Below, in pieces: positions 1-64,000 of a stretch of 64,000 bases of DNA. How positions within the stretch are numbered: position 1 is the first letter of the stretch; every line of letters begins with the position of its first letter. Position numbers and translations under genes: made by a program. The stretch lies in the NCBI GenBank assembly GCA_026120185.1, contig JANUWF010001475.1, positions 248,001 to 312,000 on the forward strand, read 5' to 3'. Below the pieces are notes generated by a model. The model was not told the DNA's origin. It did not search any database and saw only the letters and a list, made by a program, of their open reading frames with translations. The stretch comes from Voacanga thouarsii (taxonomy: Eukaryota > Streptophyta > Magnoliopsida > Gentianales > Apocynaceae).

Positions 1-499
1 AAAAAAATAGAAAGTAGACTTCACTTCTTTTTTAAGTTATGAATTCACTATCTTTTTAGTCAATTTAGTAGATTTTCCAATCTCACTAAAACAACTAAAA
101 AAATGCATCAAGAACAATTCCTTAGAAAATATCAAGACTATTAATGACTTCCTAGTATATAGTTTGTTGAGTGGATGGAGCACAAGTGGAAGATTAGCAT
201 GCCCATATGCATGGAGCAGACGAAGTCTTTCTAACTACAAAATGGATCTAAGCACTCCTGCTTTGATTGTCATTGACGTTTCTTACCTTTAGACCACTTG
301 TACAAAAGGGAAAAAATATCATTTAGGAAGGACAAGGGGCGTGGGACATCCCAACCAATACTACAGGCCTCAGAAGATGGGATGTTGGATAGAATTTGTC
401 ATCTTCTAATGATAACATATATAGCAACTAAATTAGGTAAAGATTATAGAAGCGGAGTATATCAAAATTGAGTGAAGAGCAATATATTTTGGGATTTAC

Positions 500-1850
500 C
501 TTATTGGTGAACTAATCTGATCCACCATAATGTAAACATGATGCACAATGAGAAGAATATATTTAATAATGTATTCAATATTGTAATGGATGTTAAGAAA
601 AAAATCAAAGGACAATTTAAAGGCCCGCCGTGATATTGAAACATATTGTGGCAAACCTGATTTACATGTCAGTAGAACTGGGGAAGGGAGGTTAAGCATT
701 TTGAAGGCTAAATATTCCCTGTCTTCAAAGCAAAAAACTATCTTGCTTGAGCAGTTGAAGGATTTACGTTGACCGGATGGATATGCCTCCAACTTGGGCT
801 GATGTGTTGATATCAAAGAGCTGAAATTGTCTAGAATGAAGAGTTATGATTGCCACATTTTTATAGAGAGGTTGCTTCTAATTGCATTGGGGGAATTTGT
901 TCCGATGTCTATATGGAATGTCTTGACTGAATTAAATATATTTTATCAAGATTTGTGTGCTCTTAAACACTCGTTGGCTCATATGAGATAATTGAAAAGT
1001 GAAATTATAGTTCTCTTATGTAAGTTCAAAAAAAAAAAATCCCCTATTTCTTTGATGTGATGGAGCACCTAATAATTCATTTACCTTATGAAGAAAGAGT
1101 TGGTAGATTGGTGCAATATAGATGGATATATCCTTTCGAGGGGTATATTCTCTAATTAGGGTTTTTGCATATTTAGAAATTAAATTTAAAATTAATTAAT
1201 TATCAATATTTTGGTTGATGTTTAGGATTATATCGATTAAAGATGAAGGTTATAAATAAGGCAAGAGTTGAGGAATCAATTTACAATGCTTACCTAGTTG
1301 AGGAAGCATCTACCTATTTTTATATTATTTTGAGTCACATGTCGAAACTAGACACACAACGGTGTCTTGTATAATAAAGGTGATACGGGGGTTAGCTCGT
1401 CAGAAAATACATTATCAATATGTAATATTTCTGGACGAGACTTTGGAAAAATGCATAAAAGGTTTCTTTCAAATGATAAATTTAAAGTAGCAACAAATTA
1501 CATTTTGCTGAACTATGAAGAGGTTCAACTTTATATCACGTACGGATCTTTTCTTTGTTACAGATAATTCAAAATGAATTTATGTAGGTACCATGGAAAG
1601 ACTTCATAGAAGAGAAAATTTAAATCTTGTGATGGTTATAATGAGACAGGATATTCAAAGACAACTGCAGATCGGTCTTGTAATGGTTATAATGTTGCTA
1701 AACTGCATTTTTCTTGTAGTAGGACATCGGTGTTGAATATAACAAATCTTGACATTGAACGAAGAATGGAGAACGAGTTTGCTTGTTGGTTTAAGGATTA
1801 TGTGAGTTTGCCTGTTTGTTACTGTGGGATTTTCAAGGGACACCAATTTA
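500..1850 (+). pseudogene. CACTA transposase relic (TNP2 C-terminal, DUF4218/DUF4216-like)
   Basis: Conceptual translation gives the TNP2-like stretch HHNVNMMHNEKNIF, then KDNLKARRDIETYCGKPDLH, then DUF4218-like pieces such as PDGYASNLG, KELKLSRMKSYDCHIF and a decayed form of the usual PYEARVGGPVQYRW segment. A later portion (about 1370-1850) resembles the region after DUF4218, with LSICNISGRDFGK and NYILLNYEEVQLYI. Stop codons and frame changes interrupt it (for example after QLKDLR near 772 and after SLAHMR near 990), so it is a dead copy. In autonomous elements this protein cuts the element ends together with a second protein. A parallel relic lies at 46390-47740. I see no intact open reading frame. 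Confidence 0.75.
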
Positions 1851-1988
1851 TTCATAATTGTTAATTAACTAGCTGACAAAAATCCTTTGCAAATGTACTA
1901 GGGATTACCAACAGCTTTATTAATTTCATATCCTTAGAATTTTATTGGTCGTCATTAATCCCTAGATAAAATTTCTCTATTGAATTTG

Positions 1989-4900
1989 TGAAATCCCTGT
2001 CGAAACCAACCTTAGAGTAAGGGGGTTGGGATGCATATCATATTTTATTGCATGTTTAAATATATTTTTATATAATTTTATGTGCTTTGGATTTGTATTT
2101 TATAGTCTCGAGGGCTTAATTATGTTTATTGAGTAAGAAAGGCAAAATGGTAATTTTTGCTTGAGGTGAAAATAGGGAGATAGCTTGAGGATTAAATAGG
2201 AAAAATATTTTGGAGAGAAAATAAGAACAAGAGTTGTTGTGGTTTAGTGGTTAGAGCTTTGGAATTAATTCTTGAGGTCTTGGGTTCAAATTCCATCATT
2301 GGAGCTTTAGCATGATTAAATTTTATTTTTGTTTGGGAAGGTTGTATTTTTGGCCTTGTGTGCTTTAGAGAATAGTAGAGGTGTTGTCCTAGGGGAGACA
2401 TGATAGGAGTATCCTAATCCTACTCTTGTGTCCTACAAAAATTTCCAAGGGAATTCATACCCTTCTTGATCCTTAGTTTTTCCTACTTCTCAATTCATTA
2501 GGTTGGTCAATTTGTTCTAGTCAATTTCATTCCAGAAAATTTCAGTAAAGTGCTGTGGCTTTGAAGGTTCAAAAATGTCTAAGTGTAAGACATCTTATGG
2601 ACCAAAAATGGGTAGGAGTTTGGGAAGGTTCCCAAGAGATTAAACTCCATGGTTGAACCTTCAAAACCCCACTCTACCTATGTTCATTTTCTTCATGAAG
2701 TAATCTGGAATTTTTCTAGCTTCTTGTGCATTCAAGGTGTTGAAATTTTCAGCCATCATTCCCTCCCAAATGCTGCCAGAAAATAGCCCTCTTGGCCAAT
2801 TTGAAATCTGAAATTTTATGGCCAAATTCAAACTGCACAAATGCTGTGCAAACCAGAAAATTTTCTGGTCAAATTCGCAGCTTAGGTGAGCTTGAACCAA
2901 GTTGTTTTCTTCCAGTTTTTCACTAGCATCTTAGCCACGTTTTTCTTCCATAAAGAAGGCTGGAAACCAGCCTTGAAAGGCCTCTAAATACCCCTTCAAA
3001 TCTTCTGCAAGTTGGCTGGAAAATGGCAGCAAAAGCTGCCCAGAAATTTGCAGCAGCTAGCGAAATTCTGTACAGGAAATTTTCCAGCCTTGCACCATCT
3101 TCAGCCCTGATCGAAACTTCACCATTTTTCTGTACAAACTTCTCTTGAACAGCCATGAACTGAGCTCCATCATCTTCCCCAACTTTCTACTCGAAAAACC
3201 AGTCATGGTTGCCCCTAAAATATCTCCAACAATTACTCCAATCAAGCCATTGATTGAAAACCAAAATTTCAGCAAATATATTTAGTAAACTTCCATAAAA
3301 CATCACTTAAACAACCAGACATTCCTTCACCATTGTACTCCCTCTTTTCAACCACCATTAAGCTTCTTCAAACAGCTTTCATCCAGCAAAAACTCTGAGC
3401 AAACCAGCCGGCCATTAGAGCTTCCAAAAGCTCTCCTCCATTGAAGATCTTCTTACCATATTTTGTTTCCTAAATTGATTCCCTAAAATATTCTTTTAGG
3501 ATTTCAAACAACCAGCCTTTCCTTTTCCTATTAAAGCAGAAATTCAATTGCCAAAACCCCTCAAACAATTTGGCACTCCAATCCCACAGAATTTCGGCCA
3601 ACTTCAATCAAATCCTCTCCATTCTCTTCAACCTTCAAGAACACCAAGAACACCTACTCACTTTCTCACGCCTAAGGCCACCAAAACCATTTCAATCTTC
3701 TTCAAAAAAAATCCAGATTTCACCTACTCACTTCCATGAATCCATTCATACCACTTTTAACATCAAACTCCAAAATCCAACTCTCTCTCTTAGATCGAAA
3801 ACTAGTATTTTTGTGAAGGCTCAAGAATACCTTCAAGGTAAGCTTGTCTAGTCAACTTCATCTTCACTAATCTTCAACCTCTAATGAATATATGTGTGTA
3901 AAATCATACTAATGGACTATCTTCTTCTCTTCTCTCTCTCTCTCTATCTCTCTCTCTTGACCGAATGATTCCTTCAACAATGGCCATGTTTTCTTCATCT
4001 CTCTTGGACGGATCTAGTCTCCTAGGAGTTGAGATCCATTCAAAACTTCTCCAAGGTACTTATCAATCAAGTAAGCCTCTTCAAACCTCTTTTTAAATTC
4101 TAGATTCATGTCTCTAGGATGATTTTGGAAGGAGATGGATTATGATTACGATTTGAGCATGTATTGTTGTGATGAGTTGAGATTGAAGCATGAATAAATG
4201 TGTGTATATGATGGAGATGTGATTGATGCATGAGTGGATTGTCTTGGTTGATTGTATGGCGTTTTTAGGGTTTAATGCATGTTTCCATGTCGTGAGTGGT
4301 ATATGTGATCAAGTATGTTAGAGATTATATCACCTTTGGTGAATAGGGTTTATGTTCATGTATGATTGTTGAAGCCATGAATATGTTTATGTTGGTAGAG
4401 GTTAGATCATGTCTTGGTAAATTTAGATCTATGCCTTTATTCATAATTTGGATGATTTGATGAATTGAAGTGGAGTATATGTTCATGATTGTGGTTGGCA
4501 ATAGAAATATGATCATGACCTAATTGTCCCTAAGCTAATTTTATTTCTTCAATAAAATAATTAATGCTATAATTTCTTCTAGTAAATTTCGAAAACCCTA
4601 GGAAAATGTGGATTTGGTCCTTTATATAAAATAGTGATATTTTAGTCAAATAAATAATGGCTTTTATTAAAGAAATAAAATATATAGATTTTATATAAAA
4701 TAAAATATATAGAAAATAATAATAAAGCCTTTCATATGAATATTCATAATAGGTAAAATATTAATTTTATAAGTCTTTTATTCATAAATACTATTAAAAT
4801 TTATTTATTATCTTTCAATCAAAACCTATTAAAATTTACTTTCGACTAATTTTAGTTACCAATTATTTTCTAACAAATAATTATTAATAGATTATTATTT

Positions 4901-6186
4901 TACCTAATACCACATAGGACTCTTCATCAAATAAACTCTAATTCATTCTTAGCAAGATTTAAACCTTCAACTTATTAGTACCTATTTCCCAAACCCTAAT
5001 TATTTTAATATCAAATTAGACTTAGCTTATAAACCCTTTTATTTATTATCTGGTCTTAAGCTTGGGACACTAGGATCATGGTTGCAGTAAGTTAAGCTAG
5101 AATTATTTGTAAAGGTGAATCTTGGCTTGAGTTTAATTATGGCTTTGTTTGCCCCAGGCGGGGTTAGGTCAGCTGTTGGAGACCTTTATTTTGAGCAAGG
5201 ATCCAGTAAGCTCCTGCATAAAACTTGTTTGTTGTAAAAGGTTTCTATGGCAAGCTAAACCCGAAGTTTGTGAACACTGGTTTGTTAAGGGCAATTAGGG
5301 ACTGTTTCCTTTCTTGTTTTAATCAAACCAATTATTTGAAAAATAACAAGTAATTTTATGAACTACGTTGAGTACTCAATAAGGGTAGGCTAGTAGTACT
5401 AGTTTTGAAGAGCAAGAGTGAGTTTTTTAGCAAGAGGCCACCTCCAAAAGATGACCTCAACTTAGAGAAACGCCAGTACTACATAGTCATTCCAATCCGA
5501 GCTAGCAGTTTTCAGTTATGTGGACTGTGTGTTGCCAGAGTAGACAACCGATTTTGTTTGGGTGTAGAAAATGAGGAGAATCTTACCCGGTAGGCCGATC
5601 ACCTACCTTTTGTCAGTCTACACAAAGTGTGGCAGTCTAACCGGCAGTATACCCAACGTGTGGCATACTGACCATGTGGACATGGGGCCCAACGTGTGGT
5701 AACCCATAACCACCTTTTTGAGTGGTTGATTTTATTGTACTTGTATGGTTGGAAAAGCCAAAACGCCACTCTTGCTTTTGAACATTATTTATTGCTTGCC
5801 AGTATTTTCCTTATAAGATTCTTACACTTTGCATCCACGAACTGTTTTCACTGGACACTCAAAGCACACACGGACTTACTGAGATATTTATCTCATCACC
5901 CTTTTTACCATGATTTCAGGTCGATCCTGCTTGTGGGGATGAGTAGCTAGTGTTGTCTGCCTTGGAAGAGATTTTGTTATTAATTTTTGTGTAGTGCTTT
6001 GGGAGCTGAGAGTGAATAATTTGATTCTGGATTTGTTTTTGAATTCTTGGATTGTAATAAGTTTTAAGTTTAAAGTATTATTTTTATTCTATTATTTTAA
6101 TTGTGTGACCTAGTTATAAAGACCCCTTATCCTTTGGATGGGGTGACATCCCCAGCCCTATTGGGCCTAGGAAGCGGGGTGTTACA
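1989..6186 (+). mobile_element. Solo LTR of a gypsy-type (Tekay/Del-like) retrotransposon
   Basis: A segment of about 4.2 kb is present here and absent from the otherwise parallel copy at 47872-47882, where the uninterrupted site reads GAATTGGTGTTAAC. The inserted DNA starts TGAAATCCC and ends GGGGTGTTACA, matching the common plant gypsy LTR ends TGTAACACCCC...GGGGTGTTACA with decay at the left. Flanks ATTTG and AGG(TG) look like a degraded ATTGG target duplication. No primer-binding site, polypurine tract or pol coding is visible inside, and a length near 4 kb fits the long LTRs of the Tekay/Del lineage, so I read it as a solo LTR left by LTR-LTR recombination. The clade is inference. Small ORFs within it (e.g. 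3548-3851) look like chance. Confidence 0.65.
2240..2294 (+). other. tRNA-like Pol III A/B box pair inside the LTR
   Basis: TGGTTTAGTGG (2240-2250) fits the A-box consensus and GGTTCAAATTCC (2283-2294) fits a B box with one extra T, at tRNA-like spacing. No complete cloverleaf is evident. It may be a tRNA-derived SINE head or a tRNA relic embedded in the LTR. Weak evidence. Confidence 0.3.
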
Positions 6187-6370
6187 AGGTGTTAACGTAA
6201 CTTATCTTCCCTTGGTAATCTATCATAATTAGCAAAGGATTTTGTTTCCTCGATATTTGTAAGGAGTTTTTCAGCAAAGGACCAATCCCTCGCGATGATC
6301 ACTCATTGACTTCGCATCACCAAATCAGCGATGGATTAGCCCGTCATTAATTTTCTGTTTTGTTGTAGTG

Positions 6371-7907
6371 AGATTATCTTAGACTGTCACAAAGAGGTGA
6401 TTACTCTTTTCATGAAAAAAGGCATAGAAGCTCTATTGTACAGGTTCGTATTGATTAACTAAAGATATGTGTTCAACATACAAGGTTATTGATCTTGTGA
6501 AGGAAATCTTACCTGTAGTATATCAAAGTATATATGTCCCACTTTATCACACCGCCAATTTATACTCAAACCACAGTAGTAATAGTCCAATCTTTATTTA
6601 TTATAGTACTTTTATAAAGACTACTATCACGTAGTCTAATTCTATGTATTCTAAATACGCTTACACTATTGGTGTGAGAGAACTACTCACTGATTAAAGG
6701 TAAACTATTCCTCACCTAGAACCCAGAGTGTAATGATTTAAACCTTGATAAAATTCTCAATTTCATCAATTGATCAAGAACTTTCTTAACTGTATGTTAA
6801 ATATCATAATCTATACCTTATTATGAAGCATAACCCAATATGTAGATCGTTTACTAACATACATAGACCTTCATGAATGAAAAATGTGAAAACAAACTTG
6901 TTGAATAGAATATTATTATTAATGCAAAAATGAATATCTTTACAAAATTTCTTAGTCTTTGAGAATATATTTCCAACAATTCATCCGTCCAAAATCAAAA
7001 TCAAAATGTACAGATGATTATGAAGAATGATGATGATAAGGTTCAAATTTTCAAATATTTATGTAAACTAAATAAGAGTAACCAACAAACTAAAAAAGTA
7101 ACAAATAATATTTCAAAATTCTAATTAATAAAGTAATTAGAGATGTTAATAATAGTAAAAGTTCAAACAAATAAAATGAAATAAAAGATTAACTAAGAAT
7201 AAAATAATAAAAATAATTTAATAACTAATTAGCTCAATAATGAAATATAAGAGAATAGAAAGAACTTAGAAATTTATTTAAAGTTAAGTAAATAACTAAA
7301 ATAAGTAAACAATTAATAAAGTTAAAAACAAGAATATAAGATCAAAAAATACTAACTAGTTGCTAGCCAAGAAATATGAGTACTTTGAGTTTTACTTTTT
7401 AAAATTTTGAATCATCTACTATTCTAATACTCAATGATCTTTCAAATTTTGACAAAATTGCTTGAAGAATTCAAAAAAAAATAATGAATTTTATTTTAAT
7501 ACTTTTTCTAGAGGAAATGGAGATTATTGAAGATCATGATAATAAAAAGAGTAAAAATGGAGAATTGAAGAGTATTTAATGAGCTTTAGGGTGAATTAGA
7601 AAGTATTTATAGATTTTTGGAAGTAATGAAATAAAACTAGATGTTGGTTGGCCAAAAATAGTTAGCAAAGCCATTGCTAGGTGGACAAGCCTATCAGTCC
7701 AAGGGCAGTTCCACGGGCCTAGGCCTGGAATTTTACTTCTTTGCCCAACACGAATAGGCCTCCTAGGCTGGACCGCAGGCTGACTCATGCTACAATGCAC
7801 GAATAAGTACTTATTTTGTTTTGATTGGAGTTTACTGAAATAGTTTAGCTATCTTCTAAAGAAGACCAAGAAGCATTGACCTTCTCCTAGTTAATACTAG
7901 GGTTGTT
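6371..7907. repeat. Flank of the CACTA end shared with 48058-49685
   Basis: This non-coding stretch lies immediately right of the CACTA terminus and is colinear with 48058-49685. It begins with a degraded Copia-type LTR (about 6390-6990; compare the related LTR at 39.9-40.57 kb, which shares segments such as CAACATACAAG and TAGTAATAGT), followed by AT-rich DNA and a short GC-richer piece (7640-7800). Homology to the second copy stops abruptly at TTAATAC (7907). No gene is visible. Confidence 0.6.
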
Positions 7908-8160
7908 TAGAAAAATCAAAGCCTGAACCACCTGACCCAATCAAAATTTTAATTTTTTGGGCTGGTTTGGTTTGGGTTAGGTTAAGAAAATTAGGAACCG
8001 ATAATTAAGTTCAAATTTTTAAAATTATATAACCCAACCCGAACCAATATATATTAATTAAATTTATTTTAATTTAAAAAATATATAAAACATTAAAAAA
8101 CAAAAAACAAAAAAATAAAATTAGATAAACCCTAAAGTCTAAATACCTTTTTAGATAAAA
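7908..8160. repeat. Dispersed AT-rich repeat with CCCAACCCGAACC motifs
   Basis: This gap between the duplicated block and the RWP-RK relic holds degenerate GGTTTGGGTTAGG / AACCCAACCCGAACC motifs of a kind often seen in plant dispersed repeats. No coding potential is visible. Confidence 0.35.
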
Positions 8161-8179
8161 TCATTTCAAGGTCACGAGC

Positions 8180-8222
<43 letters not shown>
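8180..8222. repeat. (TC)n microsatellite
   Basis: An uninterrupted TC run ends just before the RWP-RK relic. Pyrimidine-rich tracts are common in plant 5' leaders, so it may be the remains of that gene's leader. Confidence 0.9.
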
Positions 8223-8224
<2 letters not shown>

Positions 8225-8227
8225 AAA

Positions 8228-9037
8228 TGCTGTTTTGGATTTGCAATTTGATCTACCTATTCAAGAGACTAGTTTTAATGTTGTTCCTCTGATGGATGTT
8301 GTAATTCATTTGAGAGGTGGTCAAATTTTGAAATAGCTTCCAATCAAGAAGATTTTGATGTTTTTTCCTTTCTGAGAAACCACTTCCTCTTGATTTAAGG
8401 TGGGATACTTTTAAGTCTTTTTTTTTAAAGGGACTTTTCACTCGTCTTCTTCATCTGGTTTGGTTTGTTGTATTATGAATTAGTGAAAGTTATGAACATG
8501 CTACTGTGGAGGAAATGCCTATTGAAGATATCACTTCAAACGAAGTTCCTGTGCAGAAGAAGGTAATCAAGAGCTCCAAGACACTATCAAGAGCAACTAT
8601 TTCGAAGTACTTTTACATGTCAATGACTTGAGCGGCCAAAGAACTGAATGTTTGCCGAACCAGTCTCAAAAAAAGATGTAGGGAGTTGGGAATTCGTAGA
8701 TGGCCTTACAGAAAGTTTATGAGCTTGGAGACCACAATCAAGATTGTTCAGGTTCTTTCTCACACACACTTGTGCATGAAGAACTAATAAAGGAATAGTG
8801 CCTATTGAAAGGTTCCATTTAGATTTGCAGGGTTTGCAAATTGAAGAAGATGGAGTACATATGGCTGAGGAGAGAATGGCCATTGAGATACTGGAACGTG
8901 AGAAGAAATTGATGGAAGAAATCCTTGATGCGAAGTTGGAAGACCAAACAAAGAGGCTGAGACAAGTATGTTTCAAGGCTAAATATGAGAAGAAAAAACT
9001 CAGGGATCTGAAAAAAAGTTTGAGAGGCAGATGTTAG
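8228..9037 (+). pseudogene. RWP-RK domain (RKD-type) transcription factor relic, copy 1
   Basis: RKD proteins are plant transcription factors with a DNA-binding RWP-RK domain. Conceptual pieces in order: an N-terminal segment DLPIQETSFNVVPL and EDFDVFSF (8235-8400); an intron-like gap; SYEHATVEEMP leading into VPVQKKVIK; the RWP-RK domain [19 protein letters not shown] through [10 protein letters not shown] and RRWPYRK (8590-8750); an intron; then a coiled-coil-like tail starting at [16 protein letters not shown] and ending RGRC-stop at 9037. The hallmark RWPxRK is intact, but a TGA stop falls inside the domain (8629-8631) and the N-terminal exon holds stops and a frameshift. The intron after VQ and the splice acceptor TTGCAG before the tail are preserved, so it is not a processed copy. 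A related copy is captured in the Copia element at 35289-36475. Confidence 0.8.
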
Positions 9038-9290
9038 TCTAATTGCTTTGGTTATATAAGGTCACGTTTATGACCTTTCTCAAATTTTCTATACATTTAG
9101 AAGATGCTTAGGCATTAAAATCTATTGCATAAAATTAAGCTTAAGGGTATTCAACTTATTTGGAGTATCAAGATGGAAAAAAAATCGACAGAGTTTCCCC
9201 TATATATTGGACATTTTTAGGCACAAAGCCACCTCAAAATCAACAACATTTAAAAAAAAAAAAACATTAACTATCACAGCAATGCAAGGA

Positions 9291-9362
9291 TAATCACCTA
9301 TTACCCATAGGGAATAATCACCCATCACTCATGAGGAATGATAACCCATCACTCATGGGGAT
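9291..9362. repeat. Short tandem repeat, about 24 bp x 3
   Basis: Three degenerate copies of a unit like ATAATCACCCATCACTCATG lie head to tail. The surrounding 9.05-9.98 kb stretch shows no recognisable gene. Confidence 0.6.
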
Positions 9363-9993
9363 CCATTCTTATAAGTTAAAAAAAAGAGAAAATAGATTAG
9401 CCAAAATAGATAATAGATAAGCTGATGCCTAAGAATCATTCTTACAAGCAAGGCCTAATGCAGGGGCCATTTAATTGCTTGCCAAAATAGATTAGCCCAA
9501 GCTGTTAATAGACACAAGGCTTATCATCATATTCCACTTCTTAAATCCACAGACACTAGGTATGTGGTCTCAGACACATAATTCAATAGAAATGATTCTT
9601 AGGCATCAGCTTTTATATAATGGTCAATGACCTGATCATTTACTGGTGCTGTCTTCCATTCCGCAGAAATAAAAAGAAAATACCAGGAATTAAAGTTTCT
9701 CAAGATATATAAGAATTGTTGTCAATTTTCATCCCCAAAATCATAAATCCAGCACTTTGTAAACCACACTTGAGACTCAACATAGAGTTCCCAAAACCTT
9801 ATCTGAAACATATCTGATACAGTTCAGAATAAAGAAGGTAAAACAATGCCAGACAGATTTTGCTACTGTGACAACAGGAAAGGTAGCAATGCAAAATAAT
9901 TTCCAGGATAAACAAGATGAGGCATAATGAACAACATAAGAGACAAAAAAGGTTGAGATTGGATGATGATGAGCATGTGCAGAGTCTTTTTAC

Positions 9994-10090
9994 CTTTAGT
10001 AGCAATACTTGCTCACAAAGAGCTTGGGAACCAACCACGATGCTGATCTGTACCCTCGAGATACAAATCTGCAGGATAACTGAGTCCATT
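9994..10090 (-). pseudogene. Isoleucyl-tRNA synthetase exon fragment (organellar/bacterial type)
   Basis: The minus strand reads [19 protein letters not shown] followed by PSSL, a stop, then ASIATK, and then a splice-donor-like GTAAAA. This matches the highly conserved catalytic segment of bacterial-type IleRS ([18 protein letters not shown]...), the enzyme that attaches isoleucine to tRNA-Ile. Only about 30 codons remain. The TGA inside the exon (replacing the codon after SSL) and the lack of neighbouring IleRS exons show a dead fragment. The preserved exon edge (AAAG|GTAAAA) indicates origin from genomic DNA rather than a cDNA. It sits just left of the TRIM array. Confidence 0.8.
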
Positions 10091-10207
10091 TCTTTTCTCT
10101 AGCACAGCAGCCCATGACGACCCTAGGTGAAAGAAACGTAACAGAATCAGAGTCTTTTCCAGAGCAACATCATATGGGGTTCAGAGGGTGGCGGCGCAGG
10201 GGGCGGT

Positions 10208-11166
10208 TGTGATGCCCCAATCCCATATGGGATTGGGATGAGAAGTATGAATGGTATATAAGAATGAGCCTAAGTACCCATTGTCAACTTGGGATATCCA
10301 TTTTGACCCAGCGAGGACGATGGCCAAATAGTTGACCGTGGGTGCTGCCAGGCCCATAGTTGCGCTCCCGGGTTCGCAGGCACGGGGCGTGACATTTGGT
10401 ATCAGAGCAGGTAACCAACCCCGGTATGGGAACTAAGTGCTACACCGTGCGCGGTGGGAGCCACCTCTAGAATCCTATGCCGCCTAGTTGGTCCTGGGTT
10501 TGGCCCCTAAAGTATGGGAACTAAGTGCTACACCGTGCGCGGTGGGAGCCACCTCTAGAATCCTATGCCGCCTTGTTGGTCATGGGTTTGGCCCCTAAAG
10601 TATGGGCCTAGCGAGGACGCTTGGGCCTAAAGGAAGGGTGAATGTGATGCCCCAATCCCATATGGGATTAGGATGAGAAGTATGAATGGTATATAAAAAT
10701 GGGTCTAAGTATCCATTGTCAACTTGGGATATCCATTTTGGCCCAACGAGGACGACGACCAAGTAGTTAACCGTGGGAGCTGCCAGGCCCATAGTTGCTC
10801 TCCTGGGTCCGCGAGCACGGGGCGTGACATTTGGTATCAGAGACAGGTTACCAGCCCCGGTATGGGAACTAGGTGCTACACCGTGCACAGTGGGAGCCAC
10901 CTCTAGAATCCTATGCCGCCTGATTGGTCCTGGGTTTGGCCCCTAAAGAATGGACCCAGTGAGGACACTTGGGCCTAAAGGAGGGGTGAATGTGATACCC
11001 CAATCCCACATGGGATTGGGATGAGAAGTGTGTATGGTATATAAGAATGGGCCTAAGTACTTATTGTCAACTTGGGATATCCATTTTGGCCCAGCGAGGA
11101 CGGCAGCCAAGTAGTTGACCGTGGGTGCTGCCAGGCCCATAGTTGCGCTCCCGGGTCCACAGGCAC
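10208..11166 (+). mobile_element. TRIM retrotransposon array with three LTRs
   Basis: LTRs of 187 bp start TGTGATGCCCC and end GGGGCGTGACA (10208-10394, 10643-10829; the third, from 10991, is cut at 11166). The first two LTRs are each followed two bases later by a primer-binding site beginning TGGTATCAGAG (the full TGGTATCAGAGC at 10397-10408; the second copy, near 10832, reads TGGTATCAGAGA), and the second and third are preceded by purine-rich tracts (AAAGGAAGGGTGAA, AAAGGAGGGGTGAA). The internal regions are about 248 and 161 bp and hold no ORF; an 88-bp direct duplication (units from 10424 and 10512) explains most of the difference. Each LTR opens with a perfect or near-perfect 20-bp palindrome (CCAATCCCATATGGGATTGG). 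Tiny LTRs and a non-coding interior define a TRIM; LTR-int-LTR-int-LTR arrays arise by recombination. Confidence 0.85.
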
Positions 11167-11550
11167 GGATTTGCCATGGATTTGCCACAATCTGTTGCAA
11201 ATTGCAACGGATTTGCCACGGATTTTTTTAAAATTTTAAAAAAATAAATTTATTCGTAGTTGCAAATTTGCAACGGATTTGCGATGGCTTTTTTTTTTAT
11301 TTTAAAAAATAAAATTATTTTTTAATTTTTAGATGGCAGTCGCAAATTTAATTTGTTGCAAATTTGCAACAGATTTGCGACACTTTTTTTATTTTTAAAA
11401 AGTAAATTTATTTTTTAATTTTAGATTGCCGTCGCAAATCCGTCTCAAATTGAGACGGATTTGCGATGGATCAGGGTTTATGAAAACCTGATTCGTCGCA
11501 AATCCGTCACTAATCTAAAAAATTCACCAAAATTTTTTTTAATATTTGAT

Positions 11551-11583
<33 letters not shown>

Positions 11584-13075
11584 GATATAGTATGTCTGTG
11601 TATGTGTGTGTTGAAATAGTAAAAAACGCAAAAAGATATTAGTAAGTTGAAATATTTATATATAATATACATATGATATTATTAAGTATATATATGTATG
11701 TATATATGTAAGAATATGACATATATACATCTGTTGCTATTAATGTATGTATATTTAATAGCAAATGTATGTATATATATATATATATATATATACATTA
11801 TGTGTGTGTGTGTGTGTTGCATATATATATATATATGCATACATTATATATATATATGCAAATATATATATGTATTTATAAATATGTATGTGTATATATA
11901 TATATATATATATTAATATATTTAAAAAGTATTATAACATATATATAGATATATGTATAAATATATATGTATATATGTATATATATATATATATAGACAC
12001 ACACAAACTAACATAAATAAATATGTATATATGTATGTATATATATTTATTTTTATATTAAAAAGTATATTAACATATTTATATGTATATAAAAATACTA
12101 TATTAATATATGTATATGTGTGTGTGTGTGTGTGTGTATACATATTAATATTATGAGAATTTTTATATGGCCGTTGCAAATCCGTCGCAAATTTGCGATG
12201 GATTTGCGAGGGCATTTTTTAAATTTAAAAAAAATAATTTATTTTTAAATTTTGAATGGCCGTCGCAAATTTGCGATGGATTTGCTAGGGCATTTTTTTT
12301 AATTTTAAAAAATTTAATTTATTTTTAAATTTTGAATAGTCATCGCAAATCCCTCGCAAAATTTGAGAGAGATTTGCAAGGGAATTTTTTTTAATTTTAA
12401 AATTTTTAATTTATTTTTAAATTTTGGATGGCGTCGCAAATCCGTTGCAAATTGCCACGGATTTGCGACGGAGTTTTTTTAATTTTAAAAAAATAAATTT
12501 AATTCTTAAATTTAGATGGCCATCGCAAATCCGTTGCAAATTGCAATGGATTTGCGATGGTTTTTTTTTAATTTTAAAAAAAATAAATTTATTTCTTAAT
12601 GGCCGTCGCAAATTCATTGCAAATTGCAACGGATTTGTGATGGCTTTTTTCTAATTTTAAAAAAATAAATTTATTTCTTATTTTTAGATGGCCGTCGCAA
12701 ATCCGTTGCAAATTGCAACGGATTTGCAACGGATTTTTTTTTTAAATTTTAAAAAAATAAATTTATTTGTTAAATTTAGATGGTTGTTGCAAATCCGTCT
12801 CAAATTGCAACGGATTTGCGACGGTATTTTTTTTAATTTAAAAAAATTAATTTATTTTTAAATTTTAGATGGCCGTCGCAAATCCGTCTCAAATTTGTGA
12901 CGGATTTTCATTCCATCACTAATCCGTTGCAATTACCGACAGATTAGCAATAGAAATTTAAAAAAATAAATTTATTTTCAAAATTTTTGCTTCCGTTGCT
13001 ATTCCGTCACAAATTAGCGGCCACCTAGAGGCTGTCGCAAAAATCCATCGCTAATTTGATGTTTTTTTTGTAGTG
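11167..13075 (+). mobile_element. CACTA-type element end with tandem palindromic array, copy A
   Basis: About nine units spaced near 88 bp (from about 12167 to 12950), plus several before an AT-rich microsatellite (11550-12160), each hold a palindrome built from CCGTCGCAAATCCG and CGGATTTGCGACGG followed by an AT-rich inverted segment (TTTTAAAAAAATAAATTTAT). The right end at 13075 reads TTTTTTTTGTAGTG, the reverse of a CACTACAAAAAAAA terminus, preceded by AAATCCATCGCTAATTTGATG. No left CACTA terminus is seen: the array abuts the truncated TRIM LTR at 11166. A second copy lies at 59597-63750. No transposase is present. The small ORFs through the AT microsatellite are artefacts of repeat composition. 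Confidence 0.6.
11550..12160. repeat. (TA)n/(TATG)n-rich microsatellite region
   Basis: Long runs of TA, TATG and TG dinucleotides occupy the centre of the palindromic array. A parallel AT-rich stretch, with some of the same flanking words (TGTGTTGAAATAGTA), lies at 62380-62830 in copy B. Confidence 0.9.
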
Positions 13076-13199
13076 TATATATTCATATATATACACTCAC
13101 ACACACATAATTAATGAAATTTTCTTATTAATTAATGCCACAATAATATAGTTAATTGCACTGATATTTTCAATGGCTTTTGTTGTCAAAAAAAGAAAA

Positions 13200-14503
13200 A
13201 ATATATATCATATCTGCCACGGAATTGCTATGGAATTAATGACAATTTTGTGATTCTGTGGCAAATAGCCACGGAATACACAACAAAAATTTAACTATTT
13301 CTTTTTATCACTATTTTGCGTAACATACTCTTTTGTATACTTTCAATTATTATATAATTTTTCACAACAATTTTTGCTGGGTTTTACAGTCGAAATAAAA
13401 TAAAATGATATCGTTTCTTTAAAATTTTTAATTTTAATACAAAAGTATATTTCAATACTCAAAAAAAAAAAATAATACATCTTATTTTTAATTCCATTTC
13501 AAGAATGAACGCATTAGAAAATAAATAAATCAAGATAATTATAAAATATTTCATCGTTGTTATTTAAAAGGTATGGAACAAAAATTAATACAAACCAATA
13601 TAACTAATAAATTAGAAAAAAAAATCCGTGGCAATCTGCCACGGAATTGCCACAGATTAGTGGCAATTTTGTGATTCCGTGGCAAATCCATGGCAAATAG
13701 CCACAGATTTGCCACGGAACACACAACAAAAATTTAGTCATTTCTTTTTATCATTATTTTACGTAACATACTTTTTTGTGTACTCTCAATGATAATATAG
13801 TTCTTCAAAACAATTTTCAATGGCTTTTACAATCGAAATAAAATAAAATTATATCGTTTCTTTAAAATTTATAATTTTAATACAAACGTATATTTCTATA
13901 CTAAAAAAATAATACATCTTATTTTCAATTCCATTTCAAGAATGAACGCATTAGAAAATAAATAAATCAAGATACTTACAAAATATTTCGTAGTTGTTGT
14001 TTAAAATGTATAGAACAAAAATTAATACAAAGCAATATAATTAATAAATTAGAACAAAAAAAAAAGAAAAAATACCGTAGCAAATACGTGGCAATCTACA
14101 GGGATTAGTGGCAATTTTGTGATTCCGTGGCAAATAGCCATGGATTTGCCACGAAACCCACAACAAAAATTTAACCCTTTCTTTTTATTACTATTTTGTG
14201 ATTTCGTGGCAAATCCGTGGCTAATGTTTGGCATAATTTTGCCACGGAAATGTTTCCATCGCAAATCGGTGGCTAATATTTGGCATAATTTTTTTGCGCC
14301 TTTTTTTGCTACTGATTTGCGACGGAATATGTTTGCATCGCTACTTGCTACTATTTCCATCGCAATTCCATGGCAAATTGCCACAGATTTGCTAGGGTAT
14401 TTTTTCCCTTACAAGTTGCTTGTATTTAACTGTTTCGTGGCAAAATTCATCGCTGATTGCTACGAAAAATATTCCGTGACAAATTCACAATTTTCTTATA
14501 GTG
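13200..14503 (+). mobile_element. CACTA-like tandem repeat element (GCCACGG type), about 440-bp units
   Basis: About three units of roughly 440 bp repeat head to tail, recognisable by ACAACAAAAATTTA at about 13279, 13723 and 14159, and by blocks of CCGTGGCAAAT / ATTTGCCACGG. The right end (14503) reads TTTTCTTATAGTG, reverse of CACTATAAGAAAA, a plausible CACTA-superfamily terminus. No matching left end is found, and the third unit is shortened. No gene is present. The insertion lies immediately left of chitinase-upstream block A. Confidence 0.5.
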
Positions 14504-14528
14504 GTGTTAGTTTCGTCCCTAATTACAA

Positions 14529-15850
14529 TTATAGAGAAAAAGTACATATTATGTTGTGGCGGGAGTTTATTAGGAAAGTTTAACTACCTTGTAAAGAAGA
14601 TCAAGAAACACCGATCTTCTCCTAGTTAATATGTCCTCCAGATAGTCTTAAATTCATTACTCTAAAATTTTAAAAATTGTAAATCAAGAGATTACCAAGT
14701 AATCTACAACTATTACACATGGAAATAACGTCTTCAAGTTATATTTTTCTCTTTTTTTTTTTAATTTTTTAGAAGGGGGAAAGACAAGGAGCGGGGAATG
14801 TGATAGAGGAAAAGGATGTAGCCTGGTGTCAAACTAGATATGTACATCTCGAGTAACAATTCTTCTGCCACTAATACAAGTTGTTATCGGCAAGTTCTAT
14901 TTTTCTTTACCAAACTATTGGTTGGAAATGAACAATAACAAAGAGAAAAAAAAAGCGAAGGAGAGAAAAAAAAAATGGAGTAGTGAACTTCGAATGATCT
15001 TGTTAGAGGAATTACAAGAAACTCTGTAGCAAAGTTGTGCTGGAAGATTAACATGAGTTTTTGTAGCATAAGACAGGAAATTAACTATCCATTCCAATCC
15101 GACATGTGAAATTATTGATAAGGAAAAAAAATAAGAAGGAAAAAAAGAATAGTGAACTTCCTATGTCCTTGTTGGAGTAACAAGAAGAAAACTAGTACCA
15201 AAGATGTGCTGGAAAACGAATTTTGTGCCATGAGTCATCTCAATCAAACATGTGAAATTAATGTTCAACTATAGGAAACCAATCAAAACTTTTGTGAAAG
15301 TATGGCATACAAGACCCAGAGGACATAACTGCTTAGAAGATTATGGATGAGAAATCAATCCATCTGCTAACCATCATACCATCTCACCTGCAGCATATTC
15401 TTGTTATTTGGCTTCGAATTCATGGCTTTGAAGTAATAAATGCAATCCTAGTTGGAAAGGGAAAAATAAAAAACAAATTGACATAAAAGCAACAAAAGCT
15501 ACATTCCCAGTCACCTCCACTGAAATTACGTATATAATTTATCACAATCCTCCATCCATGTATCCATTATTTTGTGATTAAGGTCAAATTAAGATGCTTA
15601 ATGAGAAAAATAAAAGTAAAAATAAAAAAAAAACTGGGTGATCTTAAGTTTGATTATTTCGATCTGCTTCATTTGTATTAAAATTAAAAAAAAAGGATTA
15701 GTATGCAAAACATCGAAAGAAAAAAATGAGAAAAAAATTATAAAAGAAGCCCTGATTGGGGAGGCAGAGGAATTCTCCAAAATGAAAACGTTTCTAGACA
15801 AGATTTGGACGTGGGTGCAAGTTACAACTAATAATGGCTAATGGAGGGAG
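14529..15850. repeat. Chitinase-upstream block, copy A (no chitinase attached)
   Basis: Non-coding DNA colinear with 57245-58200 (directly upstream of the intact chitinase), with 49620-50560 and partly with 17650-18430 and 31905-32475. Shared words include TGTGCTGGAAGATTAACA, CTATGTCCTTGTTGGAGTAA and AAGACCCAGAGGACATAA. It carries a SINE-like insertion at 14751-14890. No ORF belongs to it. Confidence 0.75.
14751..14890 (-). mobile_element. SINE-like retro-insertion with 16-bp target duplication
   Basis: A 140-bp insert is flanked by CAAGTTATATTTTTCT (14735-14750) and CAAGTTCTATTTTTCT (14891-14906). The paralogous block at 49.79 kb has this site once, uninterrupted. The insert begins on the plus strand with a T-run, i.e. 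a poly(A) tail on the minus strand. Minus-strand AGTTTGACACC and TAGTGGCAGAAG are weak B- and A-box candidates. The size, tail and long target duplication fit a SINE or another L1-type retroposition product. Confidence 0.65.
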
Positions 15851-16370
15851 TAAATTTATCTTTTAATCAAAACTAGTCCTAAAATAATTTTATTATAAAA
15901 TAATAATTAAAATAGTATGAATTATCTTTTACTTACACTTTTTCAGCTTTTTTGTTTCGATGAGATATGTACATACTTGAGGCTGGTGTGAGGTACGGTA
16001 ATCATTTATGTACATAATATTTTGGATTAGGAAACAAATGTTAAAATGTATAGCACTTTCTTTTCTTTTTTTTCGTTATGTGTTTAAGAAATATTTTGGA
16101 ATATTATAATTGAACAACTTATTACTTAACTTATAAAACACAGAAGCAGTTCTGGTCTTGATACCCAAATTTTAACTCTAAGAAAATTATTTATAAAGAA
16201 CATGAAAGAATATTTTATATAGTAAGCAATATTAGTAAGAAATCATGGACATGTTCAATGACAAGCATACTCACTGTGTATAAAGTTAAGATATTATAAG
16301 AAACAACAGCTATTTAAATATGTAACTTTCAATGTATTTAGATTGGAAATTATTTACAGAGATCCACTTC
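15851..16370. other. AT-rich spacer, no gene seen
   Basis: The stretch has AT-rich sequence with many stops in all frames. I see no coding, RNA or repeat signature beyond general composition. Confidence 0.5.
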
Positions 16371-16374
16371 TTAT

Positions 16375-17638
16375 TTTTTTACTTCATTTTTTCAAAAACA
16401 CCAATTTGTCACAAATTCCTCGCAAAATTACGAAGGATTTGCGACAGCCTATAGCAAAATTGTTACAAATCTGCTACATAATATTTCCTTAGTGAGTATT
16501 TTTCTTTTCGAATTTTTTTTATAAAAGAGCCATCACAAATCTGCTATTAGCAAGAGCAAGCGCATTTCTATTTTTTACCTTCATTTTTTCAAAAACACCA
16601 ATTCGTCACAAATTCCTTGCAAAATTGCGAGGGATTTGCAACATCCTATAGCAAAATTGTCGCAAATCCATTGCAAAATATTTCTTGAGTAAGTATTTTT
16701 CTTTTCGAATTTTTTTATAAAAGAAGCCATTGCAAATCCATAACAGATTTGAGACAGGTTACCTAGGGCAAGTACCTTTTTTTAAAAATTTTTTTACTTC
16801 ATTTTTTCAGAAACACCAATTCGTCTTAAATCCCTTGCAATTTTGAGAGGGGTTTGCAACAGTCTATAGAAAAATTGTCGCTAATCAGCTGCAAAATGTT
16901 TTCCTAGTGAGTATTTTTCTTTTCTAATTTTTTTTCTAAAAGAGTCTGTCGCAAATCCATAGCAGATTTGTGATGGATTAGTTAGAACAAGAATTTTTTT
17001 TATTTTTTACTTCACTTTTTCAAAAACACCAATCCGTCGCAAATCCTTCACAATTTTGATAGGGATTAGCAACGGCCTATAGCTAAACCGTCACAAATCT
17101 GTTGCAAAATATTTCCTTTGTGAGTATTATTTTTTTTTTTTATAAAAGAGGCCGTTGGAAATCCGTAGCAGATTTGTGATGGATTAGCTAGAGCAACAAC
17201 TTTTTATTTTTTTACTTCGGTTTTTTCAAAAATACCAATTTGTCGCAAATCCCTCGCAAAATTGTAAGGGATTTGCGACGGCCTATAACAAAACAGTTGC
17301 AAATCCGTTGCAAAATATTTCTTTTTTTTAATAAAAGAGGCCGAAGCAAATCTATAGCAGATTTGCGACAGATTAGTTAGAGCAAGCACTTTTTTATTGT
17401 TTAAAAAAATAATATATTTCGTTGCAAATCCCTTGCAATTTTGCAAGGGATTTGTGATGATTTCTATGCATCCGTCACAAATCCGTCTCAAAATAATAGT
17501 CGTCGCTAAGTAGAGATAGATTTGCAAAGGCTGGTCAACGAGATTTCTTATTTTATTCTCTGTCGGTGAGTTGTCGCAAATTCGCAATGACTTTTGGCCA
17601 TTGTAAAAATCTGTTGCTATTTGTTTGTTTTCTTGAAG
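16375..17638. repeat. Tandem array, about 205-bp units, with CACTA-like right end
   Basis: Five units start with CTTCATTTTTTCAAAAACACC or close variants at about 16381, 16578, 16797, 17008 and 17214. Each contains an imperfect palindrome of the form TTCGTCACAAATCC...GGATTTGCGACGG. The right end near 17638 reads TTTGTTTTCTTGAAGTG, reverse of CACTTCAAGAAAACAAA, a typical CACTA-superfamily terminus. A clear left terminus is not found. It abuts upstream-block copy B. Confidence 0.55.
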
Positions 17639-17639
17639 T

Positions 17640-18519
17640 GAGAGTAAGTACAAAAATTTTCATAGCAAAGTTGTGCCGGGAGATTAACATGATTTTTGCA
17701 GCTGGAGACAGGAAATTAATTATCCATCCCAATCAACCGGTGAAACTAATGACAAAGAAAAAAAAAGAAAAATGATGAAAATAAAAAGAAATAGAGTAGT
17801 GAGCTGCCTTTGTCCTTGTTGGGGTAATTACAAGAAAACTGTATCAAAGATGTGCTGGAAGATTAACACCAATTTTGTAGCATGAAGCATTTCGATCAGA
17901 CATGGGAAACCAATGAACGACTATAGAATCCCGTCAAAGCTTTTGTGGAAGTATGGCACACTAGACCCAGAGGACATAAGTGCTTAGAATATTATGGAAG
18001 AGAAATCTAGGCATCTGCTAACCATCATACCATCTCACCCGGCCTGGGGCATATTCTTGTTATTTGGCTTCTAATTCATAACTTTGAAGTAATGAAGGCA
18101 TTCCTAGTTGAAAGGGAAAAGTAAAAAACAAATAGACATAAAAGCATCGGAAACAACATTCCCAGTCATCTCCTCTGAAATTACATTTATAATTTATCAC
18201 AACTCTCCATTCATGTATCCATTGTTTTGTGATTAAGGTGAAATTAAGATGCCTAATGAAAAAATTAAAAATTAAAGTAAAAAATAAATGGGCGATCTTA
18301 TGTTTGGTTATTTAGATCTCCTTCATCAATATATTAAAAAAAAAAAAAAGGATTCATATGCCAAACGTCAAAAGAAAAAAAATGGGGAAAAATTTATAAA
18401 AGAAGTCCCAAGTGATGATATATATAATAGTTAATCTCATAAGAAAATTATATTATTGAATTTTAAATTTATTTATTATCGACGCATTATACAATATTTT
18501 AGTATATTTAGTATCTTAC
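17640..18519. repeat. Chitinase-upstream block, copy B (no chitinase attached)
   Basis: Colinear with 49930-50650 and 57640-58190 (for example CAAAGTTGTGC, ACTAATGACAAAG, GACCCAGAGGACATAAGTGC). Its left edge is cut by the CACTA-like array end and its right edge stops at about 18519, beyond which there is no similarity to the other copies. Confidence 0.7.
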
Positions 18520-20430
18520 TAGTTGGCATCTCCATGCTACGTGTGGAGATTTTGCCGATCACGTTAAAAAAATGTGCATTGAACATATATATTTGTAATG
18601 TTTGTTTTATTTTATTAACAAAATGTTATATATATTTTGCTTGTTCTTGAAATATCTTTAATTATATAATGACCAATTATTTCGTGTTAACATTAAAAAT
18701 AAATAAAAGATTAGCTGATTAGCTCTGACAAGGATTTTGTTTAGGAAAAACCTCATGTGTCATATACGTATGTTATGAATTACATCCTTTCCTTGTGAGT
18801 TGCATGATTCAATTTCTTGTGTGAATTTTGAATATGTTTATATTACTTGTTTATATTACATTTATTTACCACAAGACTTGGGTATGGTTGAAAACGTGAA
18901 CACACTTTCTTGAATTATTGTTTGGGTTTTGATTGTTGAAACTAAATGAAGGAATTAAGTGGTTGCAAAAATTAAATTTTGAGGACATTGTTGTTTGGTG
19001 AAGGAACAGTTCGATCAACCCGAACAATGAAATAAGAAAAAGTAAAAGAAATTGAATGATAACTCAATCAATTTAAAGGTTGAATGATAGCTAAATCTAT
19101 TTGAACATAATACGATAGATGGGAGTTTTCTGGATACTTATAGAGGAAGGTCAAATAATACAAAGAAATTGCAAAAAAGTAAAAGCAACTAAATGGTTGT
19201 ATGCTATCCCTGTTTGGAACTTTGGAATCGGATTCTTGATTTGTCATCCTCAAACACATGGATATGTTGCAATGATAAACCAAGCAAATCATAGATGCCT
19301 GAAATGATACACCAAGATCAAGAATCAGAAAGTAAAGAAACACAAAGAATCAGAAAACAATGAAGCTGGCATTTAATTTCAACAACCAAATGGAAAGCTA
19401 AGCTAACATAGGACAGGAAGCAAACTTTACTATTATAGCTCATACCATACTCATGGATAACAATCTCACTAGTTAAAATGAACATTTCTACTTGACTAGG
19501 CAAAGGCTAATATGTAGTATGTGTAATAACACATTGAAGGAAATTCACATAAAAATGTATATCTATTTTCCAATCAAATTCAACAGTAATGCCATGAAGG
19601 CATGTTTGCCATGTTTGCCAAACTAATGCACATGAGACAAAGGTAACACCTGCCAAGTTCCTTTTAGTCTCAAATATCTTGTGTAGCTTCAACTCTTACA
19701 CAGCCTATGTGCTGGCCAAATGAATTTGTTACTCTGAAAGATCAAATTTTTACTTATAGTAATACCTACATGGATTGCCTTTAAATATAGCAATTGAAAT
19801 GTGACATTGACAATGATGCACAAGGCTTGTACAGAAATACTTTATGTAATGCCACAACCCTCTAATGTTGGTGTGCAACAAGAGCAAAGAACAGACATAA
19901 AAACTAGGACATACTTATACAAGATCAAAAGGACCAAAAACAGATCTTGAATGTAAAGAAAAAGATAAAGCTGTATACTCAAAATATCTGACATCTTCAA
20001 CAAAATGCACATCCTCAACACACCCAATCTATTTGATTTTAATGGCTAATATTAGTCCATATTACAGATACAACAATATGATCCATGCATCATGTAATTT
20101 GTTTGTCATATAGCATCATGTAATTTGTGTTTATCATACAAAAATTTAACATCCAATTCTTCCTGGTAATAATATCAGGCGAAGTTGTAAAACCCAAAAG
20201 TATGCGATGAGAAAACCTATCTCGCAAGGATGTACATGGTGCAAGCCACTATCCATCCGACTTTTTTCTTGGGACGGGGAAGAAGCCAAAAGTGTTCATA
20301 TCACAATCACATATCCACATATGCAGAAGTAGGGGGCTACCTTGGACATAATGCAATTGCATAATAGAACTATAAGACGTTTAATCACAAAAACACAAAC
20401 TAACAAAGATATGGTCATCATTTTATCACC
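18520..20430. other. Spacer with no recognisable gene
   Basis: Short ORFs exist on both strands, but none shows a recognisable domain or sustained codon structure. A transposon boundary for the exon island to the right may lie here, but I could not find inverted repeats or a Helitron-type CTRR hairpin end. Confidence 0.4.
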
Positions 20431-20463
20431 TATCACTGCACCCACAAGAAATGTATTTTATAC

Positions 20464-20877
20464 CTAAAATTTGTCAATTTTAAAAGGAGTGTAATCTCCT
20501 TAAAAAGATCCTCATTGAAAGTGGAGAACACTTTCAAATCCTTCATAACAATCTCCACAACCTTCCCATGATCACGCCTACAAAAATAAAAAACTTTAAA
20601 TACCAACAACAATATGTCTAGCAACAAATCAAAAACAAAGAATATGAGTTATAATAGAAATAAAATATGAAACCCATTGCAACTCCAGCCAACTAAATAA
20701 CAAAAACATCACTGCATATCAAAAATAAAACTTCATTTCTAGGGAGAATTAAAAACCAAAGTACATATAAAATAAAGAAATGGAACAGAAGTCTTACTTG
20801 TGCATTGTTTCCTTATATTTCTCCTCACCCAATAAATGAAGTATCAGAAACACCAATTCCATGCTCAACGAAGTCAT
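20464..20877 (-). pseudogene. TOPLESS-like corepressor fragment (LisH exon plus one CTLH-region exon)
   Basis: TOPLESS proteins are Groucho-type corepressors that bind EAR motifs through an N-terminal LisH/CTLH region. Minus-strand exon 20798-20877 starts ATG and encodes MTSLSMELVFLILHLLGEEK...ETMH, ending in AA|GTAAGA, the expected TPL exon-1 donor. Exon 20464-20577 (TTTGTAG acceptor, GGTATA donor side) encodes HGKVVEIVMKDLKVFSTFNE and DLFKEITLLL, equivalent to TPL exon 3. Exon 2, which should hold the ESGFFFNMKYFE segment, and all later exons, including the WD40 region, are missing. About 80 bp of apparent 5' leader is kept. This is a captured or decayed fragment; it follows a HAD hydrolase fragment on the same strand. 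Confidence 0.8.
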
Positions 20878-21047
20878 CTTTTATCCCGTTTTATACCCTT
20901 TGAACTCTCTAGGGCCTATCAGATCCACCAAATTCCACTCCTCCATTGCTACAGAAATCAAACAATAGCGCAAAATTATGGTTCATAAAATCAATTCCAA
21001 TCAAATTCAACCATGCCACAACCACAAAACACATAATAAAGGTCTAC

Positions 21048-21635
21048 CTATCATCAATGAATATACAGTTGTCTGGCTCAACATCAAGATGCTTTAGAAC
21101 TTCTTGGTAAAAGTCAACATCAGGCTTTATTTTTCCTATATTTGGTAAACCAGAGCAATCAGTATCATGCTGGAACAGGAAAAGGTAGACACAGCCAAAG
21201 AAACAAAAACTGGGTTAACATCTAACACAATAAGGAGCATCTAAGCAAAAATGTCCTCTCAAAGCAATCCCATTGTACAGTAGTTAACAAAACATGAACT
21301 TTAAGATAGAATGCTTTTAGTTCCTTAGATCTCAAGATTGAAATTTAAAGTTTTAAAATTCAGAAGAAAAAGATACCAAATATGCATGAACAGAATGTCC
21401 AGGATAAGTAAGTGGAGAGTTTTAACTGTCCTCCATCATCTTATACCTGCAAGGAAAAAAAATTCGAATCAGAACTTAAATTAGAAACACATAGCAAAAT
21501 GATGGCAATTCATAATATACCAAATTGGATAATTTGTGAAAGCATGAATTTCGTAGCTGTGTTTCTTCAAAGCACAAAATAACTCTTTAACACCCTCTAT
21601 ATAGGAATATCCCCTTTTCATATAGTTTTTTAGCC
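21048..21635 (-). pseudogene. HAD-superfamily hydrolase fragment (FMN hydrolase-like)
   Basis: Three minus-strand exons keep splice sites. Exon 21521-21635 encodes GYSYIEGVKELFCALKKHSY then EIHAFTNYPIW. Exon 21377-21446 encodes YKMMED and, after one missing base, LKLSTYLSWTFCSC. Exon 21048-21169 encodes GKIKPDVDFYQEVLKHL then EPDNCIFIDDR, the HAD motif with the conserved lysine and DD pair. The order and wording match plant HAD proteins of the chloroplast FMN hydrolase type, which dephosphorylate small metabolites. The frameshift in the second exon, the absence of the DxD-motif N-terminus and the absence of the C-terminal exon show it is non-functional. Substrate assignment is inference. Confidence 0.65.
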
Positions 21636-21639
21636 CTAC

Positions 21640-23181
21640 AATAACACCTTGATGTTAGCAGTTAACAAATTGGACTGAAAGAAGCAATAAAAATGAAAAT
21701 CTGGATTATCACCCCGGAAGCTCATGCTCAGTTTACAAAAGGAAGATATCAGTGTCTCAAATACTTCTATTTACAAAAACACTAAGTTCTAGCATCATAG
21801 GCTACACTTCTTGTTAGATAGGCTGAGAACAAGCTACTCTACAGAGCATGAATGACAAAAAAAACTTATTATATGCATCTGAAGCTTTAACATCAAAACC
21901 TCCACACAAACCTCAGAAGACACCAAAAAAGAGGAGGGTGGTGGGGGAAAGCAAATATGTACACCTTATATGTTTCTCTTTTTATATGTAGAGATAGACA
22001 CTTGTATTCATTCATGATTGTATTTACATCTTTCAATTATGACTGAAGAGGGAACTAATCCTGACATATGAAATCCCTTAGAAAGAATACAAAAACATTA
22101 TTCAATAAAACTTCTAGTAAATAGCAAAAAAATTAACCGCAAAAGCAAAGAAGCTACAGGGTTCTGAATATGCCAATTAAGAATAATATAACCATGTTTA
22201 GCAAGACGTCAAGTAGAATTTAAGGCTGATATTTATGTGACTCTACAAAATCACATGCGCATGAATTCTCCGTAGTTTAATGAGACAATTTAGCATTTAG
22301 CATGCTATAGCATATTAGCATTGACATAAAAACAAAAACAAACATTAGATGAAGCATATGAAATTTTATAGATAGAAATATGTGCATTTGTAAAGAAACA
22401 CAACATATGTGCATTTGTAAAGCAACACAAAGAAAAAATTTTCATGTTATGATATTAGTAAGTGACATTCCCAGTTTTATCTTGTAGTGAATAGAAGAGG
22501 TTATATCATCGAAGGACATTACCTTTAGCATTCACTATTTAGCAACCTATAACAATTCGATATGTAGATTAATAAATTAGTAACAAAATCAACTTATGCT
22601 AAAATCCATCCTGCACTCCAATTCATCTTGAAATATAATTAAATAAGAACTGTAAAAAAGTTTGGTCACTTTCCAAATCAAAGGACCTTTGGTCTTTGAA
22701 AAATTTACATGCTAGCACCAGTTGAGAAAACAAAGTAACAAAGTTAGAATGTAAAACATGAAGATTATGACATACATCAAAAGAATAAATTACAAAATAC
22801 ATCAAGAAATGGTCTTTGGTTTTCCACAGTAAAATTTTCAACTTTTCTTCTATGCTTTTTTCAAACATTCAAATATAAAAGTTCAGCATAATATGTTAGT
22901 CTGTTGTTTTATTGGTAAATAAGGAGCAGCATTATCTAGCAATTCATCCCCAACCACATATAGGTTACACTCACTTTTGAACTAATGTCAACTTAATGGT
23001 CATCAAGGTGCTTGATGGTTTTCTCAAAGCCAACAACAGCTTGCACCTGATAATTCAAGAAATCAAATAAATGAGGACCTCTACAAGTCAAGAAAGAAGA
23101 GGAGAGGTAAAAAAAAATTAGGAGGAATACACAGCCAATGGATAAAATAACATGCAGATGTGCGCTTGTGTTTAACCATGT

Positions 23182-23221
<40 letters not shown>

Positions 23222-23560
23222 TTATTAGCTAGATAAAATAATTGATGTATAGGATTGAAGATTGAATAACCAAATTCTCTTGGAAAAATCAGATATACTT
23301 TTTTATAACTCATAAAACCAAATGCAGACAAGTTTAGCATATTTTGAGCATAAACATAACAATACTAAAGACAATCGCATTTGTGGTAATTTGAAGACCT
23401 CAAACACAACAAAAGCCAACCAAAACTATCTAAAGTAAGCTAATCTTCACATTTAAAAGGTTACTGATTTAACTTTTTAGTTTTCCAATTTTCACTAACG
23501 ATACACCCAAATAAAATCCACTAACAAAGTTGCAACATTGAAATAAGAAAAGTGCAAAAC
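21640..23560. other. Intron-like spacer in the exon island, with (TG)n
   Basis: The stretch is AT-rich with a (TG)n microsatellite at about 23188-23221. One exon-like minus-strand piece near 22992-23048 reads VQAVVGFEKTIKHLDDH and then stops; it follows an AG acceptor but I do not recognise it. Nothing else is supported. Confidence 0.4.
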
Positions 23561-23561
23561 T

Positions 23562-23660
23562 TTTTTATCTCTGTCTTGTCCAACAACAAACTCATCAAGC
23601 CCTGTACAAATATCCTTAGTAATTGGCAACTTCTTCACCAACAAACGGCATATTTGACAC
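23562..23660 (-). pseudogene. ClpX-like AAA+ ATPase exon fragment
   Basis: The minus strand encodes LPITKDICTGLDEFVVGQ then DRDKKVL, resembling the start of the AAA+ domain of ClpX (LPTPKEICKGLDKFVIGQ...KKVL), the unfoldase subunit of the organellar Clp protease. After KKVL the similarity fades (the usual AVYNHYKRI is not preserved) and no Walker A exon follows, so this is a fragment. It lies between xylose isomerase and HAD hydrolase fragments on the same strand. Confidence 0.55.
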
Positions 23661-23807
23661 ATTCCCATGAGTAAAGAACTGTTGAAACCATAGAGTACAA
23701 GTTTCCATCACTTATAAGTGACATAGGATGACAGATTTGACAATAAATAGCTAGTCAAAGATGATTTTCTACACAAATTTTTCTTGCAGAACCTCTTTTC
23801 AGATGTA

Positions 23808-23981
23808 GATGTCAGTTTCAATTGGGTGCAGGTATAATATGTGCTCAACAAGCGGACGTTTCTCTATATTTGCATTCCAGATTGATTTAGTTTGCAGGAA
23901 ATTTCTGTGCTCATGAGGAAGCACCAAGCAGGTAAGCTGCATAAGAGACAGAGTGCAAACGAAATAATAAAACATATACAC
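23808..23981 (-). other. Unrecognised exon-like ORF
   Basis: A minus-strand open stretch after an AG acceptor reads LTCLVLPHEHRNFLQTK and ends HPIETDIYI-stop. I do not recognise the family. Its position within the captured-exon island makes it a candidate for another fragment. Confidence 0.25.
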
Positions 23982-24390
23982 ACAAAAAATTTAAGGTTTA
24001 GCAACTACATTCAGATTAAGGTTTCTACTGTTTGCATACACATACCATTAGTTCTTTTAAGTGCTATTGCTATTTGCTAGCTACCCTTCTACAGTAGATG
24101 CAAAGAGACCAGTTATAGATGTTTGGTTTCTAAAGTCATCTCCAGAATACAATACATGCTCAGAGCAGAAAAGCAAGCACAAAATAGGAAGGAGAAATTG
24201 AGGATAGAGAGAGTTCAATTTTATAATTATCGAAACTAAAGAAAGCATTGGTGCAAATTACAGTTGTTCAGTAAGTACTATGTGTTATTTTCTAGACCTC
24301 AGTAATCTCATACAAGGAGATAGGAAGAGCTCCACTAGGGGTACAAGAAGTTGAAGGACTATAAACATGTTAATCCCAAAATCTCTTCTC

Positions 24391-25648
24391 CTATAGTGCA
24401 GCCTGGAAGATCATCTCAACGAGTTCCTGAATCATTTTATAAAAGAAGTAATCAAGAATTGTAGATGTCACAGAGCAGTAAAACTTGAATATTAGACATG
24501 CTAGTGATAGAAATGCGCAGCACTACCTGCTTGGCGGATGATACTTTGGGTTCTCCCCATTCCTTGGCTTTCTTCTCGAGCATTTCAAAACCGGCCTTCC
24601 TAGCCTGTTTCAGTAAAGAATTGGTAAACATTATAGAAGCTGAGATATGATTAGGCAAAGCATCAAGGGAAGGTAATAATGGGAGATTACCTCTATTTGG
24701 GCCCCAAGTTCAGTGTCAAAACTTGAATATCTCTTACGAAAAGGGTCATCTAAAGAACCATCTTCAATCAGCTTGGTAGCATTTCTAAGACCGCGGGCTA
24801 GAATATCCATCCCAGCAATGTAGGCAATAAACAAGTCTTCAACATCTGTGCATTTCCTTCACCTAATTTTTATATAATAATGGAATATCAACTTTAGATC
24901 TACATATAAAATTTTAATTTCAAAAGTAAAAGACAACCATTAAAAAACATACCCAAAAAAAAAAAATGGCAGCAAAAAGGAGGAAAATTACATTTTCAAC
25001 ATACTACAAAAAAGGGGTGCAGTAATGGACACTTGGACATCAAATTCAGCTCAGAAAAACACACACACACACACAAAAGGAGACACTCATGCAAATATAT
25101 ATGTAAAGCAGGAAAAATGACCCCATCTAAATGGGGTATCTAAAATTAGTGAGAACTGTCAACTGAATATATTTATGCAAACAGGATAGACATGGGAAGT
25201 GGAGATAGGAGGAAAATAATATGAGAAATGGGGAGAAGAAACTAATAGTTTGGCATCAAAATTAAACCCTCCTGGTGCCAATCCTCCCTGTAATGCAAAG
25301 ATAACAGCAGTAAACATTAATCCCCTTGGCAAAAGTAACCCTTAAATTACAATATAGTTAAGCAACACAAATCCTCCATATGTATTTCTAATAACACTGA
25401 ACATAACCAATGTTGCTTCCCCCACATCCATCATTTACTGATCTGTATCCCAACCTGTAGCATTGAAAATTTGTAACAAAGTTAGACCTCTATCAGTGCA
25501 TTTTAAAATTTCCAACAGCCATCAGCAAGACAAAATGTAATTTTAAAAGCTCCTTAGATACCAATTTGAGGATCGCCGGTGTTAGCATCAATATTTCCAA
25601 GCAAACCATTTATCCTAGCAGTCTCAAGTACGTGATGACAATTGCAAC
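24391..25648 (-). pseudogene. Xylose isomerase C-terminal exons, broken
   Basis: Xylose isomerase interconverts D-xylose and D-xylulose. Six minus-strand exons are readable in the right order: about 25562-25648 (ETARINGLLGNIDANTGDPQ), about 25385-25454 (GWDTDQ-stop-MMDVGEATLVMFSV), about 25247-25287 (GGLAPGGFNFDAKL), 24691-24845 (DLFIAYIAGMDILARGLRNA and onward to GAQIE), 24527-24604 (ARKAGFEMLEKKAKEWGEPK...SAKQ) and 24391-24426 (ELVEMIFQAAL-stop). Most GT/AG junctions and phases are consistent. A TAA stop interrupts WDTDQ, the RREST segment between AKL and the next exon is missing, and all N-terminal exons, including the catalytic histidine region, are absent. It is therefore a 3' gene fragment with ancestral introns kept. 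Confidence 0.85.
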
Positions 25649-26123
25649 ACAATGCAAGTAAGGGCTCTTAAAGAAAAAAGGAAAAGGAGAGAGGGGGGGA
25701 GGGGAACTCATATGTGCTCTTGCATAGCTGAGAGGTCAAATTCAATGAAAACAAGATATTTAGCATTTACCTAAGGCAACAAAGAACAGAATACAAACCT
25801 GTGATAAAACAACCAATACAACAGGAACAAGAACTGGAAAATTTTGCCTGATGATTGGCAAAAATATAGAAACATGAAAATGGCACTAATAAATACAAGG
25901 AATGGAAGGTGCTTAGTTGCAGTGGCTTACAGGCAAAGAGTTTAATTTTATGTCCTATGAAGAGCAGAGAACCATAATACACATAGAGTTCTTTTCCCAT
26001 TCAATAGGCCAATATTTGCTATATTAATAGTTGCCAAATAGAACACTTAAAAGAATATCTTAGCCTGAAAGGCATTCAAATTACTGAGGCTAAGAAACAA
26101 CAAAGCAATCTAGCATCTTACAG

Positions 26124-26165
26124 TCTTTATTTGCATAGACTTGAACAACACCATCTTCCATCTGA
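26124..26165 (-). other. Unassigned mini-exon-like segment
   Basis: Between a TTTCAG acceptor and a GTAAGA donor the minus strand reads MEDGVVQVYANKD. Both splice signals are good, but the family is not recognised and it does not match xylose isomerase. Possibly another captured exon. Confidence 0.3.
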
Positions 26166-26734
26166 AAGTGATGCTGCAGGAACATTTAACATTAGGGAAA
26201 TCATAGTGGTTTGCTTTCCAATAAGCCTCATAGATTTTTACCACAAAATGAAATAAAGAAACAGCGACAAAATGCTCAGCATAACCTCTAAAAGATACAA
26301 TCTTACATCAAATTTTCCCTCTAGAATAAAATCAAATGGATTAAAAATTGGGCTTTGGTGTACTTGGATCAGATATTATTTATTTCTCCCATGGTGAAAC
26401 AGCTTCCCTAAATACATAACTTCGTCTCAATTCAAGACAGACTTGCAGATTGCGATAGACCTCCATTTCATCAAGAGATGGTGTCTCTATCATTAAGTGA
26501 GAACAAAAAGAACATATAAGCTTTGGCCTCATTCAGCCTTCACGCACAATGTAAGTTGCAATTTTCTAAGATTAATTTAAAATAACACACCACTGAGGCC
26601 AAAATACTAATAAAGACTCCCTGCCTAAAAACAAAAGATCCCAGACAGTAAAATCAGTCTCTTATCAAAATCCAGGAAGATAATCAGATAGGCCTTCATT
26701 AAATTTCCAACCCCAACCCACACCTAAAGCTATA

Positions 26735-27295
26735 TTCGAACACGAACGAATCGAGCATCACATTTGCAAGTTCGAGTTCGAATATAATCGAATATTGTTC
26801 GAGTTCGTTCGTTTATTATTCGAGTTCGTGTTCGAGTTCGTTTCATTATTATTTGATAATTTTCGAGTTCGAAAAACTCGATTAACGTTCAAGTTTGAAT
26901 TGTTCTAGTTTGTTTATTTTTTATTTTTATTTTAAAATTTATAAAAATAATAATTCAAATTTTAATTAAAATAATTGAATATTATAAAATTAAATAAATA
27001 AATAATATTATAATTATAATTATAATTATAATTATAATATAAGATTTATTAAGAATAAATCTTAAAATCATAAAATATAAATAAGATAATTAATATAATA
27101 TAATTAATTTTACAAAATATATAATATGTTCACGAACGTTCGAATATGTTCATGAACATATTCGAGTTCGTTCGTTTATTATTCGAACTCGAGTTCGTGT
27201 TCGAGTTCATTCGTTCATTAAACGAATAAGCCTTATTCAAATATGAATGAGTTCGAACGAGTTTTTGTTCGCGAACGTTTGATTCGTTTACAACG
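26735..27295. repeat. Dispersed TTCGAGTTCG-rich repeat
   Basis: Both ends are rich in GTTCGAGTTCG/CGAACTCGAA motifs around an AT-rich core with a (TTATAA)n-like run near 27003. A segment of about 50 bp (ATTCGAGTTCGTTCGTTTAT...) occurs directly repeated near 26797 and 27160. Related but diverged copies are at 58300-58690 and 63790-64000. The class is not determined. Confidence 0.6.
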
Positions 27296-27299
27296 CTAC

Positions 27300-28389
27300 A
27301 CACACCCCTCCCCCCAAATGGCATCCAATGATGTCTAAACTTTCTCCTCACAAAGATGATTTGATCATTGCTTTTTAGTGATGGATTTTTAAAATAGGTC
27401 TCACAATCTGATGCCTAACATGAAATATCATTAGCACAAGTTTATTTTTAACTTAAAAACTATAACTCTATAAATTTAGAATAAATAAAAATATCAAGAT
27501 TAGGTGAAAACCCTGTGATCAAGAATAAATCTATCATAAATTAAGAAACCTAAAGAATAAGAGGGCCTCCAAGGACCGCCATACCAAGGTGGAGGGCCAC
27601 AGTAGGAGAATACGCATGCTAGCGGCTTGCGTAGCTCTAATCTTTCAATTGACGAGGGAGCTGGGTCACAAGTCCGATGGGGAGATCGTACGGTGGCTAC
27701 TTGAGCGAGCGGAGCCGGCCATCATCAAAACCACGGGTACTGATACGCTTCCTCTGCCTTGACTGGGGTTTCTGGAGCTTCAGTTTCGGCCATGACTAAG
27801 AGAGGAGAAATTCTACGAAAGAGATAAACCCTAAGCTGTTTGGGTTTTATTCTAAAGATAAACAGTGGTTGTGAAGACGAAGACAAAGAATAAGCCAGGG
27901 GTTTGCCAACATGGAATATATGCAGCTGAAGGGGAAATCCCAACGGAGGACAAAGCCAGAGCAAAAGGGAAGGGGAGTTGAAAAACCAGAAGAAGAAGGG
28001 TGAGAGACGCAGGGTGGGCTGGGGATGGGGTAGGAATTTTGGAAAATCAGAGCTACACAAATCTATATCAAAACCATTAAAATTAAAACCAAGAGGAAGA
28101 AAAAAAATAAAAATATTATAAAATGACTAAACTAACCATGACGACCAAATGAATCTGAACCATACAAGGAGTAATATAATGTTCTTGATAAAATCTTATT
28201 CATTCATTACAAAATTCTAAAATTAAAACCATTAGATTTTAAAATACTTGAAGGAAAAAGAAATTAAAAATTATTAAAATAATATATTATGACATTTCTA
28301 TCCACTCTCCATTCTTAGTATACACATTTAGAATAGTTTTTTTTTTTTAAATAGGTGAAATATATAGTTCGTTGATTACGGGATCTGTT

Positions 28390-28390
<1 letters not shown>
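27300..28390. other. Spacer with one short unassigned ORF start
   Basis: On the minus strand an ATG at 27793 opens [20 protein letters not shown], which stops after 22 codons. The acidic start and GA-rich upstream DNA (27800-28060) resemble a plant 5' leader and first exon, but I cannot assign it. It could be the 5' edge of the exon island. Confidence 0.3.

Positions 28391-28391
<1 letters not shown>

Positions 28392-28433
<42 letters not shown>
28392..28433. repeat. (TA)n microsatellite
   Basis: An uninterrupted run of TA dinucleotides. Confidence 0.95.
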
Positions 28434-28436
<3 letters not shown>

Positions 28437-28559
28437 AAATCATCAATTCATTGAATAATATTACGTGAAAGAATGGTGCATGAATCCAATCTTACAATTT
28501 TTTTAATTGGCATCAACCAAATAATATATAGTTGTAACGGAAAAGACATGCAATACAAT

Positions 28560-28800
28560 TAAAGCGTGACCTTGATCCCGAGTCTTTGACAATAACGTAC
28601 TTCAGAGGCTACGTACCGGTTACGGGGTTGCAGTGACCGGTGGTTAACTTCTGGTGTTTGGCTGTTGCCAACTTTGTATAAAAAGGCTTATTAGTTGACG
28701 TGGGAAAATCTCCCGGTGGCATAGGTTTGCTTTAAGGTCATCTGTTGCCATTTTGGCCCCTAGTAGATGGCAATCCCTCCAGTTCTACCACCAAGAGAGG
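28560..28800 (-). pseudogene. Class III chitinase relic, N-terminal third
   Basis: The minus strand reads TGGIAIY (the usual mature N-terminus) with a disrupted WGQNGN, then TYATGRFSHVN, two stops, VGNSQTPEVN, and ASEVRYCQRLGIKVTL, the segment just before the GGG loop. These match GH18 class III chitinase residues about 25-105 in order. Stops and indels kill it, and it ends abruptly at 28560 right where the other relic (54985-55612) begins. No catalytic DxxDxDxE motif is present in this piece. Confidence 0.75.
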
Positions 28801-29330
28801 TTTGGACCAGAGCTACAAATTGAAGGGCAAGGAATAGAGATGTGACTGAGGATTTTTAGCCATTTAACTGACACTGGAGTTTTGTAGACTTTGTTGGGGA
28901 GGAGCTGGAATGACGCTTTGAAACTATATCCTTTTATAAGAAAAAATGCTGGGCGGAGAGCCATATGGATATATTTAGATTTCAATTTTTTAGAAGAGTT
29001 TGTTTAATTGAAAAAAAAATTAAATATTGGAAATAAATGACATTTTTTAAAATAAAAATTTTTAATATTTAAAATATTTTTAATTGAATTATAAAATTCA
29101 ATTCAGTCAAATTACAATCCAAATTCACCCACATGTTTTTTTTTTTTTATTTGAAGATTCGTTGGCTTGGAATAATTTGACAGAACACCAATAATTTGGT
29201 ATAGAAATACGAAAGTTGGGTCCACTGTGAGAGAGATATAAACAGTCTCGTTAAGCCACACTTTGACAAAACAGAATAATTTGGTACAGTGATAGGAAAT
29301 TTGGGGCCCATGGGAGAAAGGGATCTAAAG
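28800..29330. repeat. Duplicated flank of chitinase relics, also at 32560-33240
   Basis: Both blocks share TACAAATTGAAGGG, GATTTTTAGCCATTTA, TTGGAGTTTTGTAG, ATTGAATTATAAAATTCAAT and GATTCGTTGGCTTG in the same order. Each lies immediately upstream of a chitinase N-terminal remnant, so it is ancestral chitinase-upstream DNA of another paralogue. Confidence 0.7.
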
Positions 29331-29639
29331 TCTAAACAACCACGTCGATGTAGTGCTAGGGTTTCTGATTTAGCCAAGTAATGTGACTGTTAATTCTGAA
29401 CAAAGGAGATGGTTAAAACGTCTACCATTTCATACATTGTCAAATTTTTTATAAAACTTGAATTGAAGAAGATTTTTATGCAGGTAATTAGTTTTTTTTT
29501 ACATAATTGGTTTATTACCTTTGCATTGCAGCAGTATTTGCTTATCAGCATCGAAAAAGTCAGCAAGATATTCTATTCTAGAGTTCATCCTCACACACTG
29601 TTGGTTTCTTTGGTGCAAATATAACGCAGGAAATGTTCA

Positions 29640-30412
29640 TCCAATATTGCTTGAGCTGTCTTCTCAATCCTTAATGATTTGGAAATGTATGCTTCAGATT
29701 TCAAAGACTGCAGACTCTCACATTGTTTTCTCTCTTAAATCTGGCAGTTCTTCCTTTTGGTACGATAACTGGACGGGAGATGGTAGTATTGCTGCTCGAA
29801 ATTCCTCCATTAGCTTCCCAGAACTGACAGTCAAGGATTGTATCTCCAACGGCTTCTGAAATGCTCGTAAGGTTCTGCGGTTGCTTGATGGTCATCTGGC
29901 ATATCATATTCTCAAAATTCAGCCTCCTTTTCAGCTCGAAGCTCAAGATGTCATGCTGTGGAAGCCTACTACAATAGGGAATTTCTCCTTATCTTTAGCC
30001 TGCGAGTTAATTAGAAAGCGTAAATCTACCTACAAGGTAAAGGAGGACATATGGAAACTAGGGGTTCAATCTAATGTTCGGTTCTTCCTATGGCATCAAC
30101 AACTTTCTGGCGCTTGATGATAAGCTACAATGTCTGGGGGTTCAACTATGCTCCAAATGTAGCCTTTGCAATGAAGCTACGGAATCCTTATGGCATGTCT
30201 TTGTCGATTGTAGCATTGTTAGATAATTATGGTCTTCCATTCTTCCTTCTGTCAGTGGTGGTGTTTCCTTTTCAACCCCTATAATATAAGATCAAAGATT
30301 GTTCGCTCGGTATGAAAACCTAGGCTAAGGCCTTCCTCCATGTTAACTTTTTCCTCTTAATAAACTGGTAGGGGCCTTAATCCCCCACCTTATATATATA
30401 AAAAAAAAATAA
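29640..30412 (+). mobile_element. LINE 3' fragment with zf-RVT domain and A-tail
   Basis: Conceptual translation gives SSSFWYDNWTGDGSIAARN, then LKIQPPFQLEAQDVMLWKP and KEDIWKLGVQSNVRFFLWHQ, then a zinc-binding pattern CSKCSLCNEATESLWHVFVD-C. This is the zf-RVT region found at the C-terminus of plant L1-type retrotransposon polyproteins, downstream of the reverse transcriptase. Several stops and frame changes occur. The fragment ends in an A-run near 30403 after ATATATATA, consistent with a 5'-truncated LINE insertion. Confidence 0.75.
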
Positions 30413-30670
30413 TTACATTTAACCTTCTATAATCCGCATAGTGTTTTAGTACAAAAATGTAAATTTCATTTTATAGTTGCATTTCTCATCTGCGAAAGCA
30501 AGTATTATTACACGCTGAGCCAAACTCCCTAATACATGTTTGCTGGTTGACTTTGAAAGTTCATCACAAACCAAATATTTTAAGAGTTCATTATTTAGTA
30601 TTAATTTATTGCCAGAAACCAGGTTCCAACAATAAGTACACATGTAGGAGGACTCGGTCATTTCATTTAC

Positions 30671-31584
<914 letters not shown>

Positions 31585-31642
31585 CTACTATAAGATGTAT
31601 GCCTATTGGTTTGCGCAGTGATCTTGCCCAAAGATGCGCCAA

Positions 31643-31648
31643 TTTATA
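31643..31648 (-). promoter_or_regulatory. Probable TATA box of the broken chitinase
   Basis: TATAAA on the minus strand lies about 65 bp before the ATG (31578). It is conserved in place with the intact gene, flanked by GCGC arms in an imperfect inverted repeat. Confidence 0.6.
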
Positions 31649-31904
31649 TGCGCAAGCTTATGCAATTTACAAACACTAATTTTTTTACCTTTAAAAAAAT
31701 CATTTGAATTTTACCGGTCATCCTCTAAATTTTTTTAAAAAACTATAATATTATCTTTAAATATCTATTCATATAATTTATCCCCAACTATTAGAATAAG
31801 TGGACAACTTTTAGTCCCAAATGAAAATTCAAATAATAAAAATATTCTAATTTAAATAATTTTTATTTTAAAAAAATTGTTATATTTTCACAACACATCA
31901 AAAT

Positions 31905-32560
31905 TAACTATCCGTCTCAATCAAACATATGAAATTAAAGACAAAGAAAAAAATAAGAAAGGAAAAAAAATAGAATATTGAGCTTCATAGGTCCTTGTTA
32001 GAGTAATAATGACAAGATATACATCCTAATCAAACATGTGCTGAAAGATAAACACTAATTTTGTATCTTAAGACATCTCAATCAAACATGTGAAATTATA
32101 ACGTTCAACTATAGGAAACCAATCAAAACCTCTGTGGAAGTATGGCATACAAGACCCAGAGGACATAAGTGCTCAGAAGATTACTAAAGAGAAAATCTAG
32201 CAACCAGCTCATACCGTCTCACCCGCGGCAGCTTCTTGTTATTTGGCTATGACTTTGAAGAAATAAAGGCATTCCTAGTTGGAAGAGAAAAAGAAAAAAC
32301 AAATTGACATAAAAAAGTACCAGAAGCTAGTTTCCCAGTCATCTATACTGAAATTACATTTATAATTTATCACAATTCTCCATCCATGTATCCATTGTTT
32401 TGTGATTAAGATCAAATTAATATGCCTAATAAAAAATAAAAATAAAAATAATAACTAGGTGATCTTAAGTTTGATGGCACATGTTAGCTTTGAGGTCATT
32501 GCGTTGCCAGTAGATGGCCAATGATGCCATCAGTTCTACCACCGAGAGAGATTTGGACCA
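31905..32560. repeat. Chitinase-upstream block, copy C, and a tiny N-terminal relic
   Basis: 31905-32475 is colinear with the upstream block of the intact gene (TATGGCATACAAGACCCAGA, CATCCATGTATCCATTG). It is directly followed by 32480-32560, which matches the chitinase relic at 28710-28800 (CAGTAGATGG...CAGTTCTACCACCGAGAGAG) with the centre of the WGQNGN codons deleted. The relic is thus fused to the upstream block of the next gene, marking a tandem-unit junction. Confidence 0.65.
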
Positions 32561-33240
32561 ATGACGGAACCAAGGGAGTGTGGGGTGATGTTTTTTTTTT
32601 TTTAATTAAAATTACAAATTTTTCTATTAAAAAAATTAAAAATTTTTAGTATAATCTTTTTCAAATTTTACTTTGTCTAAAATTTTTTTACCATTATCTT
32701 TTAATATATATTTTTATATAATTTGTCCCTATAATCTCTAACTTTTTAGATTTGTTCCTAATTTGGACAAAAGTTACAAATTGAAGGGTAAGGAATAGAC
32801 ACTTGACTCGAGGATTTTTAGCCATTTAGTGGATATTGGAGTTTTGTAGTCTTGTTGGGAGGAGATGGAATGATGCACCGAAACTATACCTTTCTTAGGG
32901 AAAAAAAATTAAATTATAAAAAAAGATTAAGTTAACAAAAAAAATATGATATTTTGTCAATAAATAATAATTTTTAAGAAATAAAATTATTAAAATTTAA
33001 AATATTTTTAATTGAATTATAAAATTCAATTCAATCAAATTACAATCCAAATTCGCCACATGATTTTGTTATTTGAGGATTCGTTGGCTTGAAATAATTT
33101 GACTGAATAGAATAATTTGGTATAGGAATCTGAAAGTTGGGTCTAATGGGAGAATGAGATATAAGCCAACAATTTGAAAGAATAGAATAATTTGATACAA
33201 GGATCCGAAAGTTGGGTCCAATGGAAAAAAGAGATAGGGT
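32560..33240. repeat. Second copy of the relic-flank block (see 28800-29330)
   Basis: Shares the ordered words of the 28.8-29.3 kb block, with a short poly(T)/AT-rich insertion at about 32590-32770 interrupting CTTGGACCAA...TACAAATTGAAGGG. Confidence 0.6.
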
Positions 33241-33249
33241 AAACTATCC

Positions 33250-34015
33250 TATTGACTCTCGAATTATTTTAAAATTCAAGTTTTGTCATCTAACTAAAAA
33301 AAATATAAAAACGTTCCTCAAATTTTTTAATCATTCAGATCTTGCACTTTCATCTGTTGACCAATAGTCAACTCACAACTCCATTAATTTTTAAAAGTAT
33401 TTTAATAATTTTATATTTTAATATTAAAATATATTATTATTTATTTTTAAAATTTTCTTTTATCTTAATTTTTTTTCTCTTTCTTTCTTTTCTTCTTCCT
33501 CTTTTGCCTTCTTCTTCCTCTTCCTCGCCACAGCTGCAATGTCGCCGCTGCAACTCCAAACAGCAGCATACATCACACTATCATCACCCCTCTTTGACAT
33601 TTCCTAATAGCTTGGATGTTTGAGGACTTTAAAGGTCCCAATCTTCCTCTTTATCTGCAACCATCAATTTACGTACAATTCATTCATTTTGCAGCTCAAA
33701 TTGAGCAGTTATGCAGAAGAATAAGCAAATGGCACAAAACAAATTTTTCGTGGTCTCTCCGGCCACCCCAAGAATCAGAACAAAAACTGTTGTTTTTTTT
33801 CTCTTTCCATTCGTGTTATTTTTATTTTTTTAATTTATTATTTTATTTATTTTAATAATTAATTTTTTAATTTTATTTTACCCTTCGTCTTATTCATTGG
33901 ATCAAATAAAATTATTTACTCTTAGACTTGAACACTCATAAATAATAAATCTTAATTATTTATTTTTTAAACTTCATTAAACAACGCAATAAATAATTAA
34001 CAAGCTTAAATAGAT
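33250..34015. other. Low-complexity spacer and part of an interrupted LTR
   Basis: AT-rich and pyrimidine-rich sequence with no convincing gene. The part nearest the Copia element (from about 33890) is probably the other side of the AT-rich LTR sequence that resumes at 39354. Confidence 0.4.
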
Positions 34016-34020
34016 CAATA

Positions 34021-34387
34021 TGTTATGAATTATTGGAATCTCCATTAATTAGTGGAGGCTCCACTAATTATGGATTTATGTGAATTATTAGAAGATTTTT
34101 ATGGATGTCCACCATTTAGTGGAGACACCACTAATTAAGATTAGTGGAAGATGATGTATGACATGATGTAATCCACTAATTAGAGCTCTATAAATAGAGT
34201 TATGCTCTAAGCTTGTAAGACACCATCATTTTGTGAAAGAAAGATTAGTGAAAGAAAGATTAGAGAAAGAATTGTGAGAGAAAGAAAGAGAGAAGTTTGA
34301 AGAGAAATTTTTGTGCAAAGAATAGTTAGAATTTTTTTAGTGTGTAGTGTGTAGATTTTATTCTAACACTACCCTAATTTTATAACA
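34021..34387 (+). repeat. 5' LTR of the Copia element
   Basis: TG...CA ends with a TATA box in CTCTATAAATAGAG (34187-34200), a perfect small palindrome, and GAAAGAAAGATTAG direct repeats just downstream. Confidence 0.95.
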
Positions 34388-34799
34388 CATTATCAGGACG
34401 AGTCTCTGTCGTTATTAAAGCCAGAAGATAGGTACGTATTTATTGATCTCGCTAAATTCAAATTTGTAGCCCTTGATATTTCTGGAAAAAAAATTTATAT
34501 GTCATATAGAAATGCATCTAAATGCTAAAAAAAGGAGATCCATATGTCATGTGGATAAAAAGAAAGATTTGACCACCTGAAGATGGTCATACTACCCACT
34601 ACACGGTATGAATGGTTGCACCTGAAGTTGCAAGATTGTAAAACCGTGAACTCCGTGATGTATAAAACTATATCTTAGTTAAAAATTTTGCGGAGAAAAA
34701 GTTACTGATGAAGTTATATTGGAGAAGACATTCTCCACTTTTCATACCTCGAATATTGTCCTGCGGTAACAATATCGAGAAAAAGGGTATCCAAAATTG

Positions 34800-35060
34800 A
34801 CAGGTTTAACATGAGTTATTATTGAGAAATCATGAAGCCAAATGAACTGGCTCAACAGCACTCCCAGAAGTGAATGTTGTTGGCTCCAACAGAAGCCATC
34901 GTTATAGTCGTAGTTGTGGCAGTGGCCGTGGTTATGGTCATGGACACACTCGATATTTCCCTTATCACAGAGAAATATTGGCCACCTGAAGTGGAACGGA
35001 AAAGATAATAAGGGAAAAAGATATTTCCATTAATAATAAGCATCACATCTTTTATTCATA
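34800..35060 (+). pseudogene. Copia gag remnant
   Basis: The plus strand encodes PEVNVVGSNRSHRYSRSCGS followed by GRGYGHGHTRYFPYHRE, the glycine/arginine-rich stretch that precedes the CCHC zinc knuckle in plant Copia Gag. The zinc knuckle itself is not found; coding stops a few codons later, where the captured RWP-RK segment begins. Confidence 0.6.
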
Positions 35061-35288
35061 TCACTAGTGTTCATATGAACTTGATGATACATGCTTATAG
35101 TTGCTCTTTTGTAATTGAGCTGACAAATGTAAGATGAAGGTTTGTAATTGTTCTTTTTCAATATTTACATTAGAGGAAGACAAACAATTAGTAATTATGG
35201 ACTTCAGCTCCTCTTTTTCGACATCCTTCTCCTTTTCTTTCCCCTTTGAGCCGAGCATCGAGACTAGCAGCGAGAATTAGCAGTAAAA

Positions 35289-36475
35289 TTACTTGCGAAA
35301 TGAGTCTTGAGATTTTATGATCTCCTTAAGTTTATTATATTTCTTATTATATTTGGCCTTGAAGCATGCTTGTCTCAATTTACTGTGTTTGGTCCTCTAA
35401 GCTGCGTATTAGGACTTTCTTCCACCAGCTGTTTTTCACATTCCGATATCGCAATGGCTTCTTTTAATTTCTTCTCGGCCATATGTCCTCCTTCTTCTTT
35501 ATTTTGCATATCCTGTAAATCGAAGTGATATCATCGGTTATTTACTTATAAATCTTTCATAGTTTCATACTTGCAAATTATAAGTATGTATGAGAGAGAA
35601 CCTGAACATTCTTGATTATGGTCTCCAAGCTCACCAATTTCCTGTGAGGCCATTGACGAATTCCTAACTCCCTACATCTTTTCTTGAGACGGGTTATGCC
35701 AATATTCAATTCTTTGGCTGCGCTCTTGATTGGTAGGTAAAAGTACTGCGAAATTGTTTCTCTTGATGGTGTCTGGGAGTTATTGCCCTTCTTCTCTCTC
35801 TGCCTCTTAATCATCCTTCTCCCCAGGAATTTTGTCTGCAATAATATCTTGAACTTCGATATTATGCATTTCATGAGTACTTACTCCGACTTCGTTGCCA
35901 AGACCACTCATTATTTCTCCTAGAAAAAGAAAATAATATCAGTAAAGGTAATACCATTCAAAATCCATGTTTAAATGTATAATAACCTGGAAACATATTA
36001 TGGCTTTGTTCAAAATCCATTAGAGAGTAGAAAGGATCATGCACAAGCATATCCTCATTCAAAGGAATAGCATCAAGAGGAACAGTATCAAAAGTAGTCT
36101 CTTGTAGGGGCAGATCAACTTGGTCCAAAGTAGTATGTTCAAAACTTCCACTGATTTACATAAAAAACAAACCAAAAGAGAGTTTAATTTCATTATCAAG
36201 CACACTAAAAACAAATGGAAGCCCTCAAAGGTATCTCACCTAAAATTAGGAGGAAGTGGTTGGTTTGGAAAGGAAAACATATCAAAATCTTCTGCGTTCA
36301 AATTAGACAGAAGCGGTTGGTTTGGAAAGGAAAACATATCAAAATCTTCTGTGTTCGAATTAGGCAGAAGCGGTTGGTTTGGAAAGGAAAATACATCAAA
36401 ATCTGTTGCAGAAACCGAGTCAAATTTTGACCATATCTCAAATGAATTACGAGTCTCTATATCTGCTTTGTGATT
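35289..36475 (-). pseudogene. RWP-RK (RKD-type) gene captured inside the Copia element, copy 2
   Basis: Four minus-strand exons with consistent GT/AG sites and phases: 36240 to about 36475 (NSFEIWSKFDSVS, then three 19-residue repeats EDFDMFSFPNQPL...); 35987-36150 (TLDQVDLPLQETTFDTVPL); 35602-35919 (EIMSGLGNEVGV, then the RWP-RK domain [43 protein letters not shown]); 35289-35512 (MAEKKLKEAIAI, a frameshift, RQACFKAKYNKK). One extra A before KRQREKK (GAAGGATGATTAAG) breaks the frame upstream of the domain, and the signature RWPxRK reads QWPHRK. Introns are retained although the carrier moves through RNA, which is expected only because the gene is antisense to the element. Confidence 0.85.
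36262..36420 (-). repeat. 57-bp in-frame tandem repeat, three units
   Basis: GGTTTGGAAAGGAAAA recurs at 36262, 36319 and 36376, exactly 57 bp apart, so each unit encodes 19 residues of the DFDMFSFPNQPL type in the first RWP-RK exon. Copy 1 at 8.3 kb has a single diverged unit. Confidence 0.9.
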
Positions 36476-36714
36476 TTTGTTTTTGATGTTTACTAATGAC
36501 TGATGACTGAAATATATATCGAATACATATATATATATATATATATGTATGAAGAAGAAGAAGAGGTAGATGGTAGGTAGAGGGTCGGAGGAGAAGAAAA
36601 GACAAGAGAGGAAGAGGAAAAGTCGGTACCGAGAAGAGTGAAAAAAAAAAAAGATATTTTTCTTGGCATTTTCTGCTTGTCATCATTTTCTTATATTTCT
36701 TTTCTTATTCTCTT

Positions 36715-37380
36715 GTGAAATCATTATTCCCTAAATTATGGGGAGAACCAAAACAGCATAAAAAAGATCTTGCTTGGACAACATCATTAAATTATCTTGA
36801 TCCGCGCACAAGCGCATGTGAACTTGAAGTTCAAAAGATAATTTATTTGCAAAGCATTGCAAATCAAATGCCAGACGCTTTTGTTGACTCCAGAAGAATT
36901 ACAAAATCATATATTCCAGCTATAAATACTTCTATTCGGATTGAAGTTCCAGCAGAACAAAATATTATACCTATAGCTCTGCTGAGTCAAAAACACGCCA
37001 GAAACGTGGCCGACCTCTTGGTTCTAAAGATAAAAATCCTCGAAAGAAAAGAGGATTAAATGATCCAGAAAATCATATTGAAGAAAAGAATGATAAAGAC
37101 CAAGAGAGAATTGATGACAAAGAACCAAAAGTTGATGAAAGTAACACTGAAATTTCTATCAATTATACCACTTCCGGTAGAAGTTGGAATCGGATAGAAA
37201 CTGTTATTGATAATATATTTGCATACAATATATCTCTTGATGTTACATAAGATAATGATGATCCTGAACCAATATCAGTTGATGAATGTCGGCATAAAAA
37301 AGATTGGCTGCAATGGAAAAATGCGATTCAATCGGAGTTAAATGCACTGACAAAACGTGAAGTCTTCGGACCTACAAATG
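36715..37380 (+). pseudogene. Copia pol, region between integrase and reverse transcriptase
   Basis: Encodes DLAWTTSLNYLDPRTSACEL and VQKIIYLQSIANQMPDAFVD, then a charged linker and RHKKDWLQWKNAIQSELNAL leading into reverse transcriptase, as in plant Copia polyproteins. A stop after the linker (LDVT*) and frame changes near 37050 and 37390 break it. The integrase core upstream is absent. Confidence 0.8.
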
Positions 37381-37387
37381 GATATTT

Positions 37388-38862
37388 GTGCGAAAGCGCA
37401 ATGAAAAGAGTGAAATCGTTCGATATAAAGCGCGATTAGTAGCCCAATGTTTTTCACAAAGACCAGGTATTGATTATGATGAAACTTATTCTCCTGTTGT
37501 TGATGCTATTACACTCCGATATCTTATCAGTTTGGCAGTACATGAAAAGATAGATATGCGCCTATTAGATGTTATTCTCGCTTACTTGTATGGAAATTTA
37601 GAAAATGATGTTTACATGAAAATCCCGAAGGATTTCATATGCCCGAAGCATATAAACATTATCCTCGTGAAAATTACTCCATCAAGTTGCGAAATCATTA
37701 TATGGCTCTGAAGCAATCTGGGCGCATGTGGTTCACACGTCTTAGTGAATATTTATTGAAAGCGGGATTTAAAAATGACCAGGTATGTCCATGTGTTTTT
37801 ATTAAGAAATCTGGTTCTAAGTTTGTGATATTAGCTATATATGTTGATGATATTAATCTTATTGGAATTCCTAAAGAGCTCCAAGAAACAATTGATTATT
37901 TAAAAAGAGAATTTGAAATCAAGGATTTTGGTAAAACCAAATTTTGCCTTGGTTTACAAATTGAACATCTGGAGAGTCGAACATTTATTCATCAATCAAC
38001 ATATACAGCAAAAGTGCTAAACAGATTTTACATGGACAAAGCACATCCATTGAGTATTCCAATGATTGTCCGATCATTAAATGTGGATAAAGATCCTTTC
38101 CGACCTCAAGAAAATGATGAAGAACTCCTTGGTCCTGAAGTACCATATCTCAGTGCAATTGGTGCATTGATGTATCTTGCTAATACTACACGACCTGATA
38201 TTGCTTTTGCTGTCAATTTATTAGCAAGATTTAGTTCTTCACCAACACGACGACATTGGAATGGAATTAAACAAGTCCTTCGATATCTCCAAGGTACAAT
38301 TTATCTCGGATTATTTTATTCAAATAAAATCAGTCCAACATTGATAGGTTATGTAGATGCTGGTTATTTATCTGATCCACATAAAGCACGTTCTCAAACG
38401 GGTTATCTATTTACATGTGAAAATACTGCTATATCATGGCGTTCTACGAAACAATCTATAGCAGCTACTTCTTCAAATCATGCTGAAATTATAGCCATTC
38501 ATGAAGCAAGTCGAGAATGTGTATGGCTAAGATCCATGATTCATTATATCCGAGAAAGTTGTGGATTATCATCAATCAAAGATATTCCAACTCCTCTTTA
38601 TGAAAACAATGCAGCTTGCATAGCTCAATTACGAGGAGGATATATTAAAGGAGATCGGACAAAACATATTTCACCAAAATTCTTCTTTACTCATGAACTC
38701 CAGAAGAAATGTGAAATTGATGTGCTACAAATTCGATCATGTGATAACCTCGTAGATATTTTCACGAAGACTTTACCGACTGCAACATTTGAGAAGTTGA
38801 AATATAAAATCGGTATGCGTCGGTTTAAAGATTTAAAGGAATCATCTCATCAGGGGGAGTAA
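37388..38862 (+). pseudogene. Copia reverse transcriptase and RNase H, frameshifted
   Basis: The first frame (37388-37660) has VRYKARLVAQCFSQRPGIDY and YSPVVDAITLRYLISLAVHE. After a frame change near 37650 the second frame (to 38862, 407 codons) has SGRMWFTRLSEYLLKAGF, the catalytic YVDDINLIG, then RNase H-like segments IGALMYLANTTRPDIAF, ARSQTGYLFTC and TSSNHAEIIAIHEASRECVW, ending at HQGE-stop. The enzyme copies element RNA to DNA. Domains are well preserved but the single frameshift and the incomplete upstream pol mean no functional polyprotein. Confidence 0.9.
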
Positions 38863-38986
38863 TAAACAGACATATAGAATAGTGTACTCTTTTTCCTTCA
38901 CTAGATTTTTTTTCCCACTGGGTTTTTATCTAATAAGGTTTTAACGAGGCATATTCTTTATGTATGGATGGACATCCAAGGGGGAG

Positions 38987-39353
38987 TGTTATGAATTATT
39001 GGAATCTCCATTAATTAGTGGAGGCTCCACTAATTATGGATTTATGTGAATTATTAGAAGATTTTTATGGATGTCCACCATTTAGTGGAGACACCACTAA
39101 TTAAGATTAGTGGAAGATGATGTATGCCATGATGTAATCCACTAATTAGAGCTCTATAAATAGAGCTATACTCTAAGCTTGTAAGACACCATCATTTTGT
39201 GAAAGAAAGATTAGTGAAAGAAAGATTAGAGAAAGAATTGTGAGAGAAAGAAAGAGAGAAGTTTGAAGAGAAATTTTTGTGCAAAGAATAGTTAGAATTT
39301 TCTTAGTGTGTAGTGTGTAGATTTTATTCTAACACTACCCTAATTTTATAACA
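38987..39353 (+). repeat. 3' LTR of the Copia element
   Basis: Same length and ends as the 5' LTR; differences seen include ATGACATG/ATGCCATG and GAGTTATGCTC/GAGCTATACTC. Confidence 0.95.
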
Positions 39354-40575
39354 CAATATAAAATATCAGGTCTCTTATGTAGTTTATATCTAGATTAATT
39401 TTCTAATTATTCAATCTGGGCATTAGGCCCTGAATAATTAATTACCCAATTAAGTTAGATAAAATATATACTCTCTCTCGAATCTTTTATTTTATTCTAG
39501 TCTAATAATAAATTAGACTATTTAAATAAAATAAAATAAAACCCACAATTATCAAAACCAATTCCTTAACCCAAATCTATCAGGACTTAAGGGTCATTTC
39601 GGGGACCAAAAGACACATCACCTTAGCTACTAAAATAACCAAAATACCCCTATTATATAAATAGCTATATTTTATATTTTAAATATTTTCTAATATCACC
39701 ATAAGAAAAAATTGACCCCAAGGACAATGCTGCGTTAGTAAAATCTTCGACCTCCAGGTGTAATAACTAAAATATCCATCTACGCATCGTCGTGCATTTA
39801 GAGAGGAGGAATGTACTAACACCTCTCTAATAGACACCAACCATCCTTGGACCTCTAATCTAATGATCCATGACTCCTAGAATGTTTTCACTTTTCAAGG
39901 GAGTTACCCTAAAGTAAACATCCAAATCATGTTCCTCAAGACTCTAGATAATTAGATCATTTGAATAGTTACAAGAGACGATATATTGTAAAAGCTATCT
40001 TGTACAAGTCTATCTTAACTAACTAGTCACATATACTCAACATACAAGTATATCGGCTCTACAAAAGAACCTCAACTACAGTATATCAAAGTATATGCTT
40101 CTTGCTTTGTCAGACCACCAACTCATACTCAATCGGTAAAGTATTAATCCACATTGTAGCAGTAATAGTGTGGGTTTCTTCTAAATAATACTTTTAGAAA
40201 CTACTATTACATGTCCTGTTCTACGTATTCGAAATACGCTTATGCTATGAAGTGAGTGGACTACTCACTGGTTAAAGATAAGCCATTCTTCATTTGGAAT
40301 TCATAACACAATAACCTATACATGATGAGATTCCCATTCTCATCAATCGGTTAAGAACAAATATTTATGTGTTAAGTAACCCATGATTCATACCTTATTG
40401 TAAAAGACCGCCATTCACATGGATCACTTACTTAAACACAATGGGTCCTTTCCAAATGAAAATCGTGCACAAAGAAAGTGTAAATTTACAAATAAATTTT
40501 GAGAATAAATTCTTTTATTAATAAATTCGATAATTACATCAGATAAAATTAGTCTAGAGGGCATATATTCCAACA
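39354..40575 (-). mobile_element. Older Copia-type LTR interrupted by the young Copia element
   Basis: The right edge reads GGGCATATATTCCAACA, the reverse complement of TGTTGGAATATATGCCC, a common start of plant Copia LTRs on the minus strand. The sequence between 39930 and 40560 shares ordered words with degraded LTRs at 6390-6990 and 48080-48700 (AACATACAAG, TATATCAAAGTATAT, AGTAATAGT, AAATACGCTTA). No internal coding region adjoins it, so it appears to be a solo or truncated LTR. Its other end is probably left of 34020, meaning the young element landed inside it. Confidence 0.5.
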
Positions 40576-41060
40576 CATTCAACCATTTGAAAACCTTTCA
40601 AACTCATATATTAAATCAAACAATCCCAAGGCCATCAAAGTTAAGTTAAATAAGTTTATATATATCTAGTCCAAGAAAATTAAGCTAAACAAGCTTATAT
40701 CTAGTACAAGAAAATTATCCTACTTCTCAAGCAAAAACATAGATAACATAAATTATACAAGTCAAGCCATTTAACCAATTCCAGTATTATAAACTCAAAT
40801 TTACACGACTCAAGTTAATAAAATAAGGAAAACACTCCACTCTATTTTTTTTTTTTTTTAGTTTAGGGAATTGATTACCTCAAGCGCATGGATTTCTCTT
40901 CACACACCGTATTGGCCCCTTTATAATCATTATCATTTTTTAACAATTTTTTCTTGCCTTTTTTTTCCTTATTTTCTTGCCTTCGGGATAGCCTCAAGAG
41001 AATATGATACTTCTTTGTTTCTTCTTTTTTACTAATCGTATTGGCCTCCTTTTCAGCAAA

Positions 41061-41063
<3 letters not shown>

Positions 41064-41139
<76 letters not shown>
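41064..41139. repeat. (CT)n microsatellite
   Basis: About 75 bp of perfect CT repeat; the serine/leucine-rich ORFs across it (41004-41270) are repeat artefacts. Confidence 0.95.
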
Positions 41140-41140
<1 letters not shown>

Positions 41141-41639
41141 AGATGAAAGTGATTTTTTTCAACTCAAATTTTTTCCTTTTCACTCAAAAAATTTTTTTTT
41201 TCATTTTATTTCCTTACATTCCTCATTCAGAACTCAAAGTCAAGCAAATTTTAAATCTATAATACAATAATTAATCAACAACTCTTCCCATATTTCATCA
41301 TATCATCCATATTCAAACTTAAAAAATAAAACAAAACTTAAATACCAAATATAACCAATGTTAACTTAAATTCTCAAGACTTATAAAAAAAATCCAACTT
41401 AATATATAAGTTTAATTTTTAATAAAAATCTAACCATAATAAATGACAAATCCATATCTCAAGTTGAAAAAAAAATTACAACTTTATTATAGACAAATAA
41501 GCTCAATTTACATCTATAATTTCTAAATTTTCAAGAAAATTCCAACAAAATTGTTGTTCTCAAAGTTTTCCAAAATAACTCAATGCCAAGAAAAAATCAA
41601 GATAATTGAGAAAAACTTGGACAGAAAATATTACCAAAT

Positions 41640-43044
41640 CACTCCCCCACTCTTAAATTGGACAATGTCTTCATTGGCCAAAAATTAATACAAGAAAGCA
41701 TCTCCAAAGGGACCAAAAATAAAGAAGGATAAAAAGTTAAGCAATACTCTCCAAGTGCAATAATGCTCCAATAAATTATAAAACTTGGAATAGAGAGAAG
41801 GACTTGTCCAAAAAGACTTTATTCTTACCTACAAAAGAAAAGATAAATAAAAGCACAAAAAAAGTAATAACAAACTAAAGACACACCTAAATAAAAGAAA
41901 ACAAAATAAAAATTCTAACAAAATAAATAAAGACACGGCTTACTCCCTCACACTTAAGTTGAAAAATATTTTCCTTATTTGAGAAGAAAGACACCTAACA
42001 ACAAAACTAAACTAAACCCAAAACAAAGATACAAACTCTTTTCACTCATCATACTTCCTTATCAAACCTTTGGAAAAGACATTAAAGATCAAAGTAGAAG
42101 ATAGACATGATGAATGTAGAAAGAATGGAGGTTTTTGAAAAAGGTAAGGTGCTTGAAAATAATTTTTCTTAGTAAAGCAAAACACATAAACCTCATTCTC
42201 TAACATTCCTTTAGGCACACAAATATATTTTTCAACATATGAGTGCATATGGTATCTAATGAATGCATCAACTTTAAAATCACCAAGTAACCCTTCAAAA
42301 GAATTTTCACAATTAATTCCCCTTTAAATTTAGTATTTGAGTTATCAAAGATGGGATCAAGGAATCCTTACTTTTCAATACATGATCTACAAAAAACTAA
42401 GTTACCTCCCTTTAAAAATTACCACCATCCTCCAAGGACTTCTTATGATATAGCATTAAAAGATCCAACTTCTTGAGGTATTGTAAATTCAACACATCAT
42501 CAATAGTATCATTAGGCTCCGTGAGTGAAGAGGTACCTATAAATTCATGTGATAAAGGAAAATTAGAAATATGAGAGCATAGAATAGAATTAAAAATTTT
42601 CCCCACCACATTGTGCAATTGTTCCTCATATCCTTTCTCCTTTCTTTGTGGGTCCTCTTGTTCAAGTATGGCATCTTCAACCAATTTGGCTAGTTGTGTT
42701 CTTGTAGAACTCATTCATTGGGATGCTTCTTCATGCCACCTAATGGACATATTTGTATTGGCAACAAAGGATTTGATTGAAGCTTCAAGTGATGTCTTAC
42801 TAAAAGCGTTACAAGTTGCAACCCTGCCAACGTGAATAATTGTCCATGATGATATTTTGAATCTCGAACTCAAAAAAAATAAAAACAAACAAAATAACAA
42901 AGAAAAGAAAAATACACAAATTATAAATATTCACAAACTACCAAAACAAAAAAGTTAGTGATATTTACAAATACAACAAAAGCTAAATCAACAAGATTTG
43001 AACAATTCCAATAGTGCCCATCCCCGGCAATGGTGTCAAAAATT
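41640..43044 (-). mobile_element. Tat/Athila-like gypsy element, internal remnant
   Basis: On the minus strand, immediately after the LTR end, TTTTTGACACCATTGCCGGG (about 43020-43039) matches the primer-binding site TGGCGCCGTTGCCGGGG typical of Athila/Tat elements with changes. Further in are ORF pieces (42412-42714, SSTRTQLAKLVEDAILEQED; 42715-42840, FSKTSLEASIKSFVANTN) that look like decayed gag, and purine-rich AGTGGGGGAGT near 41645. No pol is recognised. It is old and non-autonomous. Confidence 0.5.
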
Positions 43045-44422
43045 TGATGTGTGTTTTTTTTTTTTTAGTATAGAAAATATTACCAACAAATTACATAATA
43101 AATCAAGCTTTAATACAATACTAACTACTAAAAACACACATACAAGCAAGTATATCTATCATATAGTATAAAGAATAGAAAATATCGAATCCACGAGAAT
43201 TTAGACTCCCATCTTACTTTACCCCAATCTTTATTGTTTAGCTAATAAAACAAAGGAATAGAAGTAAATAACGTACTAACCTAATATACTAGAGAAAATT
43301 AAGTCATACAAGAAAAGCCACAAGGATAATCAAGGAGTGAGAACAAGGAAAAAATATATGTAAATAGATTGAAATCCCTAAATACACAATAATGATTGAT
43401 TAGTTATTCTTTCAATTAATTATTACCTTGGCATCATGAAGAATTAAATTAGACTCACTTCGTTTGCAATCCATGAAATCACTATCTTCTAATTAAATTA
43501 GTGAGCATATTCTGCCTCAATCAATTAATCCAAAAGATGCATTAATATCAATCCTCACACAAATCCCTATATTCTAGGTGGTTTAAGCATAAAATTAGCC
43601 AATGAATCTATATTCTAGCAATCATCAACCAATCTTTGATTACTTAGTTTTTACTCTTAACCTCTTTTTCAAGCAAATTAAGAATAACTAATATTAAATT
43701 AATTAGTTGGTCATTCTCTCCTAACATCGTTTTGCAAGTTAATTAGAAGAGAACTAATCAATCTAACAAGATATTATGCTCAAGTAATCAAATACCAAGA
43801 ATAGCAATAAATTGATCAAATAATTAAAATTAATACAAAATCATGAATCCAAAATAATATCATCTAAAGATAATTAAAATATTGATCCTCCTCTTCTTCT
43901 CCAAGATAATATCATCTTGAGCAACCTCCTCTTCTTCTCCAAGAATTCTCATTGATCCTCCTAAATATTGGTGTTTCTCTAGAAGTTTTTTAAAGATATT
44001 ATATTGAAGAATTGAGAACTATAAAAAAAATCTGAAAACTAGTTTGTACAATATTATTCTCTTGTATATATAGGAGTTCTAATTGCCAAAAAAATGTGTA
44101 CAAGAGTCCTTTTCCGTGGTTGAAAGAGTTTCCAAAAGAATCAAACTGAAATTGCCAAAATCTACTTAGAAAAGAAAAATTCGCTGACATTGATCAGAAT
44201 GGATTTGGCGCCAGATCCCTTCGACTTACCTGGCGCCAGGTGTAAGTTGAAATTTTGTACTTTTTGCTCAAAATTCACTCAAATCTATACAAATTCGTCA
44301 AAATTACTTTCTACAAGAAAAATGTCAAATAGGACGAAATATGCCTAGTTATTACATCGAAAATATCACAAAACTCCCTCAAATAACTAGGAAAATAATG
44401 ATGAACTTAGCCCCTATCAACA
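43045..44422 (-). repeat. 5' LTR of the Tat/Athila-like element
   Basis: On the minus strand the segment starts TGTTGATAGGGGCTAAG and ends CACACATCA, directly abutting the primer-binding site, giving an LTR of about 1.38 kb. It contains a perfect CTGGCGCCAG palindrome near 44231. A matching 3' LTR is not visible in the window, so the element is truncated. Confidence 0.6.
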
Positions 44423-44519
44423 ACTAATAAAGAAAGTGTTACTAAGCAATAACAAACATCCTTATAACTTTTATCAAATGAAGAAGATGGTATCTAGGCT
44501 TGGTTTGCTGGTCTAAAAG

Positions 44520-44949
44520 ATAGATGTATATGCTAACAGATGTTTACTTTATTAGAAGAATGATGCCGAAAGAAGGGACTGCAAGTTTTGTCGTTATACT
44601 TGGTATATGTTGAAAAAGAAAGGTAGGAAAAATAAAAAGCAAAAAGATATTGCTTTCAAAAAAATGTATACTTCCTTTAGCCCCGAGATTGTAGAAACTC
44701 TAGGCCTTTAAAACAAATGTTGAACACATAAGATGGCATGTTGAGAACCAATTAGAGGAGGGATAGATGAGCCATCCACGTGATGGTGAAACTTGGAAGT
44801 ATTTTGATCGTACTTATCCTAAGTTTGCCCACAAGATACAAAATGTACATCTTGGACTGTGCACAGATGATTTTTCACCATTTGGAATGTCGGAAAAACA
44901 ATGCTCTAATTGGCTTGTCATTGTAATCCCTCATAACTTGCATCCATAG
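44520..44949 (+). pseudogene. CACTA TNP2 transposase fragment
   Basis: Encodes RDCKFCRYTWYMLKKK then, after several stops, HPRDGETWKYFDRTYPKFAH and NVHLGLCTDDFSPFGMS...NWLVIVIPHNLHP. This is the conserved TNP2 (Transposase_21) block with the H-P-x-D/R-x-E-x-W-x-x-F-D and R/L-G-L-x-T-D-x-F-x-P-F-G motifs. It lies 1.4 kb before the DUF4218 part at 46.4 kb and on the same strand, so both probably belong to one broken CACTA element. Confidence 0.8.
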
Positions 44950-44959
44950 ATATGCATCA

Positions 44960-45870
44960 AAGATCAAATGATGTTTTTTACAATAATTATCCCCAATCTA
45001 AAGAATCTAAGTATAAAATTGATGCCTATCTTCAACTTTTGATAGATGAATTAAGGCAGTTGTAGTTCGCTGGAGTTCTAACATATGACATTTCAAAAAT
45101 ACAGAACTTTCTAATACAAGTAGCACTTCTGTAGATTTGACAATGGTAAATTATACACATATTTTATAGGCATTTATGGTGAACTTATGCTTGCTTTTTA
45201 GGTTAAATGCCATCATTCTTCTCACTTTGCTATGTTTTGTGTAGATTGAAGATTGAAGCTCATTTGTGAAAATTTACACAAACTCATATGAAAAAAGGCC
45301 AAGAACAGAGATGATGGAGCAGAGCAAACAAGGCCAACAAAAAATAGAGGAAACGGGCACCAGAAAGCTTAAGGAGAGACCAAGCCAAGCTATGAAGCCA
45401 AGTAAAGCCAAGCCAAGCCATTAACTAATAACAAGAACAAAAGAAAGAAATGGCTTGAGAGAGGGCTAGCCGGCCATGCCATGGACCGGCTAGAACATTC
45501 TGAGACAAGGCTAGTGGCCACCAAAAACCTAATGCGTTAAATTTGGGTTATAAAAATCATTCATTTTTAAGTCTATACCCAATTAAACTTTAATTAAAAT
45601 ATTACTCCCAAACCACACATATATAAAGCAAGTGCACTCATCATAAAGTGTAGTATAGAGAATTAACAAGTATCGATCCTCAATGGACAAATATAGACTA
45701 ATCACTTTTCATCCATTATCTAACCTCTAAATATCTAGAAAAGATAAAATAAATCCTAGGCAAATATATACAAATATGAGAAAGGAAAAACATGTGCTTA
45801 GATAGAATTTCTCAAAGAAATAACCATAATCAAGTTTCAATTACCACAATCAACTTATCATTCCAGTATT
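44960..45870. other. Spacer, possible LTR-like remnant
   Basis: No gene is seen. 45550-45780 has LTR-like wording (TATCGATCCTCAATGGACAA...) resembling the Tat-type LTR at about 43190 (TATCGAATCCACGAGAATTT). CCAAGCCAAG repeats occur near 45375-45420. Confidence 0.35.
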
Positions 45871-45876
45871 ATGGAG

Positions 45877-48800
45877 GAAATAGAATGTAGACTTCACTTC
45901 TTTCTTAAGTTATGTATTCATTATCTTTTTAGTCGATTTAGTAGATTTCTCAATCTCACTAAAACAACTAAAAAGATGCATAAATAACAATTCCTTAGAA
46001 AATATCAAGACTATTAATGACTTCCTAGTATTTGGTATGTTGAGTGGACGGAGCACAAGTGGAACATTAGCATGCCCATATGCATGAAGCAAACAAAGTC
46101 TTTCTAACTACAAAATGGATCTAAGTAGTCCTGGTTTGATTGTTATTGACGTTTCTTACCTTTAGACCACTTGTGCAGAACGAAAACAAAATCATTTTGG
46201 AAGGACAAGGGGCATGAGACATCCTAACCAATACTACGGGCCTCAAGAGATGGGATGTGAGATAGAATTTGTCATCTTCTAATGATAACATATATAGCAA
46301 CTAAATTAGGTAAAGATTATGGTATAGGAATATATCACAATTGAGTGAAGAGCAATATACTTTGGGATTTACCTTATTGGTGAACTAATCTAATCCACCA
46401 TAATATAAACGTGATGCACAATGAGAAGAATATATTTAATAATGTATTAAATACTGTAATGGATGTTAAGAAAAAATCAAAGGACAATTAAAAGTCCCGC
46501 CGTGATATTGAAACATATTATGGCATACCTGATTTACATGTCAGTAGAATTGGGGAAAGGAGGTTAAGCACTCTGAAGGATAAGTATTCCCTGGCTTCAA
46601 AGCAAAAAAAGGTCTTGCTTGAGTGGTTGAAAGATTTACTTTTACCCGATAGATATGGCTCCAACTTGGGCCGATGTGTTGATATGAAAGAGTTGAAAAT
46701 GTCTAGAATGAAGAGTCATGATTGCCACGTATTTATGGAGAAGTTGCTTCTAATTGCATTGGGAGAATTTGTTTCGGTATCTCTATAGAATGCCTTGACT
46801 AAATTAAATCTATTTTATCGAGATTTGTGTGCTCTTAAACACTCATTGGCTCATATGAGAGAATTGAGAAGTGAAATTACAGTTCTCTTTTGTAAGTTTG
46901 GAAAAAAAAAATTCCCCCTATTTCTTTGATGTGATGGAGCACCTAATAATCCACTTACCTTATGAAGAAAGAGTTGGTAGATTGGTGCAATATAAATGGA
47001 TATATCCTTTCGAGGGGTATATTCTCTAATTAGGGCTTTTGCATATTTAGAAATTAAATTTAAAATTAATTAATTATCAATATTTTGGTCGATGATTAGG
47101 ATTATATCGATTAAAGATGAAGGTTATAAATAAGGCAAGAGTTGAGGAATCAATTTACAATGCTTACCTAGTTGAGAAAGCATCTATCTATTTTTATATT
47201 ATTTTGAGTCACATGTCAAACTAGATACATAACAGTGGCTCGTAATAATGAAGGGGATACGGGGGTTAGCTCGTCAGAAAATACATTATCAACATGTAAT
47301 GTTTCTAGACGAGTCTTTGGAAAAATGCATAACAGGTTTCTTTCAAATGATAAATTTAAAGCAGGAACAAATTACATTTTGCTGAACTGTGAAGAGGTTC
47401 AACTTTATATCACGTACGCATCTTTTCTTTGTTACGGATATTTCAAAATGAATTTTTGTAGGTACCATGGAAAGACTTCATATAAGAGAAAATTTAAATC
47501 TTGTAATGGATATAATGAAACAGGATATTCAAAGACAAACTACAGATCGGTCTTGTAATGGTTATAATGTTGCTAAACTGCATTTTTCTTGGTGTAGGAC
47601 GTCGGTGTTGAATATAACAAACCTTGACATTGAACGGAGAATGGAGAACGAGTTTGCTTGTTGGTTTAAGGATTATGTGAGTCAGATTATGTGAGTTTGC
47701 ATGTTTGGTTACTGTGGGATTTAAAAGGGACACCAATTTATTAATAATTGTTAATTAACTAGCCGACAAAAATCCTTTGCAAATGTACTAGGGATTACCG
47801 ATGGCTTTATTAATTTCATATCCTTGGAATTTTATTGGTCATTACTAATCCCTAGATAAATTTTCTCCATCGAATTGGTGTTAACATAACTTATTTTCCC
47901 TCGGTAATCCATCATAATTAGTAAGGATTTTGTTTCCTTCAATATTTGTAAGGAGTTTTTCAATGAAGGATTAATCCCTTGCTAATCACTCACTGACTTC
48001 GCATCACCAAATCAGCGATGGATTAGCCCGTCGTTGATTGTCTGTTTTGTTATAGTGAGATTATTTTAGACTGTCACAAAGTGGTGATTATTCTTTTCAT
48101 GAAAAAAGATATAGAAGCTCTATTGTACATGTTCGCCTTAATTAACTAAAGATATATATTCAACATACAAGGTTATTGATTTTGTGGAAGAAATCTTACC
48201 TATAGTATGTCAAAGCATATATGTCCAACTTTATCACACTGCTAATTTATACTCAAACCATAAGGTAATTGTCCACACAGTAGTAATAGTTTAATCTTTA
48301 TTTATTACAGTACTTTTATAAAAATTACCATTATGTAGTCTAATTCTATTTATTCTAAACACGCTTACACTATTGGTGTGAGATGACTACTCATTGATTA
48401 AAAATAAACTATTCCTCACCTGGAACCTAAAGTGTAATGATTTAAACCTTAATAAAATTGAGAATTTCATCAATTGATCAAGAACTTTCTTAACTGTATG
48501 TTAAATATCATAATCTATACCTTATTATGAAGCATAACCCAACATGTAGATCATTTACTAACATACATAGACCTTCATGAATGAAAAATGTGAATACAAG
48601 CTTATTGAATAGAATAATATTATTACTGCAAAAATGAATATCTTTACAAAATTTCTTAGTCTTTGAAAACATATTTCCAACAATTCATCCGTCCAAAATC
48701 AAAATCAAAATCAAAATGTACAGATGATTATGAAGAATGATGATGATGAGATTCAAATTTTCAAATATTTATGTAAACTAAATAATAGTAACCAACAAAC

Positions 48801-49685
48801 AAAAAAAGCAACAAATAATAATTCAAAATTCTAATAAATAAAGTATTAGAGATATTAATAATAGTAAAAGTTCAAACAATTAAAAGTTTAAATAAAATTA
48901 AATAAAATATTAACTAAGAATAAAATAATAAAAATAATTTAACAACTAATTAACATAAAAGATTAATTCAGAATAAAATAATAAAAATAATTGAATAACT
49001 AATTAGCTCAATAATGAAATATAAGAGAATAGAAAGAACTTATAAATTTATTTAAAGTTAAGTAAATATCTAAAAACAAGTAAATAATTAATAAAGTTGA
49101 AAATAAGAATATAAGATCAAAAAATATTAATCAGTTGATTGTCAAGAAATAAGAGTACTTTGAGTTTTATTGTTTAAAATTTTAAATCATCTACTATTCT
49201 AATACTTGATGATCTTTCAAATTTTGACGAAATTGCTTGTAGATTTCAAAAAAAACAGTGAATTTTATTTTAATACTTTTTCTAGAGGAAATGGAGATAA
49301 TTGAAGATCATAACAGCAAGAAGAGTAAAAATAAAGAATTGAAGAGTATTTAATGAGTTTTGGGGTGAATTAGAAAGTATTTATTGATTTTTGAAAGTAA
49401 TGGAATAAAACTAGACTTTGGCCGGCCAAAAATTGTCAGCAGAGCCGTTGCTAGGCGGACTAGCCCATCAGTCCACGGGCAGTCCACGGGCCTAGGCAGG
49501 TTGGCCAATGCCAGGCCTGGAATTTTACTTCTATGCCCAACATGGACAGGCCTCCAAGGTTGGACCGCAGGCTGACTCATGCTACATTGCCCGAATAAGT
49601 GCTTATTATGTTTTGATTGGAGTTTACTGAAATATCGTAGCTTTCTTGTAAAGAAGACCAAGAAGCATTGATCTTCTCCTAGTTA
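45877..49685. repeat. Segmental duplicate of 1-7907 (uninterrupted copy)
   Basis: Colinear and in the same orientation with 1-1988 plus 6187-7907. Homology crosses the CACTA terminus at 48057 (TTTTGTTATAGTG) into ordinary flanking DNA and a Copia-LTR remnant, so the two blocks arose by duplication of a chromosomal segment. This copy lacks the 4.2-kb LTR. Unlike copy 1, it runs on into chitinase-upstream block D. Confidence 0.85.
46390..47740 (+). pseudogene. CACTA transposase relic (DUF4218 region), second copy
   Basis: Parallel to 500-1850: KDN.KSRRDIETYYGIPDLH-like start, KQKKVLLEWLKDLL, RYGSNLGRCVDMKELKMSRM then KSHDCHVFMEKLLLIALGEF, with a stop in place of W in the following VSL*NALT segment. 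The later part (47235-47694) encodes NTLSTCNVSRRVFGKMHNRF and NYILLNCEEVQLYITYASFL, then TNLDIERRMENEFACWFKDY. In places it is better preserved than copy 1 (e.g. no stop after the KDL region), but it is still dead. Confidence 0.75.
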
Positions 49686-51145
49686 ATACGTCCTCCAAAG
49701 AGTCTTAAATTCATTACTCTAAAAATTCAACAACTACAAATTAGGCTATTACCGAGCAATCTACATCTATTACACACGGGGTTAATGTCTTCAAGTTCTA
49801 TTTTTCTTTAACAAAATGTTGGTTGCAAATGAACAATAACAAAGGAAAAAGAGGGAAGGAGAGGGAGAGAAAAAAAAAAAAAAAGAGTAGCTAAATGTCC
49901 TTGTTAGAGTAATTGCAAAAAACTCCGCAGTAAAGTTGTGCTAGAAGATTAACATGATTGTAGAGACAGTAAATTAATTGTCTATCCCAATCATACATGT
50001 GAAACTAATGACAAAGGAAAAAAAGAAAAAGAAAGGGATGAAACAAAAAAAGAAATAGAATGGTGAGCTGTCTATGTCCTCGTTGGAATAATGACAAGAA
50101 AACTAGTACTAAGATGTGCTGGAAGATTAACACGAATTTTGCATCATGAGTCATCCCAAAAAAACATGTGAAATTAATCTCCTACTACAAGAAACCAATC
50201 AAAACTTTCGTGGAAGTACGGCGTACAAGACCCAGAGGACGTAAGTGCTTAGACGATTATGGAAGAGAAATCTAGCCATCTGCTAACCATCATACCATCT
50301 CACCCGCGGCATGTCCTCTGAAATTACACTTATAATTTATCACAATTCTCCATCCATGTCTCCATTTTTTTGTAATTAAGGTCAAATTAAGATGCCTAAT
50401 AAAAAATTTTAAAATAAAAATAAAAAATAATTGGGTCATCTTAAGTTTGGTTATTTAGATCTCCTTCATCAATATATTAAAAAGAGGATTAATATGCCAA
50501 ACATCAAAAGAAAAAAATGGAAAAAAATTATAAAAGAAGCCCCAAGTGGTGATATAATAGTTTAACTCGTAAGGAAATTATATTATTGAATTTCAGATTT
50601 ATTTATTAATACTATCGATACATTATATAATATCTTAGTGTATTTAGTATCTTAATAGTGTATTTTTTATAAGCAGGGACAGAAATAAGGACTTGGAGTT
50701 GAAGGACCAATTATATATAAAAAATATAGAAAGACAATGTTATGATTTTTTAAAAATTTTTACAGAGCAAAATATAAAATTTTAAAAGATCTTTTTAAAG
50801 CTTTAAAATTTTCTAGAGTAAAATATGTGAGATATATATAAATAAATATATATATATATTTATATTTATATTTATATTTATATTTATATTTATATATAGG
50901 TTACTATTCTCACTAAAACCCAAGTACCCTTTCGTACTTTAGTAGGTTAATATTTCTGGAATTGTTTTATCTTAACTCGATTGTGTTAAACTAGTATATA
51001 GCGAGGAGGGGAAAGTTATTTGGCAATTCGCTTAGATAGCAGCCAAGACAAATGGAACTACAGATACATTATTCATGTCGAAATTGTTCATTATAAATTG
51101 CTTCTTTTTTTTTTTTTTTTTTGTGGGGATGGGGTATATATTTTA
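49600..51145. repeat. Chitinase-upstream block, copy D (no chitinase attached)
   Basis: Colinear with 57245-59590, the upstream block of the intact gene, including the distal part TGGAATTGTTTTATCTTAAC...GGCAATTCGCTTAGATAGC. Where a chitinase would be expected (left of 49600) lies the duplicated CACTA block instead. It lacks the SINE found in copy A. Confidence 0.75.
50838..50897. repeat. (TATATT)n hexamer repeat
   Basis: Perfect or near-perfect TTTATA units, about eight copies, inside block D. Confidence 0.9.
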
Positions 51146-51149
51146 CAAA

Positions 51150-52080
51150 GGGAAAAAAGTTTTATTTGGAAATTTACAATTGAAATAATGGGTAAATAGT
51201 ACTTAATGTGTCCCAAGTTAGATATTCATATTTTTATATTTAAAAACAAATGTTTATTTTTTAAAATAAATATATTTTCCTCTAAACTTTTACAATTAAT
51301 ATCATTTAAAAGATATAAGTTTCACTTATATATAAATTTTATTACTAATTAAAGTAAGATGTTAAAGATATATGATTAAATACGCTCTAAAAAAATCTTT
51401 GTATAAAAATAAAATATTTAAATTCTGACCAAATAAATTTTATATTTAAATTTTGACCAAATAAATTTTACTCTATCTTTTCAAAAATAATATTTCAGGA
51501 AATTACTAAAGAACAAGGAGTGGGCTTATGTTCTTTTATTATTCTATAACTAGGTTGGTGCTCGTACGTTTTACGGAAGTATAACTTTTGTTAAGTTGTT
51601 GTTTTAGATTGGAATGCATTGAAATATAACCTGTGTCAATATTAAAATAAATAATAAAATTAAATAATCTGTGAAACAATAAGATTTAGTTCCAAATCTA
51701 TCGCCTTTAACATTGTTCACAAAGCACAAAGTCCAGAATAACTATTTGTGAGGGTTCCATTATTATTTAACTCCCATATTTGCATATACCGTAGAGTAAA
51801 AAATTGTAGTTTAATATTTATATACTCCCCCAATCTGTTTCTTTTGAGAACTCAGAACAAACAAAACTTTTCATCGAGATTTAGGTTAATGGTACCTAAT
51901 TGGAGGAGAAAATGAACTCCTTTTAAACTCTTTGGATTTCTTTCGCTGAAGATGTACTGAGTTTATCAAAATGAACTCCTTTTAAACTCTTTGAATGTTT
52001 TCTTTCAATTTGAAGATGTACTGAGACAAAATTCTCGTCTTAGCTACCAGTAAATAAAGTTTACGTACCATCACATTCTT
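51150..52080. other. AT-rich spacer, no gene seen
   Basis: No coding signal. A short direct duplication GAACTCCTTTTAAACTCTTT occurs at 51914 and 51972. Confidence 0.4.
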
Positions 52081-52086
52081 TCCTGC

Positions 52087-52377
52087 ATGTCATCTCAATC
52101 CAACCTCGGCAATGTCATCTCAATCCAACCTCGGCAATGTCATCTCAATCCATGCTGCACTCTCCTTGAAGGCCTTGCCAACCTCTCGAGGCCGCTGTTT
52201 TGCCCATGCACTGCCAATAAAGCAAACATTTTGGACATTAACCTCAATGTTCCACTTTTTACCATGCTACTATTGAAGTTTGAGAATGCACAACGTGACT
52301 GGACAAAATCCTCTGGTTCTTCCCCTCCCCAGATAATGCTTGCAAATTTTGTCCTTAGCTTTGTCACGTCCTTTTGA
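52087..52377 (-). other. Unassigned exon-like ORF with 25-bp tandem repeat
   Basis: The minus strand is open over 75 codons (TKLRTKFASIIWGGEEPEDF...), and another frame reads NVCFIGSAWAKQRPREVGKA then AAWIEMTLPRLDMTLPRL. I recognise neither. A CATCTCAATCCAACCTCGG unit is repeated in tandem at 52090-52160. It lies 1 kb from an epimerase fragment on the same strand. Confidence 0.3.
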
Positions 52378-53314
52378 CTTCACCTAAATTTAGGTTCAAT
52401 ACTCGGAAACCACTTGTACACATCTGGTAGCTATGAATGGATTGAAATATCATCTGGTAGCTATGAATGGATTGAAATATATATATAGTTAGTTAGATGG
52501 AAAGAGAAGATGAGGAGAAAAGGATTGAATATTCACTGCATTTGAATAATTGATATAAATGAGAAAAGAGATAAATTATTATTTTTATTTTTATTCGTAT
52601 TTTGTTATGAATATAAATATTTTAAATTAAAATAATTTAATTAATATAAAAAATCATAAAATCAATACAAATATCTAAATTTATTTTTTCTCATTTCTTT
52701 TACTTCTAAACCTATTATCGTATAAAAAATTTTGTACATCATACATAATATATAATACATTTAAAAAATATAAAAATTTTAATATATATAATTTTAAAGA
52801 CTGAATATATAATTAAAAACATAAAATTTATACAGGTATTTAATTCTTAAAAAACTTAACATGTGAATTGAAAGATGCCCTGCATAATTTGATGAAGCCG
52901 ACAGAAGTGACCTCCAATCTCACCCTCCAAGAAAAGAAGACTTGTTATATATAAGTATGGCCAATAATTTGGCCTAATATGAATCGTAGAGTCCGGGTCA
53001 AATTGGAGGAAACCTAACGCCACACGCGTCATAATGGACGAAAGCAAATATCTTATAATAGAGGAAAACAGCGTCGATCTTCCGCTCTAAATCTTTTAAA
53101 GAATTTTTTTCCGGTAGCCTTTGCGAATCAGTAGTATAGGGTCTTAGCGCCTCTTTCTTCCTCTCAAATATAGTATAGGGAAACTCATAACTGTAAAAAA
53201 ATAAAAGAAGGTATAGATACAAAAATCATAAACAAAATCATAATAGTACACCCAATCCAAAAATGATTTAAAGAAAAAACAATCAGGTCTTAGAAATAAA
53301 TTTTAACATGCTAC

Positions 53315-53608
53315 CTGTGAGGCCAGATCTTCATGTCTTCTTCAGTAGGCTTGAGGATCAAGTCAACATATGCTCTAGTGGAGGCGTTTGTTGGAAATGG
53401 AGGAGGATCAGAATCTATGATCCAAAACCTATTTCTAGCAAAGCCATGTTCCTATAAAGGATCAAGATTTGAGAACTGCACATACCAAGCATCTTTTTAC
53501 AGGCAGGACTAATGCTATCACAGCAAATATGAAAAGAAGAAGCTGATAATCACATACTTGAGGGAAGCAAATAGGAATGCCTCCACAAATGGCTTTGGAG
53601 GTTTAAGA
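53315..53608 (-). pseudogene. Glucose-6-phosphate 1-epimerase fragment
   Basis: The family interconverts anomers of glucose 6-phosphate. Minus-strand exon 53558-53608 encodes LKPPKAICGGIPICFPQ with a GTATGT donor; exon 53315-53475 begins after TGCAG and encodes FSNLDPL-stop-EHGFARNRFW, DSDPPPFPTNASTRAYVDLI and LKPTEEDMKIWPH with a donor AG|GTAGC. A further SYEF is readable at 53195, after which similarity ends. The TAG replaces the residue before HGFARN and the rest of the protein, including the catalytic glutamate exon, is absent. Confidence 0.85.
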
Positions 53609-53609
53609 T

Positions 53610-53997
53610 AAGTATTTAATATGGAGATAAATTGGAAGAGTTTAGGGATTGTAAGTTGTAGATAAATTTCTTTTAATTTAGATATTTTGTATCCAATTAA
53701 GCGAGATGGCCTTTTATTTAATTAAAAAAAATATTAATTTGCAGATAACTTAAATTAGTATATATGTATTCATTTGTAAATAAATTAACTTAACTTAATT
53801 GAAAGAACACATCCCCCTTATTCTTCACATAAATTTAATGTTTGTCAAGATTTGAATCCATTACATTCAGATAAATTTGATATTTTAAATTAAAAAAACT
53901 CTTCACATTTTCTTTTAAAAAAATCTCTATGTAAATTTAATATTGTCAAATGTCAACATATGACGGTACCAAGTATCATATCATAAGTCTTATGCAA

Positions 53998-54050
<53 letters not shown>

Positions 54051-54960
54051 TTTATTGTTGCTTTACCTTGGTTATAATATTAAAGTCATTCTACACAATC
54101 TTATGTGTATAAATGAAAGTTAAATATAAATTGTCCCAATTAAATGGTGTTTTTCATTTATTAGGAGCCTTTTCCAATTGCGTTATATTTTTTAGATTAT
54201 TGTATTTATTATCTATTTTAATTAAAACGACACTATCTTGATCTTATTAAATTAAAAAAAAATACATTTTGAAAATATATACATTATTATTATTTCTCTA
54301 ATAAATATTACCAATTTGTCACATTCAGCTGCTGTCTTTCTATTCTAAATGTTTTTATGGTATAAATGGAAAAAAGAAAAGAAAGTTAGATTTTTTTTTC
54401 TTCGAACAACCTTAACACTCTTCCTTATTAAAATAAATACATACACATAAGTAGCCAGTCCAAGATTCCGTAGCCAGTCCTTGGGCCCTTCACATATATC
54501 AACCTTCCAGAACAAATATAGAGCAGATACTGTTGTTTCTTCAAGTTTAAATACGGCCGGCTCAGTCTCTGCGGACCGAATATTAACAATAATGTTGGGC
54601 AGAAGAAGTGAGTCTACTTAATTAAGCAAAATTATTAATAATTTAATATAGATGAGTTTGTTTAAATATAATAAAAAATTATTAAATATGTAGAATTAAA
54701 ATGGGTTCAAGTGAGATTAAGAGGACAAAATATAATGTATTGTAAGTATAATTTTAAAAAATAAAAATTAATTTTTAATTTTTAAAAATCAAAGTAATTT
54801 TGGATTGAAAAAGATTTTGATGTCCAGTTATACCCTAATAATGAAATTAAATAAGAGATTGATTAATGAATGGCATGTCTCTTCCATTACAACTGTATTC
54901 CGGTTCGGTTGATGCCAGTAAAAAATTGGAAAAGTTGGATTCACGCACCATTCTTTCACA
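53610..54960. other. AT-rich spacer with (TA)n
   Basis: Contains a (TA)n run at about 54001-54049 and no recognisable gene. A short GC-richer patch at 54540-54600 is unexplained. Confidence 0.45.
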
Positions 54961-54968
54961 TAATATTA

Positions 54969-56771
<1,803 letters not shown>

Positions 56772-56823
56772 CTACTATAAGATGTATGCGTTTTTGCTTT
56801 GCGCAGTGATCTTCCCCAAAGAT

Positions 56824-56841
56824 GCGCCAATTTATAGGCGC
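56824..56841 (-). promoter_or_regulatory. TATA box of the intact chitinase within an inverted repeat
   Basis: TATAAA on the minus strand (56831-56836) lies about 66 bp before the ATG and is framed by perfect 5-bp arms: GCGCCAATTTATAGGCGC. In the broken copy the arms are reduced to GCGC...GCGC. The position is right for a core promoter with a short 5' leader. Confidence 0.65.
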
Positions 56842-57244
56842 AAGCTCACGCAATTTACAAACACAGTCCCAAAATTTTAAAAATTTTTATTTTTACCTTA
56901 AAAAATGATTTTTTTTTAAATTTCATTTGAATTTTATATATTGTCCTTTCAAAATTTTAAAAAAATTATAATATTATCTTTGAATATATATGCATATAAT
57001 TTATCCTCAACTCTGGGAATAAGTAGATAACTTTTAGACCCAAATGAAACTCAAATAATAGAAATATTCTAATTTAAATAATTTTTATTTTTAAAAAATA
57101 TTATATATTCACAACACATCGTATTTTTTTTAGTTCCACTTTGATCCTATTTTGACCCAACATATTTTATAATTTTTTATTATATTATTATAAATTTATC
57201 TCAAAAAAGTTATTGTCTAAATATATCTTAAATTTTGAGTTTTA

Positions 57245-57457
57245 TGATTGAACAGATACATAGAGAAAAAGTACGTGTTGTGTTGCGACTGGAATTTATT
57301 GGCACAGCTTAGCTATTTTGTAAAGAAGACCAAGAAAGATCAATCTTTTCTCAATTAATACATCCTCTAAATAGTTTTAAATTTTTTTTGAAAATTTTAC
57401 AATTGCAAATCAGGTGATTACCGAGCAGCATACATCTATTACACCTGGGGACAATCT

Positions 57458-57516
<59 letters not shown>

Positions 57517-59596
57517 ATCACCAAAATGTAGGTTGCAAATGAACAATAACAAAGAAAAAAGAAGGAATGGGAGGAGTGGGAAAAAAAAAAAAAAAAGAGT
57601 AGTGAGTTTCAAATGTCCTTGTTGGAGTGATGAAAAGAAAACTCCGTAGCAAAGGCTGCAAAGCTGTGCTGGAATAACACGACTTTGTAGAATGAGGCAG
57701 GAAATTAACTATCCATCTCAATCAAACATGTGAAATTAATGGCAAAGAAAGAAAAAAAAAAAGAATAGTGAGCTACCTATGTCCTTGTTGGAGTAATGTC
57801 AAGAAAAGTAGTACCAAAGATGTGCTGGAAGATAAATACTAATTTTGTATCATGGGACATCTCAACCAAACATGTGAAATTAATGTCCAACTATAGAAAA
57901 CCAATCAAAAAATTACATTCATAACTCATTACAATTCTCCATCCATGTGTCCATTGTTTGTGATTAAGGTCAAATTAAGATGCCTAATGAAAAAAATAAA
58001 AAAATAATAATAATTGGGTGATCTTAGGTTTGATTATTTCAATCACTTTCATCTATATATTAAAAAAAAAAAGATTCATATGCCAAAGATCGAAAAAAAA
58101 TGGGAAAAAATTTATAAAAGAAGCCCCAATTAAGTGGTGAGGCAAAGGAACTTTCCAAAGTAAAAACGCATCGTCATTTGGGTCCGGGTGCGTGTTGCAA
58201 CAAACCAGGATAAACCATTCTATTATTTACCGACATAGCATAGAGATAGAGCCAACAAAAACTGAAATACGGTGATATTGCCACAGAGTTAGGCGAGTAC
58301 TCCAATCTAATCAAATCAAATTATATTATTTTTATATAAGTCTTGAATTTGAGTTCGAGTTTGAGTTCGAGTTTGATTTTAATGTTAAATCTTTACTCGA
58401 ATTCAATTCGTTTAAAATACTTTAAAACTCAAATTCAATTCAAAGTTCGATGATAATAAGTTCGAGTTCGAATTTAAATAAATAATTTATAATATAATAT
58501 ATTATAAATAATATTTATTATATTAATTAATTAATCAAATATATACGTGAGTCTTCAAACCTAATATTTAGATATTCGAATTCAATTCCTTTAAAATTCA
58601 AATCTAAATATAAAATTTATATTCGAGTTTAAACTTGATATTTTGAATTCAAGCCGAACCTAAATATATTTAATAAAAACTCGATTTGTTTGCACCAAAT
58701 ACAGAGTCATTTGGTCGATCTCCTTCATCTATATTTTAAAAAAAAAAAAAAGGAAAGGAAAGGATTGATATGCCAAAAATAAAAAAATATTTTAAAAAAC
58801 CTCGAGTTTTTTTTAAATATAAATATAACTAGAGATGTGGATAAAAAGAGTAAATCAATGTTAAAATATATATACTTAGCATGGCACTTATCTTAATCAA
58901 TTGAAGTATTATTTTGAAACCCAATTTAAAAAGTTCTACATTCAATTAAAATTAAAAAAAAAAGGAAAAGAACTCATTCGATTGTCCAAATTAATATACT
59001 GATATAATAAGTTAACTCGTTAAAAAATATTTTATTAAATTTATGATGTATTTATTATATCGATACATTATATGTTATCTTAGTATATTTAGTGTCTTAA
59101 TAGTATATTTTTAATGAGTGAAATATTTCTTATATATATATGAAATAAAAATAAGATACTTGTATCATATATGGGTAATACTCCGCATAAAATCCTAATA
59201 CCCTTGATACTTTAGTAGTTTAATATTATTTCTGGAATTGTTTTGTCTTAACTCGATTGTGTTGAAACTTGAAAGTACATGGAGAGGAGGGCAAAGTTAT
59301 TTTTGGCAATTCGCTTAGATAGCGAAATAGCGGAAAATGCACCCGCAATTTAATGCTGATAGAAGTGGAAGCAACCAAGACAAAGGGAACAATAAATGCA
59401 TTATTCATCTCGAAGGTGTTCATTTTTCTACCTTCTACAATAACAACGTAAAATTGCTTCTTTGTGTGTGTGTGTGTGTGTGTGTGGGAGCCTGCAAAAT
59501 TATTGTGTGCTAATTGGCATGTATTTTACAAAAGGGAAAAACAAACGTTTTATATAGAATTTACAAATCTAGTAATGAGTAAATAGTACTTAGAAA
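57245..59596. repeat. Chitinase-upstream block, copy E (attached to the intact gene)
   Basis: Colinear with blocks A, B, C and D. Contains a (TA)n run at 57462-57508, a TTCGAGTT-type repeat insertion at about 58260-58690 and a (TG)n at 59465-59487. The homology with block D ends at 59596 (TAGTACTTA), where the palindromic array starts. No gene is seen. Confidence 0.75.
58260..58690. repeat. TTCGAGTT-rich dispersed repeat, copy
   Basis: Shares GAGTACTC, TTGAATTTGAGTTCGAG-like and AATTCAATTCGTTTAAA-like words with 63790-64000 in the same order, and motif type with 26735-27295. It is absent from the corresponding place in block D, so it inserted after duplication. Confidence 0.55.
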
Positions 59597-60689
59597 AAAA
59601 TTTATTAATTTAGTAATAGATTTGTGACGACAAATAAAAATTTATTTAAAAATAATTAATTAATTTAGTAACAGATTTGTGATGATAAAAAAAAATTGAA
59701 AATTTAGAAAAATTAATTAATTTAGTAATCGATTTGCAACGGCCAAATTTTTTTTATTTACAAAAAATTAATTAATTTAATGACGGTAAATTTTTTTAAA
59801 AAAATTAATTTAGAAATGGATTTGTGGTGGCTAAAAATTTTATTAAAAAATTAATTAATTAGCTCCCCGACCTGCCCTATCAAAAAATATTATGAGATTA
59901 TATTGAACCTGAAACTCAAACCCGAGTGCTTATTGTGGGGGAACACGTGCTCCACTACTAAGTTATTGATGTTCGTGTGATTTATTATACTATATATTAA
60001 TTATATAGTAATATTTTTGTGAATTAACAATGGATTTGCAAAGGCTTTGCGACAGATCTGTGAGGACCAATCTTCCGTCGCAAATCCATTGCTAATTAGC
60101 CACATATTAGCGATGGTTAATTTTTCAAATTTTAAAAAATAAATTTATTCTTAATTTATTTTAAAAAATCAAATTCCGTCACAAATTCCTCCCTAATTGG
60201 AATTGCGACGAATTTGGGAGGGCTTTTTTTTAATTTTAAAAAAATAAATTTATTTTTAAATTTTGGATGGTTATCACAATTTCTTCGCTAATTGCAACTA
60301 ATTTGCGTGGGCTTATTTTTTAATTTTAAAAAAATAAATTTATTTTTAAATTTTGGAAAGCCATTGCAAATCCTTCTCTAATTGCGACGGATTTGTGAGG
60401 GTTTATTTTTTTAATTTTAAAAAATAAAATTATTTTTAAATTTTAGATCGTCATCGCAAATCCTTTGCTAATTGTGACAGATATGCGAGGACTTCGTTTT
60501 TTAATTTTAAAAAAAAATAATTTTTTTAAAATTTTGGATGCCGTCGCAAATCCGTCGCAATTATCGCAAATCTCTCGCTAATTGCGACGGATTTGCAAGG
60601 GATCAGGGTTTCATCCCTCAAAATCTGTCACTAATATAAAAAATTCACCAAAAAAATTTAAAAACTTAATTTTATATATATACATATGT

Positions 60690-62366
60690 CACTACTAGAA
60701 ACTAGGCAATCAGCCACGGAAATTAGCCACGGAAACTGGCGTAGGAGATCACCCACGGATCAGCCACAAAAATTTTTAAAAAATTGATTATATTTTGATA
60801 AAAGATTTTCGTGGCTGATTCATAGGTGATCAGCCACGAATCAGCCACGAAAATATTTTTTCAATATATAATCAATATTTGATAAAAAATGTCGTGGTGA
60901 TTCGTGGTAAATCGATACTAATCGATCACGGATATTTTCGTAGCGATCAGTTTAATCAACCACGAAAATCTTTTATCAATATATAATCAATTTTTTAAAT
61001 TTTTTTGTGGTTGATTTGTAGGTGATCACCACGAAAATATCCGTAGTGATTCGTGGCGATTCACCCACTGAATCAGCTACTGAAAAGCTTTTATCAAATA
61101 TTAATTATATATTGATAAAAGATTTTGTGGTCGATTCGTGAGTGAATCAACCACTAACGACTACGGACATTTTCGTGGTCGTTCACCTACTTAATCAACC
61201 ACTGAAAATCTTTTATCAATATATAATCAATTTTTTAAAAATTTTCGTGGTGATCCGTAGTCGATCATCACAAATCAGCCACGGATTTTTTTCGTGGTTG
61301 ATCTCCTACGAATCAGCCACGAAAATCTTTGATCAATATATATTTATAAATAAATATTTAAAAATATTTATATATAAATTAATATTTCTTTACATATAAC
61401 TATTTATATATAAATACATAAAAAATATTTTATATATAAATATAAATATAAATATAAATATTTATAAATATATATAAATAAATATTTATATATAAATAAA
61501 AATTCATATTTATTTTATATATTTTTAAAAATATTTATATATAAATATTTATAAATATAGATATATAGATAAATATTTATAAATATTTATCTATATAAAT
61601 AAATATATTATATATATACATATGTATATATATATATATATACATACATACATACACATATATCAATACATGCATATATTATATATATATATGTATATAT
61701 TTGAAAAAATTATTTGATAAAAACGATAAAATAATTAACAGTATATAAACTTTTAATTATATAAATATACAAAATAATTTATTATATTGAATAATATGGT
61801 TTCACAGTAAATTGAATATAATTGTTGTATTTTGTAATAGTATAAAGATTTGAAAAAAAATACAAAATGAATGTTAGGAATGGTTTAAATGAAAAAAAAA
61901 AAGAGACATGTCCAAGCAATTGGGATAGCCCAATTGGTAAAGTCTCAACTTTTCATATGGGAGGTCATGGGTTCAACTCTCAGAGACTCAAAACATTATG
62001 GGTTATGGACCACAATGGTTGCTGCTATGATCATGTGTGCTTGGTCCACGAAGGCGTTCCGTGGCTAATGACTTTTTTTAATTAAAATAAAATTTGGGTT
62101 GTATTTATTAAATCGTTCCGTGGCTGATGACTTTTTTTAATTAAAATAAAAATTAATTATTATTTATTAAATCAGCCACGGAATTTATTAATCAACCACG
62201 AAATATTCCCTGGCTAATCACCCACGGAAATAATTTTCATGGCTGATTAATTAGCTACGACGATTTTAGCCACGAAAAAATTTCCGTGGCTGAGATCAAT
62301 CAGTCACGAAATTTGGTCGATCAGCCACGGAATTTGGCGTGGGTGATCGGCCATTTTCCAGTAGTG
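60690..62366 (+). mobile_element. Non-autonomous CACTA element with TIRs and TGT target duplication
   Basis: The left end is CACTACTAGAAACTAGGC and the right end, read in reverse, CACTACTGGAAAATGGCC, both followed by GATCA.CCACG-type subterminal repeats (AATCAGCCACG / CGTGGCTGATT) that recur throughout. The flanks are TGT at 60687-60689 and TGT at 62367-62369, the 3-bp duplication expected for CACTA. Length is about 1.68 kb with no transposase. It is inserted in the palindromic array; the corresponding region of copy A (about 11575-11600) lacks it. The centre holds an AT-rich tract and a SINE-like segment. Confidence 0.9.
61905..62085 (+). mobile_element. SINE-like segment with perfect A and B boxes
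   Basis: TAGCCCAATTG (61926-61936) and GGTTCAACTCT (61970-61980) fit the Pol III A- and B-box consensus exactly at tRNA-like spacing. The surroundings can be drawn as a degenerate tRNA, and the downstream tail is unrelated, as in a tRNA-derived SINE. Its ends and any target duplication are not resolved. It lies inside the nested CACTA element. Confidence 0.55.
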
Positions 62367-62574
62367 TGTGTGTGTGTTTGTGTTGAAATAGTAGAATGCG
62401 TGAAAAGACATTATTAAAGTTGAAATATTTATATATATAATATAAATATGATATTATTAAATATATATATGTATATATGTATTACTATAATATATGTATT
62501 TGTCGCAATTGAATATATATATGTATGTATATATATTAATTTGTATGAATATGTATATATATGTATATATGTTC

Positions 62575-62575
<1 letters not shown>

Positions 62576-62621
<46 letters not shown>

Positions 62622-62785
62622 AAATATGCTACATAGACACCCATACTAACATAAATAAAACGTGTATATGTATATATTAATATATATATATATGTGTATA
62701 TATGTATATGTATCTATTTTTATATTAAAAAGTATATTAACATATATATATATATATATATATATATTTTTAAATGCTATACTAA

Positions 62786-62830
<45 letters not shown>
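62576..62830. repeat. (TA)n-rich microsatellites
   Basis: Several long TA/TATG runs; all ORFs across them are compositional artefacts. Confidence 0.9.
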
Positions 62831-62833
<3 letters not shown>

Positions 62834-63779
62834 TTAAATTCACAATTAGCAACGGATATATGGTAATTTATTTTTTTAATTTTAAAAATAAATTTATTTT
62901 TAAATTTTAGAAGTTCGTTGCAAATTCCTCGCTAATTGTGACGGATTTGTGAGGGTTTAGTTTTTTAAATTTTAAAAAATAAATTTATTTTTAAATTTTA
63001 AATGGCCGTCGCAAATGTCTTGTTAATTTGCGACGGATTTGCGAGGGCTTATTTTATTAATTTAAAAAATAATTTGATTTTTAAATTTTGGGTGATCATC
63101 GCAAATCTCTCACTAATTGCGAAGGATTTGTGAGGGTTTATTTTTTTTAATTTTAAAAAAATTTGTTTTTAATTTTTGGATGACCTTCACATATCCCTCA
63201 CTAATTACGATGGATTCACGAGGACTTATTTTTTAATTTTAAAAAATAAATTTATTTTTAAATTTTGGATGGCTATCGCAAATCCCTCACTAATTGCAAC
63301 AGATTTGTGAGGGTTTATTTTTTAAATTTTAAAAAATAAATTTAATTTTAAATTTTGGATGGCCACCACAAATCCCTCGCTAATTATGATGGATTTGCGA
63401 TGGGTTATTTGTTAATTTTAAAAAATAAATTTATTTTTAAATTTCAGAAAGTCATCGCAAATCCCTCTCTAATTGTGACGGATTTTCGACGGCACTTTAA
63501 TTTTTTAGTGTTAATTAAATATGAAAAAGGTTATCGTAAAGCCGTCGCAATTAGTGATGGATTTGCAATGACTTTCAATTTTATTAGTGCTAATGAATAA
63601 TTAAAAAAAAAAAGCCGTCACAAATCCATTTCTAATTTGAGACGGCTAGATATCCATCGCTAATCTGTCGCTATCACCGACGTATTAGCAATGGAAATTT
63701 AAAAAAATAAATTTATTTTCAAAATTTTTATTACCATTGCTTTTCCGAATGGAATTTTTATTCGCGTAGGAAACTACAA

Positions 63780-64000
63780 GCAGGGGAGTACTCGAATGGA
63801 ATTAAGTCGAACTTTAACAGTCGAACTTTACTATTTTCATATAAGGCTTGAATTCAAGTTTGAATTCGATTCAAATGTTAAATCTTGATTTGAACTCAAT
63901 TCGTTTGAAATATTTTAAAGTTCAAGTTCAATTATAATAAGTTGAAAAGCTCGAATTCAAGTTTAAACTCAAGCTCGAATTTAAATTAGTATTTTTATAA
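63780..64000. repeat. TTCGAGTT-rich dispersed repeat, partial copy at the window edge
   Basis: Same ordered wording as 58300-58500; runs off the window. Confidence 0.55.

Follow-up and report, generated by a model that had tools for sequence, protein, structure and literature searches.

The closest systems described so far are plant LTR retrotransposons that harbour host-type or antisense genes. The maize element Bs1 carries host gene sequence, according to the excerpted account (PMC13317346). In Grande, RIRE2, Retand and PvRetro13, an antisense gene is present at high copy number inside a plant LTR element, and the excerpts of the two reports suggest a DNA-binding or nuclear protein for several of these additional reading frames (PMC7264820; PMC11963269). 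In orchids, a host-type domain, an AlkB-type RNA demethylase, was fixed in a lineage of Gypsy elements, with a possible benefit to the element; the excerpted part of that report also gives a screen of 121 plant genomes, in which Gypsy accounted for all 15 extra domains and Copia for none, and refers to Copia elements with envelope-like genes (PMC9289625). The string 'RWP' is absent from the main text of that paper and, among the matches listed in the open-licence literature, we found no report of a retrotransposon with a captured RWP-RK or RKD gene. Here, we describe a Copia element with such a gene in a 64,000-nucleotide stretch of Voacanga thouarsii DNA (the window; contig JANUWF010001475.1, positions 248,001 to 312,000). 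It resembles Bs1 in carrying host gene sequence, the Grande-type elements in carrying an antisense gene at high copy number, and the orchid elements in the fixation of a host-type domain. A rubber-tree source for the DNA, first suggested by chitinases, was rejected: among the 120 best matches, the chitinase reached 69% with Hevea, 72% with Cinchona, its best named plant, and 82% with a metagenome protein.

The element is 5,333 bp long (34021-39353 of the window). An earlier note, made from the letters of the window, had reported near-identical LTRs flanked by CAATA duplications, and both features were recovered. The LTRs have TG...CA ends and the target duplication is 5 bp, as is typical of Ty1/Copia elements. 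The parts are as follows.

34016-34020, no strand: left target site duplication, CAATA
34021-34387, plus strand: 5' LTR (TGTTAT...ATAACA), 367 bp, 4 mismatches to the 3' LTR
34388-35018, plus strand: leader and gag remnant without a long open frame; the right end is the last stretch matching the RKD-less relative
35019-36718, minus strand: captured RKD segment, the whole gene with 5' and 3' flanks, running antisense to the element, its ends placed to within a few bases
36460-36240, minus strand: RKD exon 1, in which 57-bp repeats occupy 36243-36413; the window copy has lost the start codon
36150-35987, minus strand: RKD exon 2
35919-35602, minus strand: RKD exon 3, which holds the RWP-RK domain; frameshift in the window copy
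35512-35064, minus strand: RKD exon 4, which runs to the stop; AATAAA near 35056
36719-37250, plus strand: end of integrase and linker, interrupted
37251-38862, plus strand: Copia-type reverse transcriptase and RNase H (RVT_2, PF07727), first part interrupted
38987-39353, plus strand: 3' LTR, 367 bp
39354-39358, no strand: right target site duplication, CAATA

The minus strand of the window gave a match to the RWP-RK domain (Pfam PF02042, E = 1.8e-21). Using splice signals common to the copies, we built a gene model of four exons and three introns (89, 67 and 89 bp), in agreement with the antisense, three-intron gene of the earlier note. The domain was closest to RKD proteins and contained the RWPHRK motif; the best protein matches were named RKD1/RKD2 or RWP-RK proteins, the top ten being 41-47% identical. 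Host RKD genes of the RKD1/RKD2 type likewise encode an RWP-RK domain with this motif, whereas the captured gene sits in a retrotransposon. According to the excerpted source, host RKDs are expressed and active in the egg cell or gametophyte (PMC6013762). The arrangement that the note had read as a captured gene thus stands, with the qualification that the gene is broken in the window copy: its start codon is lost, exon 3 is frameshifted, and exon 4 has gained single bases, a part of which could be assembly noise. A fourth intron of 49 nt in exon 3 was ruled out; the jump in frame stems from a short loss that is private to the window copy among those aligned.

The placement of the insert between gag and the end of integrase also held, except that gag is a remnant only. 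Comparison with a relative lacking RKD showed that the captured stretch (≈ 35019-36718) occupies the slot of the Pol_BBD, GAG-pre-integrase, integrase core and SH3 domains, with ≈ 1.70 kb inserted for ≈ 1.69 kb replaced. The order of integrase before reverse transcriptase is present in this relative and in the remnants of the window copy, where RVT_2 matched in two parts (E = 2.3e-21 and 2.3e-23) and an open stretch of 417 aa lies at 37609-38862 within the reverse transcriptase/RNase H region. Protease and integrase core are absent from the RKD-bearing element. None of the 21 family copies examined had a long frame in gag, and deletions of 29 and 16 nt in gag were common to all five copies compared with the RKD-less relative. 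Lacking a working gag, protease and integrase of its own, the window element is called non-autonomous. Movement in trans, which the earlier note had proposed, is supported as the natural reading of the RKD-bearing family, because gag is dead and the integrase core is missing; RKD-less relatives would be the apparent source. Their uninterrupted integrase sequence was found at 3,614 places in the genome, and the one examined has LTRs that are 96.5-97% identical.

To follow the family, we searched for further copies sharing both the LTRs and the insert, as the earlier note had suggested. A pattern spanning the chimeric junction between RKD and integrase matched at 2,510 places in the 1.35-Gb genome and an RWP-RK exon pattern at 3,126 places (0 for the control in both cases). 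Of 20 loci retrieved around RWP-RK matches, 18 held RKD together with Copia parts. Among the 18 copies whose two ends could be seen, 15 were flanked by exact 5-bp target duplications, all mutually different; host-gene sequence inside LTRs has therefore been moved to new sites. The junction matched with at most two mismatches, even in old copies, at 32 of 38 RKD loci, and the longer insert of one locus (L015) is a nested insertion. K2P distances across 16 LTR pairs ranged from 0.008 to 0.110 (0.8-11% difference). One junction common to the copies, different duplications and a wide span of LTR ages confirm a single capture followed by long mobilisation. The introns were retained throughout: they are still present in the copies compared, as expected if antisense introns survive reverse transcription. 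The capture is older than the window insertion, as the earlier note had it, and the window copy is a member of a large family. The opposite history, in which the insert joined a copy already integrated, did not emerge even though RKD-less relatives exist; a nested insertion, an assembly artefact or a segmental duplication is refuted by the identical junction at 2,510 places and the different duplications in 15 copies, and the probability left to these explanations is negligible.

Was the RKD reading frame maintained? The copies were sampled non-randomly, by RWP-RK score or by a 23-mer within the domain. Of 34 such copies, 6 had a complete frame and 28 did not; in 4, the start, all splice sites and the frame were intact. 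The start codon was retained in 28 of 34 copies spanning all exons. Among 189 RKD coding variants common to at least four copies there was no stop (8.7 expected), whereas pol had 6 stops in 119 such variants (6.5 expected); the variants are not independent events and p-values are nominal. RKD stops were also lacking in the 19 copies in which pol has no stop deficit. Variants common to two or three copies had 12 stops against 11.5 expected, that is, the neutral rate. On these counts, the RKD frame was preserved in the source lineage better than pol, as gag and pol decayed, and it is broken in most sampled copies, while the RKD junction stands at 2,510 places beside 3,614 for the RKD-less sequence.

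Constraint on the amino acid sequence appears weak. The N/S ratio of widely shared RKD variants was 0.73 of neutral (36 copies), a value not significant without C>T and G>A, and was lowered in pol as well (0.66). Pairwise dN/dS of RKD was mostly 0.3-0.6; this is not taken as proof, because dN between clades was similar to intron divergence. A scripted count of shared versus private indels gave no difference (p = 0.53), being blurred by alignment noise. The clade-defining exon indels that could be delimited, read by eye and therefore soft evidence, were multiples of 3.

Very probably, then, the window element belongs to a large non-autonomous Ty1/Copia family that bears a complete antisense RKD gene and would spread by the following route. 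The LTR promoter would give a genomic RNA with RKD in antisense, whose introns would escape splicing and so survive reverse transcription. RKD-less relatives sharing the LTRs would supply particles, reverse transcriptase and integrase; the interrupted reverse transcriptase region of the relative examined counts against this. From intact copies, the captured 5' region would drive a spliced RKD mRNA. Whether RKD benefits the element is, on the sequence evidence, about an even question, and so is the most likely proposal, that the frame was kept because the protein favoured copies having it. The contending view, that RKD was a pure passenger which moved along since its size fitted and it did no harm, its frame surviving as few source copies fed the bursts, has close to an even chance. 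It agrees with the weak amino-acid constraint, with dN near intron divergence, with the 28 copies lacking a complete frame and with the like lengths of inserted and replaced sequence, but it does not predict the lack of stops among 189 widely shared variants, including the copies where pol has no deficit, or the multiples of 3 among the clade-defining indels that could be delimited. Improbably, the antisense transcript might instead act as RNA, pairing with genomic RNA to yield small RNAs by which silencing is adjusted, either of the element or of the host's RKD genes; the orientation would suit this, and such a role has been proposed, in the excerpted source, for genes lying antisense in plant LTR elements (PMC7264820), but it leaves the retained open frame unexplained.

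The introns show that the source of RKD was DNA or an antisense transcript rather than mRNA. As donors, two host RWP-RK genes (L009 and the second match in L010) were clearly too different from the insert, and the dispersed non-Copia RKDs are related to it but diverged. It is possible, though somewhat doubtful, that RKD first multiplied outside Copia, perhaps via a hAT transposon, and that Copia took up a dispersed copy. A second RKD-like group was found at 418 places (control 0), without Copia proteins in the flanks examined; in L020 and L052, its RKD and hAT transposase sequence are arranged head to head, and L020, L038 and L040 fall outside most element copies in the tree. Against this, hAT sequence was seen at two loci only, with neither transposon ends nor 8-bp duplications established, the second group could simply be pseudogenes derived from the donor, and L039 and L046, which have the Copia junction, adjoin it in the tree.

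Returning to a benefit from the protein, its simplest form would be that the element is transcribed more in the female germline, the site of action of RKD proteins; a role of the captured RKD in egg or embryo is an extrapolation from host RKDs. In full, the family would have dropped the enzymes of its own and maintained a single protein gene, the egg-cell regulator; RKD from intact copies would raise transcription in the female germline, from which new insertions are inherited, and RKD-less relatives would supply particles and integrase. We consider this unlikely. If true, a captured developmental transcription factor would be a retrotransposon accessory gene, comparable to retroviral trans-activators. 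With this family, what such accessory genes do for an element becomes directly testable. That one genome contains thousands of additional RKD sequences, a few of which look intact in the sample, may also affect gametophyte identity as well as small RNAs and the annotation of genes.

Compared with known systems, this family combines high copy number of an antisense gene in a plant LTR element with a clear host origin. Bs1 has segments of three genes, none a full-length open reading frame in the excerpted account (PMC13317346), whereas here a whole antisense gene with introns is present in thousands of copies. In Grande, RIRE2, Retand and PvRetro13, the antisense frame sits between pol and the 3' LTR, its origin is not known, and the excerpts mention no introns (PMC7264820; PMC11963269); the gene described here is placed between gag and the end of integrase, is recognisable as a host RKD and has three introns. 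Finally, the orchid AlkB elements are Gypsy and 25 kb long as excerpted (PMC9289625), whereas the element described here is a Copia of 5,333 bp.

The element in the window (G000:C737:248001-312000, in a plant assembly of 1,345,666,469 bases and 1,848 contigs) runs from LTR to LTR through the remains of gag, an RWP-RK gene in antisense (RKD) and the end of integrase with reverse transcriptase and RNase H. The earlier note, made from the window alone, had described a Copia with near-identical LTRs and CAATA duplications holding, between gag and the integrase end, an antisense RWP-RK gene with three introns. This description was right, as the following features show (those of RKD were obtained by comparison among copies).

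34021-34387 and 38987-39353: LTRs, 367 bp, 4 mismatches between the pair
Both sides of the element: target duplications CAATA
36460-36240, 36150-35987, 35919-35602 and 35512-35064, minus strand: the four RKD exons
Between the exons, minus strand: three RKD introns of 89, 67 and 89 bp
Near 35056, strand of the RKD gene: AATAAA

The RWP-RK domain contains the motif RWPHRK. A protein search with the element's RKD gave 306 matches; the top ten were 41-47% identical, their named proteins being mostly RKD1/RKD2 or RWP-RK proteins, and no near copy was found among the best 120 of the 306. Exon 1 contains 57-bp repeats that differ in number between copies. The window copy lacks its start codon, which is found in 28 of 34 element copies covering every exon; in addition, its exon 3 is frameshifted and its exon 4 shows several single-base gains. 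Such gains are concentrated in few copies (the window copy, L042, L045 and L047), where they may be assembly errors: the dense gains at 35064-35512 and in the other three resemble unpolished long-read errors in repeats, and per-copy frame counts may therefore be too pessimistic. Comparison of 37251-38862 with L029, L031 and other copies showed that many, both RKD-bearing and RKD-less, share a deletion of ≈ 165 nt in the RNase H part; the window copy and some others retain this stretch. Elsewhere in the window, class III chitinases (hevamine-like, GH18), as genes or gene fragments, form a local cluster on the minus strand (30898-31584, 54966-55647 and 55833-56771).

Pattern searches of the whole assembly revealed a large family. 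An RWP-RK exon pattern (23 bases, ≤ 2 mismatches) matched at 1,576 + 1,550 = 3,126 places (reversed-pattern control, 0) and the RKD/integrase junction (33 bases, ≤ 3 mismatches) at 1,240 + 1,270 = 2,510 (control, 0). The uninterrupted RKD-less sequence (38 bases, ≤ 3 mismatches) occurred at 1,795 + 1,819 = 3,614 places (control, 0), the ratio of 2,510 to 3,614 being rough due to the unequal pattern lengths. RKD was accompanied by Copia parts in 18 of 20 ten-kilobase loci taken around RWP-RK matches; the exceptions were L009, without Copia, and L020, a non-Copia RKD. At G000:C198:1601250-1604354, six exon-pattern matches on one strand, spaced by ≈ 616 bp, mark an RKD fragment repeated in tandem.

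Copies of the same insert at other sites with duplications of their own, for which the earlier note had proposed a search, were found. Among 18 elements with both ends visible, the 5-bp duplication is exact in 15 and imperfect by one base in the remaining three. No two of the 15 are alike; one of them, ATATA, sits in a simple repeat. Another five RKD places, which ran into the end of the stretch or lacked an LTR, lie outside this count. LTR divergence in 16 pairs (ends from BLAST) ranged from K2P 0.008 to 0.110, roughly 0.3 to 4 million years at the rice substitution rate of 1.3 × 10−8 per site per year. Since the duplications differ and the divergences span this range, the family has undergone repeated movement over a long period while its introns stayed in place. 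A shorter copy of ≈ 4.2 kb (L029; C464:1118400-1122990), with a 5-bp duplication and most of RKD gone, is a deletion derivative of the family.

With up to 2 mismatches allowed, the RKD/integrase junction was present in 32 of 38 RKD loci (L010-L030 and L032-L048), including the old copies L015, L034, L036, L039, L043 and L046. Three of the six misses are non-Copia RKDs (L020, L038 and L040), in two the similarity to the element ends before the junction (L032 and L041), and the sixth is L019. The junction was not found in L049-L056 (≥ 12 mismatches; L049 and L020 are one place). Its presence in 32 of 38 loci, old copies included, indicates that a single capture underlies the RKD-bearing family. 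Compared with an RKD-less element on C540 (L031 and part of L025), ≈ 1.70 kb (35019-36718) stands in place of ≈ 1.69 kb. The C540 element has LTRs 96.5-97% identical to those of the window copy, a gag that is open over 274 aa, and a further open stretch of 430 aa encoding Pol_BBD, GAG-pre-integrase, rve and SH3 domains. A relative of this kind could be a source of proteins, though the reverse transcriptase region of the C540 element is itself interrupted.

RKD sequence also appears to have been amplified outside the Copia. A 29-base pattern (≤ 2 mismatches) for a second RKD-like group matched the assembly at 206 + 212 = 418 places (control, 0), and no Copia proteins were found in the flanks examined. 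Window 8224-9391 (plus strand) belongs to this group; it is rearranged and broken, has an intron, lacks Copia parts and is 74% identical to the element's RKD over the main match. In L020 (C2:1961723-1971666, 3330-5697) and L052, non-Copia RKD and sequence of an hAT transposase (Dimer_Tnp_hAT, hAT-like RNase-H and a weak zf-BED) are arranged head to head.

The Copia genes of the family have decayed. Across 21 copies (including L029), the gag region is free of stops for at most 47 to 147 aa, and gag deletions of 29 and 16 nt occurred in all five copies compared with the RKD-less one. Two pol stops (frame of L030) were common to 17 of 18 and 7 of 19 copies, respectively. RKD departs from this pattern; its single-base coding variants were sorted by the number of carrier copies, with expectations matched to mutation types.

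Coding variants observed, with expected numbers in brackets
RKD, in ≥ 4 of 36 copies: N 121 (128.0), S 68 (52.3), stop 0 (8.7)
RKD, in 2-3 copies: N 112 (110.7), S 46 (47.8), stop 12 (11.5)
RKD, private: N 207 (197.9), S 63 (65.3), stop 11 (17.8)
RKD, in the 19 copies in common with the pol analysis: N 47 (61.3), S 43 (24.3), stop 0 (4.4)
pol, in the same 19 copies: N 75 (84.3), S 38 (28.2), stop 6 (6.5)

The stop deficit in the first class had a p of 1.3 × 10−4, p-values being nominal as variants are not independent of one another. Variants in 2-3 copies are probably recurrent hits, since they are mostly C>T and G>A. When these two changes were left out, the N/S difference of RKD was not significant (p 0.24) and stops were still low (0 versus 3.4 expected, p 0.031). 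Because N/S is lowered in pol as well, RKD dN is similar to intron divergence between clades, and the variants are not independent, frame retention, not strong protein conservation, is the firmer signal. Delimited exon indels in ≥ 5 copies were all multiples of three (3, 57, 9, 3, 15, 3 and 15 nt), a tally without those events that overlap one another within the exon 1 repeats and could not be delimited. Single-base exon events common to 2-4 copies occur, mostly in L042, L045 and L047. Intron indels were mixed (3, 23, 1 and 1 nt, an 8 in four copies, and homopolymer changes). The frame was complete from start to stop in 6 of 34 copies, and in four of these every splice site is canonical. These proportions are biased by sampling, since the first 20 loci were picked by domain score and another 17 by a perfect match to a 23-mer of the domain.

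We consider the chance that the RKD frame gives the element some benefit to be about even; the rest falls to RKD being a passenger. In either case, a chimeric element with neither an integrase core nor a functional gag of its own has dispersed. Proteins of RKD-less relatives would package and integrate it, and RKD, being antisense to the genomic RNA, would keep its introns. Since the introns are present, RKD must have been captured from DNA or from an antisense transcript, and it is possibly expressed from a captured 5' region. Germline expression would be a natural hypothesis, since RKD genes, in the part of the literature cited here, promote egg-cell identity and, expressed elsewhere, activate egg-like programmes (PMC6013762).

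Genes transduced by plant LTR elements are described in the cited part of one study as present in one or few copies and usually sense, and antisense additional ORFs as often present in most copies and of unknown origin (PMC7264820). Bs1 differs in carrying gene segments without full-length ORFs (PMC13317346, as cited), and Retand carries antisense TRP28 genes with predicted DNA binding (PMC11963269, as cited). The portion cited of a screen of 121 plant genomes gives 15 uncommon domains, every one of them in Gypsy elements, with none in Copia (PMC9289625). Features that these sources, as far as cited, treat apart are united here: a Copia element, a host transcription factor, a complete intron-bearing gene, antisense orientation and thousands of copies.
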